Shown here: in pieces, positions 1 to 64,000 of the stretch
Position numbering within the stretch: the stretch's first letter is position 1
How the letters are laid out: every line of letters begins with the position of its first letter
Assembly: GCF_001723605.1 (NCBI RefSeq)
Contig: NZ_CP017111.1
Coordinates: 930,001-994,000, forward strand
Reading direction: 5' to 3'
Origin: Sulfurospirillum halorespirans DSM 13726
Lineage (GTDB): Bacteria > Campylobacterota > Campylobacteria > Campylobacterales > Sulfurospirillaceae
Length of the DNA stretch: 64,000 bases
Notes under the pieces: model-generated
Told to the model about the DNA's origin: nothing
Databases searched by the model: none
The model's input: only the letters and a program-made list of their open reading frames with translations
Made by a program: the position numbers and the translations under genes

Positions 1-920
1 TCTTTTAATAAAAGTAGATCTATTGAGTGATCAATGATATCTATGACTCGGTGTTTATTTTTTTTAAATGCCCATTCATTGGATACAAGTTTTTCTACCT
101 TGACGACTTCGCCCAATATTATTTCAAGTCGTATAAAAATTTTTTTTAATATATTTTTAAATTTATCATCTTGTAAGAGCTCAGCTATCACGTCCGCCAT
201 AATCCGCCCCTTCATTATCGGGTTGCGAAATTCGTGCAAAATATTGCGTAAAAATAGTGCTCTGGCTTCCTTTAGTGTATATAGTTTTTGCATTGTCGCA
301 TTAAATTCGCTGGCGATTTGGCCTATTTCATCATTTGCTTCTATTTTTATCGGTTTAAATTTATCTTTTTCTCCTGTTTCCCTTATCAAATTTTTTAAAT
401 TTCTAAGTTTTAGCAGCTTTCTTAAAACGGCTATAAAAAAAGCCATCATTACACTATTTACTATAAACCAAAGTATCCAAATTCTAGGTGAAGAGAGTTC
501 TTTTAAATTTTCTAAAGGCACCCCGTTCCTAATGATACTACTTCTTGATGGGGCAAGCCCTGCCGCAGCCATAATTTGAGATAGCATTTCAGAATCTACA
601 GAAAAAAATCTAGGCACAAAATAAAGCTTTTTATTGTATCTTATCATATCAGCATATGAATCGCTAAAAATTTTCTCACCGTTTTGCCTAATCTCACTAG
701 GGTTAAGGCTACTGTCTTTAAGTCCGATTTGCTCTAGCTGTTGAGTTATATTGCCATCTTCTTGTCCGCGTATGCGCATACCTAACATAAAGCGCTGGTA
801 AGTAAAGTACTCCGCATCTCTTATTTGTCTATTGGATTCGATAAAAAATGCCGAATTTATTGTAATTAGAGCTACAAAAAAGAAAAATGATATTAATTTG
901 ACTATAGATATACTACCCAT
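1..920 (-). CDS. Sensor histidine kinase, ArsS-like, 3' end beyond the window
   Basis: I translated the minus strand from the ATG at 920 to the window edge and it stays open for about 306 codons. Residues 5-26 and 147-166 are membrane segments flanking a periplasmic sensor of about 120 residues. A HAMP-like linker follows, and then an H-box HEFRNP with the phospho-accepting His at about 229. The catalytic ATPase domain lies outside the window. The start overlaps the end of the response regulator by 8 bp, so the two form a translationally coupled two-component pair. The architecture and H-box surroundings (ILHE...PIMKGRI) resemble the ArsS-type kinases of Campylobacterota. The signal sensed is unknown; a role in controlling the adjacent porin and flavocytochrome genes is inferred from position. 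Confidence 0.85.
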   Translation of the reverse strand, partial: MGSISIVKLISFFFFVALITINSAFFIESNRQIRDAEYFTYQRFMLGMRIRGQEDGNITQQLEQIGLKDSSLNPSEIRQNGEKIFSDSYADMIRYNKKLYFVPRFFSVDSEMLSQIMAAAGLAPSRSSIIRNGVPLENLKELSSPRIWILWFIVNSVMMAFFIAVLRKLLKLRNLKNLIRETGEKDKFKPIKIEANDEIGQIASEFNATMQKLYTLKEARALFLRNILHEFRNPIMKGRIMADVIAELLQDDKFKNILKKIFIRLEIILGEVVKVEKLVSNEWAFKKNKHRVIDIIDHSIDLLLLK

Positions 921-1731
921 TGATAAATTTATACCCTATACCGCGCACAGAGTGAATAAAGCGTGGATTTTGAGGATCATCTCCAATTTTTTGGCGTAGG
1001 CGCCCTATAGCTACATCAATACTTTTTAGTCCACTTTGAAATTTTGACTGACCTAAATGTATCAAAATATCTTCTCTTGGTATAACTATCCCCTCTTTTT
1101 CATAAAGGTAGGTAAAAATATCAAATTCCAATTTTGTTGGTGCTATTTCCTCTTTATTCTTTACAATGATACGTCTTTGTTTATCGACTAAAAAAGTTTT
1201 GGAGTCATTGCTAACCAGTATCCCTCGGCGTAATATGGACCTTAGCCTAAAAGCAAGTTCTATGGGCTCATACGGCTTTGTCACATAATCATCTGCCCCA
1301 AGCTCAAACCCTTTTATCTTATCTAGTGTCTCGGTGCGAGCCGATGATATAATTATAGGTAGCGACAGATAGGTCCGCCTAACATTTTTGCACACTTCAA
1401 GACCGTCCATATCGGGCAAGCCCAGATCAAGTACCAATGCATCGAAGGTACTTTTTTCGTTTAAAATTTTAAGTCCTTCAAGCGGATTTGTGGCTATCGT
1501 TACGCCAATCTCACTTTTTGCCAAAGCATATTTTAAAAGCTCAGCCAGATCAAGATCGTCTTCTATAAGTAAAATTTCTATCATAGTATCGAAGGTATTT
1601 TTTTCGTTTAAAATTTTAAGTCCTTCAAGTGGATTTGTGACTATAGTTATGCCAATCTCACTTTTTGCCAAAGCATATTTTAAAAGCTCAGCCAGATCAA
1701 GATCGTCTTCTATAAGTAAAATTTCTACCAT
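913..1731 (-). CDS. OmpR/PhoB-family response regulator with duplicated N-terminal receiver segment
   Basis: The protein has a receiver domain followed by a winged-helix DNA-binding domain ending in GIGYKFING. The open frame encodes 272 residues, but the first 49 (MVEILLIEDD...) are repeated almost exactly by residues 50-98 (MIEILLIEDD...). Starting at the second ATG (1584) gives a normal 223-residue regulator with the acidic pair at 9-10 and phospho-acceptor Asp at 53. Both ATG codons begin the same sequence, so either could be used. The long form would carry an extra beta1-alpha1-beta2-alpha2 segment in front of a complete receiver, which could interfere with folding or simply be tolerated. 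It is co-transcribed with the sensor kinase at 1-920 and probably acts on the repeats between 1741 and 1884. Confidence 0.9.
   Translation of the reverse strand: MVEILLIEDDLDLAELLKYALAKSEIGITIVTNPLEGLKILNEKNTFDTMIEILLIEDDLDLAELLKYALAKSEIGVTIATNPLEGLKILNEKSTFDALVLDLGLPDMDGLEVCKNVRRTYLSLPIIISSARTETLDKIKGFELGADDYVTKPYEPIELAFRLRSILRRGILVSNDSKTFLVDKQRRIIVKNKEEIAPTKLEFDIFTYLYEKEGIVIPREDILIHLGQSKFQSGLKSIDVAIGRLRQKIGDDPQNPRFIHSVRGIGYKFING
1438..1731 (-). repeat. 147-bp tandem duplication inside the response regulator gene
   Basis: The segments 1438-1584 and 1585-1731 are in-frame tandem copies of 49 codons. They differ at only a handful of bases, clustered in the half nearer 1438/1585, while roughly the last 80 bases including the start codon region match. 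Amino-acid differences are I/V, V/A, N/S and T/A type changes. Confidence 0.9.
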
Positions 1732-1740
1732 ACGTAGTGA

Positions 1741-1884
1741 TTATACCGAAATCTTACCAAATTATAAAAATTTAGAACTAAAAAATATTTTTATGTAATG
1801 TTACCAAAATGTTACCAAACCTTATCATATTCTAAAAATTTATAACTAAAAAAATATTTTTAGAAATGTTGCCAAAATCTTGCC
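1741..1884. promoter_or_regulatory. Tandem 56-bp repeats with 11-bp-spaced TTACC boxes between regulator and porin genes
   Basis: Two imperfect 56-bp repeats lie at 1761-1816 and 1829-1884. Each ends in two TTACC or TTGCC boxes exactly 11 bp apart (1801 and 1812; 1869 and 1880). A third pair precedes them (ATACC near 1743 and TTACC at 1754, also 11 bp apart). OmpR/PhoB-family regulators typically bind direct half-sites spaced 11 bp, so these are candidate sites for the adjacent regulator. They could control both its own operon (minus strand) and the porin operon (plus strand). Confidence 0.55.
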
Positions 1885-2003
1885 GTTTTTAATAAGCCTA
1901 CGCGTTAAAATTATGTTTTTGTTAATAAATCTAAGGAGGATATCAAAAGTTAAGGGGGGAAATTTTTACGTAACGCGGTATTGATCTTTGGCGCTCATAA
2001 TGA

Positions 2004-2022
2004 TAGCCCGGTGCAACGGGCT
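2004..2022 (+). other. GC-rich hairpin in the porin leader
   Basis: AGCCCG and CGGGCT form a 6-bp perfect stem around a short loop, about 80 bp before the porin start. There is no clear U-run after it, so it may be a leader structure rather than a terminator. Nothing else is recognisable between 1885 and 2101. Confidence 0.35.
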
Positions 2023-2101
2023 TCAAAACAAGTGGCATTATTAAACAAACTGAGCTTACGGCTCTCTTGCAAAATGTGCCCAAAAAAAATTAAAAAGGTT
2101 T

Positions 2102-3532
2102 ATGATGTTAACATGTTTTTTGACAAAAGGCAAGTGCAATCTCACTCTTAGTTTCGCTACACTTATGGCTATGGGATTCTGTAGTGTAAATGCTAGCGAT
2201 AGCCTTGCAGAGGCCTTGAAAGCAAGCACGATGAGTGGAACTGTATTTTCATACTATGATATGGATTCAACTGAGTACTTTCCACCAGCTAGCGCAACAA
2301 ATAGAATTCGCCAACATATTGGTGGCATTGGCGCTGAGCTCAGATTTTTGACTGGTTTTTACAATGATTTTAGGGTAGGTCTTACAGCTCAGGGCTTAGC
2401 AAATTTTGCTCCATCAAGTGCTGCAAAAGATTATTTCGCATACGACTGGAATAGCGAAGGTGCAGCATTATCAGAAGCTTATCTCGAATACAAACGTGAC
2501 TTCATTGACCTTAAAATCGGTCGTCAGTACTACAACTCAAAATACACTGGACTCGTACCACCACTTGTTGCTACAAACACAGATGTAGGCTACAAAGAGG
2601 CATTTGAGGGCGTGAGCACTAGGATAAAGCTTGATAGCATCGATACTGTTATTGGTTTGGCTGACTTTTGGAAATTTGCCGGTAGATCAAGGGCTGTAAC
2701 AGGCGTATCCAGCGATGATGGTGCACCAGAATTTAAAGATAAAGTTATCATCGGTGGCTTTGGACCTTTTGCTTATAAATTTGATAACATCTTTAACTCA
2801 TTTGTAACATATAATGGAGTTCCAAGCGTCTCGCTCACGGCTGCTTACGCAAATGTATCGGATCTTGAATATGACAACGTGACAAAGGGTGATATAAACT
2901 TTTACTTTGCAGCAGCTGGCTACAAAACGCCTGCGCTTTTTGAAAATGCAATGGTTGGCATAAACGCTATGTATAAAGGTTCAAGAACAACCGGCACTTT
3001 AAAAGAGAATTATGACTTTGATGGCAACTACTACACAGGCATGGTGGGACTATATAACGCTTATGGCTTTGATTTTGGATACGCATACTCAACTGTTAGC
3101 AAAAATCAAGCTGCACTTCAAGGCATAGGCAACGATTGTGGGGCATTTACAGCCACTCCGATTTATGGTCCATTTTTGTTTATGTCATTTGCGGGTATGG
3201 AGTTACATAAGCTTAGCGTAGGCTACGATCTTAGCAATGTAGGCGTTAAGGGTCTTAGGCTAGATGCTGACTACTGGTATGGCGAGCAGCATAACGGCAG
3301 CAACGTCCGCGCAGGCGGTTTGCATGGTCAAGCACCTGGCACAAGGATAGATGTAGAGGGATGGGATACACAAGTTACCTACAAAGTCCCTGCGGTCAAA
3401 GGCTTAAAGCTATCTGCTATTTATGAAACTATGGATAGAAAACTAAAATACACTAGCGGTGGCTCTGATGGCAAAACGACAGACGAGGAGCTTTGGCTAA
3501 GAGTATCTTATGACTTTGACATATTAAAATAA
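2102..3532 (+). CDS. OprD-family outer-membrane porin
   Basis: The 476-residue protein has a signal peptide of about 31 residues ending VNA before SDSLAEAL. It then shows the alternating beta-strand pattern and the opening DSLAEALKASTMSGTV-type segment of Campylobacterota OprD-like porins, and ends in the beta-strand SYDFDILK. These trimeric or monomeric barrels let small anionic substrates into the periplasm. It lies 22 bp upstream of a Tat-exported flavoprotein reductase and probably in one operon with it, so it may admit that enzyme's substrate. It is paralogous to the porin at 35574-36917 (shared SDTLA/SDSLAEA-, LSEAYVxY/LSEAYLEY- and KVGRQ/KIGRQ-type blocks). Two ATG codons are adjacent (2102 and 2105) and either could start translation. 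Confidence 0.9.
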   Translation: MMLTCFLTKGKCNLTLSFATLMAMGFCSVNASDSLAEALKASTMSGTVFSYYDMDSTEYFPPASATNRIRQHIGGIGAELRFLTGFYNDFRVGLTAQGLANFAPSSAAKDYFAYDWNSEGAALSEAYLEYKRDFIDLKIGRQYYNSKYTGLVPPLVATNTDVGYKEAFEGVSTRIKLDSIDTVIGLADFWKFAGRSRAVTGVSSDDGAPEFKDKVIIGGFGPFAYKFDNIFNSFVTYNGVPSVSLTAAYANVSDLEYDNVTKGDINFYFAAAGYKTPALFENAMVGINAMYKGSRTTGTLKENYDFDGNYYTGMVGLYNAYGFDFGYAYSTVSKNQAALQGIGNDCGAFTATPIYGPFLFMSFAGMELHKLSVGYDLSNVGVKGLRLDADYWYGEQHNGSNVRAGGLHGQAPGTRIDVEGWDTQVTYKVPAVKGLKLSAIYETMDRKLKYTSGGSDGKTTDEELWLRVSYDFDILK

Positions 3533-3554
3533 AATTTTAAGAAAGGAGTATAAA

Positions 3555-5318
3555 ATGATAGAAAAAAATGAATTACCACGCCGCACGTTTTTTAAACGTA
3601 GTGGTGTGCTCACACTTGGTTCGGTTGCAGCCGGATCGGCACTGCTAACAGGCTGTGAAAACCCAGACAACCACCTTATCCCTCCAAAAAAGGAGGTCTC
3701 AAAAGGACCTGAGGTGCCAAAGTGGCTAGGTGTTGAGCCACAAATTTCAGAAAAAGAGATCAAAGGGACACTTGATACTGATGTGCTTATCATCGGTGCT
3801 GGCGCCTCTGGGCTCCATGCTGCGCGCGCTGCTAGTGAAAAAGGTGCAAGAGTCATCGTGATAGAAAAAGCTGGTCGATTTCAGGTTAGAAGCGGTCAGT
3901 ACGGCACTCTTGGAAATAAATATCAAAGACAGGTTGGTATAACATATGATAAGCATGAAGCCATAAACGAGCATTTAAAACAGATGGGATACCGCGCCGA
4001 TCAACGTGTATGGAACTATTGGGCGGATCACAGCGGCGAGGACTTTGACTGGATGATAGACCTTGCACCTGCGGTGCATTTTATGTTTGAAACTGATACG
4101 CAGCTTGATAGAAATAAGATAAATTTGATGCTCATGCACTATCCACTCCCGGCTGCATACGATCGAAGCAAAGAAAATAGTCCAACTTATCCAACCGTTA
4201 TGACATTTTTGCCTAGTCAAGAGCCAATGATGGAGCTAGTTTATAAAAAGTCTATAGAGCAAGGCACAAAGTATATCTTTAAAACTCGCGCACAAAAACT
4301 GCTTCGTGATAAAACCACTGGCAAAATGCAAGGAGTAATCGCACAAGATATGGCTGATGGCTCATATATCAAGATAAATGCTAAATCGGTAATTTTAGCC
4401 TCAGGCGATTATATGAATGACCATGAGATGGTAAAAACGTTTGTACCGTATGTGGCAAATTTCTTCTGTCCATTTCCAAACGTGGATTACAAAAACCACC
4501 CAACAAACACAGGAGACGGACACAAGCTAGGCTCATGGATAGGTGCAAAGCTAGAAGACGGACCGCACGCACCAGTTGCTCACACTCTTGGCGGACCACT
4601 TGGTGTTGATGCGTTTTTGCTTACGAATGCAAAGGGAGAACGCTTTACAAATGAAGATATAAGCGGACAGCAAGTTACCCAGCCAATCTCTCGTCAGCCA
4701 GGAGGCTTTGGCTGGCAGGTGTTTGACGCTAAATTTCCAGAGCAAGTTGGGTTTATGGGCGTATCGCACGGTAGTGTAAATCACTGTGTAGCACCAGAGG
4801 ATAATCCAAAACTTCCACCTGACTGCCAGTGGGCGATAGGCAAAACATCGTATATATCGGTAAAAGATCTTGAAGAGATGCCTGATGTCGTAAAAGCAAA
4901 CAGCATAGAAGAGCTTGCTAATATGCTCTATCCTGATAACAAAAAGGCACAAATGCAGTTTTTAGCGACTACAAAACGCTATAACGAGCTATGCGACAAG
5001 GGTCATGATGATGATTTTGGCAAGACTGCCAAGAGAATGTTCCCAGTTCGCCACGCGCCGTTTTATGCTGGCAAGATGGGTGTGGGTGCAAGCCTAGTTG
5101 TCATGGGTGGTTTTACTGTTGAACCAAGTACCGCAAATGTACTCGATACTGACTATAACGAAATTGCAGGACTTTATGCCTGCGGCAATGTTATGGGTGG
5201 ACGCTTTTTGGGCGATTATCCAGTAGTTTTAGCTGGTACTAGCCATGCAACATGCCTATGCTACGGACGCTTAGCAGGCTATCAGGCTGCGGCAAACGCA
5301 AAAGGAAAAAGAGCATGA
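3555..5318 (+). CDS. Tat-exported fumarate-reductase-like flavoprotein (flavocytochrome c type)
   Basis: This 587-residue protein starts with a twin-arginine signal (RRTFFK at 9-14) followed by a hydrophobic stretch and Cys34 in LLTGC, so it could be a Tat lipoprotein. From residue 75 it has an FAD-binding Rossmann motif GAGASG (80-85). The C-terminal GGF...LDTDYNEIAGLYACGN...GR.AG signature is typical of the FAD-binding-2 superfamily (fumarate, urocanate and acrylate reductases, KsdD). The NAKGERFTNED block matches the active-site loop region of fumarate-reductase-like enzymes. It has no haem motif of its own; electrons should come from the pentahaem protein whose start overlaps its stop codon by 4 bp. 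The substrate cannot be told from sequence. A Shine-Dalgarno sequence AGGAG precedes the start. Confidence 0.9.
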   Translation: MIEKNELPRRTFFKRSGVLTLGSVAAGSALLTGCENPDNHLIPPKKEVSKGPEVPKWLGVEPQISEKEIKGTLDTDVLIIGAGASGLHAARAASEKGARVIVIEKAGRFQVRSGQYGTLGNKYQRQVGITYDKHEAINEHLKQMGYRADQRVWNYWADHSGEDFDWMIDLAPAVHFMFETDTQLDRNKINLMLMHYPLPAAYDRSKENSPTYPTVMTFLPSQEPMMELVYKKSIEQGTKYIFKTRAQKLLRDKTTGKMQGVIAQDMADGSYIKINAKSVILASGDYMNDHEMVKTFVPYVANFFCPFPNVDYKNHPTNTGDGHKLGSWIGAKLEDGPHAPVAHTLGGPLGVDAFLLTNAKGERFTNEDISGQQVTQPISRQPGGFGWQVFDAKFPEQVGFMGVSHGSVNHCVAPEDNPKLPPDCQWAIGKTSYISVKDLEEMPDVVKANSIEELANMLYPDNKKAQMQFLATTKRYNELCDKGHDDDFGKTAKRMFPVRHAPFYAGKMGVGASLVVMGGFTVEPSTANVLDTDYNEIAGLYACGNVMGGRFLGDYPVVLAGTSHATCLCYGRLAGYQAAANAKGKRA

Positions 5319-5845
5319 GTGAGAAAAGAATATATATATTAATAGGACTAGTAGTAGTAGCTGCTATCGTGGGGTTTTTTGCGTTTCATCAGGTAGAAAA
5401 AGCTAGCCACAAAGCTGGATTTTGTATCATGTGCCACAACATGCAGCCAGAGTACGACTCTTTTGTAAAGGGAGATATGCTTGCCAAAAAGCATAATGAC
5501 GCAAATGTAACATGTCATGGTTGTCACGTTCCAACTATAGGAGAGCAACTAAATGAGCTTAAGATGTATGCAACTGGCAACTTTGAGATCCCAACACCAC
5601 AAAGAGGCTTTACAAACGAGCAGTGCACAGGCTGTCATAAGGTAGATGAGATCAGGAAAAAGACCTCACACTATGGTAAGTCTAACCCACACGAAGGCGC
5701 TCATAACAAAGACAATGAAATGCTACAATGTCAGTCATGTCATGCCGTACATCATCCGCAAAAGTTAAACACTTGCACGTCTTGCCACCCGATAGACTGG
5801 AAAGTAAATAGTAGCTGGAAGATGCATTTGCTAGATAAAAAATAA
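5315..5845 (+). CDS. Membrane-anchored pentahaem NapC/NirT-like cytochrome c
   Basis: The ATG at 5315 overlaps the flavoprotein stop (ATGA) and gives 176 residues. Residues 5-24 form a single membrane anchor. Five CxxCH motifs follow at 37-41, 67-71, 104-108, 139-143 and 154-158, so the domain faces the periplasm. NapC/NrfH proteins usually carry four haems; five is seen in NapC-type partners of some periplasmic reductases. The likely role is oxidising menaquinol and passing electrons to the flavoprotein encoded just upstream. An in-frame upstream start at 5252 is possible but would overlap the flavoprotein gene by 67 bp and has no supporting ribosome site. Confidence 0.9.
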   Translation: MSEKRIYILIGLVVVAAIVGFFAFHQVEKASHKAGFCIMCHNMQPEYDSFVKGDMLAKKHNDANVTCHGCHVPTIGEQLNELKMYATGNFEIPTPQRGFTNEQCTGCHKVDEIRKKTSHYGKSNPHEGAHNKDNEMLQCQSCHAVHHPQKLNTCTSCHPIDWKVNSSWKMHLLDKK

Positions 5846-5850
5846 TCTCT

Positions 5851-5884
5851 AATCCGCCTTGCTTAGGGCGGATTTATCTCTTTT
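5851..5884 (+). terminator. Rho-independent terminator after the cytochrome gene
   Basis: AATCCGCC (5851-5858) pairs with GGCGGATT (5867-5874) across an 8-base loop. The stem is followed by a T-rich tail TATCTCTTTT. It lies just downstream of the stop at 5845 and closes the porin-flavocytochrome operon. Confidence 0.8.
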
Positions 5885-5910
5885 GCAAATATAAATTTAC
5901 ATTCAAGTTA

Positions 5911-5940
5911 GGTTAAAAACTTCTAAAGGAGTTTTTAACC
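5911..5940. repeat. Perfect 11-bp inverted repeat
   Basis: GGTTAAAAACT (5911-5921) and AGTTTTTAACC (5930-5940) form a perfect stem with an 8-base loop, followed by TTTATACTT. It could be a second terminator, working in either direction. It lies near the point where foreign-looking sequence gives way to palindrome-bearing DNA. Confidence 0.6.
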
Positions 5941-6083
5941 TTTATACTTCAAAAAATAGGGGGGCTGGGCTAAACTTTTAACCATCATAGTTTACATGTA
6001 AAACATTCTGCAAGTGTAGTTTTCTTTTCTGCAAAATTTCTGACGTAGCGTTCACAAGCGTTTTACATGTAAAAGTTTCATGA

Positions 6084-6190
6084 TGTCCTAAAGAGGAAAC
6101 TGATCTGGCTACACTTATTAGGACACAGAAATGATAAGATTTCTACATAATAAAAGAGGATTAATAAGATGGTCAACAAAGGTCAGAAAT
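6084..6190 (+). mobile_element. Left-end fragment of an IS3-like insertion sequence
   Basis: TGTCCTAA (6084-6091) and TTAGGACA (6118-6125) are inverted copies bounding a short leader. About 45 bp further, an ATG at 6169 opens a 16-codon frame MVNKGQKYTQEFKKFN. Its KYTQEFK core resembles the start of IS3-family OrfA transposases. The frame then runs into the resolvase fragment and stops. I read this as the truncated left end of an IS element; the family assignment rests on a very short match. Confidence 0.4.
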
Positions 6191-6544
6191 ATACTCAAGA
6201 GTTTAAAAAGTTTAATTGATCTTGTGGCACATTTAAGCTCAAAGAATATCCATTTCAAAAGCTTAACGGACTCCATTGACACATCAACACTAAGCGGAAG
6301 ATTCTTTTTTCATGTCATTGCATCTTTAGCTCAAATGGAAAGAGAACTCATTGTTGAGCGAACGAAAGCTGGACTTGCTGCTGCAAAAAAACTGGGAAGA
6401 GTTGGTGGAAGAAAAAGAAGTATGACAGATAGCAAACTTGCAAATGCTAAAAAATTATTAGCAGCTGGAGCGCTTCCAAAAGATGTAGCAAAGGATCTAG
6501 GGGTTTCAATTGCTACACTCTACAGGTGGATCCCTGCAAGGTAA
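6190..6544 (+). pseudogene. Truncated Tn3-type serine resolvase, N-terminus missing
   Basis: Translation from about 6190 gives SLKSLIDLVAHL, then the conserved block SLTDSIDTSTLSGRFFFHV and IASLAQMERELIVERTKAGL. A C-terminal helix-turn-helix follows (KDVAKDLGVSIATLYRW). This matches the rear two thirds of a Tn3-family resolvase/invertase of about 185 residues. The catalytic Ser and the first 65-70 residues are absent because sequence resembling an IS3 transposase start is joined in front. An open frame can be read from 6131, but its first 20 residues do not belong to a resolvase. The gene ends 6 bp before a 38-bp terminal repeat, the normal place for a resolvase at the edge of a Tn3-family transposon. 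Confidence 0.8.
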
Positions 6545-6549
6545 TTTCT

Positions 6550-6587
6550 CTTAACGTACTATATATTCCGTTTTCTCAGGGGACCCC
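6550..6587 (-). mobile_element. 38-bp terminal inverted repeat of a Tn3-family transposon
   Basis: Read on the minus strand the segment begins GGGGTCCCCTGAGAAAACG and ends TACGTTAAG, exactly 38 bp long. This has the standard Tn3/Tn21 terminal repeat form (GGGGTC...GAAAACGGAA...TAAG). The outside base is at 6587, so transposon DNA lies to the left. It inserted 12 bp downstream of the lrgB stop codon. The adjacent outside bases start a TTACATGTAA palindrome. No matching repeat is seen elsewhere in the window, so the partner end is off the left edge or lost. Confidence 0.75.
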
Positions 6588-6599
6588 TTACATGTAAAG

Positions 6600-7310
6600 C
6601 TACAAAAACCCAATCACAATTGGCAATAAAACGGCGATAAACACCCCAATCAACCCCATCGCTAAGGCTGAAAATGCCGCGGCATTTTCGCTGATCTCGA
6701 AGGCTCGGGCTGTGCCTACGGCGTGTGAGATGAGTCCGAGGGCGAAGCCTTTGGCGGCGTCGTGTTTGATCTTTAGGAGTTTAAAAATGAACGTACCAAA
6801 GAGTGCTCCCAAAAGTCCTGTGATGACGACAAATCCGATGGCTAAAGCGGCATTGGCGCCAATGTCATGCGCGGTGATAAGCGTAATGGGCGCCGTGACC
6901 GACTTGGTGGTCATCGAGAGCATCGTGATCTTAGAAGCGCCAAAGAGCCATAAAATGGCAACAGCGCTGAGAATGGTAAAGATGCCGCCAAAAGCGAGCG
7001 TGATGAGAATGGGCAGAAAATAGGACTGAATCAATTTGAGATTTTTATACAACGGAAGCGCTAAGGCAACCGTGGCAGGTCCTAGAAAAAAGTGCAAAAT
7101 GCTGACCGACTCAAAATACTGTTTGTAAGGAATTTGCGCCACGATAAGAATGGGAAGCATGATGACATACGCGATAACAATGGGTTGCAATAGCGCGTGT
7201 TTACCTGTTTTTTCGTAAATAATAATCCCGATTTTATAAGCACTTAGGGTGATAATAATCCAGCTTAGAGGCGTATTCATCACATAAGCGATCAGTGCGT
7301 CAACGTTCAT
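6600..7310 (-). CDS. lrgB: LrgB/CidB-family membrane protein
   Basis: This 236-residue, very hydrophobic protein has six or more membrane segments. It carries the family block APITLITAHDIG...AIGFVVITGLLGA...GFALGLISHAVGTARAFE. LrgB partners LrgA in modulating murein hydrolase export or autolysis; in several bacteria and plants the pair also transports glycolate or pyruvate-like acids. Its start overlaps lrgA by 4 bp, giving an lrgA-lrgB operon on the minus strand. Its 3' end abuts the scar of a Tn3-type insertion but the reading frame is complete. Confidence 0.9.
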   Translation of the reverse strand: MNVDALIAYVMNTPLSWIIITLSAYKIGIIIYEKTGKHALLQPIVIAYVIMLPILIVAQIPYKQYFESVSILHFFLGPATVALALPLYKNLKLIQSYFLPILITLAFGGIFTILSAVAILWLFGASKITMLSMTTKSVTAPITLITAHDIGANAALAIGFVVITGLLGALFGTFIFKLLKIKHDAAKGFALGLISHAVGTARAFEISENAAAFSALAMGLIGVFIAVLLPIVIGFL

Positions 7311-7654
7311 TTTCTCTCCTTGCGCGAGATCAACACATCCATGAGTTTGACACTAAACGCGAGGGCTAAAAAGGTTCCCACGATCAAGGACGCAAGAATG
7401 GCAAAAAGCTCGTTTGAGATCGTCTCAAATTGGGTGATGATGCCTGCGGCGGCAGGAATAATGAAAAGGGGCAAATAGCGCAGTAGCCAAAACACCGAGC
7501 TATCAAGGGCTGGAAAACTCCCTTTTCGGAGCATCAAAAAGAGCAAAAGCAAGACCATACCGATGATGGCTCCTGGGATTTTGAGCATAAACAGTTTACT
7601 GATGCACTCTCCGACAAATTGGAAGAGTAAAAGGGTCAAGATACCGTGTAGCAT
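7307..7654 (-). CDS. lrgA: LrgA/CidA-family holin-like protein
   Basis: The protein has 115 residues and four predicted membrane helices with a basic tail (SRKERK). It contains the characteristic KIPGAIIGMVLLLLFL segment of the LrgA/CidA family. It is the first gene of a two-gene operon with lrgB and overlaps it by 4 bp. The family has holin-like topology and affects cell lysis or small-acid transport. The 119 bp between this gene and the TPR gene end at 7774 show no other gene. Confidence 0.9.
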   Translation of the reverse strand: MLHGILTLLLFQFVGECISKLFMLKIPGAIIGMVLLLLFLMLRKGSFPALDSSVFWLLRYLPLFIIPAAAGIITQFETISNELFAILASLIVGTFLALAFSVKLMDVLISRKERK

Positions 7655-7773
7655 AGTTTTCCTAAAGTTTTAAATTAGACAAAAAGTCTATTATACAGAA
7701 TTTAATTTCGATATAAATCGTTTAGAGAACACATTGAAACCACCACACACACGAAAGCAATGAAAGCGTGAAT

Positions 7774-9909
7774 TTACGCGCGCTTGGCAAGTGTATCTAA
7801 CGCTTCTTTAACCCTTTGTATCACGCCGTCCCAATCGCCAAAAGCGGTTTGTCTAAAAAGACGAAGCGTGGGATACCAAGGCGAATCCTCTGTGTGCAAC
7901 ATCCATCTCCAGCAGGTATCCAAGCGGTTCAAAAGCCATACGGGCTTTCCCATAGCGGCTGCTAAATGCGCTGTTGACGTATCGACGGATATAATGAGAT
8001 CCAGTTGAGAAATAAGTCCTGCGGTATCGGCAAAATCATCCACATCATCCATAAAGTTAAAAAGATTATCGCTCTTCCATAGTTCATGGCGGCGCTCTTT
8101 GAGTTCACTTTGTGCAGGATCTCCTTTTTGTAACGAGTAGAAATCTATATCGGCTCTGTTTAGTGTAACGATCAGCTCTAGAGGGATGTTTCTGCGATTA
8201 TTGGCTGTCCACAGCTCGGGTTGATTGGCTCGGAAACCACCGTTCCAAACCACGCCTACCCGTAACGCCCTTTTTTCACCTAATCTCTTTTTCCAAAGAT
8301 GAATCTGTGCCTGATCCACCTCGATGTAAGGAATGTGATGTGGAATGGTTTCTAAGGTTGTCCCAAACGCATGCGGTAAGCTTAACAATGGAGCGTGGTA
8401 ATCAAACGCTGGAAGCGGTAAGCCTTTTTCAATGAGGGTACCGACTCCTTGAAGGTTTTGAAGTAACCGCACCAAAGGCTTTTGAACTTCAAAGATGACG
8501 TGAGCGCCTTGATGGGCTAATAGCTCAATATACCTGCAAAACTGCACCGTATCGCCCAGTCCTTGCTCACTATGAATCAGTATGGTTTTCCCGCTTAGAG
8601 CTTCTTTACCTAGCCACAGAGGCTCTGCAAAAGTACGTTTAAATCTTTTGAGGCTACCTTCTACTCCCCAGCGGTACTCATACCCTTCAAATCCCTCTTT
8701 CACTTTACCTAAAAGCAGTAGGGCTAAAGCTTGATTCCAATGGGCATCCGCATGCTGTGGAGCGAGCGATAAGGCTTTTGCATACGCACGAAGCGCCTCG
8801 TCAATTGCCCCCTTATCGTAGAGGGCATTGCCAAGATTATTATAAGCATCGACATACTGGGGGTTTAGCGACAAGGCTTTGGTGTATGCCTCTATGGCAT
8901 CATCAATCTTATCTTGAGATTTCAGTGCTGTTGCAAGGTTATTATAGACACCTGCGTGGTTTGGATTGAGCGATAAGGCTTTGGTGTATGCCTCTATGGC
9001 TTGATCTGCATTTCCTTGAGCTTTGAGCGTAACGCCAAGATTGTTATAGGCATCGACATACTGTGGATTGAGCGATAAGGCTTTGGTGAAGGCTTCGATG
9101 GCATGCGTGAACTTTTTTTGACTCTGCAATACGTTCCCAAGATTGTAATAGGCATCAGCATAGTGTGGATTGAGGGATAACGTTTTGATAAAGACTTTGA
9201 TGGCTTGATCCATATGCCCTTTGTGATGTAAGGAAACGCCAAGATTATTATAAGCATCGACATGGTTTGGATTGAGAGAGAGGGCTTTGGTGTATGCTTC
9301 GATGGCTTCATCCATTTTATCACTGCTTTGCAGTGCAATTCCAAGGTTGTAATAGAGATCCGCATGGTGTGGACTCAGCGGCACAGCTTTGTGAAATGCT
9401 TCGATGGCATCTTGAATTTGATGGTTGTCATACAGCGCCATGCCAAGATGATAATAGGCATCGAAGTAGTTTGGATTGAACGATAGCGCTTTGGTATAAG
9501 CCTCTATGGCTTCAGGGATGTTGCCTTTTTCATGCAGGACGTTCCCAAGATTGTGATGAATGACCGCATCGCGTGGACTTAAGGACAAGGCTTTGGTGTA
9601 TGCCTCTATAGCGTCATCCAGCCTTCCTTGCGCTTTTAGGACAGAACCTAGACTATTATAATAGACGTGATGTTGTTTGATCTGTAGCGCTTGCTGAAGG
9701 AGTGTGATGGCTTTATCTCTTTGAGCGCGCGCGTTGTAAATCATCCCTAGAAGGTGCAGTGCATCGGAATGATGGGGCTCTGATGCTAAAATTTTTTCAT
9801 ACAGAGAGAGCGCTTCATCTAGCTTTGAATGCTGATGCAAGTAGAGTGCTTGGTTCATAAGTGCTTCATGGTGCACCTTCTGAGCGGGTGAAACTCTTTT
9901 GTGTTTCAT
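7774..9909 (-). CDS. TPR-repeat protein with C-terminal glycosyltransferase-like domain
   Basis: The 711-residue protein has about 11-12 consecutive 34-residue TPR units in the first 400 residues (repeating AIEAYTKALSLNPNH.DAYNNLG). The second part, from about 430, resembles the GT-B/GT9 (heptosyltransferase-like) fold found behind TPRs in many bacteria: ILIHSEQGLGDTVQFCRY, LRVGVVWNGG, and LDLIISVDTSTAHLAAAMGKPVWLL near the end. Such proteins may glycosylate proteins or act in polysaccharide assembly; the substrate is unknown. There is no signal peptide, so it should be cytoplasmic. The TPR units are close to identical at DNA level, so the copy number may vary between strains. It stands alone, and about 200 bp without a gene separate it from the next gene. 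Confidence 0.85.
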   Translation of the reverse strand: MKHKRVSPAQKVHHEALMNQALYLHQHSKLDEALSLYEKILASEPHHSDALHLLGMIYNARAQRDKAITLLQQALQIKQHHVYYNSLGSVLKAQGRLDDAIEAYTKALSLSPRDAVIHHNLGNVLHEKGNIPEAIEAYTKALSFNPNYFDAYYHLGMALYDNHQIQDAIEAFHKAVPLSPHHADLYYNLGIALQSSDKMDEAIEAYTKALSLNPNHVDAYNNLGVSLHHKGHMDQAIKVFIKTLSLNPHYADAYYNLGNVLQSQKKFTHAIEAFTKALSLNPQYVDAYNNLGVTLKAQGNADQAIEAYTKALSLNPNHAGVYNNLATALKSQDKIDDAIEAYTKALSLNPQYVDAYNNLGNALYDKGAIDEALRAYAKALSLAPQHADAHWNQALALLLLGKVKEGFEGYEYRWGVEGSLKRFKRTFAEPLWLGKEALSGKTILIHSEQGLGDTVQFCRYIELLAHQGAHVIFEVQKPLVRLLQNLQGVGTLIEKGLPLPAFDYHAPLLSLPHAFGTTLETIPHHIPYIEVDQAQIHLWKKRLGEKRALRVGVVWNGGFRANQPELWTANNRRNIPLELIVTLNRADIDFYSLQKGDPAQSELKERRHELWKSDNLFNFMDDVDDFADTAGLISQLDLIISVDTSTAHLAAAMGKPVWLLNRLDTCWRWMLHTEDSPWYPTLRLFRQTAFGDWDGVIQRVKEALDTLAKRA

Positions 9910-10108
9910 TAAAAAGCCTTCATTCGTTTATGAACCCACATTGCTCGTTTAAAAAAAGGTACTGTCACTGTTTTAATTTCCATTAAACGTTTAAAGAGCC
10001 CTCTATGCGGTGAAAAATTATAGCAGTTTATTGTTAAATTGCTAAAGCATGTCAAGATGCGAAAATCTCAATAAACGACCAAATTTTCATCGCAAGAGTG
10101 CGTGGTGC

Positions 10109-11437
10109 TCAGTTTTTATGGTGTGGTGTGTAAAAGCGTGAAAATTTGGTGGGCGAAACGCCAAGCCAGTATAAAAAGCTTAACGTACGGTTGCGAAGCG
10201 TGACATAAAAAATCCCTTCTTTATGCCATCGGCGCGGTGATGTAAAGACTTTGGACTTTATAAGAGTGATTTTTTGACCTCGTTTTTTAAGCCGTTTCAT
10301 GATCTCCACATCTTCCATCAATGCAATCTGCGCATACCCTCCAAGCGTTTTGAAAAACGAAGCTTGGAAAAAATGGGCTTGATCGCCGTAGGGAATTTTC
10401 GTTATTTGGGTGCGAAGATTTGCCATCGTTTCGATGAAAAAAAGCCCCAGATGCGAGGTGTTAATGCCAAGGCTAAAAGCCCCCGCTTTGTTTACATGTA
10501 AAGCGTTTTCGATCTTTTTATCCCAATGATAGGGCAAAAGCGTGTCGGCATGTAAAAAAAGAAGCATTTTTCCTCGTGCCTTTCGCGCCCCCTCATTCAT
10601 CTGCGTACTTCTGCCTTTAGACGAAAAAGCGACACGAACAGCACTTACATGTAAACGCTCCACGGTGGTTTTTTCATGCGTGTCAACCACGATGATTTCG
10701 TAGTTTTGGGCGTGTGCCATCGCTTTGAGATGGAAAAGCGTGTGAAGCAGTGTCTCATCTTCATGATAGACAGGAATGATGACACTGATGCGCGGAAGGT
10801 CGCTTAAAATGTCCTGCGCGAACTTGCTTAGAGGCGAGAGTTTTTCTTTACATGTAAACGCGCGCAAGTCCTCTAACGTGTCGATGTCACGCAGCATTTC
10901 TCCTTTGGCGACACGAAGAGGCGAGAGTTTTAAAAGCGTGTTGGCATAGACATCGCTTTGACTGTAGGTGATGCCCTCAAACGCCTCTTTGCAAAAAGTG
11001 TGTGCGTGAAAACCGATGAGGTAGTAGCCGCCATCTTCCGTGGGGGAAAGGATCGCATCATGGTTGCAAAGATGGGTAAATGCCTCTTCTAAAAGGCGCC
11101 CATCTACGTCAGGAATGTCTGAACCCACTAAAATCGCACGTTTATAGCCTTTGGCAAACACTGCTTCAAAAGCGTTTTTCATACGCTCGCCTAAGTCGTT
11201 TCCACTTTGGTAAAAAAGTGATTTTTCCTCCAAATATGAGGGCAAAGCGGTGCGCTCTTCATCATCGTACGCTACGATGACATCGGTGTTTTGTGGCACG
11301 GTGAGGTTCAAAAGGTGTTCACACATCAAGCAGTAAAGTGTGGTCGCATTGTCGGTTCCAAGACCTTCTGCCAGACGTGTTTTAACACGCCCAAGAACCG
11401 GCGCTTTCATAAAAAAGATCAGTGCGTTTTGACGCAT
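10109..11437 (-). CDS. Fused DUF2064 transferase and GT2 glycosyltransferase (rSAM/selenodomain-associated transferases 1 and 2)
   Basis: The 442-residue protein joins two domains usually encoded separately. Residues 1-200 are a CofC-like nucleotidyl/glycosyl transferase (FFMKAPVLGRVKTRLA, VGSDIPD, LSPTEDGGYYLIG). Residues 215-430 are a GT2 glycosyltransferase (ISVIIPVYHEDETL, RSTQMNEGARKARG, LFLHADTLLP). Both match the rSAM/selenodomain-associated transferase families 1 and 2, which occur beside arsenosugar-type genes. Together with the ArsM/radical SAM fusion 4 kb away they suggest attachment of a sugar or glycerol group to an organoarsenical; this is inference. The C-terminal domain and the linker contain LHV- and FTCK-type peptides encoded by the genomic palindrome. 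Its start overlaps the end of the kinase gene by 19 bp, so the two form an operon. Confidence 0.88.
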   Translation of the reverse strand: MRQNALIFFMKAPVLGRVKTRLAEGLGTDNATTLYCLMCEHLLNLTVPQNTDVIVAYDDEERTALPSYLEEKSLFYQSGNDLGERMKNAFEAVFAKGYKRAILVGSDIPDVDGRLLEEAFTHLCNHDAILSPTEDGGYYLIGFHAHTFCKEAFEGITYSQSDVYANTLLKLSPLRVAKGEMLRDIDTLEDLRAFTCKEKLSPLSKFAQDILSDLPRISVIIPVYHEDETLLHTLFHLKAMAHAQNYEIIVVDTHEKTTVERLHVSAVRVAFSSKGRSTQMNEGARKARGKMLLFLHADTLLPYHWDKKIENALHVNKAGAFSLGINTSHLGLFFIETMANLRTQITKIPYGDQAHFFQASFFKTLGGYAQIALMEDVEIMKRLKKRGQKITLIKSKVFTSPRRWHKEGIFYVTLRNRTLSFLYWLGVSPTKFSRFYTPHHKN

Positions 11438-12510
11438 AAATGCCGCTCCACAACCTCGATAAAATCTTCAAAACGCTTTACATGTAAAAAGGATTCAACC
11501 AATTCAATGCTCAGTTTTTCGCACAGCACGTACGCTTTGGTTTTAGCTTCCAATGGCTCAATTGCTTCCAGCGGTTTGGCTTTGGCAGGTACGACCAAAC
11601 GGCGCGAAAGTTCAGTGCCACAAAACCCAATGCTGTGTTGGATGATGTGCAAAGGCACGCTCTGCATGTTCGTTTCAAACGCTTTCCACAGTGCGCGAAC
11701 GATGGGCTGAAACTGAACGGGTTTGTGCATAAAGCAGTTGTAAATCTCCCCAAAAAGGATGTGCGCCAACAGCGTGCCGATGTCAAATCCTAACGGTCCC
11801 CAAAAGGAGAATTCTGCGTCGATGATGGCGAGATTTTCATGTTTGATCATCACCGAGCCTGTATGCAAATCGCCGTGAATCAGACACTCTTTTTCGTTTT
11901 GAAACAGGTTTAAAAGCACGTCAATATTTTCTAGGAAAGTCGCACTTTTAGGCGCAGGGTTAAAGTATGAAGGCAGCATTAACGCAGGGTGGTTTTCAAT
12001 GTATGGAAAAATGAAAATATACTCTTCGCTAATGCGCTTGAGTGTGGTATTTTCATAGTAATTCGCTTCGTGTTTAGGAGGCGCTTTCGTGTAAAGTGTT
12101 GCTAAAAATGCGCCCAGTTTGGCGTACAAGGAGAGCGCAATAAACTGATCGAACTGCGCTGTTTGCAAGAGTTTATAGCCCACAAGATCTTCCATCGCAA
12201 AGCAAAAAGAGGCTTCATCGAGGTGGTAAAGCGTTGGAATGAGTGAGGGAGCAATGCTTTTAAAGTAGCCAAGCGTGTGCATCTCGACGCAAATACGGTT
12301 CTGCGGAAGCGGAAAGTCTTTGCCCAAAAGCCTAAGATAGGGTGCGGCGTATTTGAGAATGAGCGAAGTGCCGCTTTGATCGCTGATGCGAAAGATAAAA
12401 TTTAAATTACCATCGCCTATCTCTTCCACGCGTAAAGGTGGGTTTTGAAAAAAAGCGTTTAAAGCCGTTGTACGGTCGATGTAGCTTCGTATCTTATTTT
12501 CAGTCTGCAC
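11419..12510 (-). CDS. Methylthioribose-kinase-like sugar kinase (MtnK/APH fold)
   Basis: The protein carries the MtnK signature: IGDGNLN (nucleotide loop), a lysine in LILKYAAPY, the catalytic loop HGDLHTGSVM and IDAEFSFWGPLGFDIG (the DFG equivalent). True MtnK phosphorylates the C1 hydroxyl of 5-methylthioribose. The frame opens at 12558, but the best start is GTG at 12510, preceded by AAGGA nine bases upstream, giving 363 residues. That Shine-Dalgarno sequence runs directly out of a TTACATGTAA copy. No other methionine salvage gene is nearby. In this neighbourhood an alternative substrate would be a 5-arsenical-5-deoxyribose, which resembles methylthioribose. It overlaps the next gene by 19 bp. 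Confidence 0.8.
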   Translation of the reverse strand: MQTENKIRSYIDRTTALNAFFQNPPLRVEEIGDGNLNFIFRISDQSGTSLILKYAAPYLRLLGKDFPLPQNRICVEMHTLGYFKSIAPSLIPTLYHLDEASFCFAMEDLVGYKLLQTAQFDQFIALSLYAKLGAFLATLYTKAPPKHEANYYENTTLKRISEEYIFIFPYIENHPALMLPSYFNPAPKSATFLENIDVLLNLFQNEKECLIHGDLHTGSVMIKHENLAIIDAEFSFWGPLGFDIGTLLAHILFGEIYNCFMHKPVQFQPIVRALWKAFETNMQSVPLHIIQHSIGFCGTELSRRLVVPAKAKPLEAIEPLEAKTKAYVLCEKLSIELVESFLHVKRFEDFIEVVERHLCVKTH

Positions 12511-12731
12511 GATTAAAATCCTTACATGTAAAAGCGCCATTATAGCAAAACCAGTCAATAAACATTGACCATGTTAACCTTTTTCTAAGTCACAATAGCT
12601 TATGATAACACCCAAATCATGTAACGGCTTAAGGTTTAAGCGTACATCAAAATGACATGACACTGCTCTTTTTGATATATTGGACTTCTTTCATAACCCC
12701 TTACATGTAAACATTTCCCTTAGGAGAATCG

Positions 12732-13178
12732 ATGAAACTCTCTTCATTGTTAGCGTTATCCATTGCAGCATTATTGCTTATTGGATGTGGCGGAAAAGTT
12801 GAGCCAAAGGCTAAATACAACTACATTACGGCAGAGGAAACGGCAAAGTTGATGCGTGAGGACGCTTCTAAAATCGTGCTTATAGACATTCAAGAGAAAA
12901 AAGATTTTGAGGAAGAGCACTTAAAAGGTGCGCTTGAAACGTATGCGTACCCTGTTAAAACCGAGGATGAAAAAGCGCGACTTGCGGCATTGCTTCCTCA
13001 GATTAAACCTGATCAAAAAGTGATTATCGTCTGCCCAAGAGGCGGTGGAGGAGCAGATCGCGCGTATGACTTTTACCTTGAAAAAGGGCTCAAAAAAGAG
13101 CAACTCTTAACGCTCAAAGACGGTCAATACGGTTGGCCTCGCGATAAAATCAAAGACGTTTTAGCCGTCAGCAAATAA
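12732..13178 (+). CDS. Rhodanese-like lipoprotein
   Basis: The 148-residue protein has a lipoprotein signal with lipobox LIGC (Cys19). A single rhodanese domain follows (IVLIDIQEKKDFEEEHLKGA), with the active-site Cys101 in IIVCPRGGGGADRA. The loop is longer and more glycine-rich than in typical thiosulfate sulfurtransferases, so the substrate may differ. It would sit on the periplasmic face of the inner membrane or on the outer membrane. It starts a plus-strand operon of five genes with overlapping or touching ends leading to the radical SAM-ArsM fusion. A TTACATGTAA copy lies 20 bp before its Shine-Dalgarno sequence (TTAGGAG). Confidence 0.88.
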   Translation: MKLSSLLALSIAALLLIGCGGKVEPKAKYNYITAEETAKLMREDASKIVLIDIQEKKDFEEEHLKGALETYAYPVKTEDEKARLAALLPQIKPDQKVIIVCPRGGGGADRAYDFYLEKGLKKEQLLTLKDGQYGWPRDKIKDVLAVSK

Positions 13179-13849
13179 TGCTCAAACCCTCTAAAATCGC
13201 GATACTGCTCTTATGCGGTGTCGCACTTACCCTTTTTTTCATCTGCCCTCAGACACGCCATTACTTTTTTGAGTTGATTGCCCTGTTTCAAAGCCTCGAC
13301 ATTGAAACTATCAAAGCGTACATTCTCTCTTTTGGCATGTTAGCACCGCTCATCTCGTTTTTACTGATGGTGTTTCAAGCTATACTAGCCCCTTTGCCTG
13401 CGTTTCTCATCACCTTTGCCAATGCGGCATTGTTTGGCTGGGTATACGGAGCTGCACTTTCATGGTTTAGTGCTATGGTTGGAGCACTGTTATGTTTTTA
13501 CATCGCCAAGTTTTTGGGGCGCGAGGTGGTCGAAAAACTGACGAGTAAAATGGCGTTGGAGAGTGTGGATGCTTTTTTTGAGCGTCATGGAGCCTACGCG
13601 ATTGTGATCGCACGATTGCTTCCGTTTATCTCGTTTGATGTGGTCAGTTACGCCGCAGGGTTGACTTCGATGAGACTGAGCTCTTTTTTGATTGCGACGG
13701 GTTTGGGGCAACTACCTGCAACGCTTGTGTATTCGTACGCTGGGGAGATGCTTAGCGGTGGCGCGAAGACGATCGTTTATGGACTCTTGATTTTGTTTTC
13801 CGTTTCTATTTTGGTCTATCTGATCAAGCGAGTGTATCGTGGAAAGTGA
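13178..13849 (+). CDS. TVP38/TMEM64 (VTT/DedA-like) membrane protein, first copy
   Basis: This 223-residue membrane protein has a VTT-domain core: FANAALFGWVYGAALSWFSAMVGALLCFYIAKFLGRE and IVIARLLPFISFDVVSYAAGLTSM. The re-entrant helices and conserved Arg and Pro residues are typical of TVP38/DedA proteins, which move lipids or other hydrophobic/anionic molecules. It starts at the last base of the rhodanese stop codon and overlaps the following Fe-S protein gene by 11 bp. A second, related copy follows at 14939. TVP38 proteins commonly lie beside arsenic, mercury and selenium-related rhodanese or reductase genes, which fits this cluster. Confidence 0.88.
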   Translation: MLKPSKIAILLLCGVALTLFFICPQTRHYFFELIALFQSLDIETIKAYILSFGMLAPLISFLLMVFQAILAPLPAFLITFANAALFGWVYGAALSWFSAMVGALLCFYIAKFLGREVVEKLTSKMALESVDAFFERHGAYAIVIARLLPFISFDVVSYAAGLTSMRLSSFLIATGLGQLPATLVYSYAGEMLSGGAKTIVYGLLILFSVSILVYLIKRVYRGK

Positions 13850-14942
13850 GATTAACGCGTATGAAAAGGCGTGCGTAGATTGCAGAAGCTGTATGAAGGG
13901 CTGTCCAATGCTCTACGGCTTCACCATCTCGCCCAAAAAATTGCTGAGCAAATTCACGACAGAACTTCCGACAAGCGATATGGCATTTGCCTGTGCCAAC
14001 TGCGGACTCTGCGCGCACATGTGCCCACAAGACATCGACTTTGGAAAGGTGTTCACCGCTTCTAAAACAACGTTTGCAGATGATAAAAACGTGTTGAAAA
14101 AATACGGCTATGGTGCGGTCATCTTCCACCAAAAAAGTAGTTTTTCAAGACTTTTTTCTACTACAAAAAAGTTTACAACGGGAGAGTACACCCATATGGC
14201 ATTTATGCCTGGATGTGCGCTTAGCTCGTACTCTCCTAGTCTTGTTCATAGCGTATTTTCGTATTTGCGTTCCAAATGCTCTGGCATTGGCATCATTCAA
14301 CAGTGCTGTGGCACGCCCACACGCATGATGGGCGATATGGCGCAGTTTAAAACGTACCACTCTCAGCTTGAGCGTGATCTTGAAAAAATGGGTGCAACGA
14401 CCGTTGTGACGGCATGCGAAAACTGCTTTATGAGCCTCAAAACGTACGCGCCACACATTAAGATCGTCTCACTCTATTCACTATTAGCCCAAATTGGACT
14501 GCCCGAAGCGGCAAAAGCACGCCATAAAAATGCGCCCAAAATGGCACTGCATGACCCGTGTCCGACGCGCTATGAAAAAGAGATTCACCAAGATGTGCGC
14601 ACGCTTTTAGCACAGATGGGACAGCCTTTTGAAGAGTTCAAACAGAATCGTGAAAAAACGCTCTGTTGTGGCAGTGGTGGCATGTTGGAGCTGACCCATT
14701 CGGGCTTGGCGCATGAGCAGATGCGTTCTCGTGCCCATCAAACCGAGTGCGAGAGCATTGTCAGTTACTGCCAAAGTTGCGCTGAGTCGATGAGCAAAGG
14801 GGGTAAAAATGGGGTACATCTACTTGATCTCATCTTTAATCCTGATTTTGCGATGAAACAAGAAGCACAGGGAACGCTTAAAAAATGGTACAACCGTTTT
14901 CGTTCACGCCAGAAAATCAGCGCCTTAAAGGATAACGCATAA
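13839..14942 (+). CDS. GlpC/HdrD-like Fe-S oxidoreductase with two CCG domains
   Basis: The 367-residue protein begins with two [4Fe-4S] ferredoxin motifs (CVDCRSCMKGCP and CANCGLCAHMCP). Two cysteine-rich CCG domains follow (FMPGCALSSY...QQCCGTP...ACENC and LHDPCPTRY...LCCGSGG...YCQSC), which bind non-cubane or [4Fe-4S] clusters in HdrB/HdrD and GlpC. Proteins of this type pass electrons between quinones or disulfides and a partner enzyme. No flavin dehydrogenase partner is adjacent, so its substrate is unclear; lying between the two VTT proteins and the radical SAM enzyme, it might supply reducing power to the pathway. No membrane segment is seen. It overlaps both neighbours. Confidence 0.88.
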   Translation: MESEINAYEKACVDCRSCMKGCPMLYGFTISPKKLLSKFTTELPTSDMAFACANCGLCAHMCPQDIDFGKVFTASKTTFADDKNVLKKYGYGAVIFHQKSSFSRLFSTTKKFTTGEYTHMAFMPGCALSSYSPSLVHSVFSYLRSKCSGIGIIQQCCGTPTRMMGDMAQFKTYHSQLERDLEKMGATTVVTACENCFMSLKTYAPHIKIVSLYSLLAQIGLPEAAKARHKNAPKMALHDPCPTRYEKEIHQDVRTLLAQMGQPFEEFKQNREKTLCCGSGGMLELTHSGLAHEQMRSRAHQTECESIVSYCQSCAESMSKGGKNGVHLLDLIFNPDFAMKQEAQGTLKKWYNRFRSRQKISALKDNA

Positions 14943-15583
14943 AAAAGGTCACTCTTTTTTTAGCCTTTGGCATCTTGATGTTTCTCTTTTATAAAACGGG
15001 CGTGCTCTCTTACGCGCAAGTCGAATCGATCAAAAGTTTTGTGCTTGGCTTTGGCATCTATGCACCGCTTATCTTCATAATTCTTTTCACGCTCGCACCC
15101 CTTATCTTCTTCCCTGATGGTATTTTGGCTCTTGCGGGTGGGCTTATTTTTGGGTTTGCGTGGGGAAGCGTTTACATCATCGTGGGTGCGCTCTGTGGGG
15201 GAACTTTGTCCTTTTACCTAGCACGACTGTATGGCAATAAAATGCGCGAAAAATTGGCGCATGAAAAACTGATAAACTTTCAAAAAAGCGTTCAAAAGCA
15301 TGGATTTGTGATGATTTTACTGTTGCGATTGGTGCCTTTGGTTCCGTTTAACATCATCAGTTACAGCGCAGGGTTTTCAAAGATTCGCTACCGTGATTTT
15401 CTCTTCGCAACGCTTTTGGGCATGTTGCCTGGCGTTTTGGTGTACGCGAATATCGGAGCGCAATCGCTGAGTTTTGGAAGCCAAGAGTTTTACATCTCCG
15501 TTGGCTTATTGGTCGTGCTTGTGATGGTCTCGATGGTTTTAAAACAACGTGTGAAAAAGAGGTTAGAAGCGTATGAAAAGTAG
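14939..15583 (+). CDS. TVP38/TMEM64 (VTT/DedA-like) membrane protein, second copy, probable ATA start
   Basis: This is a VTT-domain protein with the core PLIFFPDGILALAGGLIFGFAWGSVYIIVGALCGGTLSFYLARLYG and LRLVPLVPFNIISYSAGFSKI. In-frame ATG and TTG codons (14978, 14975) fall inside the first membrane segment and lack a ribosome site. Reading upstream, the frame opens IKKVTLFLAFGILMF from an ATA at 14939 that overlaps the previous stop. It has AAAGGA eight bases upstream, exactly where a start would be expected, so I place the start there, as a rare AUA start. It overlaps the radical SAM gene by 11 bp. Its function is probably the same as the copy at 13178. Confidence 0.75.
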   Translation: MKKVTLFLAFGILMFLFYKTGVLSYAQVESIKSFVLGFGIYAPLIFIILFTLAPLIFFPDGILALAGGLIFGFAWGSVYIIVGALCGGTLSFYLARLYGNKMREKLAHEKLINFQKSVQKHGFVMILLLRLVPLVPFNIISYSAGFSKIRYRDFLFATLLGMLPGVLVYANIGAQSLSFGSQEFYISVGLLVVLVMVSMVLKQRVKKRLEAYEK

Positions 15584-18563
15584 TTGGCAGAGAATTGTTT
15601 TTGAAGAGCGTCCGATTTATGTACACCGCCACAGTGCGGACTGGTTTGTGCCCAATGCACATGCCGACGCGTTATTGCAAAGTGCGGAGAAAAGCCTTGC
15701 GTTTGAGCAGTTAAAACACCGCATTTCAGAGCCAAATCCGCGGCATTACACGCCAAAACAAACGTCTAAAACAGCCCTTCACGAGTTTTGGATACACCTC
15801 ACCAACCGTTGCAATCTTAGCTGTACGCACTGCCTTTTTAGCTCTTCGCCCACCGAAAAAGATACGCTGAGTTTGGAAGAAATTATTTTACATGTAAACG
15901 AAGCGTACACCCTTGGCTGTCGGCTTTTTATCATTTCTGGTGGCGAACCGTTGGTGCATCCTGAGTTGTTGGCGTTGGTGGAGTTGATTTTAGCACTCAG
16001 CGACACCGAAGTGGTCATCTTGACCAATGGCATGTTACTTGAAAAACTCTTTACATGTAAAGAGTTCCCCACATCTCGTCTGCATTTTCAAATCAGCCTT
16101 GATGGACTGCCTAATGAACACGATGCGATTCGTGGACGTGGGAGTTTTGAGAAGCTTGAACGCAACATTGTTTGGCTTCAACAAGCGGGTTATTCGTTCT
16201 CACTCTCCGTCTGCTTGCATCCTCTAAATATTCAGAGTTTAGAAGCCATTATTGCGTTGGCAAGTGAACTTCAAGTGGGGCATTTGCATTTCTTGTGGTA
16301 TTTCTCGCGTGGTCGTGGTGAAAATGAGGGCTTGATAGCGCATGACACGCTTTTTAATGCTCTGATTAATGCCTATGAAAAAGCACAAAATTTAGGCTTA
16401 GTTATTGACAATTTTGAAACCTTAAAAACGCAAATTTTTGCCCCAAAAGGCACGGTGCATGACGGCTCTAGTTCAGGACGCAGTTCCATCGCTTTAGGCT
16501 ACGATGGGCACTTTTACCCGAGTGCGGCGATGGTCGGTGAGAACGCACTTTTAATGGAAGGCAAAAGCATCGACGAAGCGCTTGAAAGTAGGGTGGCTAA
16601 AGCGATTGCGTCGCATTCGATTACGTCTCTCACCTCTCCGCTTCGCTTTTTACTCGGAGGAGGCGACTTAGATCACAGTTTTTCCCATGCTAAAACGTTT
16701 ATGGGCGATGACCCCTATGAACCGCTTTTGGAAAAGCTCGCATTGTGGCTGATTTTTCAAGAAGCGAAGCGGTTTGAGCCTTTACATGTAAAGCCTGCTT
16801 TGTGTTTGGAAATGGGCGACATCTTGCAGAGTTGTGGGGCGAACGAGGGCGTGGCACATACCCATGCGAACTGTCTGCTTGCCACAGGCGAGAGCGAGTC
16901 GTTGCGCCTTGTCAAAGCCTTTTACCATGACGCGGCATTGGAGAACAAGGAAAGCATCCTCAATCCTGCATGCTACGAAGAGCAGTATCTTGAACAGATC
17001 CCTGCGCATTTGCGATTCCGTGGGTACGGCTGTGGCAGTCCTATCTTAGATGCGAAGCTCAAAGAGGGTGAATCCATGCTAGACCTTGGTTCTGGCAGAG
17101 GCATTGAGTGCTTCATCGCCGCTAAACTCGTGGGGAAAAGTGGACGTGTTGTGGGTGTCGATATGCTCGAATCCATGCTGAAAATAGCGCGAAGTGGGGC
17201 AGAAGAGGTGGCGCAAAGTCTTGGGTATAGCAATCTCACCTTTGCCAAAGGCTACCTTGAAGCACTGCCAGAGGAAGAGGGGAGTTTTGATGTCATCACC
17301 TCTAACTGCGTGCTCAACCTTTCCAGTCACAAACGCAAACTCTTCGCGGAGATCTTTCGCGTACTTAAAAAGGGCGGAAGGCTTGTGGTCTCCGATGTCA
17401 TTTGCGATGAAGAGGCAAGTGCGCTCATCCGCAACGACGCGAAACTAAGCGGCGAGTGCATCGGTGGCGCACTCACACAAGTGCATCTTTTAGGACTGCT
17501 TCGTGAGAGTGGTTTTGAGAACATTGCGCTTATCAAACGCTTTTTTTACCGTGAAGTGCAAGGGCATACGTTTTACTCGCTCACGTTTGAGGCACATAAG
17601 CCAAGCGAACAAAAACAGGTGGAAGTCATCTACAAAGGTGTGGGCGAAAGCCTAGCATTGGAGAATGGTGTGGTGCTGTTTAAAGGCATCAAAACACACA
17701 TCGATGAGGCGTTGGCGAAGCGGTTGGAAAACGAGCTGTTTCTACTCGATGAAAAGGGAAATGTCACCAATCAAGAGGGACAAAGCTGTTGTTGTGCGAC
17801 ACCACCTGAATCCAAACCGAGCCTTTTACTCAGTCCCAAACCAACGGCAAAACTCTCTTTTAGTTTAACACCACCAAAACAGCGCCATAACTGCATGGTC
17901 TGCTCCTCAGAGCTTGTATATAAAGCAACACTTGAAGAAGCCACATGCTACTACTGCGGAAGTGTGAGTCATCAAAGCGTTACATGTAAAGAGGGTCATT
18001 ATGTCTGCGATGCGTGTCATGCGAAAGAGGCGCTCAGCGTGATAGAGCACATCTGTGCAACATCCAAAGAGCGCGATATGCTCAAACTGTTTCAGCAGAT
18101 CCGTGAGCATCCAAGTATTCCAAAACACGGACCAGAGCATCATGCGATGGTGCCAGCCATCATCGTGACAGCCTATAAAAACAGCGGTGGCAAAGTGAGT
18201 GAAAGCGCACTTAAAACCGCGATTTCAAGAGGTTCTAGCATTATGGGTGGCGCGTGTGGGTTTTTGGGTATCTGCGGTGCGGCAAGTGGCGTTGGCATCG
18301 GCTTTGCCATTCTTTTAGAGTCTTCGCCTGTAGCAAAAAAAGCGCGCTCCTCTGCTCAAAAAGTAACGTACGCCGTACTGGGAAAAATAGCTGAGTACGA
18401 AGCAGCGCGCTGTTGCCACAGGGAAGTCTGGACAGCGCTCAACATCGCTTCGTCGCTCTCCGAAACCTTTTTACATGTAAAGCTTTTGGCGCAAATGGAA
18501 ACGAAATGCGATCAGAAGAGATTCAATCAGTATTGCTACGGAAAAGAGTGCCCGATCTTTTAA
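15573..18563 (+). CDS. Radical SAM - ArsM-like methyltransferase - DUF5714 fusion (996 residues)
   Basis: Three modules are joined. (1) Residues 68-400: a radical SAM domain with C80-x3-C84-x2-C87 (TNRCNLSCTHC) and GGEP. (2) About 470-690: an arsenite-methyltransferase-like domain with GYGCGSP (about 486), SAM motif DLGSGRG (about 507), SNCVLNLS (about 577) and GECIGGAL (about 627). These include the cysteines characteristic of ArsM, and a CCC cluster follows near 737. (3) About 770-996: a cysteine-rich DUF5714-like domain (CSSEL, CYYCG, MGGACGFLGICGAASG, CCHREVW). Known arsenosugar synthesis uses separate ArsM and radical SAM ArsS proteins, so this may be a single-chain version; the DUF5714 role is unknown. 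Four palindrome copies lie within the gene and supply residues such as LHVN, FTCK and TCK. The stop is one base from the convergent transporter gene. Confidence 0.85.
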   Translation: MKSSWQRIVFEERPIYVHRHSADWFVPNAHADALLQSAEKSLAFEQLKHRISEPNPRHYTPKQTSKTALHEFWIHLTNRCNLSCTHCLFSSSPTEKDTLSLEEIILHVNEAYTLGCRLFIISGGEPLVHPELLALVELILALSDTEVVILTNGMLLEKLFTCKEFPTSRLHFQISLDGLPNEHDAIRGRGSFEKLERNIVWLQQAGYSFSLSVCLHPLNIQSLEAIIALASELQVGHLHFLWYFSRGRGENEGLIAHDTLFNALINAYEKAQNLGLVIDNFETLKTQIFAPKGTVHDGSSSGRSSIALGYDGHFYPSAAMVGENALLMEGKSIDEALESRVAKAIASHSITSLTSPLRFLLGGGDLDHSFSHAKTFMGDDPYEPLLEKLALWLIFQEAKRFEPLHVKPALCLEMGDILQSCGANEGVAHTHANCLLATGESESLRLVKAFYHDAALENKESILNPACYEEQYLEQIPAHLRFRGYGCGSPILDAKLKEGESMLDLGSGRGIECFIAAKLVGKSGRVVGVDMLESMLKIARSGAEEVAQSLGYSNLTFAKGYLEALPEEEGSFDVITSNCVLNLSSHKRKLFAEIFRVLKKGGRLVVSDVICDEEASALIRNDAKLSGECIGGALTQVHLLGLLRESGFENIALIKRFFYREVQGHTFYSLTFEAHKPSEQKQVEVIYKGVGESLALENGVVLFKGIKTHIDEALAKRLENELFLLDEKGNVTNQEGQSCCCATPPESKPSLLLSPKPTAKLSFSLTPPKQRHNCMVCSSELVYKATLEEATCYYCGSVSHQSVTCKEGHYVCDACHAKEALSVIEHICATSKERDMLKLFQQIREHPSIPKHGPEHHAMVPAIIVTAYKNSGGKVSESALKTAISRGSSIMGGACGFLGICGAASGVGIGFAILLESSPVAKKARSSAQKVTYAVLGKIAEYEAARCCHREVWTALNIASSLSETFLHVKLLAQMETKCDQKRFNQYCYGKECPIF

Positions 18564-18564
18564 A

Positions 18565-19425
18565 TCAATGGGTCTGGTAACGTTTCATAAAAAAATGATG
18601 CAACCACAACGAAAAGGCGATGACACCGCTTCCCAAAGCAAGCAAGGTGTAATTGGTCGGTGCTCCCCAAATCAGAAGGTTCATCACCAATCCTGCGGGA
18701 ACTAAAGCGTTGTTCATGATGCCAAGCACGCCTGCATCGACTTCGCACGCGCCCTTGTTCCACAAAAAATACCCAAGCCCTGAGGCTACGATGCCCAGCC
18801 ACAGTAAAACGCCCCATTGTGTGAAGGTTGGGGAGAGTTTTTCTGTGTTGCCAAACCATCCAAACGCGACTAAACTGACGATCAAGGCTCCAAAATGAAA
18901 GTACCCAAACACATCGCGTTGTGAAATGTCTTGATGCGACTCCATCACTTTTTTATACGCACTTTGCCCGATGGCAAAACAGATATTGGCCCCTTGAACC
19001 ATCAAAAACCCGGTGATAAACTGCGATGTCACATCGTGATAACGGATGATATACGCTCCCAAAACCGCCACGCCCGTGCTCACAAGGTAGAGGGGTTTAA
19101 ATTGAGCTTTTAACGCGTCATAAACCAAGGTCACATACATGGGGGTAAAAATGGTAAAAAGAATGACTTCATGCACGGTGAGAAACAAAAAAGATTGGTA
19201 GAAAAAGAGGTACATTATGCCTATTTGCACACTGCCGATCAGCATAATTTTAAGCTTTAATTCTGTGGCAATACCTCGAAATTTTGTGAGAGGTAAAAAG
19301 ATGAGTGAGGCAATCGACACACGCACCAAGACGGCAAAATAACTATCGATTTTTCCTGCTAAAACTTCACCAATAAAACTAAATGAAAACGCCCAAATAA
19401 GCGTCACCACAATCAAATATCGCAT
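18565..19425 (-). CDS. EamA/DMT-family transporter
   Basis: The 286-residue protein has ten predicted membrane helices arranged as two EamA repeats (VTLIWAFSFSFIGEVLAG; LLWLGIVASGLGYFLWNKGA). Members export amino acids, nucleotide sugars or small metabolites; the substrate cannot be told here. It converges on the radical SAM fusion with only one base between the stop codons and no terminator between them. Whether it belongs to the arsenical cluster functionally is unclear, but a small-molecule exporter next to a biosynthetic operon is plausible. Confidence 0.88.
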   Translation of the reverse strand: MRYLIVVTLIWAFSFSFIGEVLAGKIDSYFAVLVRVSIASLIFLPLTKFRGIATELKLKIMLIGSVQIGIMYLFFYQSFLFLTVHEVILFTIFTPMYVTLVYDALKAQFKPLYLVSTGVAVLGAYIIRYHDVTSQFITGFLMVQGANICFAIGQSAYKKVMESHQDISQRDVFGYFHFGALIVSLVAFGWFGNTEKLSPTFTQWGVLLWLGIVASGLGYFLWNKGACEVDAGVLGIMNNALVPAGLVMNLLIWGAPTNYTLLALGSGVIAFSLWLHHFFMKRYQTH

Positions 19426-19503
19426 AGGTATCCTTCAAAAAATGAAGCCATTACTATACCATGAGGATGATTATGTTTAACGTAAAAAAGTGTGAGAAGA
19501 AAA

Positions 19504-19523
19504 AAGGCAGGGTTAACTGCCTT
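19504..19523 (-). terminator. Terminator hairpin after the ferredoxin gene
   Basis: AAGGCAG (19504-19510) pairs with CTGCCTT (19517-19523) across a 6-base loop. In the minus direction it is followed by TTTTTCTTCTC, a good U-tract. It lies 12 bp past the ferredoxin stop. Confidence 0.8.
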
Positions 19524-19534
19524 AAGCGTGTGAA

Positions 19535-19747
19535 TTAAGCACCTAAAACAATACAGCCCTCTGTTGGACAGGCTTCGATACATGCAGGTGATGAATGATG
19601 ACCGACACACTCAACACATTTGTCTGCAAAAACATAATAGGTCTCAGCGCCCGTTGGGTTCTCGCTATCATCAACAATAGCCTCCACAGGACACTCATCG
19701 ATACAGGCGCCACATGCAATACAAATATCCGTAATTTTCGCTGCCAT
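19535..19747 (-). CDS. 2[4Fe-4S] ferredoxin
   Basis: The protein has 70 residues, starting MAAKITD at 19747 with AAGGA ten bases upstream. A longer frame opens at 19795 but lacks a ribosome site. The first cluster motif is CIACGACIDECP; the second is split by a short insert (CVECVGHHSSPACIEACP), as in the Allochromatium-type ferredoxins (Fdx) of Campylobacterota. It carries low-potential electrons for pyruvate:ferredoxin or 2-oxoglutarate:ferredoxin oxidoreductases and similar enzymes. It is monocistronic with its own terminator. The 220-bp upstream gap (19796-20015) is AT-rich and probably holds divergent promoters for this gene and the AraC regulator. Confidence 0.93.
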   Translation of the reverse strand: MAAKITDICIACGACIDECPVEAIVDDSENPTGAETYYVFADKCVECVGHHSSPACIEACPTEGCIVLGA

Positions 19748-20015
19748 AACTTTTCCTTGTTTTGTTTTTTCGTTCATCAAGACAACATCTCTCAAAACGT
19801 TTTATCGAAAAATAGTACAGTAAGTTCGTAGCATGAAAATAGCTTTATATCTAAATTAATTTTATTAATCTTTTATGTTCATATTATGAAGAAGTTAGCG
19901 AAAGTTTAATTGTATTTCTTTTGACTGATTAAGTATGCGCTAGTCATATTTTATATTACGCTATCATTCTTCAAAAATAGTAAAGATAAATAAGAGATAA
20001 AAGGTTATATTTTTC

Positions 20016-20903
20016 ATGAATAAAACAATAGTGAATAAGCTCAATACATTTTTAAAACAAGATGGTTTTTACAATACTTTTTTAGATGAAGTAAAACTAT
20101 TAAAAATAAGTGCACCCATGGTTTTAAGTCCTTGTATTTATGATAACTGGATTGTTTTTACGTTTCAGAATAGTAAAACTGTTAAATTAAATAACCATAC
20201 TTTAGAATATAATGAAAGTAATTATTTAGTGGCTTCATCAAAACTACCACTGGAAAGTCAAACAGATTTTGCTTCTGAGGCAGAGCCAATGATAAGCATG
20301 ATTATTTCAATCGATTCGAATGAAATACATCAACTGATACAAGAGTTATCGCCAGGGTTTCCTCTTCAAGATACGGATACTCTGCAAGGGACCTTTGTAG
20401 ATAGAGTGACACCTGAAATAGAAAATATTTTATATAGATTGATAGAAGTTATAAAATCAAAAGAGGAATCAAAAATCTTAGGTAAATTACTTCTTAGGGA
20501 ACTGTTTTATAGGGTCTTAAAAGGTGAAAATTCAAAATTTCTCTATAAATTATTTGATCAATCTTCAAAAGAAGCAAAGATTGCAAGAACATTACAAACG
20601 ATACATAATGACTTTGCAAATGATCTCGATATAGAATCTTTAGCACGAAAAGAGGATATGAGTGTCGCTTCTTTCCATACCCATTTTAAAAATATTACGG
20701 CACATAGCCCTTTACAGTATATAAAAAAGATTCGTTTAGCAAAAGCAAGAGATTTAATTATCCAAGAAAAACTAAAAGTAAATGAAGTGGCTATCAAAGT
20801 GGGATATGATAATATTTCTCATTTTAGTAGGGAGTTTAAAAAATACTTTGGTTTTTCTCCAAAGGATACAAAAGCATCTTATGAAGAGTATGATTTAGAA
20901 TAA
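20016..20903 (+). CDS. AraC-family transcriptional regulator
   Basis: The 295-residue protein has an AraC_N cupin-like N-terminal domain (about 20-170, SAPMVLSPCIYDNWIVFTF) and a C-terminal pair of helix-turn-helix motifs (200-290: LARKEDMSVASFHTHFKNITAHSPLQYIKKIRL; VAIKVGYDNISHFSREFKKYFGFSP). Regulators of this subgroup often sit next to short-chain oxidoreductases responding to aldehydes or other electrophiles. Here the reductase follows in the same direction 192 bp downstream and is its likely target. The gene is noticeably richer in A+T than its neighbours and carries no genomic palindrome, suggesting recent transfer. Confidence 0.9.
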   Translation: MNKTIVNKLNTFLKQDGFYNTFLDEVKLLKISAPMVLSPCIYDNWIVFTFQNSKTVKLNNHTLEYNESNYLVASSKLPLESQTDFASEAEPMISMIISIDSNEIHQLIQELSPGFPLQDTDTLQGTFVDRVTPEIENILYRLIEVIKSKEESKILGKLLLRELFYRVLKGENSKFLYKLFDQSSKEAKIARTLQTIHNDFANDLDIESLARKEDMSVASFHTHFKNITAHSPLQYIKKIRLAKARDLIIQEKLKVNEVAIKVGYDNISHFSREFKKYFGFSPKDTKASYEEYDLE

Positions 20904-21095
20904 ATCTCTACTTTTCATATCTTGAATTGGTACTACACTTTAAATCTCAAGAATCTGAATATATCTCCAATGCCTTTCATTTAACGGTAAGCTGCTTTAT
21001 AGAATTATGCATACAATTTATAGAAATTTCTATTTACATAATTAGGTGTAAAAAATATACTAACCAGATGCATATGAATAAATAAAGGAGAACAA

Positions 21096-22007
21096 ATGAA
21101 TGATAGCATTCTTATTATTGGAGCTGGAGAACTAGGTCTTGCAATGATAGACGCATTTGCTAAAAAGTTAAAAACAAATCAAGGATCCCTTAATGTTTTA
21201 CTCAAAAAGGAATCAATAGAATCATCCGATAAACGCAAAATTCAACGCCTTTGTGACTTTGAAATGAATCATATAGGCGTTACTACGGGTGACCTAGAAA
21301 AAGATTCAATAGCAACGCTTAGTGGCATTTTTTCTAAGTTTGGGACGATCATTAATTGTAGTGGTTTTGTAGGTGGACAAGGAACACAGATTAAGATTAC
21401 CAAAGCAGTGCTGAATGCTCAGGTTCCCACCTATGTGCCTTGGCAGTTTGGTGTTGACTATGATATTGTTGGAAAAGGAAGTGGACAACCTGTATGGGAT
21501 GAACAATATGATGTTCGAGAATTATTACGTTCTCAAAACACGACTGACTGGATAATCGTCTCTACGGGGATATTTACCAGTTACTTATTCTCATCAGATT
21601 TTGGAATCGTCGATCTTAAAGAAAAAATAGTTCACGCACTAGGAGATTGGAATTATAAAATCACGGTTACAACCCCTGAAGATATTGGTCGATTAACTGC
21701 GGAGATTGTTTTTTTTGTACCTAAGATCAAGAACGAAATAGTTTTTGTTGCAGGCGATACACTCTCGTATGAAGAGCTAGCCAATATAACTGAACATGTC
21801 GTAGATGAACCGTTCAAAAGAGAGTTACTCTCTATGAGCGACTTAACTAAAGCAATAGAGAAAGATGAAAATAATGTAGCTGCCAAATACAGAATCGCTT
21901 TTGCAAGACCCGATGGAGTAGCTTGGGAAAAAACAGCAACATTCAATTTCCACCACAATATTGAAGTATCTGATGTCAAAGACTGGTTAATGAAGAGTAT
22001 GCGTTAA
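21096..22007 (+). CDS. NmrA-like NAD(P)-dependent reductase (aromatic alcohol/isoflavone reductase type)
   Basis: This 303-residue Rossmann-fold protein begins with the dinucleotide motif SILIIGAGELGLAM. Later blocks VPTYVPWQFGVDYDIVG, TDWIIVSTGIFTSYLF and ITVTTPEDIGRLTAEIVF match the atypical SDR/NmrA group annotated as aromatic alcohol reductases. The catalytic Tyr/Lys of classical SDRs is not obvious, as is usual for this group. A good Shine-Dalgarno sequence (AAGGAG) precedes the ATG. It is probably controlled by the AraC-type regulator just upstream. The substrate is unknown. Confidence 0.82.
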   Translation: MNDSILIIGAGELGLAMIDAFAKKLKTNQGSLNVLLKKESIESSDKRKIQRLCDFEMNHIGVTTGDLEKDSIATLSGIFSKFGTIINCSGFVGGQGTQIKITKAVLNAQVPTYVPWQFGVDYDIVGKGSGQPVWDEQYDVRELLRSQNTTDWIIVSTGIFTSYLFSSDFGIVDLKEKIVHALGDWNYKITVTTPEDIGRLTAEIVFFVPKIKNEIVFVAGDTLSYEELANITEHVVDEPFKRELLSMSDLTKAIEKDENNVAAKYRIAFARPDGVAWEKTATFNFHHNIEVSDVKDWLMKSMR

Positions 22008-22054
22008 TTTAGTGTGAGCCAAAATAAAAAAGAAAGATACCGTGCTACTTTTTG

Positions 22055-22133
22055 ATAGTCTCCACTTTTTTCCATAAATGTAGTAAGACGCTATTCATGT
22101 TCTCTAAGCAATTGTATAGCAAAAGGAGACTAT
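22055..22133. promoter_or_regulatory. Distant inverted repeat in the leader of the nicotinate phosphoribosyltransferase gene
   Basis: ATAGTCTCC (22055-22063) and GGAGACTAT (22125-22133) are perfect inverted copies 61 bases apart. The second contains an AGGAG that could serve as a ribosome site for a small upstream frame starting GTG at 22137. Pairing of the two arms would mask it. This is suggestive only. Confidence 0.35.
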
Positions 22134-22162
22134 AAAGTGAAAACGAAACTACAAGGAGCTGT

Positions 22163-23299
22163 ATGCAAAACAGTCACAAACTTGACGTCATCGACGTAAC
22201 CGCATGGACCGATAAATACTTTTCCAACACCAAAGCGATCGTCGAGCATTTTGGTGACACGGAAGTCACCTACGCTTTCTTTTTACGCCGTCCCGTTTTA
22301 TCCGCGACACGTTTAGCCATGCAGTGGATTCAAGCACAAGCGAAAAAGGAAGGCATGAGCGTCACCATCGAAGTGATGCACGAAGAGGGCGAATGGGTTG
22401 GAGCGGGTGAGCCTCTGTTTTATCTCAGCGGTTCTTTTGCTTTTCTCACCGAACTCGAAACCATCATTTTGCAAAAGTTAGGCTCTGCCTGTGTCGCCGC
22501 TTACAATGCTTACGAGATGTGCCAAACACTTCCTCATGTTGCTTTTTTAGCGATGGACGCACGCCACTGTGCAGGGACGGAAATGGCTGAAATGATGGCA
22601 TATGGTGCATCGGTTGGCTCAAAAGTAGCACAATGTACCCTAAAAGCAGTAGGATTTATCGGCAACGCGACCGATGCGACGGCTCATTTTTTCGGACGTG
22701 AAAAAGGGCTGGGCACGGTTCCTCACGCTCTCATAGGCTACGCTGGCTCAACGCTAAAAGCGGCTCAAATGTTCCATGAATGTTTTCCCGATGAAAACAT
22801 CCCTATCTTGGCGGACTATTTCGGACGTGAAATCACTGATACCTTAGAAGTCTGTAACGCATTTACTGAATTAGCGCAAGAGGGCAAGATCGCCGTGCGC
22901 CTCGATACCCACGGTGGACGCTTTTTAGAGGGACTTGATACGCAAAAAAGTTATCATGTCCTAGAACGCCATGCACCTGATGCCGTGCGTGACTACCGTA
23001 CCGAAGCAGAACTGCACGACCTGATCGGCACAGGCGTTTCAGCCGCGGCGATATGGAGTATGCGAGAATCTCTGGACAACGCAGGATTTCCAAAAGTGCG
23101 CATCATCGCCTCTTCAGGCTTCACACCGCAAAAGTGTCGCTCAATGGCATGGGCAAAAGCGCCCATCGACATCATCGGTACAGGCTCTTTTCTACCCGAT
23201 AAATGGAGTGAAACCAATGCCACAGCCGACATCATCGCTTACGGTGGTGAGCCGAGGGTTAAAGTTGGACGGGAGTTTTTGTTGAAAAAGGGGCGTTAG
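22163..23299 (+). CDS. Nicotinate phosphoribosyltransferase-like enzyme
   Basis: This 378-residue member of the NAPRTase/QPRTase fold shows EGEWVGAGEPLFYLSGSF, ARHCAGTEMAEMMAYGASVGSKVAQCT, RLDTHGGRFLEG and a C-terminal IIASSGFTP...IDIIGTGSFLPD block, as in archaeal-type nicotinate phosphoribosyltransferases. The expected reaction converts nicotinate and PRPP to nicotinate mononucleotide for NAD salvage. AAGGAG lies 7 bases before the ATG. An inverted repeat (22055-22063 with 22125-22133) lies upstream. A hairpin terminator follows at 23304. It is not in an operon. The active-site His of the PncB family cannot be confirmed without an alignment. Confidence 0.85.
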   Translation: MQNSHKLDVIDVTAWTDKYFSNTKAIVEHFGDTEVTYAFFLRRPVLSATRLAMQWIQAQAKKEGMSVTIEVMHEEGEWVGAGEPLFYLSGSFAFLTELETIILQKLGSACVAAYNAYEMCQTLPHVAFLAMDARHCAGTEMAEMMAYGASVGSKVAQCTLKAVGFIGNATDATAHFFGREKGLGTVPHALIGYAGSTLKAAQMFHECFPDENIPILADYFGREITDTLEVCNAFTELAQEGKIAVRLDTHGGRFLEGLDTQKSYHVLERHAPDAVRDYRTEAELHDLIGTGVSAAAIWSMRESLDNAGFPKVRIIASSGFTPQKCRSMAWAKAPIDIIGTGSFLPDKWSETNATADIIAYGGEPRVKVGREFLLKKGR

Positions 23300-23303
23300 A
23301 CTT

Positions 23304-23325
23304 CTTGCAAAACTCATTTTGCAAG
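23304..23325 (+). terminator. Hairpin terminator after the nicotinate phosphoribosyltransferase gene
   Basis: CTTGCAAAA (23304-23312) and TTTTGCAAG (23317-23325) form a perfect 9-bp stem with a 4-base loop, five bases after the stop codon. The following sequence is AACAAAAAGT, so it is not a classical U-tract terminator on the plus strand. Confidence 0.6.
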
Positions 23326-23336
23326 AACAAAAAGTA

Positions 23337-23411
23337 CCAAGGGTGCGTGGGCACTCTGCCGAAGAGAACCCAGTGCTAACGTAGTCTTTAGAGCTTTGCT
23401 TTAAAGACGTG
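23337..23411 (-). repeat. 75-bp dispersed structured repeat, copy 1
   Basis: The reverse complement of this segment matches 62060-62134 at 70 of 75 positions. It contains two stems: one built on GTCTTTAAAGC pairing with its complement, and a second GGGTTCTCT...AGAGTGCCC. It lies between the ends of two convergent genes, as a REP-like or small-RNA-like element would. Confidence 0.85.
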
Positions 23412-23446
23412 TAAAGAGTGCTGCAAGAACTCTATTAAAAAAAAGG

Positions 23447-24283
23447 CTATTTTTCTTCGATACTCTCATAAGCCAAGACGATGCGCTTGCGCTCTATTCC
23501 CCAGCGATAACCACGCATAGCTCCAGTTTGACCAATCACTCTGTGACACGGGATGAGGTAGGCTATGTGGTTTGAGCCTATGGCACTTGCAACCGCTCTT
23601 GTGGCTTTGGGGTTATCGATGCTTTTTGCAATTTCATGGTAGGTAGTGACACGACCTTGAGGTATATTTAATAATGCTTTCCAAACATTGATTTGAAAAT
23701 TTGTTCCTTTTACCAACAGTGAAATGGGTTTTTTATCTATAAATATCTCACGAAGTTTTTTTTCAATTTTCACATCATCTTGAATTAAATGTGCATTTGT
23801 CCAATGTTTTAGAAAATTTTTAAAAATATTTTCTTCATTTTCATCGCAAAACTCCATATAGCAAATACCTTTTTGCGTCAATCCTAAAAATGTTTTGCCA
23901 AAGGGGCTAAAACCATACCCATAAGTTATCTCCATATCTTTGCCCATGTATTTATATTGGGCAGGCGTAACACCTGTAAAATTGACAAAGAGTTCATGAA
24001 GCCTACTCACACTTGAAAGACCACTTTCATAGGTACTCTCCAAAAGACTCTTAGACGCTTCAAGTTGTTTTTTGGCATATTCAAGTGTTATCGCTTGTAA
24101 AAATTTCATAGGAGAAACGCCGACATACTCCTTAAAAATTCTAGAAAAATGAAACTTACTTAAGTTTACATGTAAAGCGATCTCTTCTAAGCTGGGTTGG
24201 TCTAAAAAGTGGTTATCTATAAACACGATAGCCTCTTTTATCGTGAGATAATGTAAACTTTTTGTCTTTAAATTTTCACTCAT
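23447..24283 (-). CDS. Ada-type AraC regulator fused to O6-methylguanine-DNA methyltransferase
   Basis: Residues 15-110 of this 278-residue protein are an AraC-type DNA-binding domain (EEIALHVNLSKFHFSRIFKEYVGVSP). The remainder is an Ogt/AdaB alkyltransferase domain with the acceptor Cys246 in IPCHRV and the partner block GRVTTYHEIA...RAVASAIGSN. The zinc-binding, phosphotriester-repairing N-terminal domain of E. coli Ada is absent, so methylation sensing would have to differ. It repairs O6-alkylguanine by irreversible transfer to cysteine. LHVN in the DNA-binding helix is encoded by a TTTACATGTAAA copy at 24165. It overlaps the transporter gene upstream by 4 bp. Confidence 0.9.
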   Translation of the reverse strand: MSENLKTKSLHYLTIKEAIVFIDNHFLDQPSLEEIALHVNLSKFHFSRIFKEYVGVSPMKFLQAITLEYAKKQLEASKSLLESTYESGLSSVSRLHELFVNFTGVTPAQYKYMGKDMEITYGYGFSPFGKTFLGLTQKGICYMEFCDENEENIFKNFLKHWTNAHLIQDDVKIEKKLREIFIDKKPISLLVKGTNFQINVWKALLNIPQGRVTTYHEIAKSIDNPKATRAVASAIGSNHIAYLIPCHRVIGQTGAMRGYRWGIERKRIVLAYESIEEK

Positions 24284-25137
24284 TTTTTATCCTTGATAAT
24301 CAAAAAAAGTGCTATAAATATCGTTATCATACCCAGATACATAGTGGGAGTAAATGCTTCATTTAAAAACAACACGCCCAGTATTGACGCACTAATAGGG
24401 ATGAGAAATGTCACCAAAAGCAGTTTGGTAGCACCCACACGCGCTAAGAGTTCAAAATATAAGATATACGCAATCGCTGTTGAAAAAATAGCCAAAAAAA
24501 CCACATGTTTTAGGTGCTCAAATTGCTCTATATTTACCGCATGTATGGCCGTGTGAAAAAACAGATACATGATAAGTGAGCTACATGTAAGCATTCCAAA
24601 AGCTGAGAAAATCGGATCTTTTCCTTTTAAAATTTTACCAAAGATGCCAGCAAAAGCGTACGATATGGGGGCGATTAACGCGATGAGTTTATACACATCA
24701 ACAACCATTTTTTCATGCGGATTCAAAAGAAATACAATACCTAAAAATCCTATAGTGATACCTAGAATTTTCAGTTTCGATAACTTTTCATCTTGGGTGA
24801 GAAGGTGAGCAAAAGATGCCACAAAAATAGGTGTTGTTGCATTAAAAAGTGAAGCCATGGAAGCAGTGATGCCGTTTTGAGCGTAGGTAAACGCTAGGAA
24901 AGGAATAACATTGTTTAAAATTCCCATGACCAAAAAAGAGAGCCAAAGCTTCCAATCAAAATCAAACTTAACGCGTTTGAGTAGCAAAAACCCAAAAAGC
25001 GTCAATGCTGCAAAAAAAACTCTGAAAAAAACAATCTGCTCATACGAAAAAAAGAGCAATGATTTGGCAATAAAATAAAAAGACGCTCCCCACAATAGCG
25101 AGAGAATGAGAAGTAAATTGAAGTTTTTAAGTTCCAT
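24280..25137 (-). CDS. EamA/DMT-family transporter
   Basis: The protein has 285 residues and ten predicted helices in two EamA repeats (LILSLLWGASFYFIAKSLL; ALIAPISYAFAGIFGKIL; GATKLLLVTFLIPISASILG). The start is set at the ATG at 25137 (MELKNFN), which gives a normal length and has AGGG upstream. The frame can be extended to 25311, but the extra residues are not membrane-like and have no ribosome site. Its last 4 bp overlap the Ada/Ogt-type gene, so the two are co-transcribed. The substrate is unknown. Confidence 0.88.
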   Translation of the reverse strand: MELKNFNLLLILSLLWGASFYFIAKSLLFFSYEQIVFFRVFFAALTLFGFLLLKRVKFDFDWKLWLSFLVMGILNNVIPFLAFTYAQNGITASMASLFNATTPIFVASFAHLLTQDEKLSKLKILGITIGFLGIVFLLNPHEKMVVDVYKLIALIAPISYAFAGIFGKILKGKDPIFSAFGMLTCSSLIMYLFFHTAIHAVNIEQFEHLKHVVFLAIFSTAIAYILYFELLARVGATKLLLVTFLIPISASILGVLFLNEAFTPTMYLGMITIFIALFLIIKDKK

Positions 25138-25246
25138 ATTAACCCTTTTTTTAGGGTTAGTGTATAGCAACACTGACACTAAAAACAATCCGAATCTTGC
25201 TGTTACCTTTAGGGTACAAGGCATAAAAATAGGGTGGCTTAGCGCT

Positions 25247-26206
25247 TTACTTTTTGGCAATAACCCATCTGAACTGCTGTTCGGTAACCACGGAGCCCCA
25301 TTGGTTCCCATTTTCTTCTTTTATAAGCTCAAAGCCAAATGACTCATAAAGCTTTCGTGCTGCATGTAAGCCTTTAAATGTCCAAAGCTCTATCGCATCA
25401 AACCCTGATTTTTCACAAAATATGACTGCCTCGTGAAGCAGTTGGCGCCCAATCCCTTGACCTTGACATTTTTCATCCATGATAAACCATCGCAAGTGCG
25501 CGTTGTTGTCTCCTAAATCTTCGCCATCAATTGCAATTGAACCCACAATGGTGTCATTGTACCGTGCCATCCAAAGATTATTGCGAGGGTTGTTTAGACG
25601 ACTGACAAATTCAGCCATTCCCATAGCGACTTTACTTTCAAAAAATTGTCCAAAATGGGAAGAGTGCGCGTAAAAAGTAGCGTGCATTTCAGTGACTCTG
25701 CCCACAACACCAGGACGATACCCTGAGTCTAGTGTGATTGCATTGAGCGTTGTGTTTGGGGTGGTTAAACGACATCCTTGCAAAGCCTCTGCGTAGGTGC
25801 AAAGCCCTTGTACAACGGCTTGCTGTTGCGAAACATCTAAATGTTCCATGGCAGTTTTAACTTGTTTTTGCCCGTACAAATGTATGGCTTCAACCGTTTT
25901 TTCACCTTGTTTTGTTAATAACAGATTTTTAATACGACCATCTTTGGGATCAGTATTTTCTATCACTTCGCCCGTTTTAATGAGTTTGTTGACCATTCTG
26001 CTAACACTTGATTTTTCCAAGCTGAGTGTATGCACAAGTTGCAACGCTGTCATAGCGCCTTGTTTTTCAATTTCTAACAATGCGTGAACGGCGGATGGGG
26101 AGTAGTTGGTCCCAGCCAAAGTCTTTTCCATGAACCCGAGTTCTCTTACCATGTGCCGTGAAGCCGTACGAATCTGGTTTATCGTAGAGGATGGATCTGT
26201 ATTCAT
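25247..26206 (-). CDS. MarR-family regulator fused to GNAT acetyltransferase
   Basis: The 319-residue protein has two parts. Residues 1-145 are a MarR winged-helix domain (TALQLVHTLSLEKSSVSRMVNKLIKTGEVIENTDPKDGRIK). Residues 155-319 are a GNAT acetyltransferase (LRWFIMDEKCQGQGIGRQLLHEAV, acetyl-CoA loop QGQGIGR). MarR-GNAT fusions are a known bacterial architecture; the acetylated substrate is unknown. A 23-bp operator-like palindrome lies directly upstream of the start, consistent with autoregulation. The gap to the downstream transporter is 109 bp and shows no terminator. Confidence 0.92.
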   Translation of the reverse strand: MNTDPSSTINQIRTASRHMVRELGFMEKTLAGTNYSPSAVHALLEIEKQGAMTALQLVHTLSLEKSSVSRMVNKLIKTGEVIENTDPKDGRIKNLLLTKQGEKTVEAIHLYGQKQVKTAMEHLDVSQQQAVVQGLCTYAEALQGCRLTTPNTTLNAITLDSGYRPGVVGRVTEMHATFYAHSSHFGQFFESKVAMGMAEFVSRLNNPRNNLWMARYNDTIVGSIAIDGEDLGDNNAHLRWFIMDEKCQGQGIGRQLLHEAVIFCEKSGFDAIELWTFKGLHAARKLYESFGFELIKEENGNQWGSVVTEQQFRWVIAKK

Positions 26207-26228
26207 TTAAAAACCTTGTCCATGAAAT

Positions 26229-26251
26229 AATAGTTGTATAGTACAACTATT
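26229..26251. promoter_or_regulatory. Palindromic operator upstream of MarR-GNAT
   Basis: AATAGTTGTA and TACAACTATT are perfect 10-bp arms separated by TAG, centred 34 bp upstream of the MarR-GNAT start. The arrangement (two half-sites one helical turn apart, containing TTGTA-TACAA) is typical of MarR operators. Confidence 0.75.
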
Positions 26252-26302
26252 GTAAACAAGAGTCAAATGTGTAAATAAAGGAGGCTATTTTTACATGCCC
26301 AT

Positions 26303-26785
26303 TTACAGCACTTTGTGCATCACATACGTATTGACATAACCCAATTTTCCATGCTTATAGGCGTTGGGGATGGTACCGACAATAGCAAAGCCAAGTTTTT
26401 GCCATAATGTGACGGCAACGGTATTGGTCGATACGACAGCATTAAATTGCATGGCGGTGTAGCCAAGGGAACGACCCATTTCTTGGCTGTGTTCACAAAG
26501 AGCGCGCGCTACGCCTTTGCCTCTCGCGTTTGAAGAGACCATATACCCGCAGTTGCAGATGTGTGAACTCGGTCCCATGCCGTTTGCTTTTAGGAAGTAA
26601 CTGCCGAGTATTGTTTCGCCTTCTTTGGCTACAAAACAGACTTGCGGTACTTCACACCATAATGTATAGGCTTCTAGATAGGTCATATGTGGTTCATACG
26701 CATAGGTTTCTTGGGCTTGAATGATCGCCTCAAATTCAGGCCAAAACTGATGAAAATCTTTTTCACAAATCGGAACGATGTTCAT
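26303..26785 (-). CDS. GNAT-family N-acetyltransferase
   Basis: This 160-residue single-domain acetyltransferase has the acetyl-CoA loop block CGYMVSSNARGKGVARALCEHSQE and a C-terminal NTVAVTLWQKLGFAIVGTIPNAYKH, common in GNATs acting on small molecules or amino acids. The Shine-Dalgarno sequence AAGGA is formed by the last bases of a TTTACATGTAAA copy plus GGA. The substrate is unknown. It is transcribed in the same direction as AlaX upstream but separated from it by only 29 bp, so the two may be co-expressed. Confidence 0.9.
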   Translation of the reverse strand: MNIVPICEKDFHQFWPEFEAIIQAQETYAYEPHMTYLEAYTLWCEVPQVCFVAKEGETILGSYFLKANGMGPSSHICNCGYMVSSNARGKGVARALCEHSQEMGRSLGYTAMQFNAVVSTNTVAVTLWQKLGFAIVGTIPNAYKHGKLGYVNTYVMHKVL

Positions 26786-26814
26786 AAAATTCCTTTACAT
26801 GTAAATACGAATAG

Positions 26815-27456
26815 CTAGTTATCCAAATAAATTTCAATTCTCTCTTTGCCTTTGCCAATATTCTTTCGTTTTAAGGAGAGTTGACCCACTTCGCCTGTGT
26901 GTTTTAAGTGTGTTCCTCCACAAGGAACCTCTGCGAAACCGTCGATTTTCCAGTAGCGTCTTTGATTTGCAATGTCGCTGTAGTCACTTTTGATGGGTAG
27001 GTTTTTCTCGATTAATTCAGCTGCTTTGAGAAGAAGTAAGGGAAACAAGGTGCTGATGTTTTCATGCCAAAAAAAATCAATTCGAGCTTTATCTTGGGCG
27101 ATGTGTGCACCAATTTTTTCCACAGAACCTAGCTCTTGATAGAGGAGTTCCAGGATTAATTCCGCGGCAAAATGGTGTTGCATCAGGCTATAACGCCTTT
27201 GCCAGTCGATCTTGACCATTACTTCTTGACCTATGTGAAGATTATGTTCGCTTGGCATGGTGTAGCGGATATTGGTGCCTTCTTTTGTAGCTTCTAAGAC
27301 TTCAATGCCACCAATGGTTCCAAAATCGCTCTCTTGTCCGCCTGAAAATGCGTAAAAAATGGTTTGATCTAAGTAAATACAATCACCCTCAACCGATTCA
27401 ATTTTTGCTTGAATTTCGCTCAAATAGGGGTCATTCCAAAAAAGTTTTTGTAGCAT
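26815..27456 (-). CDS. AlaX-like alanyl-tRNA editing hydrolase
   Basis: The protein has 213 residues from the ATG at 27456, which has GGAG eight bases upstream; an in-frame ATG four codons earlier has none. It is related to the editing domain of alanyl-tRNA synthetase. The zinc site is represented by LMQHHFAAEL, a variant of the usual HxxxH, and CGGTHLKHTGEVG. Such proteins hydrolyse Ser-tRNA(Ala) or Gly-tRNA(Ala). It is likely soluble and cytoplasmic. Confidence 0.88.
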   Translation of the reverse strand: MLQKLFWNDPYLSEIQAKIESVEGDCIYLDQTIFYAFSGGQESDFGTIGGIEVLEATKEGTNIRYTMPSEHNLHIGQEVMVKIDWQRRYSLMQHHFAAELILELLYQELGSVEKIGAHIAQDKARIDFFWHENISTLFPLLLLKAAELIEKNLPIKSDYSDIANQRRYWKIDGFAEVPCGGTHLKHTGEVGQLSLKRKNIGKGKERIEIYLDN

Positions 27457-27521
27457 AACGTTCTCCATGGTTTAGTGCATGGGTATTATATAAAAAATCG
27501 AAGGGAAAAAGGATAAGGAAA

Positions 27522-27565
27522 GAGGCTACTTTTTAGCTTTACATGTAAAGACAAAAAGTAGCCTC
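27522..27565. terminator. Long hairpin with the genomic palindrome in its loop
   Basis: GAGGCTACTTTTT (27522-27534) and AAAAAGTAGCCTC (27553-27565) form a perfect 13-bp stem. The loop contains a TTTACATGTAAA copy (27538-27549). GGGGCTACTTTTTAACTTG appears again near 27753, so the arm sequence is partly repeated. It could act as a terminator in either direction. It is not downstream of an intact gene on the plus strand; on the minus strand it lies between the hypothetical gene at 27795 and AlaX. Confidence 0.65.
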
Positions 27566-27568
27566 GTC

Positions 27569-27745
27569 ACTTTCTTTTCCAAAGCTATCAATGACGATCA
27601 ACCGTTTATCGGAGAAGGCATTTTACGCAAATTTTTGAAAGAGACCTACTATGAGCACATACTTCCACCCAAAAGCGAAGAAAGTGAACAGGAGTCCTCT
27701 TTTATGGAGCATATCGAGAAGATTAAAGAGTGGATTTTGAGATGA
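27569..27745 (+). pseudogene. C-terminal fragment of an unidentified protein
   Basis: A coding-like frame without a start codon reads TFFSKAINDDQPFIGEG, then LRKFLKETYYEHILPP, and ends EHIEKIKEWILR at a TGA (27743-27745). Its composition looks like a real protein terminus, with an amphipathic final helix. The upstream part is missing: the frame runs back into the hairpin and stops at 27491. I cannot identify the parent protein. Confidence 0.45.
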
Positions 27746-27794
27746 AGTGAAGGGGCTACTTTTTAACTTGCTGACCCCCTTTTATTCTTTTTGA

Positions 27795-28175
27795 CTAATG
27801 GCACGCAAATGATGCACCTAGATGAATTACATGGGCATAGGTCTCTTCACTAAAGCCAGGGTTGTTTTTAATTAATTCTTCTCGAGCTTTTTCATATCGA
27901 ATACTGCTTGCCACTTTTTGATTTGCCATTTCTACTAGGGCATCACCTACTTCGTAGTTACTTGTTAACAACTTTCTGCAGCGTTCAATCCATTCTTGAA
28001 TTTCATTTCGTGATTTAGATTTGAAAATTTGAAAAATATTAATTTGGTTGTTGTTATTTGAATAGGTTTCATTATAATAAAAAACAATATAAATTCCATC
28101 AGAAAGATTGACTGACAGTGCTCTATCAATAGTTTTCTGTTTATATTTATCTTCTAATTCTTTTTGGCTATCCAT
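27795..28175 (-). CDS. Hypothetical protein, 126 residues
   Basis: I place the start at the ATG at 28175 (MDSQKELEDKYKQ), preceded by AAAGGA eight bases upstream. The frame extends to 28274, but that extension includes palindrome-encoded FTCKK and has no ribosome site. The product is charged and probably soluble, with predicted alpha and beta segments (YIVFYYNETYSNNNN; EIQEWIERCRKLL; EELIKNNPGFSEETYAHVIH). No family is recognised. The gene is A+T-rich, with asparagine-rich stretches, and may be recently acquired. Confidence 0.65.
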   Translation of the reverse strand: MDSQKELEDKYKQKTIDRALSVNLSDGIYIVFYYNETYSNNNNQINIFQIFKSKSRNEIQEWIERCRKLLTSNYEVGDALVEMANQKVASSIRYEKAREELIKNNPGFSEETYAHVIHLGASFACH

Positions 28176-28445
28176 CAATTTTTTCCTTTCACAACGAACA
28201 TTCTTGAAATAAAATAGAGGGCTTAACTTTTTAACTTTCTTACATGTAAAGATTTTTCTGCTTATTTTCAACAAATTATTGTAGCAAAAAGAAGGAGGTA
28301 TTTCAATTTTTAATCAAGAGGACAAGCTATTTTTTATCTTTACATGTAAAGAAGATAGGAATGTCCTATCTCACCACTAATCTCAAACCAACCCATACCA
28401 AAGCCTTTATACACTAAACTGCACCACACTACAAAGGCATCATCC

Positions 28446-29540
28446 ATGAATCACGATTTACTCACTCTCCAACCCGACAGGCCGCCAGTTATCACCTCAG
28501 AGATTGAACTGATACATTTCTATCATGACACGAATGTGAAGGCTGCCGTTCAGCAGATGATAGCAGGGACGTATGTTCTGGTGGAAGAGTTGTATAGCAA
28601 TGGTTTAGAGATTTTGGCGGAACTCAAACGAACGCTTTTAGTTTATTACACCGACACAAAATTTCAAGGACAACGCGATTTTCGTAGCGCCTTTAGAGAG
28701 GCATCGCACCGTTTATTAGTGGAAGTCAAAGGTCATAAATTGCTTGTTAAGAAGGCTCCCGTGATTGGTTGGTTGGAGGTGTTATACCCCGAGGTTTCTG
28801 ACTTTTATGTCTCTTTCCCTGAAGTACAGGGCATGAATAGCGCATGGCAGTGGTATAAAAAAGGTATTGAAGTGAAAACCTTAGGCATCACGCTTCACCC
28901 ATTTTACGGCACGTACTTTCCCACACGATTTGACCATTTAACCCTCTTTGATAAATGGTTGAAAAAATACGTTGGCTCAAAAGAGAAGGCGATAGAAATA
29001 GGCGTAGGAAGTGGCATTTTATCGTTTCAACTCATTCAAAATGGTTTTAAAAATATCTTCGCAACCGATACCAATAAAAATGCGATTATCGGTGTTGCGC
29101 AAGAGTGTAAGCGATTGGGTTATGAAGGGAATATAACCCTAAATCATGGTGATTTATTTGAAAATTGCGATGTTAAAGCGGATGTGATTGTTTTTAATCC
29201 GCCTTGGTTACTGGCAAAACATACTTTGGAAGAGGGGCTTGATAAAGCGATTTATTATGAAAAAGAGCTCTTTCCACGATTTTTTGAACAAGCATTAAAG
29301 CACCTTGCACCTGAAGGAAAACTAGTGCTACTCTTCTCAAATCTCGCGCAAGTCATTGATGAAAAAAGCGCTCATCCCATCATAGAAGAGTTACAAAATC
29401 ACAACCGTTTTAGAAAAGAGTTACACCTCAGACGTGATGTGAGCGCTTCATCGAAAAAAACAAAACGCACCGATGCAAGAGAGAATGAAAAAGTCGAATT
29501 GTGGGTTTTAGCGCCAAAAGAGAAGGACGCGTTATCGTAA
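28446..29540 (+). CDS. SAM-dependent methyltransferase with NPPW motif
   Basis: The 364-residue protein has a class I methyltransferase domain at about 180-320: AIEIGVGSGILSFQLIQNGF (SAM loop), DVIVFNPPW (catalytic NPPx motif as in N6-adenine and glutamine methyltransferases) and LKHLAPEGKLVLLFSN. The N-terminal 170 residues are unassigned. The NPPW motif suggests methylation of an amide or ring nitrogen, for example on protein, RNA or DNA. It is not linked to any restriction gene here. A hairpin lies between its stop and the convergent ctaB. Confidence 0.82.
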   Translation: MNHDLLTLQPDRPPVITSEIELIHFYHDTNVKAAVQQMIAGTYVLVEELYSNGLEILAELKRTLLVYYTDTKFQGQRDFRSAFREASHRLLVEVKGHKLLVKKAPVIGWLEVLYPEVSDFYVSFPEVQGMNSAWQWYKKGIEVKTLGITLHPFYGTYFPTRFDHLTLFDKWLKKYVGSKEKAIEIGVGSGILSFQLIQNGFKNIFATDTNKNAIIGVAQECKRLGYEGNITLNHGDLFENCDVKADVIVFNPPWLLAKHTLEEGLDKAIYYEKELFPRFFEQALKHLAPEGKLVLLFSNLAQVIDEKSAHPIIEELQNHNRFRKELHLRRDVSASSKKTKRTDARENEKVELWVLAPKEKDALS

Positions 29541-29564
29541 AAGTGTGTGGATGGTTTCGTTTTT

Positions 29565-29588
29565 GGCTTTACATGTAAACGTAAAGCC
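29565..29588. terminator. Hairpin between convergent methyltransferase and ctaB genes
   Basis: GGCTTTAC (29565-29572) pairs with GTAAAGCC (29581-29588), followed by CTTTTACGTTT on the plus strand. One arm is part of the TTTACATGTAAA copy at 29568. It probably ends transcription from 28446-29540. Confidence 0.6.
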
Positions 29589-29617
29589 CTTTTACGTTTA
29601 CATGCGAAAGAGGCTTT

Positions 29618-30466
29618 TTATATTCCGTCTATACTTAGCAGTATGACAGTCGCCAACAAGAAAAAATTGATCTTATGAAAAAGGGCACCTGCGTGGCTTG
29701 GCGTAAGCGGTTCAGAGAGAATTTTTGTTCCGAAAAAGACTGCCGTTAGATCCAATCCTACTAACAATGCAATAACCATTGGATTATGCACACGAAAAAT
29801 CAGCATAGCAAAAATACCGCAAAGAATCGTAAATGTCCACCATACAAAAAGCACCCGACGAAATGCTTCATCACCCAATACTTCACTAGCAGTAGGAAAT
29901 CCTCCTCTTTTGTAGTCTTCATCATGCTTCGCCATCAACAGCCAAAAATGAGGTACCTGCCAGACAAAGAAAAGCAATCCAAGTGCTAGAAATTCTGGTT
30001 CTGCCAGACTGCGTCCAGCTGCCAACCAACCGATAGCGGGAGGAATGACGCCTAAAAGTCCTCCTGGAACGACGGTAAAAGCCGAATGAGGTTTAAGATA
30101 GGTATAAAGACCGTTATACCACAAAGGCACGAAAAGAAAGAGGATCAAGCCTGAATTTCCGAGTTCGCTGTGGATTAAAAGCATCGCCACTACGATCAAA
30201 ACGATCGAGAGAAGCAAAACGTTAGAAGGCGTGATACGCCCAGAAGGTATAGGGCGTCGTTTGGTACGTGCCATTTTGGCATCACTTTCTCTTTCTTGGT
30301 ATTGATTGAGCGCTGATACCCCTAAAGCAAGGAGCAAGACCGCAAGGACAGACCCTGCCATCTGCATGACATTTTCACCTCGTACCAGTATAAAGGTGAG
30401 CACTGCTGAGAGTGTTACGGCTGCTGAGAGGCGAAATTTGGTTACCTCAAAAAATAAGCGGATCAT
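29618..30466 (-). CDS. ctaB: Protohaem IX farnesyltransferase (haem O synthase)
   Basis: This 282-residue UbiA-family membrane protein has nine predicted helices. The prenyl-diphosphate-binding motif NQYQERESD is followed by KMARTKRRPIPSGRI, and a second aspartate-containing loop AKHDEDYKRGGFP is present. It adds a farnesyl tail to haem b to make haem O, the precursor of the haem A needed by aa3-type oxidases. It is the last gene of the oxidase operon and overlaps coxB by 4 bp. A haem A synthase (ctaA) is not seen in the window, so haem A production must depend on a gene elsewhere, or the enzyme uses haem O. Confidence 0.93.
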   Translation of the reverse strand: MIRLFFEVTKFRLSAAVTLSAVLTFILVRGENVMQMAGSVLAVLLLALGVSALNQYQERESDAKMARTKRRPIPSGRITPSNVLLLSIVLIVVAMLLIHSELGNSGLILFLFVPLWYNGLYTYLKPHSAFTVVPGGLLGVIPPAIGWLAAGRSLAEPEFLALGLLFFVWQVPHFWLLMAKHDEDYKRGGFPTASEVLGDEAFRRVLFVWWTFTILCGIFAMLIFRVHNPMVIALLVGLDLTAVFFGTKILSEPLTPSHAGALFHKINFFLLATVILLSIDGI

Positions 30467-31794
30467 TGGATCTCTTTAATATAGTTTACAAGTGCATCTA
30501 TCTCAGCTTGCGTGAGCGTCTTTCCAAAAGAGGGCATCATGTTTGCAGAAAAGCCTTCCACCACATCGGCATTTGGATCGTGAATAGATGTGTGCAGATA
30601 CGCTTCATCCGCCTTCACTTCCCGTTCTTTTCCATCTGTAAGGACTTTTCGGACACTCATATAAATGCCTTTAAGGCTTGGTCCTATCTTTTTAGTCCCA
30701 TCAAGGCTATGGCAGGCGATGCAACCTTTACTCTTAAATAAGGCAGTGCCATCTGGCTTACTTGGCGCAACTGCTTGTTGTTCTGTTTTGACAACCTCTT
30801 CGACGACGGGTTTGACTTCTTCATGACCCGTAACGGGTGTTGTATCGTTTTGCTGTTTCATAAACTCTATGAGAGATTCCATCTGGTCTTTGTCTATCTG
30901 GTCTGAAAGATTTGGCATGATCCCACTTTGGAACCCTTGAGCGACATCTTTATCAGGCGTGCGAATGGATGAGCGAATATACTCATCATCGGCAATCACT
31001 TCGCGTAGTTTTCCCTCTGTCAGTACTTTGATCTTTGCGCCGTACATGCCTTTAAACGAAGGTCCTACGCTCTCTGAGCCGTCTAAACTATGGCATGAAA
31101 CGCATCCGAGTGTCTTATATACCTCTTCGCCTTTTCCTTTGGGTTCCTCTGTGTCGTGAGGACTAAGTTTTCCACTGGCGTACCAGGTATCAAAAGCTGT
31201 TTTATCCATCACTTCTAGCTTCGTCAGCATCATCGCGTGTCCGACACCACAATACTCTGCACATTCGATGTCATAGCTCCCTATGGCGGTCGCATTAAAC
31301 CATAAATGAGTTATTCTGCCTGGTACTACATCTTCTTTGACGCGAAAAGCTGGAACAAAAAAACTGTGCAATACGTCGTTCTCAAGTGAAGCAAGACGTA
31401 GTTGAATGTTCTCTCCAATAGGAACATAGAGTTCCGCCGTTCTTTTACCGTTAGGGTAGGTAAATGTCCACGACCACCGTTTCCCCAACACATCCACCGT
31501 AAACGCATCCTTGGGCATCGTCCGTAACTCTCTAAAAGAGGTATATCCGTAATAGAAAATGATGAACAACAAGATCGTCGGAATAACCGTCCAAGCTATC
31601 TCAAGCGGCAGATAATGCCTGATGTTTCGTATCTCTTCGGGCTTGACTCGGCTGTGATGGTAACGAATAATAAAAAAGACCATGAGTCCCACGACCAACA
31701 CAAACATTGCCGCAGAAATGCCTGTAGAAATCCAAAACGCCTGATCCACATCATCCGCGAAGGTAGAAGCATGCTTGTTAAATCCTTCCAACAT
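30463..31794 (-). CDS. coxB: Cytochrome c oxidase subunit II with two fused cytochrome c domains
   Basis: This 443-residue caa3-type subunit II has two N-terminal membrane helices (about 22-43 and 64-84) and a cupredoxin domain. The CuA ligands H143, C178, C182, H186 and M189 (CAEYCGVGHAMM) are present. Two cytochrome c domains follow, with CVSCH (231-235) and CIACH (358-362), each followed by a GPS.KG(M/I)Y and a MP Met-ligand motif. Most caa3 enzymes carry one such domain; two tandem, related domains suggest an internal duplication. It accepts electrons from soluble or bc1-linked cytochrome c. The operon order on the minus strand is SCO, coxA, coxC, coxD, coxB, ctaB. Confidence 0.95.
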   Translation of the reverse strand: MLEGFNKHASTFADDVDQAFWISTGISAAMFVLVVGLMVFFIIRYHHSRVKPEEIRNIRHYLPLEIAWTVIPTILLFIIFYYGYTSFRELRTMPKDAFTVDVLGKRWSWTFTYPNGKRTAELYVPIGENIQLRLASLENDVLHSFFVPAFRVKEDVVPGRITHLWFNATAIGSYDIECAEYCGVGHAMMLTKLEVMDKTAFDTWYASGKLSPHDTEEPKGKGEEVYKTLGCVSCHSLDGSESVGPSFKGMYGAKIKVLTEGKLREVIADDEYIRSSIRTPDKDVAQGFQSGIMPNLSDQIDKDQMESLIEFMKQQNDTTPVTGHEEVKPVVEEVVKTEQQAVAPSKPDGTALFKSKGCIACHSLDGTKKIGPSLKGIYMSVRKVLTDGKEREVKADEAYLHTSIHDPNADVVEGFSANMMPSFGKTLTQAEIDALVNYIKEIQ

Positions 31795-31804
31795 AGGGAC
31801 TCCT

Positions 31805-32077
31805 TTACGAATGTGCCACGTCGATACCGACGATCACAAAAAAAATAAGCATGATGATCAAAGCCATCACGATATAGCCTTTTAAATAGGCGTTTTCACT
31901 ACGCAAATGCATGTAAAATGCACTGACAAGCCCTATCTTTATAATACTTATCCCTAACTGTACACCCGCTGTATTTCCCGGTGTCAGATGATACAATGTG
32001 GGCTGTATGAACGTGAGCAGGGTCAGTAACAACAGACCTGCCAATACTTTTGTATAAAGAGCAAGAGTGTATGTCAT
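31805..32077 (-). CDS. Cytochrome c oxidase small subunit (subunit IV-like)
   Basis: This 90-residue protein has three membrane helices (VLAGLLLLTLLTFIQP, GISIIKIGLVSAFYMHLR, YIVMALIIMLIFFVIVGI). The KIGLVSAFYMHLR element is typical of the prokaryotic COX4 pro family (CtaF/CoxD-like). It assists assembly or stability of the oxidase. It lies between coxC, one base away, and coxB, 10 bp away. Confidence 0.88.
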   Translation of the reverse strand: MTYTLALYTKVLAGLLLLTLLTFIQPTLYHLTPGNTAGVQLGISIIKIGLVSAFYMHLRSENAYLKGYIVMALIIMLIFFVIVGIDVAHS

Positions 32078-32078
32078 C

Positions 32079-32726
32079 TTAGACTCCTATCATGTAAAGT
32101 AGCGGAAAAAGAACGATCCAGATCAGATGTACAAAATCCCAATACAGAGTGACATTTTTCATAACGATGGTATGTTCAGGATGGATACCGCCCGAGCGCA
32201 TAAGCAGCAACACCCAACTCATAAGCGCTATTCCTATGATTACATGTAACCCGTGAAGTCCTGTCATGACAAAATAAAGACCGAAAAAAAGTATCTCTCC
32301 TGTGTCTTTGGCGTCAAGCAGTTTGGAGCCAGGATAGATACCATGGCTGATATCTACACCCCATTCCGAAGCTTTGATGCCTAAAAATACAATAGCGATG
32401 AAAATCGTCAAACCGACTAACATAGCAGAGAGTTTTAGCTTTCCCTGACGCATCATCAGCGTAGCAACCCCCATCGTATACGTGCTGATCAAGAGTAACA
32501 CCGTATTGGTGCCGCCCAGCCAGATGTTTAAATCTGCGGAGGAGAAAGCAAACATGGCAGTATGTCGGTAGAAATAGATGCCATAAAGTAAAAAAAGTAC
32601 ACCGAACATCATTCCCTCAGTGAGCAAAAAAACCCAAAAGCCAAGTTTATCACCACTGTAATCATCCTTAAAATCAGCTACCGGATAGGACTTGCCCTGC
32701 CTATCATAAGCCATCTCCTGTTCCAT
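32079..32726 (-). CDS. coxC: Cytochrome c oxidase subunit III
   Basis: The 215-residue protein has five predicted membrane helices and the subunit III blocks KLGFWVFLLTEGMMFG, FFGLYFVMTGLHGLHVIIG and TLYWDFVHLIWIVLFPLLY. It has no redox centre and supports proton uptake and stability. The start overlaps the coxA stop by one base. The only palindrome copy within the oxidase operon lies here at 32240, as a 10-bp core. Confidence 0.95.
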   Translation of the reverse strand: MEQEMAYDRQGKSYPVADFKDDYSGDKLGFWVFLLTEGMMFGVLFLLYGIYFYRHTAMFAFSSADLNIWLGGTNTVLLLISTYTMGVATLMMRQGKLKLSAMLVGLTIFIAIVFLGIKASEWGVDISHGIYPGSKLLDAKDTGEILFFGLYFVMTGLHGLHVIIGIALMSWVLLLMRSGGIHPEHTIVMKNVTLYWDFVHLIWIVLFPLLYMIGV

Positions 32727-34375
32727 TAGCGTATCCTTCTAAAATTTTCGTCCAGCTGAACCAACGGTTCGCCGTCTTCATATTCGTAAGGGTCAAAATC
32801 CACATAAGGAATCTTAGAAAAGTTCTCTAAAGGCGGTGGAGAAGGGATATGCCACTCCAATGTCGTACCTCTCCAAGGATTTGGACCCGCTTCTTTACCC
32901 TCTTTGAGCCCTTTGTAAAACGTATAAAGAACAAGCAGAAGCCCCAATGCAACTAAAAGGGCTCCGATACCCGATAGTTGATGGTAGATTGTAAACGTCG
33001 GTAGATAGTCAAAATAGCGTCGTGGATTGCCAAGAAAGCCTGCGATAAACATCGGGAACCAAAGCATGTTAAAGCCCACGAACATCAAACCAAAAGCGAC
33101 ACGCCCTTTAACTTCATCATACATTTTCCCCGTGATTTTTGGATACCAGTAATGCATTCCACCGATGAACATAAAAACAACGCCACCCAAAATGGTATAG
33201 TGAAAATGCGCCACGACGAAGTAGGTGTCATGAAGATGGATGTCTGGACCCAAAGCCCCAAGCGTGAGTCCTGTAAGCCCGCCAACGGTAAAGTTTACGA
33301 TACTTCCAAGAATCCACAGCATGGGTGTTGCTAGAACAATAGAGCCTTTATAAAGCGTGGCTAACCAGTCAAATATTTTCACTCCCGTGGGTATGGCGAC
33401 AAGAAAAGTCAAAAATGAGAAGATGAGACGTGCTATGTCGCTTATGCCTGAGGTAAACATATGATGTCCCCAAACCAAATAACCAATCCCTGCAATCGAA
33501 GCAGAGGAGATGGCAATAGAGCGGTATCCAAAAATGGTACGTCTTGTGAACACGGGCAAAACTTCTGAGATAATGCCAAATCCAGGAAGAATCATAAGAT
33601 AGACCGCTGGATGAGAATAGATCCAAAAAAGATGCTCAAATAGGATAGGATCACCACCTTTTGATGGATCAAAGACGCCAATGCCCAGTGTTCGCTCCAA
33701 GATGACCAATATGAGTGTAATGCCTATGACAGGCGTTGCAAGCACTTGTATCCAAGCTGTGGCATACAAACCCCAGACAAAAAGTGGCATCTTGAAAAAA
33801 TCCATACCGGGTGCTCGTAGACGGTGAATCGTCACGACAAAATTGAGCCCCGTCAAAATGGAAGAGAGCCCCAAAATGAATGCGGCAATAAGCGTGGAGA
33901 GCACATGGGAATCCGTGCGGATACTATAGGGTGCATAAAACGTCCAACCCGTGTCTGCAAATCCCGCTCCTGTGACCAAAGAGGAGAGGGCTACCACCAC
34001 TCCTAGGATATACAGCCACCATGACAACAGATTTAAACGCGGGAAGGAAAGATCTCTCGCTCCGAGCATCAATGGCAATATGAAGTTTCCAAGTCCTGCA
34101 GCAATTCCTGGGACAATGAACAAAAAGATCATTGTTACTCCGTGGAAGGTAAAAAGCTGATTGTATGTTTGGGCTTGTATCAACTGCTGTCCAGGGAAAA
34201 ACAGTTCTGCACGCATGGTCAGTGCGGCACCGACCGCACAAAAAAACAGTGCGAACAGTACACCTATATATAAAATAGCTATGCGTTTATGATCTATCGA
34301 AAATATCCACTGCAGTATCTTGCTTTTATGCGTCCCAAAGATGGTATGTGTCTCATAATAAAAACTAGGCATCAT
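32726..34375 (-). CDS. coxA: Cytochrome c oxidase subunit I, A-type with YS motif
   Basis: This 549-residue haem-copper oxidase subunit I has twelve membrane helices. Haem and CuB ligands lie in FTFHGVTMIF (H78), WIYSHPAVY (H255 as a CuB ligand, with Y253-S254 just before it), and HDTYFVVAHFHYTILGG. The D-channel glutamate of A1 oxidases (GHPEVY) is replaced by the YSHPAV arrangement, which defines the A2 subclass of proton-pumping oxidases. It reduces oxygen to water. It overlaps the SCO gene by 11 bp. Sulfurospirillum and relatives are known mainly for cbb3 oxidases, so an A2 caa3 operon stands out and may have been acquired. Confidence 0.95.
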   Translation of the reverse strand: MMPSFYYETHTIFGTHKSKILQWIFSIDHKRIAILYIGVLFALFFCAVGAALTMRAELFFPGQQLIQAQTYNQLFTFHGVTMIFLFIVPGIAAGLGNFILPLMLGARDLSFPRLNLLSWWLYILGVVVALSSLVTGAGFADTGWTFYAPYSIRTDSHVLSTLIAAFILGLSSILTGLNFVVTIHRLRAPGMDFFKMPLFVWGLYATAWIQVLATPVIGITLILVILERTLGIGVFDPSKGGDPILFEHLFWIYSHPAVYLMILPGFGIISEVLPVFTRRTIFGYRSIAISSASIAGIGYLVWGHHMFTSGISDIARLIFSFLTFLVAIPTGVKIFDWLATLYKGSIVLATPMLWILGSIVNFTVGGLTGLTLGALGPDIHLHDTYFVVAHFHYTILGGVVFMFIGGMHYWYPKITGKMYDEVKGRVAFGLMFVGFNMLWFPMFIAGFLGNPRRYFDYLPTFTIYHQLSGIGALLVALGLLLVLYTFYKGLKEGKEAGPNPWRGTTLEWHIPSPPPLENFSKIPYVDFDPYEYEDGEPLVQLDENFRRIR

Positions 34376-35186
34376 TTTCCTCCGATGAGTCTTTTTTTCT
34401 TCCTGTTAAAACTAAGTAAAGGAAAAAACCGCCTAATATAAGCGATAGAACCACAGCAACTATTTTTTCTGTCGCTAAGACATAGGTCTTGGCGACAGAA
34501 TCGAAAGAAAAGCAAAACAGCAGTGTCTTTGCGATGGTCGGTCTTACCGTTCCCTGCGACGCTTCCATCATTGCCATCTGAATATCAAAAGGAAGTTGTT
34601 TTATGCCGTTGAGATAACGAGTGATCTTACCTTCTGGTGAGAGAGCAATTAGTACGGCAGGGTGTATGTACTCCACCATCCCATGATGCCCCATCTGTTT
34701 TTCATAATGAAATCCTACGCTTTGTGTCACCTGAGAAATATCTGCCTCGCTCCCTGTTAGAAATGTCCATGCACTTGTATCGAAATGTGTCATGGGAGCC
34801 ATCAGCTCGGACTTTTTATGCGCTGCATCTTTGGGCGTTTCTTCAGGATCAAAACTTAATGTAATGACCTTATAGTCTTCATTTTCTGTCAGTTTGACTT
34901 TCTCTAGATTTTTTGCAAGGTCTTGGAGTTGAAGGGTACACAAAGCGGGGCATACGTAGTAGTTTAATGTAAGGATGATCGGTTTACCGTCCATAAGTTG
35001 CCTAAACGTCACCTGTTTGCCAGTTTCATCTAAAAACGGGATATCTAAAGGCACATAACTGCCTAGATGTTCTTCTTCCCCCAGTTTTTCATTTGCACAT
35101 AAAGCAGAACAGAACAGCATTACAGCAAAAAATTGACTTAAAAAAGATGAAAACACACTATTTTTTTTTAATGTATAAGTCGACAT
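34365..35186 (-). CDS. SCO1/SenC-family copper chaperone
   Basis: The 273-residue protein has an N-terminal signal or anchor and a thioredoxin-like domain. The copper-binding Cys pair C79PALC83 and a distal His in VEYIHPAVL (about 174) are present. It has an extra C-terminal membrane helix (IVAVVLSLILGGFFLYLVL), as in many oxidase-operon SCO proteins. It delivers copper to the CuA centre of subunit II. It is the first gene of the oxidase operon; AGGAG lies eight bases before the ATG. Confidence 0.93.
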   Translation of the reverse strand: MSTYTLKKNSVFSSFLSQFFAVMLFCSALCANEKLGEEEHLGSYVPLDIPFLDETGKQVTFRQLMDGKPIILTLNYYVCPALCTLQLQDLAKNLEKVKLTENEDYKVITLSFDPEETPKDAAHKKSELMAPMTHFDTSAWTFLTGSEADISQVTQSVGFHYEKQMGHHGMVEYIHPAVLIALSPEGKITRYLNGIKQLPFDIQMAMMEASQGTVRPTIAKTLLFCFSFDSVAKTYVLATEKIVAVVLSLILGGFFLYLVLTGRKKDSSEENDA

Positions 35187-35498
35187 ATTTAAAATCTCCT
35201 CTACCTAAGAAACATCACATTACATCAATCACCTATAACTATTATTTATATTCTAGGTTGCATCCTAACTTAAGAATTTAAAAATCAATCTTTCATATTC
35301 TAGTTACATCCGCGCTATGTGTTTTTTTTAAATTAACGGTTTTTCTATCTCTTTTCCCCTTGTCACAAACCCATATAATCCCTTTTACATGTAAAGAAGA
35401 GCGTAAACGTTAAAAGTTAGTTCTTCCCTCATTTATTTTAAAGTATTCTTAAAATTTTATGCTATTTTCATGCTACACAGTTAATGTAAGATTTTAAC
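35187..35498. other. Divergent promoter region between the oxidase operon and the porin gene
   Basis: The region is A+T-rich. It contains a TTTACATGTAAA copy at 35384-35395 and several TTAAAAT or TATTTTAAAG stretches that could be promoter elements for either direction. No open frame of note and no RNA gene is visible. Confidence 0.4.
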
Positions 35499-35552
35499 AG
35501 ACTTCTTACATAACTTAACCCATTCCATTGTATTAGGTTATGAAAGAAGTCT
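35499..35552 (+). promoter_or_regulatory. Long imperfect inverted repeat in the porin leader
   Basis: AGACTTCTTACATAAC (from 35499) pairs with GTTATGAAAGAAGTCT (to 35552) with a single mismatch in 16. The hairpin ends 8 bp before the AAGGAGG ribosome site of the porin. It should form a stable leader structure that could stabilise the abundant porin mRNA or regulate its translation. Confidence 0.6.
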
Positions 35553-35573
35553 AATATGCTTTAAGGAGGCAAT

Positions 35574-36917
35574 ATGAAAATAGTTAAACTTAGCTTGGTG
35601 GCTTTCGTCGTTGCTGGACTTGCGTCTAGCTCTTTTGCTGCGAGTGATACACTTGCAGACGCATTTAAAAACGGAAAAGTAACGGGTGAATTACGCGCCT
35701 GGTATTTTGATCGAGACACGGGTGATCAAAATAATGGGACATTGGCGAAAGGTGATGCCGATATTTTTACTACAGGCGTTATGCTAAGTTACGTGACAGA
35801 TTCGTTGAATGGTTTGAGCTTTGGTGCGACATTCCAAGGAAGTTACTCTCCTTTTGCTGACAATGACGCAAAAAATCTTTACGGTACCGATATGTACGGT
35901 TCGGGTGCGGTGCTTTCAGAAGCATACGTAACGTATACGCTTGGTAAAACAACGGCAAAAGTGGGTCGACAATTTATTGCAAGCCCACTTGTTAACAGCT
36001 CTGGTTCACGTATGATTAAAGAAGCGTTTCAAGCAGCCGTTTTGATCAATACAGACCTTCCCAATACAACATTGGTTGCAGGGTATTCTGACAGATTTCA
36101 AGGCAGAACATCCGATTATGACAGAAGCGTAGATGGTTCTGATTCTGAAATGCCTAGCTTTAAAAAAGAAGCTGTATTTTATGGAACGGGTACGACTGCA
36201 GGATCAAACGTTTTTGGATTTGATGGAGCGTACACAGCGGCTGCTATCAATAAATCAATCACAAACTTGACATTAACAGGTCAATACCTCTTTGTCAATG
36301 ATGTTGAATTCACAGAAGGCGGTGATGCCAATGTCTTCTACGCTGAGGGTAACTATGTTGTGCCTTTAAGCACAATGAAACTCCTTTTTGATGTAACGTA
36401 CCGTGGTTCTAGAACATCCAATGAGACATTTGATGGTTTCCATGTTGAAGGTGATATGTACCAAGGTCGTATCGGTTTTAGCGAGTTAGCAGGCTTTAAG
36501 GCGTCTTTTGCGTATAGTACGGTATCCGATGACCAATCCGTTCTCTTAGGTGCAGGAAATGGACCATCAACCTATACAGCACCACTGGTCAAAGGTGCGG
36601 AAGTAACTTCAGGTGCTAATACAGATGCCTACAAGATTGAAGTTGGTTATGATTTTACTACCGTTGGCGTTACTGGTCTGAAAGTCTTAGGTCAATATGC
36701 AAAAATCAATCAAGACAAACACACTGCCACATCAGGCATTGTATTGAACGGTGCAACGGTTGATACGGAATCTACTTACTGGGAAGCACAAGTTGCTTAC
36801 GATCTTCCAACCATCAAAGGTTTAACACTCTCTTTAGAGTATGAAGATGGTCAAAAAGAGACAACCACAACGGTAGATTCAAGCGAGATACGATTTAGAG
36901 CGAACTACAAATTCTAA
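35574..36917 (+). CDS. OprD-family outer-membrane porin
   Basis: The 447-residue protein has a 22-residue signal peptide ending SSFA before ASDTLADAFKNGKVTGELRAWYF. It shows many beta-strands (LSEAYVTYTLGKTTAKVGRQF; FGATFQGSYSPFADND) and a C-terminal strand ending in Phe (RFRANYKF), required for outer-membrane insertion. It is related to the porin at 2102-3532. It is likely a major, strongly expressed porin: a strong AAGGAGG site, a leader hairpin and a clear terminator surround it. The substrate is unknown. Confidence 0.93.
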   Translation: MKIVKLSLVAFVVAGLASSSFAASDTLADAFKNGKVTGELRAWYFDRDTGDQNNGTLAKGDADIFTTGVMLSYVTDSLNGLSFGATFQGSYSPFADNDAKNLYGTDMYGSGAVLSEAYVTYTLGKTTAKVGRQFIASPLVNSSGSRMIKEAFQAAVLINTDLPNTTLVAGYSDRFQGRTSDYDRSVDGSDSEMPSFKKEAVFYGTGTTAGSNVFGFDGAYTAAAINKSITNLTLTGQYLFVNDVEFTEGGDANVFYAEGNYVVPLSTMKLLFDVTYRGSRTSNETFDGFHVEGDMYQGRIGFSELAGFKASFAYSTVSDDQSVLLGAGNGPSTYTAPLVKGAEVTSGANTDAYKIEVGYDFTTVGVTGLKVLGQYAKINQDKHTATSGIVLNGATVDTESTYWEAQVAYDLPTIKGLTLSLEYEDGQKETTTTVDSSEIRFRANYKF

Positions 36918-36942
36918 CGTGTACAGACGCTAATTTTTGCTA

Positions 36943-36975
36943 AACCAGTGGCAGTAATGCTGCTGGTTTTTCTTT
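36943..36975 (+). terminator. Terminator after the porin gene
   Basis: AAACCAG (36943-36949) pairs with CTGGTTT (36964-36970), with an inner GCA-TGC pairing, followed by TTCTTTT. It lies 26 bp after the porin stop codon. Confidence 0.8.
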
Positions 36976-37144
36976 TAACTCTTTAAGCCTCAATTTTTTT
37001 TGGTTTTTAGCTTTACATGTAAAGAAAGTTAAAAGCCAAGTTTGCGACCATCTTTGCTTCAAAATTGCTAAATAAAAGAAAAATAATTTTTCTTTAGAAC
37101 CTGTTTTGTAAGGAATACAATATGCTTACAACTAAATAACATGG

Positions 37145-37179
37145 TATCGATTTGATATTTATATCACATCAAATCGATA
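37145..37179. promoter_or_regulatory. 12-bp-armed palindrome at the promoter of the small two-gene cassette
   Basis: TATCGATTTGAT (37145-37156) and ATCAAATCGATA (37168-37179) are perfect arms with an 11-bp spacer. A TATAAT box lies at 37189-37194 with the gene start 70 bp further. The size and position fit an operator overlapping the -35 region. Confidence 0.6.
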
Positions 37180-37264
37180 TAATCGTGCTATAATATTTTC
37201 ATATTTGACACGTTTTTTAAAAATATGTATAATCCACACTCAAAAGTTAATGAAAGGAGTTAAA

Positions 37265-37459
37265 ATGTGCAACGATATCAAGTTGTTTTTTGTTGGTATT
37301 GCTAATAGCCTAAGTTCTGATGGCTATCGTGACATTGTAATTGCTCCAAAAAAGTTAGGTACAACAGCTAAAGATATTCACGATAAACGACAAGAAAATT
37401 ATAAAGAAATTGTAAAGCGTACCAATGGGCAAATTGAGCAGATCAAAGCGATCTCCTAA
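37265..37459 (+). CDS. Hypothetical small protein, 64 residues
   Basis: The start is set at the ATG at 37265 (MCNDIKLFFVGIANSL), with AAAGGAG seven bases upstream; the frame can be read from 37205 but without a ribosome site. The product is mostly hydrophilic, with a basic helix (KKLGTTAKDIHDKRQENYKEIVKR). No family is recognised. It overlaps the next gene by 35 bp, so the two are translationally linked. The pair, with its own operator-like palindrome and no known homologues I can name, might be a small accessory or defence/addiction module; that is a guess. Confidence 0.6.
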   Translation: MCNDIKLFFVGIANSLSSDGYRDIVIAPKKLGTTAKDIHDKRQENYKEIVKRTNGQIEQIKAIS

Positions 37460-37904
37460 TACCACTCATAGAGGTGCACAAAATGATGCACCTTCTCAAG
37501 ACTCTACTATTAAACAACAAATAGCTAATATTCAAAATAATTTTAATTTTGCTCAAAATATTGATCTTGGCAAGTTATCCCAATTAGAACAAATCAATCC
37601 AGATCTTGCCCACAGAATGACAACAATTTATGAAGAACAATTCAAGCATGCCGTATTCTGTGATACTTCTATCATTGAACTTGAAAAAAAAGAACAGCAA
37701 TTAAGAGAAACTGAAATTCCACATCAGAGAAAATTTGCTTTTAGGGCACAGTTCTTTGCTGTATTTATTTCGTTAGCTGGACTTGGTACTGCGATTTTAT
37801 CGATGTATTATGGTTATCCTTGGCTTGGCGGCACTGCTATTACAATTCCCATTGGCGTTGTTGCTGTCAATCTATTAGGAATTAGGAATAAGAACCAGAA
37901 ATAA
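37425..37904 (+). CDS. Small membrane protein, DUF2335-like
   Basis: The 159-residue protein has a soluble, glutamine-rich N-terminal part (QQIANIQNNFNFAQNID) and an EKKEQQLRETEIPHQRKFAFRAQ segment. Two closely spaced C-terminal membrane helices follow (FFAVFISLAGLGTAILSMYYG and WLGGTAITIPIGVVAVNLLGI). This layout is like the DUF2335 family of predicted membrane proteins; the match is by eye. It overlaps the 64-residue gene by 35 bp. Its ribosome site is weak, consistent with translational coupling. The function is unknown. Confidence 0.6.
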   Translation: MGKLSRSKRSPNTTHRGAQNDAPSQDSTIKQQIANIQNNFNFAQNIDLGKLSQLEQINPDLAHRMTTIYEEQFKHAVFCDTSIIELEKKEQQLRETEIPHQRKFAFRAQFFAVFISLAGLGTAILSMYYGYPWLGGTAITIPIGVVAVNLLGIRNKNQK

Positions 37905-38008
37905 GCCAGCTAGATATTGCCCCCCTTTAAACCCTTCCAAAACTTCAACAACCCTTTTACATGTAAACCCCAAAATCCCCACAAACTTAAATTTATCACA
38001 TTAAAGTA

Positions 38009-38022
38009 TTGACTTAAGTCAT
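38009..38022. promoter_or_regulatory. CRP/FNR-type site upstream of napA
   Basis: TTGAC-TTAA-GTCAT is an FNR-like dyad. A TAGAAT -10 box lies at 38045-38050, so a start near 38057 would place the dyad centre at about -41.5, the classical activator position. This suggests activation of the nap operon by a CRP/FNR regulator in response to low oxygen or nitrate/NO. AGGAGG precedes the napA ATG. Confidence 0.6.
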
Positions 38023-38081
38023 AGATTGGATTTTTGCTTAGTGATAGAATGACCTCGTAACTCAAATCAGGAGGTATCACT

Positions 38082-40871
38082 ATGTCGCTTTCAAGAAGAG
38101 ACTTTCTAAAAACAACTGCCGCTGCGACGGCTGCCGCGAGCGTGGGTATTAGCGTACCTAGCGAGCTTAAGGCTGCGGGCGAGCAAGCAGAAGCCGGTTG
38201 GCGCTGGGACAAATCCGTTTGCCGTTTCTGTGGTACCGGTTGTGGTATTATGGTTGCGACCAAAGAGGGTAAAATCGTCGCAGTCAAAGGTGATCCAGCA
38301 GCTCCCGTCAATCGCGGACTGAACTGTATCAAGGGCTATTTTAATGCCAAAATTATGTATGGCGCGGATCGTCTTAAAGAGCCACTTTTACGCATGAACG
38401 ACAAAGGTGAATTTGACAAAAAAGGTCAATTCAAACCTGTCTCATGGAAAAGAGCATTCGATGAGATGGAAAAACACATGAAAGCCGCGATGAAAGCGGG
38501 TGGCCCTGAAGCCATCGGTGTGTTTGGTTCAGGTCAATACACCATTCATGAAGGCTATGTTGCCGCCAAGCTTATGAAAGCGGGCTTTCGCTCTAACGCC
38601 ATCGACCCCAATGCCCGTCACTGTATGGCTTCAGCGGTTGCTGGCTTTATGCAAACCTTTGGAATTGATGAGCCATCAGGCTGTTACGATGACATTGAAC
38701 TGACCGACACCATCGTGACATGGGGTGCCAATATGGCGGAGATGCACCCGATTTTGTGGTCTCGCGTGAGTGATCGTAAACTTACATCACCTGACAAAGT
38801 CAAAGTAGTGAATCTCTCTACCTATACACACCGAAGCTCTGACCTTGCGGATGTTGAGATCATCTTCTCTCCAAGCACGGACTTAGCGATTTGGAACTAC
38901 ATCGCTCGTGAGATTGTTTACAATCACCCAGAGGCGATTGATTGGGACTTTGTGAAGAAAAACACCATTTTTGCAACAGGTTTTGCTAACATCGGTTACG
39001 GTATGCGAACCGAAGCAGATGCTCGTAAAAATGGCTACTCTGAAAAAGAGCTGGTAATCAATAAAAAAGAAGATGCAAAAGTGATCTCCGAAAAAGAGGC
39101 TCCCGGTCTTGCGCACTTAGGTGTCAAAGCAGGCGATGTCATGAAAATGGACAAAGCTGCGGCTGCGGGCGTTCACTGGGAAATTAGCTTTGAAGATTTC
39201 AAAAAAGGACTTGCTCCTTATACGCTGGATTATGTTGCCAAAATTTCTAAAGGTAATCCAGACGAGAGCCTTGCAGATTTCAAAGCAAAACTTCAAACAC
39301 TTGCGAACCTTTACATCGAGAAAAGTAGAAAAGTGGTCAGCTTCTGGACCATGGGTATGAACCAACACCAACGTGGTACGTGGGTCAATGAGCAAGCGTA
39401 CATGGTTCACTTTTTACTCGGCAAACAAGCCAAACCAGGCGATGGCGCGTTCTCTCTAACAGGACAACCAAGTGCATGTGGAACTGCTCGTGAAGTCGGT
39501 ACCTTTACACATCGCTTACCTGCAGATATGGACGTTTCCATTCCTAAACACAGAGAAATTACGGAAAAAGTATGGAAACTTCCTGCTGGTACACTAAACC
39601 CTATGGGCTACCAACACATTATGAATATTCACCGACAAATCGAGAGTGGAAAAATTAAATTTGCATGGGTCAACGTGTGCAATCCTTACCAAGACACCGC
39701 TAATGCAGAACACTGGATCAAAGCGGCACGTAAAGAAGGAAACTTCATCGTCTGTTCAGACGCGTATCCTGGTATTTCGGCTAAAGTATCTGATCTTATC
39801 TTGCCTTCAGCGATGATCTATGAGAAATGGGGCGGATACGGCAATGCAGAGCGTCGTACACAACAATGGAAACAGCAAGTTCTTCCAGTCGGCGACGCGA
39901 TGAGTGACACATGGCAGTGGGTTGAGCTTTCAAAACGCTTTACGATCAAAGATGTATGGGGCGAGCAACCGATCAAAGATGGCAAACTTCCAAATGTCAT
40001 CGAAGCCGCCAAAGCTATGGGCTATAAAGAGACGGACACGCTTTATGATGTTCTCTTTGCCAATGAATTCTTTAAATCATTCAAAGCTAAAGACCCTATC
40101 GGTGAAGGTTTTGACAACAGTGAAGTGTTTGGTGATAAACGTGGCGTGATGGGTAGTGATGGTAAAGAGTGGAAAGGGTATGGCTTCTTCTTGCAAAAAG
40201 CAATTTGGGAAGAGTACCGACAATTTGGACTAGGTCATGGACATGACTTGGCGGATTTTGACACGTATCATAAAGTCAGAGGTCTTAAATGGCCGGTTGT
40301 GGATGGCAAAGAGACACAATGGCGTTTTAATGCCAAATACGATCCGTACGCGGCAAAAGCGAACAATGGTGAATTTGCATTCTACGGTGACGCGGCAAAA
40401 GCACTTAAACGTGGTGATCTTTTAAAACCAACCACCGAAGAGACCTTCTCTTTGAAAAACAAAGCAAAAATCTTCTTTAGACCGTATATGGACCCTTGCG
40501 AAATGCCAGATGCTGAGTATGACAGCTGGTTATGTACAGGACGTGTGTTGGAGCACTGGCATAGTGGTACGATGACCATGCGTGTACCTGAATTGTACCG
40601 TGCCGTTCCTGAAGCATTGTGCTATATGCACCCAGACGATGCGAAAGTCAAAGGGTTTAAACAAGGTGAGCTGATCTGGATCGAGAGTCGTAGAGGTTCG
40701 TGTAAAGCGCGTGTTGAAACACGTGGTAGAAACCGAACGCCAAAAGGTTTAGTCTATGTTCCTTGGTTTGATGAGAAAGTGTTCATCAACAAAGTGTGCC
40801 TTGATGCCACATGTCCGATCTCTAAACAGACAGACTATAAAAAATGTGCGGTTAAGCTTTATAAAGCGTAA
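38082..40871 (+). CDS. napA: Periplasmic nitrate reductase catalytic subunit
   Basis: The 929-residue protein has a Tat signal (SRRDFLKTT at 4-12). The [4Fe-4S] cysteines are C47, C50, C54 and C82 (CRFCGTGC...NC), and the Mo-bis-MGD ligand is C181 in [10 protein letters not shown]. The family blocks [35 protein letters not shown] and the C-terminal [13 protein letters not shown] confirm NapA. It reduces nitrate to nitrite in the periplasm, taking electrons from NapB. The length is typical of Campylobacterota NapA, which is longer than the E. coli protein. It is the first gene of a napAGHBFLD operon lacking napC, in which NapGH provide menaquinol oxidation. Confidence 0.98.
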
Positions 40872-40879
40872 TCATAAAA

Positions 40880-41695
40880 ATGGAAACAACCGATAAAATC
40901 GCAATCACCCCTCGCCGTAAATTCCTCGCTTTGATGGCTCAAAGTGGTGGACTCATGGCGCTGGGAGGCATGGTTTGGACAGGGTACTTGGAAGAGGCAA
41001 AATCAGCACCGCTGATTCTTCGTCCTCCTGCTGCAGTCCTTGAAGTAGACTTTATGCGTTTATGTATCAAGTGTGGTCAGTGTGTTACTGCCTGTCCATA
41101 CCATACGCTCAGTCTTGCCAAGCCAGGTGATACAAAGCCTCTTGGAACACCTTTTTACATTCCAAGAGAGGTTCCGTGTTACATGTGTACGGACATACCC
41201 TGTGTGCCTGTATGCCCAAGCGGAGCGTTGGATGTGAAAAGTGTTTCTAAGATCACTGAGGGTGTTCAAGAACTTGACATTACCAAAGCACGTATGGGAC
41301 TTGCCGTCGTTGATGTTGAGTCGTGCATCGCGTTTTGGGGCATTCAGTGTGATGCGTGTTACCGAGCCTGTCCTATCATGGATAGTGCGATTAAGTTAGA
41401 GTATAAACGCAATGAGCGAACAGGCAAACATGCTTATTTAACACCGATCGTGAACAGTCTCACCTGTACGGGGTGTGGCTTGTGCGAGAGGGCGTGTGTC
41501 ACTGAAAAAGCGGCGATTCATGTGTTGCCTTTGGACATTGCCAAAGGGGCTATTGGTTCGCACTACATCAAGGGCTGGGAGCAGGGTGATGAAAAGCGCT
41601 TAGAAAAAGCTGGAGGCGATGTCACAACACATACCAAACGTAGTGAGAAGTCTGCGACAGATTATCTCAATACGAATGAGGAGATGTTCAAATGA
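40880..41695 (+). CDS. napG: Ferredoxin-type protein NapG
   Basis: The 271-residue Fe-S protein has a Tat-type signal (RRKFLALMAQ) and four [4Fe-4S] motifs (CIKCGQCVTACP; CYMCTDIPCVPVCP; CDACYRACP; CTGCGLCERAC). It works with membrane-bound NapH to pass electrons from menaquinol to NapB/NapA when NapC is absent. The start is 8 bp after the napA stop, and its end overlaps napH by 4 bp. Confidence 0.97.
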   Translation: METTDKIAITPRRKFLALMAQSGGLMALGGMVWTGYLEEAKSAPLILRPPAAVLEVDFMRLCIKCGQCVTACPYHTLSLAKPGDTKPLGTPFYIPREVPCYMCTDIPCVPVCPSGALDVKSVSKITEGVQELDITKARMGLAVVDVESCIAFWGIQCDACYRACPIMDSAIKLEYKRNERTGKHAYLTPIVNSLTCTGCGLCERACVTEKAAIHVLPLDIAKGAIGSHYIKGWEQGDEKRLEKAGGDVTTHTKRSEKSATDYLNTNEEMFK

Positions 41696-42525
41696 GAGAA
41701 TGGATGAGAAGCCACCGTTTTATGATGGCACGACGTTTGACTCAGCTGGGCATTCTTGGGCTATTTATAGCAGCCAATAGTTATGGCTTTATGCTGTTAA
41801 GTGGCAATCTCAGTGCCTCTTTGGTGCTGAAAAAGCTTCCTTTAGCCGATCCGTTTGCCCTGTTGCAGATGTTCTCAGCTGGGGCACTGTTAGGGGTTGA
41901 TGTTCTTCTTGGAGGAGCATTGATACTTCTGTTTTACATCGTTGTTGGAGGTCGCGCGTTTTGTTCATGGGTATGCCCACTCAATATGGTCACAGACGCG
42001 GCAAATTGGACGCGTAGAGTCTTTTTTCTTGAAAAAACGATTGAAAAAAAGCTCTGGCTCGGTCGCACTGTTCGGTACTGGGTTTTGGCCCTTACGCTGA
42101 TACTGTCGTTCATCACAGGTGTTGCGGCGTTTGAGATGGTCAGTCCTATCGGGATTTTAAGTCGAGGTATCATCTTTGGAATGGGGCTAAGCGTTGCTCC
42201 CATACTGTGCATTTATCTGTTTGATCTTTTTGCGGTGAAAAATGGCTGGTGTGGACATATCTGTCCTTTGGGTGGTTTTTACTCTCTTGTTGGGAAGCTG
42301 AGCCTCATTCGTGTGAAGCACGATCACACCAAATGTACGTTGTGCATGAAGTGTAAAGAGATTTGTCCTGAAAAACAGGTTCTTGGCATTATTTCCAAAC
42401 GAAGTGGTGCGATAGATTCTGGAGAGTGTACCAACTGTGGCAGATGCGTTGAGGTGTGTGAGAGTGATGCACTCTCTTTTGGTGTGAGGAATTACATTAA
42501 CACAAATGTAGGAGAAAAAGAATGA
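41692..42525 (+). CDS. napH: Quinol dehydrogenase membrane component NapH
   Basis: The 277-residue protein has four membrane helices and the cytoplasmic CX3CP motifs SWVCPLNMV and GHICPLGGF. Two [4Fe-4S] motifs lie near the C-terminus (CTLCMKCKEICP; CTNCGRCVEVC). It oxidises menaquinol for nitrate reduction together with NapG. It overlaps both napG and napB by 4 bp. Confidence 0.97.
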   Translation: MREWMRSHRFMMARRLTQLGILGLFIAANSYGFMLLSGNLSASLVLKKLPLADPFALLQMFSAGALLGVDVLLGGALILLFYIVVGGRAFCSWVCPLNMVTDAANWTRRVFFLEKTIEKKLWLGRTVRYWVLALTLILSFITGVAAFEMVSPIGILSRGIIFGMGLSVAPILCIYLFDLFAVKNGWCGHICPLGGFYSLVGKLSLIRVKHDHTKCTLCMKCKEICPEKQVLGIISKRSGAIDSGECTNCGRCVEVCESDALSFGVRNYINTNVGEKE

Positions 42526-43046
42526 TTAGTACAAAAACATTGATAATGGTCTCTTTGTTAGGCGTGATGGTAGCCAGCGGATGCGCGGTGTCTCAGTCAT
42601 ACAACGAAGAAGAATTAGGGCTTAGAAAGGTGGATCTCTACAGCGAGAAAACCGTTGTAGGTGAGCCAACATCGTACTCTACGGTGAGTGCAGGTGAATC
42701 AAAAATGATTCAAAGATCGTTTGAAAACGCGCCTCCGATGATCCCACATGATGTCGAAGGTATGATGGATATGACCAAAGATAGCAACGCATGTACAGGG
42801 TGTCACTTACCTGAAGTGGCTGAAGCAGTGAAGGCGACTCCGATTCCAAAGTCACACTTTTTTGACATGAGAACGCAAAAAGTGCTCACAGAGATGAGTC
42901 AAGCTCGCTACAACTGTTCAGCATGTCATGCGCCACAATCGGCAAACGAGCCTTTGGTTAAAAATGAGTTTAAACCAGACTATCGTAAAGCCAATGGCAT
43001 GGAGCGCTCAAACCTCATTGACAACCTTAATGAAGGCGTGAGATAA
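42522..43046 (+). CDS. napB: Dihaem cytochrome c subunit of nitrate reductase
   Basis: The 174-residue protein has two haem motifs (CTGCH and CSACH) and a typical NapB block IPHDVEGMMDMTKDSNACTGCHLP. The N-terminal hydrophobic stretch ends in ASGC, a possible lipobox, so it might be a lipoprotein rather than fully soluble as in other bacteria. It passes electrons from NapGH to NapA. Confidence 0.96.
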   Translation: MISTKTLIMVSLLGVMVASGCAVSQSYNEEELGLRKVDLYSEKTVVGEPTSYSTVSAGESKMIQRSFENAPPMIPHDVEGMMDMTKDSNACTGCHLPEVAEAVKATPIPKSHFFDMRTQKVLTEMSQARYNCSACHAPQSANEPLVKNEFKPDYRKANGMERSNLIDNLNEGVR

Positions 43047-43048
43047 CC

Positions 43049-43564
43049 ATGACGAATGGCAGCAGAAGAGGGGTTTTTACCTCTCTTTTTGGTATGAAAA
43101 AGGCGCAAAAAACTCAAAATGAGTTCTGTGTGCGCCCGCCGTATCACCAAGAGGGGTATGAATTTTTAGATCATTGCATTACATGTAACGATACGCCGTG
43201 CATGAGCGCTTGCGAAGAAAATATCATCTTCCTTGATGCTGCTCATACGCCTTGCTTAGACTTTACCAAACGAGGTTGTACGTTTTGTGAAGCGTGCGCA
43301 AGTGCGTGCCCCAGTGGGGTTTTAAGCCTTACATGTAACGATAAAAAAGAGTTACATGTAAAAGCCGAAATCGACCTTATGCGCTGTATGGCATGGCATC
43401 AAAGTTTGTGCAACAGTTGCTTGGATGCGTGTGAAAGTCGAGCCATTTTGTTTTTAGGACTTTTTCGTCCACACATAGAGATGGATGCGTGCAATGGCTG
43501 TGGTATGTGCGTTGGCATCTGTCCAAGTAGTGCGATTTTCATCAAAGAGGAGGCGAGGGTATGA
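43049..43564 (+). CDS. napF: Ferredoxin-type protein NapF
   Basis: The 171-residue protein carries three to four [4Fe-4S] motifs (CITCNDTPCMSAC; CTFCEACASACP; CNSCLDACESRA; CNGCGMCVGICP). Three TTACATGTAA copies lie within 185 bp here (43179, 43329, 43352). The first encodes ITCN and so supplies a cluster-ligand cysteine. NapF is cytoplasmic and acts in NapA cofactor or Fe-S maturation. It overlaps napL by 4 bp. Confidence 0.93.
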   Translation: MTNGSRRGVFTSLFGMKKAQKTQNEFCVRPPYHQEGYEFLDHCITCNDTPCMSACEENIIFLDAAHTPCLDFTKRGCTFCEACASACPSGVLSLTCNDKKELHVKAEIDLMRCMAWHQSLCNSCLDACESRAILFLGLFRPHIEMDACNGCGMCVGICPSSAIFIKEEARV

Positions 43565-44508
43565 GGTGTTTTTTTATCATAAGCCTGTGTGCAAGCGTTC
43601 TTTTAAGCGCAGAACTAAGCCCACGAAGCATCATCGAAGCTACTGGAAATGTGCAACACATAGCGCTTGTGGAGGGTAAAATCATCGCAGGAACGAGTGC
43701 GGGAACGCTTGAGATATTTAAGATGGATGACGCTTCTAAACTTTCTCACACTGTTTTTCCAAAGATCAAGGACTTTACAGGCGATGAGGTCGCGCCCAAA
43801 CTCTTCTCGGTCGATATGCTAGACAAAACGCTTTTAGCCGTTGTTCAAGCCAGTAATGGCGCTCGTGAGCTTTACCTTGTTGAAGAGGGCAAGCCAAAAG
43901 TGCTCATCGATGCACACGCCAATCTTTTCATCTCTAAAGCCAAATTTGTTGATAAAAACCGCATCTTGGTCGCACTTCTCAGCAATGAGCTTCTGTTGTG
44001 GGATGTTAAAGAGAAAAAAGAGATTTACCGCGTTCAGCCTTCCTCTTCGCACTTTAGCGATTTTGCGTTGAATGAAACCAAAACCATGGTGGCAAGCTCA
44101 TCTGAATCGGGCGAAATCACCCTTTTTGATGTGCTCAGTGGCAAAGTCATCAAAGTGCTGAAAGGCGGCAATGTGGACAATGTCTATAAAGTTGACTTTA
44201 AAAAAGATGCCATTTTGTGCGCAGGACAAGACAGACGTGGCATTATTTACGATCTTAAAAATGGGGCGTACGAGCGCTATGATGGCTCGTTTCTCATTTA
44301 CGCAGGCGCTCTTAGTCCGAGCCTTCATTTGGGGGCTTTTGCCTTTAATGAACAAAACGATATTGTCTTGTTTAACCTTGCAACCAAGAGCAAAATCCAC
44401 ACGCTCAAAGGGCAGAAAAGTACGCTTAATACCATCGTTTTTGCCAGCGACAAAGAACTTGTCAGCAGTAGCGACGATCAATTTATTATGATTTGGAGAC
44501 TCCCATGA
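43561..44508 (+). CDS. napL: NapL, WD40-like periplasmic protein of the nap operon
   Basis: The 315-residue protein has a signal peptide (CFFIISLCASVLLSA) and a beta-propeller-like repeat pattern with WD-type units (LLWDVKEKKEIYRV, ITLFDVLSGKVIKVL, DDQFIMIWRLP). NapL is specific to Campylobacterota nap operons; its role is not settled, and in related species it appears to aid but is not essential for activity. It overlaps napD by 4 bp. Confidence 0.92.
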   Translation: MRCFFIISLCASVLLSAELSPRSIIEATGNVQHIALVEGKIIAGTSAGTLEIFKMDDASKLSHTVFPKIKDFTGDEVAPKLFSVDMLDKTLLAVVQASNGARELYLVEEGKPKVLIDAHANLFISKAKFVDKNRILVALLSNELLLWDVKEKKEIYRVQPSSSHFSDFALNETKTMVASSSESGEITLFDVLSGKVIKVLKGGNVDNVYKVDFKKDAILCAGQDRRGIIYDLKNGAYERYDGSFLIYAGALSPSLHLGAFAFNEQNDIVLFNLATKSKIHTLKGQKSTLNTIVFASDKELVSSSDDQFIMIWRLP

Positions 44509-44858
44509 ATATTTCAAGTATTGTGATACAAACAAAGCCTTTACATGTAAAAGAGATCATCGCTATTTGCGAGGCGAGTGATTTTTGTGATTACCATTTT
44601 TCCGATGAGCAAACAGGCAAGATTATCGTGACGATTGAGGGTGAAAACCTCGATGAAGAGATGTCAAAGATGAAAAAAATCGAGCAGATTCCTCACGTCA
44701 TCTGTGCCGATATGATGATGGCATACAGTGAGGATGAACTCGATGAGCAACGTGAAATGTTAGAACATTCTCCAAGCGTGCCAGAGATCCTCAATGATGA
44801 AACGATTGCACTCAAAGACATCGTCTACAAGGGTGATTTGAAGAAAAAAATCCATTAA
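44505..44858 (+). CDS. napD: NapA maturation chaperone NapD
   Basis: The 117-residue protein begins MNISSIVIQTKP at the ATG overlapping the napL stop (ATGA). It matches the small NapD fold (ferredoxin-like), which binds the NapA Tat signal and delays export until the cofactor is loaded. It is longer than the E. coli protein because of a C-terminal acidic and basic tail (YSEDELDEQREMLEHS...). A TTTACATGTAAA copy encodes LHVK at residues 13-16. Confidence 0.9.
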   Translation: MNISSIVIQTKPLHVKEIIAICEASDFCDYHFSDEQTGKIIVTIEGENLDEEMSKMKKIEQIPHVICADMMMAYSEDELDEQREMLEHSPSVPEILNDETIALKDIVYKGDLKKKIH

Positions 44859-44867
44859 GGAGTGTGC

Positions 44868-45404
44868 ATGCAAACGACCTATCAGATGTTTATTGAAACG
44901 TTAGTGCCCAGTGATGAACTCATCGTCTCGCGTACGGATTTACAGGGGAACATAACCTATGCCAACGAGACATTTGCGCAGATTTCGGGTTATGAAGTGG
45001 ATGAACTCATCGGAAAACCGCATAACATCGTGCGCCATCCCGATATGCCTCGTTCGATCTTTCAAACTCTTTGGCAGAGTTTAGCTTACGGTCAAATGTG
45101 GAGAGGTTATGTTAAAAACCTGCGTAAAGATGGCGGTTATTATTGGGTCTATGCGGAAGTTTCAGGCGTGTACAAAGAGGGCGTTTTAGTGGAGTATAAA
45201 TCGCTTCGTGCTCCCATCGATGAAGCGACAAAAGTCATCATGCAAAAAGCATACGATGAGCGCAAAACACAGGAAGAAAAGATCAGCAGAGCGGTCATCT
45301 ATTTGCAAAGCGATTTGGTTGAAAAACTCGAAAAATTGGCACATGAACAGAAGCGTTCCGCCGATGAGATCATGAATGAGATCGTAAGCGACACACTCTT
45401 TTAG
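44868..45404 (+). CDS. Aer-like PAS protein with short C-terminal helix domain
   Basis: The protein has 178 residues from the ATG at 44868, with AAGGAG six bases upstream. The PAS domain is of the Aer type (SRTDLQGNITYANETFAQISGYEVDELIGKPHNIVRHPDMPRSIF; GYVKNLRKDGGYYWVYAEV), which binds FAD or haem in redox sensors. There is no methyl-accepting or kinase domain. The last 40 residues (DLVEKLEKLAHEQKRSADEIMNEIVSDTLF) resemble a ribbon-helix-helix or short coiled coil. It follows napD by 9 bp and may be co-expressed, linking nitrate respiration to redox sensing or taxis. Confidence 0.85.
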   Translation: MQTTYQMFIETLVPSDELIVSRTDLQGNITYANETFAQISGYEVDELIGKPHNIVRHPDMPRSIFQTLWQSLAYGQMWRGYVKNLRKDGGYYWVYAEVSGVYKEGVLVEYKSLRAPIDEATKVIMQKAYDERKTQEEKISRAVIYLQSDLVEKLEKLAHEQKRSADEIMNEIVSDTLF

Positions 45405-45461
45405 AGGAGCCTTAAGCGCATACGCGGTACAATACCTTTAAAAAATATAAAGGCAATATCC

Positions 45462-46562
45462 ATGGGTTTAGGTGTCGGTATCGTAGGACTCCCCAATGTC
45501 GGAAAATCAACCACGTTTAACGCGCTCACCAAAGCGCAAAATGCAGAATCTGCAAACTATCCTTTTTGTACAATTGAACCCAATAAAGCGGTGGTTCCTG
45601 TTCCAGATCCCAGACTTGAAGAGCTTGCAAAGATCGTCAATCCTGAGCGTATTCAGCACTCAACGGTCGATTTTGTCGACATCGCGGGTTTGGTAAAAGG
45701 TGCTAGTGCGGGTGAAGGACTTGGCAATCAGTTTTTGTCCAACATTCGTGAAGTCGAGGTCATTTTACACATGGTGCGTTGTTTTGAAGATGAGAACATC
45801 ACCCACGTTGAAAACAGCATCAACCCGCTTCGTGACATCGAGATCATTGAGAGTGAGCTTATTTTTGCGGACGTTCAACAACTCGACAAAAAGTTAGATC
45901 GTCTCAAACGTCAAGCTAAACTTGAAAAAGGTGCGCAGGCGATGGCAGAAGTTGCAACAGAACTTCGCGCCCATCTTGATGACATCAAACCGGTGAGTAC
46001 GTTTGCACGACGTGATGATGAAAACTTCCAAGCGCTTGATAAAGAGCTACGTTTCCTTTCCAACAAAACCATCATTTACGGTGCCAATGTTGATGAAGCA
46101 GGACTTTTAGAAGAGAATAGTTTTGTCAAAGCGGTTAAAGAGCATGCCAAATCAGTCGGTGCGGACGTTGTTGTTCTCTGTGCCAAAATTGAAGAAGAGA
46201 TGATCGGCCTTGAAGATGATGAAGCCGAAGAGTTTTTAAAAGAGCTTGGCATTGAAGAATCAGGTCTGAAACAGATCATCCGCCTTGCGTTTGATAAACT
46301 AGGTCTCGCGTCGTACTTCACCGCAGGTGTTAAAGAAGTGCGCGCGTGGACAATTGAGAAAGGCTGGAAAGCGCCAAAAGCGGCGGCGGTGATTCACAAT
46401 GATTTTGAAAAAGGATTTATCCGCGCCGAAGTCATTGGCTACAATGATTTTATCGCATTCAAAGGCGAAGCTGGCTCAAAAGAAGCAGGCAAAATGCGCC
46501 TTGAGGGCAAAGAGTACATCGTTCAAGATGGCGATGTGATGCACTTTAGATTTAACGTTTAA
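45462..46562 (+). CDS. ychF: Ribosome-binding ATPase YchF
   Basis: This 366-residue Obg-family protein has the P-loop GLPNVGKST, the switch region [23 protein letters not shown], the adenine-specificity region characteristic of YchF, and a C-terminal TGS-like domain ending MHFRFNV. It hydrolyses ATP rather than GTP and associates with ribosomes in stress response. It is followed by the 38-bp palindrome at 46568. Confidence 0.97.
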
Positions 46563-46567
46563 CCTTC

Positions 46568-46605
46568 AACCGCGTTTACATGTAAGCTTACATGTAAACG
46601 CGGTT
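46568..46605. terminator. Perfect 38-bp palindrome containing two copies of the genomic motif
   Basis: Each arm is AACCGCGTTTACATGTAAG and its exact reverse complement, with no spacer. It lies between the convergent ends of ychF and the iron-operon gene at 46621, so it can serve as a bidirectional terminator or form a cruciform. The two palindrome cores are at 46576 and 46588. Confidence 0.85.
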
Positions 46606-46620
46606 TACTTCACTATATTT

Positions 46621-47118
46621 TCAATTTTTCTTCATTTGCAAAAGAAGCAGCCTTGTGTTTCGTGAGCTAAAATAAAGCGTCAAGGCAAAGAGTAGTACAG
46701 CGATGGAAAACATCGTAACGGTTGCCATATCCCATTCACCATTGCCATTTTGTGCTTGCGAAAGTTTTCCGCCCGTACTTGCTTTGGCTTTCACATCCGC
46801 AGGAAATCCATCCAAAGGCGCGATGCCTTCTTTGACCACACTGTGTCCAGGACCGCCATCGAGTACGACTTGGTACGGCTCTTTGGGAATGGCGATGATA
46901 AGCTCACTTGATTCTGGCAAGCGTTGTTGAAACAACACATTTCCACTTAGGAGTGACTCCAACTTAATGAGTGCGCCCGAAGCGAGCTCTCCTGTACTAA
47001 ACTCGCCACGAACGGTGATGGTGTCATCATCGTTGTTCATAACGTTCATCAACAGCGTGTGTGCCTCTAAAAACGATGCCACACACAGTGCCATAATGAG
47101 TATGCCTAATTTTTTCAT
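46621..47118 (-). CDS. Hypothetical exported protein of the iron uptake operon
   Basis: The 165-residue protein has a signal peptide (ILIMALCVASFLEA before HTLLMNVM), a beta-rich periplasmic domain (GEFSTGELASGALIKLESL; YQVVLDGGPGHSVVKEG) and a C-terminal membrane helix (ATVTMFSIAVLLFALTLYFSS). This layout resembles small periplasmic DUF4198-like metal-uptake accessory proteins, but I cannot name a family. It is the last gene of the operon and follows the PepSY gene by one base. Confidence 0.75.
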   Translation of the reverse strand: MKKLGILIMALCVASFLEAHTLLMNVMNNDDDTITVRGEFSTGELASGALIKLESLLSGNVLFQQRLPESSELIIAIPKEPYQVVLDGGPGHSVVKEGIAPLDGFPADVKAKASTGGKLSQAQNGNGEWDMATVTMFSIAVLLFALTLYFSSRNTRLLLLQMKKN

Positions 47119-47119
47119 A

Positions 47120-48697
47120 TCAATCCTTCAGTTGAAATTTTTGTGTCCAAAATGCTTGAATTTTCTCTTGCTCTTGCGGGAGTTTAAAACCGATCCAAAG
47201 CAGCAAAGTGCCTACAACAAACAGCCCTATATCCACACTTAAAATGCTCATCATGCCCTCTTGCCACAAGCGAAGCGGTGAAAAACCACTGGTGTAAAAG
47301 TGAATGAGGGGGCTAATGAAAAATAAAACTCCGCCCAGTTTTAAAAACTCTTTTGCCGTTTGGTAGGAGTTAAGACGGTAAAACGACCACGTCAATGTCG
47401 CGGTCCAAAACAGCGCAAAGGCACTTTTATGCCAGAAAAAGCGCTCAGGTAGATCAAACGGCAAGCTCCATTGCAGCGCAAACAAGAGTCCCGTTGCGGG
47501 GATAACACCGACCATAACGCTGAGAGAGAGCTTACCCATCCAGTGGTAGATGGGAACATTCTGCGGAAATTGGCGCGCCTGTTTTTCCATGTAAAGCAGC
47601 ACACCAAAGCCCAATGCGAAGGCAGAAACAATCATGAGTGAGGCGATAAAAAGCCTCGTAACGGTGTCAACCCCAAAAAGAAAATGCAAAAAGAAGATCG
47701 CATCGTAAAAAAGCCCAGACCAGTGTTTATCCATCACCTTATGTTGCGCAATAAGACTGCCATCAACGCCACTCAGCGTCACGCTTGGTTCATTAGAAAT
47801 ACCGTTTAAAAATGGCATATAAGGATTGTAGCCTTCGACTTTGGCTTGCGCACTCGAATCTCTCCAGTTGCTGAGCGTAATTTTATGGATTTGAACCTCA
47901 GGCATGATCGCTTTGGCTTTGAGTAAAATCTCATTCATCGAAAGCATAGCAACCGTGTCGTTTTTCTTCTCTATGCGTGTAAGATTGGGAAAAAGCACAG
48001 GGCCTACCAGTTTCCACGTCTCAAAGGTTTCGCCTTTGGATGCCAGAAATGCCATCGGCGCTGAAGCACTGTAGCCGATGTTCATCAGCGCTCCCGTGAG
48101 TGTGATGATGATGAACGGTGGAAAGACCCATGTAAAAATCTTGCGGTGCCATTTGGCAAACTTACTTTGGGCATTTTTGCCGCTGTTTTTATAGTTGATT
48201 TTCCAAATAAGCATCAGTCCGCCGATAATCAAAAACATCGCCGCAACGGCAGTAAAGCCAAAAACAAGGTAGCCAAAGAGTTTAAACGGTCTGCCATAGT
48301 GCATATGGTTTAAAAAGCGTGCGAGTTGAGACTGTTCGTCTTCGTTTTCCACCTCTTGTGCGGTGTTGGGATTGAACACTTTGGTTTTCATAAACATCGT
48401 TGAGATGCGAAGCGCTGGGTCGTGCATGGAGCCTGGAAGGCTGATGGTAATGCCATTAACTTGCGGATAATCAGGATCGGCAAGCACAGGATCGATCATC
48501 GCAGAGTAGTCCACTTTTTCGACATTGGGCATCGCATAATGGCGCGAAGGCTTCTCCCACACCTGAACAAAGGGCAGCAAAATGGCAAAAATCCCAAAGA
48601 AAACAGCCACATAAAGCAGCAGCGAAATGTTAATGCCCACCGCAACATGAATGCGTTGGAGGCGTTGTTTAAAAATCTTTTTTGCCTCTTCGTTCAT
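47120..48697 (-). CDS. PepSY-associated membrane protein (PiuB-like ferric reductase family)
   Basis: The 525-residue protein has an N-terminal membrane helix, a large periplasmic region and several further helices. It shows the PepSY-TM blocks MHYGRPFKLFGYLVFGFTAVAAMFLIIGGLMLIWKI, KWHRKIFTWVFPPFIIITLTGALMN and FFLHFLFGVDTVTRLFIASLMI with conserved His residues. Such proteins take part in siderophore iron release or reduction at the inner membrane. It overlaps the small membrane gene by 4 bp. Confidence 0.88.
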   Translation of the reverse strand: MNEEAKKIFKQRLQRIHVAVGINISLLLYVAVFFGIFAILLPFVQVWEKPSRHYAMPNVEKVDYSAMIDPVLADPDYPQVNGITISLPGSMHDPALRISTMFMKTKVFNPNTAQEVENEDEQSQLARFLNHMHYGRPFKLFGYLVFGFTAVAAMFLIIGGLMLIWKINYKNSGKNAQSKFAKWHRKIFTWVFPPFIIITLTGALMNIGYSASAPMAFLASKGETFETWKLVGPVLFPNLTRIEKKNDTVAMLSMNEILLKAKAIMPEVQIHKITLSNWRDSSAQAKVEGYNPYMPFLNGISNEPSVTLSGVDGSLIAQHKVMDKHWSGLFYDAIFFLHFLFGVDTVTRLFIASLMIVSAFALGFGVLLYMEKQARQFPQNVPIYHWMGKLSLSVMVGVIPATGLLFALQWSLPFDLPERFFWHKSAFALFWTATLTWSFYRLNSYQTAKEFLKLGGVLFFISPLIHFYTSGFSPLRLWQEGMMSILSVDIGLFVVGTLLLWIGFKLPQEQEKIQAFWTQKFQLKD

Positions 48698-49023
48698 ACA
48701 CTCTCCTTAAAAAACAAAACAGCGATAACGATGGCAAAGCTTAGTGTGGGCACAGTGCTTCGAAGCAGCGCGCTCAGTTTGGTGGGCGCTAAGACGATCC
48801 ACAGTGCCGCTACTGCCCAGACAAATGTGTTAAACAACAAAGGAATGATGATGGACTCACCTGGCGTTACAGGCAGAAGAAAAATGAGCAAAGTCATGCC
48901 CAAATACGCAACGCATAAGCCTCCGATGATGGCACAGATGCCTCTGAAAAGTCCGATGGTTTTACCACTCTTTTCAGGTTGTGAGAGCTCTTTGAGTAAG
49001 CTCATTCCTTTGGTTTTTAGCAT
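48694..49023 (-). CDS. Small membrane protein, DUF3649-like
   Basis: The 109-residue protein has three predicted helices (IGLFRGICAIIGGLCVAYLGMTLLIFLLPV; IIPLLFNTFVWAVAALWIVL; TLSFAIVIAVLFF). DUF3649-type proteins typically sit beside PepSY proteins in iron uptake operons. Its Shine-Dalgarno sequence is formed by a TTTACATGTAAA copy running into GGA. It lies downstream of the TonB receptor, separated by a strong hairpin. Confidence 0.75.
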   Translation of the reverse strand: MLKTKGMSLLKELSQPEKSGKTIGLFRGICAIIGGLCVAYLGMTLLIFLLPVTPGESIIIPLLFNTFVWAVAALWIVLAPTKLSALLRSTVPTLSFAIVIAVLFFKESV

Positions 49024-49040
49024 TTTTATCCTTTACATGT

Positions 49041-49073
49041 AAAGATCTTGCGCCATACAGACGCAAGATCTTT
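49041..49073. terminator. Perfect 12-bp stem between the TonB receptor and the DUF3649-like gene
   Basis: AAAGATCTTGCG (49041-49052) and CGCAAGATCTTT (49062-49073) are perfect arms. There is no U-run in the minus direction, so it is more likely an intra-operon attenuator or mRNA stabiliser than a full stop. It could reduce expression of the downstream genes relative to the receptor. Confidence 0.65.
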
Positions 49074-49078
49074 GGTTT

Positions 49079-51415
49079 TTAAAATGTGTATTTAAAGCTA
49101 AGCGTAGCATTGCGTGGTGAGCCATACACCATGCCATCTGAGCCGATACCTTCGTAATACTCTTTATCAAAAATATTATTCACATTGAGTTGGAGTTTCA
49201 TATGTTTATCCACATCGTATGAAACCATCGCGTTGGTTAAGATATACGCATCTTGGGTGATTTCGGTTGCACCACTTCCCGTGTAGATTTTACTTCGATA
49301 GTTCAGCCCCAGACCAAAACCGAATTTTTGAATGGTGTATTTGGTAAAGAGATTTGCCATCGTGCGAGAAGCTTTCGTTGAAATTTTGTTGCCATCTGCA
49401 TCCTTAGCTTCAAAATTGGCGATTCCAAAGCCCATATTCCAGTTATCGGTTATTTCGCCGTTAATATCGATTTCAAACCCTTTACTCACAACGCCATCGA
49501 CGGCTTCGTACGCATAATCGGTAGAGCCTGGAACAAACTGGCTGGTCACTTCGCCGACATTGTCTTGCTCAACCCTAAAGACGGAAAGTGACGCGTTTAA
49601 GCGTTTATCAAAGTATTCACCTTTTATGCCCGTTTCGTAATTTTTTCCAACAATAGGATCAAGATAATTTCCGCTTATATCTTTGTAACTTTGCGGTTTA
49701 AAAATATCGGTGTAACTGACGTAAATCGAGTGATTGTCATTGAGATCGTAAATGAGCCCTGCATATGGGGTTAGTTCGTTGGTAAACTCTTTATCTCCAG
49801 CTCCCGTATCGCTTTTGTATTTCCAATCCGAAATTCTAAGACCTGTCACAAGTTTTAAGTCCTCCATCAATGAGAATTTACCAGCGATATAGGTTCCCGT
49901 TTGCGTGGTTTTATCAGGAGTCGTTGCATAATCCATCGATAAATTAGGATTCGCTACATTGATAGCATATAAATTCATAACAGGGCTCGCCAGAGAGGAT
50001 ACAGGATAATCCATACCCCATTTATTGTATTTCATATCGGATGTATTGCGCATAACGCCAAAGATAATTTCATGATTGAGATTCGCTAATTCAAACGGTG
50101 CAGAGATATAAACATCGATATTTTGCTCGTTATAAAGCGCATCATTGACATAGCGATAAACATAGCCTTCACCCGTCCCCGAATCTTTATCCACCGTTCC
50201 ACCAAAATAGAGTAGCGACGTATCGCTGTAGAGTTTGCGGTACGAATAGGCAAGGTTAAACGAGATGTCGTTGTAAAGGTACTGCTTAAAATCAAGATAA
50301 AGCGCTTTTGTTTCGCTGTTCCAATAGGTCCAATCTTCGCTGACCGTTTGAGATCTTGAAAAATTGGTTCGCGTACCATCACTGTAAAACGCAGGCAACC
50401 CACCCCAACGAATGCCACTACGATCCAGTTTTTGATACTCTGCTGCGATGGAGAGGTACGTGGTCTCCGTTAAGTCCATATCCACAACGCCATAAACGAT
50501 GTCATTTGTTTTTTCATAGCCGTTCATAAATGATTTTTTATCTTCATGTTTGGCGACAAGACGTCCTCTGATATTTCCCTCTTCATTAAGTGGCGCTGAA
50601 ACATCCATCGTAGAACTGTAAGCATCCCATGAGCCAGCAGAGACTTCGACTTCGCCTTTGACCTCTTTGGAATTGGCATGTTTACGAATAAAATTGAGTC
50701 CAACGGCGGGGTTGCCAGCTCCCGTCATCAAGCCATTGGCACCTTTAACGACTTCAACGCGATCGTAAATGGAGAGATCAATATCGCTTGCAGTCGTATC
50801 GGAAATTGTGTAGGTTGGCATGCCATCCAGCAGATAATAATCGACATCAAAGCCCCGTGCCGTTGGGTAAATTCTCTCATCCCAACGATTGATCGAGACA
50901 CCCGTGACGTAACTGAGCATCTCTTGGTAAGAGGTGACGCCTAAATCTTCCAGTTTTTGATCGGTCAGCACGGTCACCGATTGGGGCGTTTCGCGTGTGG
51001 ATAAGTTTAGTTTGGTTGCTGTACGCATACTTTTGGTTGTGTACGAACCCGTTCCTTCGCTAATGGCTGATTCACTTCCCGCATGAATCGTAATCGCGTC
51101 TAGTGCGACATTGGCATCGTCTTTTTGTTTAACGATGATGGTACTATCTTTAATAACCGCCTCAAGTCCCGTGCCTTCTAAAAGCAGTTTCAAGGCTTTC
51201 TCCAATCCCTCGACATTTTTAATCGGAGTCGCTTTTTTGCCCTTAAGGATGTTCATGTCCATGATGTAGGGCAGTTTGGATTGCTCTGAGAGGGTTTCGA
51301 TCGCCTCTTTGAGTGACGTTGTCGTGATGGTGTACGTGCCATCTCCTGCATACAAGCTTCCCGCCAGAAGCAATGCAGCTGAGTGTGCTACCAAAGAGTG
51401 TTTGAGTAAGCGCAT
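49079..51415 (-). CDS. TonB-dependent siderophore receptor with N-terminal signalling domain
   Basis: From the ATG at 51415 (MRLLKHSLVAHSAALLLAGSLYA), which has AAGGA upstream, the protein has 778 residues. A Secretin/TonB N-terminal (STN) signalling domain spans about 25-105 (LKEAIETLSEQSKLPYIMDM). The plug follows (TRETPQSVTVLTDQKLEDLGV; RVEVVKGANGLMTGAGNPAVGLNFIRKH). A 22-strand barrel ends the protein, finishing in NATLSFKYTF with terminal Phe. The STN domain signals to the FecR-like protein encoded upstream. It imports a ferric siderophore; the PxxI/FpvA-like plug suggests a hydroxamate or mixed type, not determinable here. Confidence 0.95.
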   Translation of the reverse strand: MRLLKHSLVAHSAALLLAGSLYAGDGTYTITTTSLKEAIETLSEQSKLPYIMDMNILKGKKATPIKNVEGLEKALKLLLEGTGLEAVIKDSTIIVKQKDDANVALDAITIHAGSESAISEGTGSYTTKSMRTATKLNLSTRETPQSVTVLTDQKLEDLGVTSYQEMLSYVTGVSINRWDERIYPTARGFDVDYYLLDGMPTYTISDTTASDIDLSIYDRVEVVKGANGLMTGAGNPAVGLNFIRKHANSKEVKGEVEVSAGSWDAYSSTMDVSAPLNEEGNIRGRLVAKHEDKKSFMNGYEKTNDIVYGVVDMDLTETTYLSIAAEYQKLDRSGIRWGGLPAFYSDGTRTNFSRSQTVSEDWTYWNSETKALYLDFKQYLYNDISFNLAYSYRKLYSDTSLLYFGGTVDKDSGTGEGYVYRYVNDALYNEQNIDVYISAPFELANLNHEIIFGVMRNTSDMKYNKWGMDYPVSSLASPVMNLYAINVANPNLSMDYATTPDKTTQTGTYIAGKFSLMEDLKLVTGLRISDWKYKSDTGAGDKEFTNELTPYAGLIYDLNDNHSIYVSYTDIFKPQSYKDISGNYLDPIVGKNYETGIKGEYFDKRLNASLSVFRVEQDNVGEVTSQFVPGSTDYAYEAVDGVVSKGFEIDINGEITDNWNMGFGIANFEAKDADGNKISTKASRTMANLFTKYTIQKFGFGLGLNYRSKIYTGSGATEITQDAYILTNAMVSYDVDKHMKLQLNVNNIFDKEYYEGIGSDGMVYGSPRNATLSFKYTF

Positions 51416-51511
51416 AGTTTCTTCCTTTTTCTCTTTACATGATTTTGAGAATGAATCTCTAAAAAAGAAGACGTAAAAGAATGAAATCTCTGACATAAAA
51501 TTTTGACCCAT

Positions 51512-52471
51512 TTATTTGATGACGATTTTAGTGGCGCTTTTTTCGATCATCACAGGATGAATAAGCGGTAATGCGTCTAAAAAAGCGTCGAGTCGGTGCA
51601 CGTCAAAATTGCCACTTATGGGCAGGGACGCAACGCGAGTGTCTAAATAAACCGTGATGTCAAGGTGCTTGGCAAATTCGTTAAACACCTCTTTGAGGCT
51701 TGCTTGGTAAAAGGTGTACTTTCCTTGTTGCCACTCTCCTACTTTTTGGGCATTGATTTTTTGAAGATCGATACGTTGTGTCACTGGATTGAAACTAAGG
51801 CTTTCTCCTTTGGTAACGAATGCAATAGGCTTATCGTTTTGATCACGTGCGGAAACTTCCACTTTTCCCTCTTGGACATTGACTTGAAGGATGTTTTCAA
51901 AATTGATCACCTCAAATTTGGTGCCTAGCACTTTGATGTTCACCCTGTCCGTTTGAATGATAAAAGGCGCCGTCTGGTTGGGAAAAACATCGAAAATGGC
52001 TTTGCCACGCGACAATTTCACCAAACGTTTGCTTTTAAAGTAGGTCACGTCGATGCTGGTATTGGCATCGAGGGCAATTTTTGACGTGTCAGGCAAGAAA
52101 ATGTCGTTGTGAACTTTGGTTGTGGCAACATACTGCTCTGAAAACGTGATGTGATCGTAAAAAAGGGTGAAATAAACCACGCACAGCGTACAGGCGGCAA
52201 CGGCAAGCGGTGCCACGTAGCGCAAAAAGAGGGGTTTTGTATTTCGTACTTCGCGTGTTTGTCTCACTTCACGTTTCAAATCATCCAAAAATGCTTGCGG
52301 CAGTGCATGAACCTCTTGCAGCAGCTTTTTTTCATCCTGAAAGGCTTCATGATGGCGCGCATCACAGGCAATCCATGCGAAAAAGGTTGAGTCGGTTTGA
52401 AGGTTTTCGCCTTCGCTCTCCTTGGAGAGCCATAAGCGTGCTTGATGCTGTATATTTTCTTGGATCGACAT
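51512..52471 (-). CDS. FecR-family anti-sigma regulator
   Basis: The protein has 319 residues. The cytoplasmic N-terminal part (AFFAW-type TFFAWIACDARHHEAFQDEK) binds the sigma factor. A membrane helix spans about 88-106 (VAPLAVAACTLCVVYFTLF), followed by a periplasmic FecR domain (ATTKVHNDIFLPDTSKIALDANTSI; LSRGKAIFDV; VLGTKFEV) that meets the receptor's signalling domain. The ATG at 52471 overlaps the sigma factor stop (TGATG). Confidence 0.93.
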   Translation of the reverse strand: MSIQENIQHQARLWLSKESEGENLQTDSTFFAWIACDARHHEAFQDEKKLLQEVHALPQAFLDDLKREVRQTREVRNTKPLFLRYVAPLAVAACTLCVVYFTLFYDHITFSEQYVATTKVHNDIFLPDTSKIALDANTSIDVTYFKSKRLVKLSRGKAIFDVFPNQTAPFIIQTDRVNIKVLGTKFEVINFENILQVNVQEGKVEVSARDQNDKPIAFVTKGESLSFNPVTQRIDLQKINAQKVGEWQQGKYTFYQASLKEVFNEFAKHLDITVYLDTRVASLPISGNFDVHRLDAFLDALPLIHPVMIEKSATKIVIK

Positions 52472-52947
52472 CAAAAACCACCCTCTTTACGTTTGATCTT
52501 CTCTTTGAGTTCTATGCTGGCACGTGAGAGATGCTTTTCAACCGCATCGATGGAAATGCCCATCATCTGCGAAACTTCATCCCTGCTGTAGCCTTCGAGT
52601 ACATGTAAAACAAAGGCTTCTTTACGTTTTTGAGGCAGCGTTTGAAGCGCTCGCATCAGTGTTTTTTGACGATCTTGTTCAAGCAACACCTCTTCAGGCT
52701 CAACGGTTTTTGCGGTGTATGCGTGCTCTTCATACAGGACTTCTTGGAGGTTAAAGTTTTTACGGGCTTTATCGATCATAAGATTTTTTGCGATTTTATA
52801 CAGTAGTGCCCGTTTGTTGAGGATCTCTTGGCTATTTTGCAGAGCAATGGCTTTCATATACGATTCTTGAACAAGATCTTGCGCATAATCTTTATTAGGG
52901 ATTCTGCTCTTAATAAAAAACAATAATTCTTTATAATACTGAATCAT
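52471..52947 (-). CDS. FecI-like ECF sigma factor
   Basis: The 158-residue protein has sigma regions 2 (DYAQDLVQESYMKAIALQNS; ALLYKIAKNLMIDKARK) and 4 (LPQKRKEAFVLHVLEGYSRDEVSQMMGISIDAVEKHLSRA). It is the first gene of the iron uptake operon sigma-FecR-receptor-DUF3649-PepSY-hypothetical. It should direct transcription of the receptor when ferric siderophore is bound; it is itself probably under Fur control, though I did not find a clear Fur box. Confidence 0.95.
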   Translation of the reverse strand: MIQYYKELLFFIKSRIPNKDYAQDLVQESYMKAIALQNSQEILNKRALLYKIAKNLMIDKARKNFNLQEVLYEEHAYTAKTVEPEEVLLEQDRQKTLMRALQTLPQKRKEAFVLHVLEGYSRDEVSQMMGISIDAVEKHLSRASIELKEKIKRKEGGF

Positions 52948-53109
52948 TACCCTACCATTTTCTCATGAAATAATTTTGATAACTATAGTCAAAAAGTAGT
53001 AAAGCGGTGCTTAAAAGGTGAGGTTAGGCAGAAAATTGACGAAAAAAGTGAGGTGATTTGAAAAAAAAAGGAAGGAATATCTTTTTACATGTAAAGATTA
53101 AGAAGTGTA

Positions 53110-53139
53110 ACCAAAGAGCATAAACAGGCTCTTTGGTTG
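53110..53139. terminator. Perfect 11-bp stem near the FTR-rhodanese gene end
   Basis: AACCAAAGAGC (53110-53120) and GCTCTTTGGTT (53129-53139) form a perfect stem with an 8-base loop, 13 bp past the stop of the minus-strand gene at 53153. The downstream run is only moderately T-rich. A TTTACATGTAAA copy lies beyond it at 53084. Confidence 0.7.
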
Positions 53140-53152
53140 CTTTGGAGTTTCC

Positions 53153-53911
53153 TTACTCCCCGCTCTGCGTTTCCCCATCGTACGCCATAATGCCGTATTC
53201 GAGATTGAGCACGGTTTTAAAACCCATGTGTTTTAAAATACGTTGACAATACGCACTTCTGCTTCCGCTGTAGCAGTATAAAATGACAGGTGTGTTCTCT
53301 TTACCGTTTAACTGCTCCATAGCATTGTGAAAGCTGGTCGTGGGGATCAAAAAGTCGGTGCCTTTGATGCGGTTTCCTATCCACTCCATCCATTCGCGTG
53401 TGTCGACAAGGTTGAACTTCACGCAGCCTTGTTCTCTGGCTTCTAGGAGCGCTTCAAGTTCACTGCCATCGAGTTGCTCTTTTTTCATCAAGACTTCGCA
53501 CTCTTCTTTGCTGAGACCGCGAGTATGCGTATGCGCTACTTCTTCTGTATTTTCTTCTTGGGCGAGTTCGCGTGCGTGCTCTGGGGTGCAGAAAATCGTG
53601 CAGTGGCATTTGCCCTTTTGAGGGATTTCTACCGTGAGTGCAGGCGTACAGGGGCATAAACGGTTATCCGCTTTGGCTTGTTCTTCAGGTGTGCTTCCGA
53701 TGACCATAAAACAGGGACAATAGCGTTTTCCATAGATCAGTTTATTACGTGTTAAGCCTTGTTGGATGGACTCTTTAACTTCGGTGAGTGGGGTGTAGGC
53801 GAATCCAAATTGCTCGCATACTTTGTCGGTAAATGTCTCTGTTTTTTCAAATTCTGCTAGAAATTCGGGTGAATTCATATCTATTTTAGTTATCAAATGT
53901 ATTTCCTTCAT
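53153..53911 (-). CDS. Ferredoxin:thioredoxin reductase catalytic domain fused to rhodanese
   Basis: The 252-residue protein has two parts. Residues 30-110 carry the FTR beta pattern CPC (65-67), CPC (86-88) and CHC (102-104) plus C108, which holds a [4Fe-4S] cluster and an active disulfide. Residues 165-250 are a rhodanese domain with active-site C213 (ILYCYSGSRSAYC). The middle contains a His/Glu-rich linker. This could reduce persulfides or disulfides using ferredoxin, linking sulfur transfer to the [4Fe-4S] centre. It stands alone on the minus strand. Confidence 0.88.
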   Translation of the reverse strand: MKEIHLITKIDMNSPEFLAEFEKTETFTDKVCEQFGFAYTPLTEVKESIQQGLTRNKLIYGKRYCPCFMVIGSTPEEQAKADNRLCPCTPALTVEIPQKGKCHCTIFCTPEHARELAQEENTEEVAHTHTRGLSKEECEVLMKKEQLDGSELEALLEAREQGCVKFNLVDTREWMEWIGNRIKGTDFLIPTTSFHNAMEQLNGKENTPVILYCYSGSRSAYCQRILKHMGFKTVLNLEYGIMAYDGETQSGE

Positions 53912-54102
53912 TTATTTTTATATGCCGTATTATAAAGAATTTGCATTGGAAGAAAATTAAAAGAACGCTTTACATGTAAAGCATCAAGAAAAGAGAGCGT
54001 TTACTCTTTACATGTAAAAGCATTTTTGCGATTTTTTTGCTCTTTTTTTGCTTTACCATTTCTCTAGTTGGTTAAAAAAATAAATTAAAAAAAGAGTTTA
54101 AG

Positions 54103-54663
54103 ATGAAAACGATTCAACCGCACACTAGTTCAAGACTGGACGAGGTCAAACATCTTCGGGATATCTTCAATGCTCAAAATTCCAAAGAGCTTAAAGTTGC
54201 GTTTGATGCACTGAATGCTTCCATTGAAATTTCGGAAGAGGATTTGGAAGTGCAGTTCAATCGTTATTTTATAGGTCCGATGGAGCCTATCGCCGATCCG
54301 TTTGCTTCCATTTACATCGATGATCCTGATGTGGTGATGTCAAAAAGTACCTTACATGTAAGGGAATTATACGAAACGATGGGCTTTACGTATCCACTTA
54401 AAAACATCATTCCCGATGATCATTTAGGCGTTGAACTGGATGCTTACTACCAACTACTCTATCTTGAAGAGGCGAAAGAGATAACCTATTTAAGTGACCT
54501 TCGTCACTATTTTTTACATGAACACCTAAGCCTTTGGGTGCCGCGCTTCATAGCGCGCGCCTTAGAGCACAGTGAGCATGACTCCAAAGCCATGACCTTT
54601 ATTTTATTACAGCTCAAATCGTTATTGATAAGAGAAACTACTACACAAGGAGTTACCGCATGA
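54103..54663 (+). CDS. TorD/DmsD-type molybdoenzyme chaperone
   Basis: The 186-residue, all-helical protein has the family blocks FNRYFIGPMEPIADPFASIYID and YPLKNIIPDDHLGVELDAYYQLL..., as in TorD-like chaperones. It should bind the Tat signal of the molybdoenzyme encoded immediately downstream, which overlaps it by 4 bp. LHVR at residues 84-87 is encoded by a TTACATGTAA copy at 54352. The Shine-Dalgarno sequence is weak (AAGAG near the start). Confidence 0.9.
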   Translation: MKTIQPHTSSRLDEVKHLRDIFNAQNSKELKVAFDALNASIEISEEDLEVQFNRYFIGPMEPIADPFASIYIDDPDVVMSKSTLHVRELYETMGFTYPLKNIIPDDHLGVELDAYYQLLYLEEAKEITYLSDLRHYFLHEHLSLWVPRFIARALEHSEHDSKAMTFILLQLKSLLIRETTTQGVTA

Positions 54664-56936
54664 GTTACTCAAAGGAAAACGTTGAGTCCATTGTGAACAA
54701 TGGCATCAGCCGAAGAAGTTTTTTAAAAGGACTAGCCGCCAGTGGTGTGTTATCTTCATTTCCCGGAGGCATTCTCCAAGCCAATGAAGATCTTAATACT
54801 AAAATACCGTATTTAGGTGAGAAGAGCTATCAAACGTTCCGCAATGCCTGTCCTAGAAACTGTTACGACACCTGTAGCATCAAAACCTATGTCAAAGATG
54901 GCGTGATGCAGTTTATCGAAGGTGCGACTGAATCTACCTATACGCATGGTGGCTGTTGTGTCAAGGGCAATTCGTACGTTAAGAGAGTTTACTCAGCCAG
55001 ACGTTTGAAATTCCCGATGATGCAAGTGGGTGGCAAAGGTTCAGGTAACTGGAAACGTATCTCTTGGGATCAAGCGATGGACATTATCGCGAAAAAACTG
55101 TTAGAGATGAAAAAAGAGGACGGCACGCTTTTAGGTGCGGCGCTGACGAAATACTCGGGTAACTTTGGTATCACGCATTATGGTATCGAGGGAATGTTTA
55201 ACTCCATTGGGTATACGACACGACTTGCTGGAACTCCTTGTTGGCCAGCAGGCATTGACGCGCAAAACCTTGATATGGGCGATATGTGGTGTAACGATCC
55301 TGAAGAGATGAAAGACAGTAAATTTATTATTTTGTGGGGTGTCAATCCTGCGAGTAACTCCATTCACTCGATGAAGTACATCTATGAAGCCAAGAAAAAA
55401 GGGGCAAAAGTTGTTGTCATCGACCCCGTTTTTACCGAAGCCGCTTCCAAAGCGAGTCAATACATTCAGATCAAAGCGGGCACCGATGGTCTCTTAGCCC
55501 TTGGTATGGCAAAGATTATTATTGAAGCAGGACTACATGATCAAAAATGGCTCGATGCGAACTCAAAAGGGTATAAAGAGTACAAAGCGTATCTTGATAA
55601 AGAGGTCAAATTAGACAATGTTTCCAAAATCACAGGCATTCCTTTAGCGATGATTAAAGAGTTGGCTTTATCGTTTGCCAAAGCGAAACCTGCGACGATT
55701 TGGATGGGTTATGGCATGCAACGCCACACCAATGGTGGTTCGATGATTAGGGCGATTGACGCATTCGTTGCCGTATCTGGAAACATCGGAAAATACGCAG
55801 GTGGAGCACGTTATGGACACCTCAATACCTGGGGCTTTAACTATGCTGCGCTGAGCCAGACAAAACCAGAAGGCAGTGTCGGATACACTGGACCTGAGGG
55901 GGCAAAAGGGGATGTTGCGCAAGGTAAAGATGCAAAATCAAACTATACCGACCGTTTCTTAAACATCAACAAAACCGCGCGCGAACTGATCAATGCCAAA
56001 GAGCCAAAAGTAAGACTTCTTTGGGTGGCATGTAAAAACGTTTTTGCGCAAGATTTTGACCGCAATCAACTCATCCGCGCTTTCCAACAACTTGACCTTG
56101 TTGTAGTGGCAGACCAATTTTTCAATGAAACCGCTAAATGGGCAGACATCGTTCTCCCCGTTGCGACGCAATTTGAAGAGTACGATGTGAACGTCTCTTA
56201 CTGGCACTATTGGTTGACACTGAATGAGCAAGCGATCAAACCACTCTTTGAAGTAAAGTCCGATCTTGAAATCGCAGCGATGCTTTCCAAACGTATGAAT
56301 CAACTCCAAACTGGCTCGTGTACCTTCCCTCAAAGTGTCGACACCAAAGCGATGATGGCCAAAGAGTTTAACCCTGGTATATACGAGCAATTTGGCATCA
56401 AATCATGGGAAGAGCTTAAAAATGGACCGGTCAAAGCCAAAGCGGTGATCCCGTATGCCGATGGCAAGTTTAAAACACCAAGTGGTAAATTTGAGTTTTA
56501 CTCGGACAAAGCGTTGGAGCTTTTTGGAAGCGCCTTGCCAACGTATCTTGAAGTGCGCAAACCCTACGATAAATTCCGTATGACTTCGCCTCACAGCAGA
56601 TGGAGCTTGCACTCACAGTTCCAAAACTTGGAATGGATGGAAGACGTGCATCCTGAACCTTATGTGTACATCAATCCTGATGATGCGGAAGCGAAAATGG
56701 TCAAAGAGGGCGATACCGTAGCGGTCTTTAACAAACAAGGGCTTTTGAGAGTCAAAGCCAAACTCACCGACAATGTTCAAGCAGGAACCGTTTTGATGTA
56801 TGAGCAGTGGTATAACAACAACATTTACAACGTCAATGAGCTTGTCGATGACACCAGCTCTGACATGGGTGCGTTTAAAACGGGTGCGCCTGGTGTTGCA
56901 CTGCACGATACCTTTGTCAATTTTAGAAAACTATAA
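54660..56936 (+). CDS. Molybdopterin oxidoreductase catalytic subunit (DmsA/PsrA-like), substrate unknown
   Basis: The 758-residue protein has a Tat signal (SRRSFLKG at 17-24). The [4Fe-4S] ligands are C64, C68 and C72 plus C99 or C100 (ACPRNCYDTC...GGCC). The candidate metal ligand is C194 in the segment GTPCWPAG, aligned by eye with the Ser ligand of DmsA. Other blocks are DSKFIILWGVNPASNS, WMGYGMQRHTNGG, VVADQFFNETAKWADIVLP and a C-terminal cofactor domain. A Cys ligand would favour a sulfur compound or oxyanion substrate over DMSO/TMAO. It is followed by a four-cluster subunit, but no membrane anchor gene (DmsC/NrfD) is present. An upstream chaperone and a downstream sensory trio complete the cluster. 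Confidence 0.9.
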   Translation: MSYSKENVESIVNNGISRRSFLKGLAASGVLSSFPGGILQANEDLNTKIPYLGEKSYQTFRNACPRNCYDTCSIKTYVKDGVMQFIEGATESTYTHGGCCVKGNSYVKRVYSARRLKFPMMQVGGKGSGNWKRISWDQAMDIIAKKLLEMKKEDGTLLGAALTKYSGNFGITHYGIEGMFNSIGYTTRLAGTPCWPAGIDAQNLDMGDMWCNDPEEMKDSKFIILWGVNPASNSIHSMKYIYEAKKKGAKVVVIDPVFTEAASKASQYIQIKAGTDGLLALGMAKIIIEAGLHDQKWLDANSKGYKEYKAYLDKEVKLDNVSKITGIPLAMIKELALSFAKAKPATIWMGYGMQRHTNGGSMIRAIDAFVAVSGNIGKYAGGARYGHLNTWGFNYAALSQTKPEGSVGYTGPEGAKGDVAQGKDAKSNYTDRFLNINKTARELINAKEPKVRLLWVACKNVFAQDFDRNQLIRAFQQLDLVVVADQFFNETAKWADIVLPVATQFEEYDVNVSYWHYWLTLNEQAIKPLFEVKSDLEIAAMLSKRMNQLQTGSCTFPQSVDTKAMMAKEFNPGIYEQFGIKSWEELKNGPVKAKAVIPYADGKFKTPSGKFEFYSDKALELFGSALPTYLEVRKPYDKFRMTSPHSRWSLHSQFQNLEWMEDVHPEPYVYINPDDAEAKMVKEGDTVAVFNKQGLLRVKAKLTDNVQAGTVLMYEQWYNNNIYNVNELVDDTSSDMGAFKTGAPGVALHDTFVNFRKL

Positions 56937-56948
56937 CAGGAGATTGTG

Positions 56949-57587
56949 ATGCAAAAAGCTTTTTTAGTCGATGGCAGTATCTGTCTAGGATGTAATACGT
57001 GTGCAATGGCCTGTAAAAATCAGTATCATCAAGATAAAGGAATTTTGTGGCGCAAGGTGCGTGAGATAGGGGCGGAGGAGTATCATATTGATAACAACAA
57101 TATTTTACCAACCTTAGTTTCGTACCAAAAAGCACCCAAAGCGGAGATGCCGATGGAGCGATTCTATTTTTCACTTGCATGTAACCATTGTGAAAACCCA
57201 GCCTGTGTGGCGATCTGTCCTGTGGGAGCGCATACGAAAGACCCTGAAACGGGCATTTGTAAACATGACCAAACGATCTGTATTGGCTGTGGAGGATGTG
57301 TCAAAGCCTGCCCATTTGGTGCTTCAAAGTTCAATGAAAAGATGGGACAAGCGGAGAAATGCAGTATGTGTTGGGAAAGACAAGCCGATGGTAAAACAAC
57401 GGCATGTGTTCAGTCCTGCCCTGTAGGTGCGATCGCGATTATTGATCTTCACGATCCAAAGTATAAAGAGTATGCAAATGCTGCGCCAATTGGCATTGAC
57501 TATGCGATTAACGCGGAGACGAAACCGACAACACGCTTCATTCATCCATCCATGCCCAAAGAGGTTTACAGACTTCCAAAAGGATAA
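56949..57587 (+). CDS. Four [4Fe-4S] cluster subunit of the molybdoenzyme (DmsB-like)
   Basis: The protein has 212 residues from the ATG at 56949, with AGGAG upstream. Four cluster motifs are visible (CLGCNTCAMACK; CNHCENPACVAICP; CIGCGGCVKACP; CSMCWERQADGKTTACVQSCP). It carries electrons to the catalytic subunit and is exported with it as a complex, having no signal of its own. It follows the catalytic gene by 12 bp. Confidence 0.93.
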   Translation: MQKAFLVDGSICLGCNTCAMACKNQYHQDKGILWRKVREIGAEEYHIDNNNILPTLVSYQKAPKAEMPMERFYFSLACNHCENPACVAICPVGAHTKDPETGICKHDQTICIGCGGCVKACPFGASKFNEKMGQAEKCSMCWERQADGKTTACVQSCPVGAIAIIDLHDPKYKEYANAAPIGIDYAINAETKPTTRFIHPSMPKEVYRLPKG

Positions 57588-57591
57588 TCTT

Positions 57592-57954
57592 ATGAAAACA
57601 ACACTACGATGGATTGTGAGTCTTTGTGGTGTTTTTCTTTCACTCGCTTGGGGGCATCCTGCCCCAAGCACCTGTAGTTTTGGCGATCCTCGTTTTGAAG
57701 AACTTTCCCATCAAAACGTTGTGCTCATCGAGCCCAAAAACTACGTGGTGGGCGAAGAAAACTTCGTTATAATACAGCTCGAAAAGCCAGAACTTCCCTC
57801 GGGCTACATGGTAAGTGTCTTTGTCGATACGATCACATCGCCCAAGAGTGAGCCTGAAGTGCAAGGCTGGTACCCTAAGACGAGCATTAAGCCTTTGGTT
57901 GAGGGAGTCTATGAGCTGTCGGTTCGCGTGAACCTGATGTATAAGGGAAGCTGA
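57592..57954 (+). CDS. Small exported protein of the molybdoenzyme operon
   Basis: The 120-residue protein has a signal peptide (MKTTLRWIVSLCGVFLSLAWG before HPAPSTCSFGDPRFEE) and a beta-rich fold (NYVVGEENFVIIQLEKPELPSGYMVSVFVDTI). No family is recognised. It occurs where a membrane anchor subunit would be expected, and might assist electron transfer or assembly, or bind substrate. An 81-bp gap separates it from the response regulator. Confidence 0.7.
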   Translation: MKTTLRWIVSLCGVFLSLAWGHPAPSTCSFGDPRFEELSHQNVVLIEPKNYVVGEENFVIIQLEKPELPSGYMVSVFVDTITSPKSEPEVQGWYPKTSIKPLVEGVYELSVRVNLMYKGS

Positions 57955-58035
57955 GGCGGTATTTTGGTTGCAAGTCTTGCAAATACAAAGATACGTTTTA
58001 CCGCAACAAAGCCAAAATGATAAGGAGCATCAAAC

Positions 58036-58728
58036 GTGGATAAACTTTTTTTTGAACGATTGAAGACGCTCACCATTCTTTATGCCGAAGATGAAGAGGG
58101 CATCCGTAAAAATATTGCGGCATCGCTTCGCTACTACACCAAAGAGGTCATCGAAGCGGAGAACGGCAAAATTGCTTTAGAGCTCTACAAAAGCGAAAAA
58201 CCAGACATTGTACTGACCGATATTTTAATGCCCGTGATGAACGGCGTGGATCTGGTACGAGAGATTCGTAAAACCGATGAAGAGACACCTTTGGTCATTA
58301 TCTCGGCGCACACCGATAGGGAGTATCTGCTTAAAGTGGTCGATCTGCATTTAGAGCAGTACATCATCAAACCTGTCAATCTCAACGGTCTTTTAGAAGC
58401 CCTCGCACGCTGTTTGAAACGCATTGCTCAAACGCATACGATTGTGTATGAACTTCCCTGTGGGTACTCGTACGATGTCGATCATAAGCTGTTGACGTAT
58501 GAAGAAGAGACGATTCATCTCAATAAAAAAGAGGCGGGATTTTTGGAGTTACTGCTGCATAACAAACAGCGCATTGTGACCTACGATGAGTTGCAAGCCC
58601 ATGTCTGGCAAGATGATGTGATGACCGATAGCGCGCTTCGCTCACTGGTGCGAAATTTACGCAAGAAGTTACCGAAAGATTTTATTACCAATTTATCAGG
58701 GGTTGGGTACCGATTTGAGATGTGCTAG
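58036..58728 (+). CDS. OmpR-family response regulator
   Basis: The 230-residue protein starts at GTG with AAGGAG nine bases upstream. The receiver has E18-D19 and phospho-acceptor D62 (VLTDILMPVMNG). A winged-helix output domain follows (LNKKEAGFLELLLHNKQRIVTYDELQAHVW; SALRSLVRNLRKKLP; GVGYRFEM). It is the first gene of a coupled trio with a solute-binding protein and a histidine kinase, and probably controls the upstream molybdoenzyme operon. Confidence 0.92.
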   Translation: MDKLFFERLKTLTILYAEDEEGIRKNIAASLRYYTKEVIEAENGKIALELYKSEKPDIVLTDILMPVMNGVDLVREIRKTDEETPLVIISAHTDREYLLKVVDLHLEQYIIKPVNLNGLLEALARCLKRIAQTHTIVYELPCGYSYDVDHKLLTYEEETIHLNKKEAGFLELLLHNKQRIVTYDELQAHVWQDDVMTDSALRSLVRNLRKKLPKDFITNLSGVGYRFEMC

Positions 58729-60385
58729 ACTCTTTGTTTTACTGCTTGTACATGTAACCTTTGCCATGGCTCAGGAGTGGAAAAATCCTTTTTATTACCG
58801 CAGTGACGACACCGCTTCTGTACTCGTCAATGAGCGCGTGGCGGGCTCTCACATCAAAGTTTTTTTACCTACCATGCCTTATTTGTATGTCTCAAAACTG
58901 GTTAATGGCACATTGGTTCGCTCTAGCGGCAACCATGAGGGATGGGAGTATATGATGGCAACATCGTATACGAAGATAGACGAGCTCACCTATGAATTTT
59001 CCTTGCGTAAAGGGGTTCTGTTTCAAGATGGAACACCGTTTAACGCGGACTCTGTGGTGGAAAATTTTGCCTATTTTATGAAAGACCCTGTCGTTTATTC
59101 GGATATTCATAAACGACTCAAAGGCGTAACCAAAGTCGATGATACGACCATTCGCATTCATCTGCACAAACCCTACGGACTGCTTTTTAGCGACCTGACC
59201 TCCATCAATCTTTACACATCTGCCTACCTCAAACGCTACGGCTGGAGTACCAAAGAGGGTTCTACATGTAACAGTATGCAAGCCCCTGGTCCGTATGGTT
59301 TGGGACCGTATATTTTAAAGCAAGGGTACGCGACAGGGCGGTTTCAAACGCCTATTTTAGAGCTCAAAGCCAATCCCAACTATTATGAAGCGGGCTTGCC
59401 TTACATTGAAAATGTGACGATCTATACCGAACTAACCTCCAATCAATCAGTCTCAATGGCGTTGGAAGAAGAGCGTTTAGACATTACGCCCATCCCGTTT
59501 AATAAAAAAGTGGAGACGGTGCTTTCCAAATATGCAAGGCTCTACACCAAGCCTTCAACGCACAGTATTTCGATCTACTTTAATATGCTCAAACCTAACA
59601 GTAAACTCCAAGATCAAAATGTACGCATCGCGCTCAATAAGGCGCTCAACCAAGCTAATCTGCTCAACTTTGTCTACAAAAAAGAGGGTGAGTTAGCCCC
59701 CACGGAAGCTTCGGTGAATTATCGCTCCGTAAAACTGGCAACAGAAAATCTTCAAACATGGGGTGAACGTGCACGCCAAAATCCCGAAGAGGAAAAAGAA
59801 CTCAAAAAGATTTTGAACGGTTTGGAGCTCGATGTCATCACGATGGATCGTTTTATGTTTTTGTGGCGAGGCATCGAGTATCAGCTTAAAAAGTACGGCG
59901 TGACCCTGCATTACACGACCACACCAAATGAAAAAGAGATCTACGAGCAACTGCTCACCAATAGAGAATCGCCTAAAAAATGGGATATTTTGACATGGGG
60001 CAATGATGACTGGAGCAGTCATAATCCTTGGACAGCCTTTTTTGCGTATCGCATCTCCGATAAATGGTCGGCGATCGATAAAGACGATGTGATGCAAGAG
60101 TACATCGAGCACTTTTTCGATGTCGAATTTCAAAGCCCTGCCTTTGATGAGGTGGTTTCTAAAATTGTCAAACGGGCGTATGAGAAGGCGTATATGCTTT
60201 TTGTGCCTTCTCCAAACATCGTGCTAGCCGTAAATAAAGAGGTTTCGTATGAGCCTTCATCGGTTCTATTGATGCCTTTGTGGAAGGCAAAATTGACGAA
60301 ATATCACTGGTCAATCAGGGGCAATACAGCGTACCCTAAAGAGCGTGAGGCTCCCATGTTACCATTAAGGTTTGATTATGATTAA
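58715..60385 (+). CDS. Periplasmic solute-binding protein (SBP_bac_5 type), probable sensor partner
   Basis: This is a family 5 (dipeptide/nickel type) binding protein. The blocks YEFSLRKGVLFQDGTPFNADSVVENF, YGLGPYILKQ, LELKANPNYYEAGLPYIENVTI and VRIALNKALNQ are typical. There is no ATG: the signal sequence RCARLFVLLLVHVTFAMA is reached from TTG at 58715 or TTG at 58703, overlapping the regulator gene. No ABC transporter permease or ATPase gene is nearby; instead the gene is embedded between regulator and kinase. It probably binds the signal or enzyme substrate and presents it to the kinase, as TorT does for TorS. Confidence 0.88.
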   Translation: MRCARLFVLLLVHVTFAMAQEWKNPFYYRSDDTASVLVNERVAGSHIKVFLPTMPYLYVSKLVNGTLVRSSGNHEGWEYMMATSYTKIDELTYEFSLRKGVLFQDGTPFNADSVVENFAYFMKDPVVYSDIHKRLKGVTKVDDTTIRIHLHKPYGLLFSDLTSINLYTSAYLKRYGWSTKEGSTCNSMQAPGPYGLGPYILKQGYATGRFQTPILELKANPNYYEAGLPYIENVTIYTELTSNQSVSMALEEERLDITPIPFNKKVETVLSKYARLYTKPSTHSISIYFNMLKPNSKLQDQNVRIALNKALNQANLLNFVYKKEGELAPTEASVNYRSVKLATENLQTWGERARQNPEEEKELKKILNGLELDVITMDRFMFLWRGIEYQLKKYGVTLHYTTTPNEKEIYEQLLTNRESPKKWDILTWGNDDWSSHNPWTAFFAYRISDKWSAIDKDDVMQEYIEHFFDVEFQSPAFDEVVSKIVKRAYEKAYMLFVPSPNIVLAVNKEVSYEPSSVLLMPLWKAKLTKYHWSIRGNTAYPKEREAPMLPLRFDYD

Positions 60386-62042
60386 GTATCTCTCCATGCG
60401 CTATAAATTTTTTCTGATGGCATCTTTGGGCATTTGTGCGATTGTTATGCTCTCGTTTTTAGCCTTTGACATTACCAACAAAGGTGTGGTCAATGTCAAC
60501 AATGTTTTTGAAGGCTCCAAGCGGGTTCAGACGATTCAGCAGAGTTACATTTTGCCGCTGTTTAAGCTTCGCGAACAATCGCTCTCACTGATTATGGCGC
60601 CCAATGAAGACCTACGCAAAGACATTCTTCAAAAAATCAATGAGATGCACCTTCAAATGGAAACACCGTTTAGTAAACTTCCCGCACAAGTGTATTCCCA
60701 ATGGAAAAACTACGTCGGATTGATCTTAGCCAATCAAGCGTACCTCAAAGAAGATTTTGAAGAAGGGGCGTTTATTAACGCCAATACGGCGGAGCGCGAT
60801 CAGTTTTATGCCCTGATGGATTCACTCGAAGTGTTGCAGCAAAACGAGCTCACCCATTCGTCTGAAACGTACTCAAAAGCCAACAAAGAGGCGATTAATT
60901 CGCGTTATTTTATTGCAGTTTGGTTGATTATTATTGTGCTTTTGACCTTTATGTTTGGCTTTTTTATTGCTAAAAATATTGTCGATTCTATTTTACATGT
61001 AAGACGTGGACTGAGAGAATTTTTTGACTACTTGAAGTCGCCTTCCACCGAAGAAGCCACGCGCATTCACATTCCGCTGACCAACAAAGATGAGCTAGGC
61101 GACATGGCACGCCAGATCAATCAAAACATCGAGATCATTCAAGCCAATCTAGAACAAGATAGCAAACTGATCGAAGATGCAACCAATGTTGTGGAAGATC
61201 TCAAACTGGGCAATCTAGATCGCAGACTCGTGGCTTCGGGCAATTCTGACCAACTCAATCTGCTTAAAGCGGTGATGAACGAGATGCTCGATAATTTGGA
61301 ACTTCGCATTCAACAAGAGATCGATGAGCGCACTCGCCAAGAACAGCTTTTGATTCAGCAAAGCAAACTCGCCGCTATGGGGAATATGATCGGCAATATT
61401 GCGCATCAATGGAGACAACCCTTAGGTGAAATCAACGCACTTTTAATGATTATTCAAGTCAGGCAACACTTTGATGACTTTAACGAAGCGTTTTTAACGG
61501 AAAAGATTGAAGAGTGTAACCGCATCACCGCGTATATGTCCAACACGATCAGCGACTTTCAAAACTTTTTCAAACCCTCCAAAGACAAAGAGATTTTTGA
61601 GATCAACGATGCGTGTGAGCGGGCGAGCTCCATCATTCAAGCATCGCTTCGCTACCACTCGATTGAGTTCGCATTTGAGGCAACTGAATCGATCAAAGTT
61701 TTAGGTTATCCTAACGAATTTGCCCAAGCGCTTTTGAACATTCTCTCCAATGCCAAAGATGTCTTAACCGACAGGCAGATTGAAAATCCGTTCATTCACA
61801 TGAGCGTAAAAAACGGCGAAAAATACACGCTGATTAAGATCGAAGACAATGGTGGTGGCATTGCTCCTGAGTATCTTGAACGTATTTTTGAGCCATATTT
61901 TACGACCAAACATGCCAAACAAGGCACGGGAATTGGGCTTTATATGACTAAGATGATCATCGAAAACAATATGAACGGCATCGTAACGGTTAAAAATACA
62001 GAGCATGGCGCGCTTTTTACGATTAAAATTAAACATCATTAA
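60378..62042 (+). CDS. Membrane-bound sensor histidine kinase
   Basis: The protein has 554 residues from the ATG at 60378. Two membrane helices (about 12-30 and 174-195) enclose a helical periplasmic domain of about 140 residues. A HAMP domain and coiled coil follow. The H-box IAHQWRQPL has the phospho-accepting H343. The ATPase domain contains N, G1 and G2 boxes (LLNILSNAKDVL, IEDNGGGI, GTGIGLYMTKMII). It belongs to the HisKA-lacking HWRQP-type class common in Campylobacterota. It overlaps the binding protein by 8 bp. LHVR at the second helix end is encoded by a TTACATGTAA copy. Confidence 0.93.
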   Translation: MIKYLSMRYKFFLMASLGICAIVMLSFLAFDITNKGVVNVNNVFEGSKRVQTIQQSYILPLFKLREQSLSLIMAPNEDLRKDILQKINEMHLQMETPFSKLPAQVYSQWKNYVGLILANQAYLKEDFEEGAFINANTAERDQFYALMDSLEVLQQNELTHSSETYSKANKEAINSRYFIAVWLIIIVLLTFMFGFFIAKNIVDSILHVRRGLREFFDYLKSPSTEEATRIHIPLTNKDELGDMARQINQNIEIIQANLEQDSKLIEDATNVVEDLKLGNLDRRLVASGNSDQLNLLKAVMNEMLDNLELRIQQEIDERTRQEQLLIQQSKLAAMGNMIGNIAHQWRQPLGEINALLMIIQVRQHFDDFNEAFLTEKIEECNRITAYMSNTISDFQNFFKPSKDKEIFEINDACERASSIIQASLRYHSIEFAFEATESIKVLGYPNEFAQALLNILSNAKDVLTDRQIENPFIHMSVKNGEKYTLIKIEDNGGGIAPEYLERIFEPYFTTKHAKQGTGIGLYMTKMIIENNMNGIVTVKNTEHGALFTIKIKHH

Positions 62043-62059
62043 ACATATTGAATTCTTGA

Positions 62060-62134
62060 CACGTCTTTAAAGCAAAGCTTTAAAGACTACGTTAACACTT
62101 GGTTCTCTTTGGCAGAGTGCCCACGCACCTTTGG
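62060..62134 (+). repeat. 75-bp dispersed structured repeat, copy 2
   Basis: This matches the reverse complement of 23337-23411 with five differences, mostly C to T. It includes a perfect 11-bp stem around AAA (GTCTTTAAAGC) and a second hairpin. It lies 17 bp after the kinase stop, in the 198-bp gap before the cytochrome gene. Confidence 0.85.
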
Positions 62135-62240
62135 TGCTCTATTAACTTAAAAAGATTAATTAACTTCTCTTTTTCATCTCAGCCACATTTTTTTGCCACT
62201 TTTTTTCACTACTATTCTCGAAACATTCAAGGAGTCGTAG

Positions 62241-62531
62241 ATGAAAATTATCTCAAAATCACTTATTATTGCCACCATGTTGGCGATTAGTGCGCAAGCA
62301 ACCCCACTGTATACCAAGTGTGTTGCCTGTCATGGAGCCGCGGGTGAGAAAGCTGCGTTAAACAAAAGTTTGATCATCAAAGATATGAGCAAGGCTGATT
62401 TCATAAGTGCCATGAAAGGCTATAAAGATGGCAGTTATGGCAAAGATCAAAAAGCGTTGATGAAAGCGCAAGTAGCAGCTCTAAACGATACTCAGATCGA
62501 AGAGATTGCCTCTTTTATCACGAAAAAATAG
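62241..62531 (+). CDS. Small class I cytochrome c (c553-like)
   Basis: The 96-residue precursor has a signal peptide (SLIIATMLAISAQA). The haem motif CVACH is in LYTKCVACHGAAGEKAALNKS, and a distal Met lies in DMSKADFISAMKGYK or ALMKAQV. It carries electrons between the bc1 complex and oxidases or reductases. AAGGAG precedes the ATG. It lies directly upstream of the bc1 genes. Confidence 0.9.
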   Translation: MKIISKSLIIATMLAISAQATPLYTKCVACHGAAGEKAALNKSLIIKDMSKADFISAMKGYKDGSYGKDQKALMKAQVAALNDTQIEEIASFITKK

Positions 62532-62542
62532 CGGTCTTGACG

Positions 62543-63049
62543 ATGGCAACGTGTCAAAAAAGACGTGATTTTATAGGCATGGCACTCACAGGCGTTACCG
62601 CCGTGGGTGGCGTGTGTGCATTGGGTGCTATGAAAAAGAGTTGGGATCCACTCCCCAGTGTTCAATCAGCTGGCTTCGTCACCGTCGATGTTTCCACGAT
62701 AGAAGAGGGCGAGGCGCGCAGTTTTGCGTGGCGCGGAAAGCCCATCTTTGTGTTACGTAAAAGCGCTGATACCCCTAAAAATGCGAAGCGCGATGTGGTC
62801 ATTGGCGAAAAAGTTTTTACGCTTGTCATCGGACTGTGTACCCATCTTGGTTGTATCCCTTCGTATGATGCAAAGCAAAAAAGTTTTATCTGCGCCTGTC
62901 ACGGTGGCGTTTTTGATGCAAGCGGCATCAACACCTTTGGCCCGCCTCCTCGTCCACTGGACATTCCTCCCTTTAAAATTGCTGGTGAAACGCTTGTTTT
63001 GGGTGAAGAAGGCGAAGAGTACAAAAAATTAACCGCTAAAAAAGCGTAG
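62543..63049 (+). CDS. petA: Rieske iron-sulfur subunit of the bc1 complex
   Basis: The 168-residue protein has a Tat-like signal anchor (KRRDFIGMALTGVTAVGGV) and the two Rieske boxes CTHLGC and CACHGG with a GPPPRPL loop. It transfers electrons from menaquinol to cytochrome c1. I place the start at the ATG at 62543; an earlier TTG at 62537 is in frame. The next gene (cytochrome b) starts 10 bp further. Confidence 0.95.
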   Translation: MATCQKRRDFIGMALTGVTAVGGVCALGAMKKSWDPLPSVQSAGFVTVDVSTIEEGEARSFAWRGKPIFVLRKSADTPKNAKRDVVIGEKVFTLVIGLCTHLGCIPSYDAKQKSFICACHGGVFDASGINTFGPPPRPLDIPPFKIAGETLVLGEEGEEYKKLTAKKA

Positions 63050-63058
63050 GAGTAGGGC

Positions 63059-64000
63059 ATGGCAGAAATACGAAAAAGCGAAGGCTTGATAGACTGGCTC
63101 GACCAACGTTTAGCAGTTAAAGCGTTTATGCGCGTGATGATGACTGAGTACTGGATCCCTAAAAATATTAATTTTCTCTGGGCAATGGGTGTTGTTTTGG
63201 TGGTGCTTTTTGGCGTGTTGTTGGTAACGGGACTACTTTTGTTGATGTACTATAAACCAGACATCAACCTCGCGTTTGATAGTGTAAATTACACGATTAT
63301 GCAAGAAGTAGAATACGGTTGGTTGTGGCGCCACATGCACGGCGTTGCAGCTTCGGCGACGTTTCTTATCATCTACATTCACCTTTTTACGGGCATTTAT
63401 TATGGCTCTTACAAAAAAGGGCGTGAGATGATCTGGATCACAGGCATGGTGCTTTTTATCGCCTTTTCCGCCGAAGCCTTTAGTGGTTATATGCTTCCGT
63501 GGGGGCAGATGAGTTACTGGGCAGCGCAAGTGATTACCAATCTTTTCAGTGGTATTCCTGTCATTGGGGATGATGTCGTCATCTGGATACGGGGTGATTA
63601 CGTGGTAGCGGATGCAACGTTGACGCGCTTTTTTATGCTGCATGTTGTGTTGCTTCCTTTGGTGATTATCGTCGTGATTGCGGTGCATTTTTACTCACTT
63701 CGCTTTCCGCATGTGAACAATCAAGAGTCTGAAGTTTTGAACTTTGATATGGAATCGAAAAAGTTTCTAGAGGGGCGCAAAAAAGAGTCAAAAGTCGTTC
63801 CTTTTTGGCCTGTGTTCCTCTCCAAAGATTTCTTTGTGGTTGGCTTTTTTATGACGGTTTTCTTTGCATTGGTCTGTTATCAGTTTGATTTTGCGATGGA
63901 CCCGATCAATTTTGAGCCTGCAAACTCAATGAAAACGCCTGCACATATCTACCCTGAGTGGTACTTTTTGTGGAACTACGAAGTGCTTCGAGGCTTTTTC
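63059..64000 (+). CDS. petB: Cytochrome b subunit of the bc1 complex, cut by the window edge
   Basis: The ATG at 63059 with AGGAG seven bases upstream opens a frame that continues to the window end (314 codons). Haem ligand segments WLWRHMHGVAASATFLIIYIHLF and FMLHVVLLPLVIIVVIAVHFYSLR are present. The Qo-site motif PEWY appears near the end (HIYPEWYFLWNYEVLRGFF). The C-terminus is outside the window. It oxidises menaquinol and passes electrons to the Rieske protein and the low-potential haems. Confidence 0.95.
   Translation, partial: MAEIRKSEGLIDWLDQRLAVKAFMRVMMTEYWIPKNINFLWAMGVVLVVLFGVLLVTGLLLLMYYKPDINLAFDSVNYTIMQEVEYGWLWRHMHGVAASATFLIIYIHLFTGIYYGSYKKGREMIWITGMVLFIAFSAEAFSGYMLPWGQMSYWAAQVITNLFSGIPVIGDDVVIWIRGDYVVADATLTRFFMLHVVLLPLVIIVVIAVHFYSLRFPHVNNQESEVLNFDMESKKFLEGRKKESKVVPFWPVFLSKDFFVVGFFMTVFFALVCYQFDFAMDPINFEPANSMKTPAHIYPEWYFLWNYEVLRGFF

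Follow-up and report, generated by a model that had tools for sequence, protein, structure and literature searches.

The locus described here raises the question whether the work of ArsM and ArsS on the way to arsenosugars can be united on a single polypeptide of different descent. Arsenosugars and arsenolipids are widespread; to our knowledge, enzymes have been characterised for the first two steps of their formation only, and not for the transfer of the sugar. In the window, by which we mean the whole stretch of 64,000 nucleotides of the Sulfurospirillum halorespirans genome that was analysed, one open reading frame joins a radical SAM domain to an ArsM-like methyltransferase and a DUF5714 domain. 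A literature search found nothing on DUF5714 or on this architecture, and no report of arsenosugar production by the organism. The gene and its parts are:

15573 to 18563, plus strand: three-domain protein (radical SAM, ArsM-like, DUF5714) of 996 aa, last of five operon genes
15573 to 16892, plus strand: radical SAM part, residues 1-440 (Pfam Radical_SAM at 75-229, alignments)
15810 to 15833, plus strand: CX3CX2C [4Fe-4S]/SAM motif, C80-C84-C87 (invariant in 14 of 14 relatives)
16893 to 17777, plus strand: ArsM-like methyltransferase, residues 441-735 (Pfam, NCBIfam, structure matches, tree)
17772 to 18041, plus strand: Cys-rich linker with SCCCA, CMVC, CYYC and C..GHYVCDAC (invariant cysteines, MbdU match)
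18042 to 18557, plus strand: DUF5714 domain, residues 824-995 (PF18978)

The fusion of these domains, on which the original prediction was built, is real. The reading frame is intact, starts with ATG and contains no internal stop; it is overlapped by 11 nt by the upstream VTT gene. Pfam assigns Radical_SAM to residues 75-229 (5.8e-24), Methyltransf_31 to 497-642 (1.4e-30) and DUF5714 to 824-995 (4.3e-58), with the Cys-rich linker placed between the last two. Other genomes keep the full-length architecture at 65-93% identity, and 30 cysteines are invariant. One relative (G020) carries a frameshift between the methyltransferase and DUF5714 parts, each half being otherwise intact. The full-length AlphaFold model, computed from a 14-sequence alignment, has a mean pLDDT of 56 and was set aside.

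To judge the methyltransferase part we looked for the CmArsM-type cysteine set as in PMC5552862, that is the equivalents of CmArsM positions 44, 72, 174 and 224. All four arsenic-binding cysteines are present (C467, C487, C579, C629) and invariant in 14 relatives; C467 was matched to position 44 from its location along the chain. The signatures named in the original prediction, GYGCG (C487), SNCVLNLS (C579) and GECIGGAL (C629), were all recovered. The best solved structures are CmArsM and CrArsM (4fr0, 5evj; E about 1e-37 to 1e-35), and among the NCBIfam ArsM models the arsinothricin type is one of the closest. The best of these models, the arsenite methyltransferase PRK11873, gives 205 bits and thus stays under its curated cut-off of 263; as the ArsM part of one ArsS-ArsM fusion misses this cut-off as well (150 bits), it demands more than membership of the wider ArsM family. 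A position outside ArsM had been named beforehand as the outcome that speaks against the idea, and the tree instead places the methyltransferase inside the ArsM assemblage, apart from the two methyltransferases used as outgroup (80/87, on long branches). The three-domain methyltransferases form their own clade (100/99) on a long branch, outside the ArsS-ArsM clade. The part therefore shares with ArsM the four cysteines and the SAM-binding domain, but differs in its branch, its score and its fused state. No other ArsM-like protein in the S. halorespirans genome scores above 63 bits; this part, a predicted arsenite methyltransferase, is the sole clear ArsM-like protein of the genome.

The radical SAM part possesses the CX3CX2C and GGEP motifs of the superfamily within its Radical_SAM domain, both invariant across relatives spanning 65-93% identity, and it has the CX3CX2C core in common with ArsS. 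However, alignment and hhalign relate it to ArsS over core residues 72-209 only, the ArsS model TIGR04167 gives 50 bits where 300 are required, and the ArsS C-terminal cysteines (MCxR..DCDF..CxxC..SSCxG, a DUF3641-type domain) are lacking. An ArsS paralogue was rejected on the grounds of score and restricted alignment; judged by its sequence, the part is a distant superfamily relative of ArsS without the C-terminal cysteine domain, and for this reason the same chemistry as in ArsS is not guaranteed. Canonical ArsS has no match over the cut-off in the S. halorespirans genome. A relative of ArsL was likewise rejected, there being no significant BLASTP match (E 0.8). The part has a degenerate SPASM-like tail (DGSSSGRSS..DGHFYPSAA..GGGDLDHS), followed by C421..HTHANC434; in the tail the SPASM auxiliary-cluster cysteines are replaced in all relatives by SSSGRSS, YPSAA and GGGDLDHS.

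A further hint arises from the gene neighbourhood. The gene is situated in two divergent operons together with the following features:

10109 to 11437, minus strand: TIGR04282-TIGR04283 fusion, CofC-like nucleotidyltransferase and family 2 glycosyltransferase (both models over cut-off)
11419 to 12558, minus strand: MTR-kinase-like sugar kinase of the APH fold, proposed to act on arsenoribose (TIGR01767, 230 bits, cut-off of 275 not reached)
12732 to 13178, plus strand: rhodanese-domain lipoprotein-like gene, first of the operon (PF00581; conserved)
13178 to 13849, plus strand: VTT/SNARE-associated membrane protein 1 (PF09335)
13839 to 14942, plus strand: Fe-S dicluster/CCG-domain protein, candidate electron donor (PF02754, PF13534; homologue in ArsS clusters)
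14975 to 15583, plus strand: VTT/SNARE-associated membrane protein 2 (PF09335; homologue in ArsS clusters)

Both models of the fusion are named "arsenosugar biosynthesis glycosyltransferase", where "arsenosugar" is an annotation label. Ordinary methylthioribose salvage was ruled out for the kinase, since MtnA is absent from the S. halorespirans genome. An APH kinase forms one protein with TIGR04282 in the ArsS clusters of Campylobacter type, which links kinase, nucleotidyltransferase and glycosyltransferase to each other. The first VTT protein has a 49-53% identical homologue in ArsS clusters and a 70% identical one beside ArsS-ArsM in G128. The neighbourhood is conserved in those relatives whose contigs are long enough to judge, and a minimal set of glycosyltransferase fusion, kinase and three-domain protein is found in S. 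arcachonense.

Within the Campylobacterales examined the three-domain architecture is confined to Sulfurospirillaceae (16 of the 299 genomes) and never occurs together with ArsS. TIGR04283 is over its cut-off in 22 of the 299 genomes, 15 with the three-domain protein and seven with canonical ArsS, none with both and none with neither; because the profile comes mostly from one genus, this 15:7 split represents fewer than 22 independent events. Sister species of two genera show the swap within the genus (G091/G223 and G241/G128), and in G128 the ArsS-ArsM gene is adjoined by a matching rhodanese-VTT-CCG-VTT block. In the TIGR04282/TIGR04283 context the three-domain protein holds the position of ArsS in an equal gene set. 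A contig scan with two peptide patterns, which may miss distant carriers in other phyla, returned 16 relatives, all from Sulfurospirillum-type or Campylobacterota-like MAGs, and one generic radical SAM protein. Viral contigs contained no relatives, and the best 25 of 145 plasmid records match around the ArsM part only.

Canonical ArsS-ArsM fusions of 660-710 aa are present in other Campylobacterales (L032-L035), so that the single chain in itself is not an unusual feature. They have the same layout, radical SAM first and ArsM second, and TIGR04283 is found in those genomes as well. In contrast to the protein studied here they carry canonical ArsS (346-363 bits, over the cut-off), their ArsM belongs to the CmArsM clade, and DUF5714 is absent. 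The earlier proposal that the ArsM and radical SAM steps of an arsenosugar-type pathway occur on one chain is strongly and independently supported by the neighbourhood and the alternation with ArsS; it needs correction in two respects, as the radical SAM part is not ArsS and a single chain is already present in these fusions.

The either/or pattern with ArsS, which is the strongest evidence, the neighbourhood and the domains together make it most likely that the work of ArsS plus ArsM is done on one chain. We lean towards regarding the protein as a non-orthologous single-chain replacement for this arsenosugar pair, and it probably represents a second, independently assembled route to sugar-bound arsenic. 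Every chemical step is inferred from domains, motifs, neighbourhood and the either/or distribution.

The same pathway position could also be occupied by other radical chemistry. Here the radical SAM part would add a different group to methylated arsenic, for instance the 3-amino-3-carboxypropyl group known from ArsL, or a further methyl or carbon unit, and the organoarsenical would then be glycosylated or exported. This would suit a radical SAM part that is distinct from ArsS and differs from it in the C-terminal region, as well as the arsinothricin type among the closest ArsM models; in arsinothricin clusters the radical SAM enzyme ArsL is also paired with ArsM (PMC8552651), and there too C-As bonds are formed. 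However, ArsL and ArsM are separate genes in these clusters, the part studied here has no similarity to ArsL, and both the flanking genes (sugar kinase, nucleotidyltransferase, glycosyltransferase) and the alternation with ArsS speak for a product that carries ribose. We consider this alternative unlikely.

It is improbable that arsenite is methylated for detoxification only, the radical SAM activity being lost, changed or used for another substrate. A sole ArsM-like protein would be in agreement with this, and an ArrA-like protein encoded elsewhere in the genome suggests arsenate respiration and arsenite exposure. Against it stand the invariant CX3CX2C and GGEP motifs, the position of the gene outside any arsR/acr3 operon with no Acr3 match over the cut-off, and the sugar-transfer genes as neighbours.

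The C-terminal part leads to another alternative. DUF5714 scores 196 bits (gathering cut-off 26) and is found within Campylobacterales only in the three-domain proteins. Its model (pLDDT 69) has no Foldseek match with E < 0.001, the PDB holds no sequence relative, and kinship with the C_GCAxxG_C_C protein adjoining ArsS in Campylobacter-type clusters received no hhalign support. The MbdU model NF045648 ("metal-binding double selenoprotein") matches residues 734-996, linker and DUF5714, by its first half (residues 3-266 of 468), with 137 bits far below the 600-bit cut-off; unlike MbdU the protein has cysteine codons throughout (no in-frame TGA) and carries this region behind radical SAM and ArsM. 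The resemblance to MbdU might hint that the substrate is a small thiol or a thiol-binding element other than arsenic (selenium, tellurium, antimony, mercury), as might three genomes with ArsS and TIGR04283 that lack any ArsM (G072, G177, G262); a fourth Campylobacter-type genome (G389) has ArsM inside the cluster. These three leave dimethylarsenite unproven as a general cluster substrate, but with all four ArsM cysteines kept and arsenite methyltransferases as best matches, a non-arsenic substrate is hardly to be expected here. Finally, a peptide or protein maturase of the SPASM/PqqE-like lineage, independent of the fused methyltransferase, is very improbable: SPASM-type maturases are the closest models and a SPASM-type protein is the best standalone relative within Campylobacterales, but the typical auxiliary-cluster cysteines are serine or alanine, the neighbourhood is sugar- and arsenic-related, and an unsystematic look noticed no precursor peptide gene nearby.

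If the protein replaces ArsM and ArsS, its ArsM part would bind As(III) through the cysteine set and methylate it, presumably to dimethylarsenite. The radical SAM part would generate a 5'-deoxyadenosyl radical by reductive SAM cleavage and form the As-C5' bond, giving 5'-deoxy-5'-dimethylarsinoyl-adenosine. The linker and DUF5714 would probably hold the trivalent arsenical, pass it between the sites or keep it reduced. Adenine, we assume, is then removed by a general MTA/SAH nucleosidase; the 5-substituted ribose would be phosphorylated by the MTR-kinase-like protein, turned into a nucleotide sugar by the CofC-like TIGR04282 domain and handed to an acceptor by the TIGR04283 domain. Movement of a lipid-linked product may be the task of the VTT proteins. 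Tentatively, we propose that the As-C5' adenosyl bond is formed by an independently recruited radical SAM lineage, which has no family-level relationship to ArsS and lacks both the usual auxiliary cluster and the cysteine domain of ArsS. Together with an ArsM of independent derivation and DUF5714 as arsenic-handling domain, it would make all C-As bonds of the arsenosugar precursor on a single polypeptide, and the pathway would continue via sugar-1-phosphate and nucleotide-activated arsenoribose.

A non-homologous enzyme in the place of ArsS provides an independent test of the cluster product, and the linked kinase, nucleotidyltransferase and glycosyltransferase suggest a specific pathway, open to testing, for the missing sugar-transfer steps. 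If the reading is true, arsenosugar-type chemistry would also take place in anaerobic Campylobacterota that have arsenate reducers among their relatives, and DUF5714 would gain its first candidate function.

To place the three-domain protein within the pathway we compared the occurrence of TIGR04283, an arsenosugar biosynthesis glycosyltransferase model, with that of the three-domain protein and of canonical ArsS (TIGR04167 over cut-off). TIGR04283 exceeds its cut-off in 22 of 299 Campylobacterales genomes, 15 of them with the three-domain protein and 7 with ArsS; no TIGR04283 genome has both or neither. The three-domain protein occurs in 16 of the 299 genomes, and the sole carrier lacking TIGR04283 (G295) is a fragmented assembly whose copy of the gene lies at one end of a contig of 10.7 kb. 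The overlap gives p ~2e-32 if treated as independent. As most carriers come from one genus, the exchanges within genera are the stronger argument: G091 has the three-domain protein and G223 of the same genus has ArsS, and the same holds for G241 and G128 in another genus. In G128 the ArsS-ArsM gene adjoins the rhodanese-VTT-CCG-VTT block also seen in the window, at 52-73% identity, with the TIGR04282/04283 fusion and kinase at another place in the genome. Four Sulfurospirillum genomes (G065, G194, G204, G265) have neither the three-domain gene nor TIGR04283.

The gene and its operon are organized as follows.

Window 15573-18563, + strand: three-domain gene, one 996-aa ORF with ATG start
Five-gene operon, in order: rhodanese, VTT membrane protein, Fe-S/CCG protein, VTT membrane protein, three-domain gene

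The last ORF overlaps its upstream gene by 11 nt. On the divergent side, a kinase gene and the gene for a TIGR04282-TIGR04283 fusion protein overlap each other by 19 nt. These surroundings are strongly conserved among carriers, S. arcachonense showing the minimal common set of fusion, kinase and three-domain gene. Near this cluster in the window, the response regulator, porin and secreted flavoprotein genes (913-5318) are 80-84% identical to genes adjoining the ArsS cluster of G177, a member of a different family (L080 15858-19001), which suggests horizontal transfer. In the response regulator ORF (913-1731, - strand) the first ~48 residues, the receiver-domain start, are repeated in tandem almost exactly, a duplication that the L080 relative does not have. 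At 53153-53911 (- strand) a ferredoxin-thioredoxin reductase beta-like domain is fused to a rhodanese domain, with weak similarity to the FtrB double-selenoprotein family.

Pfam assigns residues 75-229 to Radical_SAM, 497-642 to class I methyltransferase domains and 824-995 to DUF5714 (196 bits). For the methyltransferase part, arsenite methyltransferase models score best (PRK11873 at 205 bits against a curated cut-off of 263), and the closest solved structures are CmArsM and CrArsM. The radical SAM-ArsM-DUF5714 architecture noted on one chain is confirmed. The full set of arsenite-binding cysteines of ArsM (C467, C487, C579, C629) and the radical SAM cysteines C80, C84 and C87 are invariant in 14 relatives, among 30 invariant cysteines in total. 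The full-length structure prediction was of too low quality to use, and fold comparison of the predicted DUF5714 structure gave no match. No paper on this architecture was found in the literature searched, whose scope excluded most subscription journals.

Within the order, DUF5714 is restricted to the three-domain proteins. A phylum-wide sample of 397 genomes added one carrier beyond the family (G453; 991-aa frame, 68% identical), again adjoining rhodanese, CCG and VTT genes. As the whole-collection scan rested on two peptide patterns, other phyla may include carriers as well. G020, a nearly finished genome, has a frameshift (L015 about 3660-3680) that parts the methyltransferase from DUF5714, both halves being open.

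The original prediction regarded ArsS and ArsM as separate proteins. This premise fails in Campylobacterales: four genomes (G128, G223, G253, G297) encode ArsS-ArsM fusions of 668-713 aa, radical SAM first and ArsM second, and both steps on a single chain are thus not unique to the window. The three-domain protein differs from them by its non-ArsS radical SAM half and the added DUF5714. Its radical SAM part aligns with ArsS in the core only (72-209; hhalign 97.7%), whereas the C-terminal cysteine domain of ArsS does not align. It is nearer to SPASM-type proteins, but the positions of the SPASM auxiliary-cluster cysteines hold serine or alanine; C421..HTHANC434 is conserved. Kinship to ArsL was ruled out, as no similarity was found. 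In the tree the ArsM part falls inside the ArsM assemblage, with support of 80/87 relative to two long-branched outgroups, and forms a clade of its own (100/99), excluded from the CmArsM/CrArsM/ArsS-ArsM clade (99/98). Both observations make the two halves look put together independently of the ArsS-ArsM fusions.

No ArsM-like protein was found anywhere in G072, G177 and G262 (L080-L082), although ArsS and TIGR04283 are present; the three may obtain methylated arsenic in another way or act on another substrate. G389, of the same genus as two of them, has ArsM within its ArsS cluster. Campylobacter-type ArsS clusters contain the following genes.

L080 4941-6452; L081 6848-8296; L082 11017-12537: TIGR04282-APH-type kinase fusions
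L080 11066-11488; L081 10819-11211; L082 7683-8108; L107 8812-9291: C_GCAxxG_C_C small redox-type protein

The C_GCAxxG_C_C gene adjoins ArsS in three of the four clusters and is merely near it in L082. The protein is perhaps an analogue of DUF5714; no homology between the two was detected.

The TIGR04282 domain resembles the CofC nucleotidyltransferase; its fusion partner in Sulfurospirillum is TIGR04283, and an APH-type kinase lies adjacent. The TIGR04282-kinase fusion is a Rosetta-stone link of the kinase to a CofC-like nucleotidyltransferase in the arsenosugar pathway. Together, fusions and gene order suggest that a 5-substituted ribose would be phosphorylated, nucleotide-activated and transferred. 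The window kinase is methylthioribose-kinase-like (230 bits against a cut-off of 275), yet ordinary methylthioribose salvage is an unlikely role, since MtnA was not found in the host genome. Kinases of other clusters may serve salvage, as in G253 MtnA (390 bits) adjoins a true MTR kinase (366 bits) in the vicinity of ArsS-ArsM.

The host genome (3.03 Mb in one contig, the window being 930001-994000) has Sulfurospirillum species and MAGs as closest named relatives. It encodes a full-length ArrA-like molybdoenzyme (G000:C1:2886649-2889201) that scores 1070 bits against an equivalog cut-off of 1600 and may reduce arsenate or a related oxyanion; its presence makes arsenate respiration and arsenite exposure plausible. 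A second radical SAM gene lies near a second methyltransferase gene (G000:C1:1864006-1865795; L022, L057).

ArsS is reported to add a 5'-deoxyadenosyl radical to trivalent methylated arsenic (Xue 2019, Cheng 2021, as cited in PMC8552651 and PMC12159101). By analogy, the ArsM part would methylate As(III), the radical SAM part would add the 5'-deoxyadenosyl radical to the trivalent methylated product, and the cysteine-rich linker and DUF5714 would retain the arsenical. Electrons may come from the CCG/Fe-S protein, and the VTT proteins may transport a lipid product. The proposed arsenosugar role thus stands in part: the TIGR04282/04283 neighbourhood and the either/or relation with ArsS speak for it, and the radical SAM half not being ArsS speaks against it. 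Our preferred reading is that the three-domain protein stands in for ArsS and ArsM, as their non-orthologous counterpart on a single chain, in an arsenosugar-type pathway, a reading for which we rate the chemistry slightly better than even and the placement in the pathway with higher confidence.
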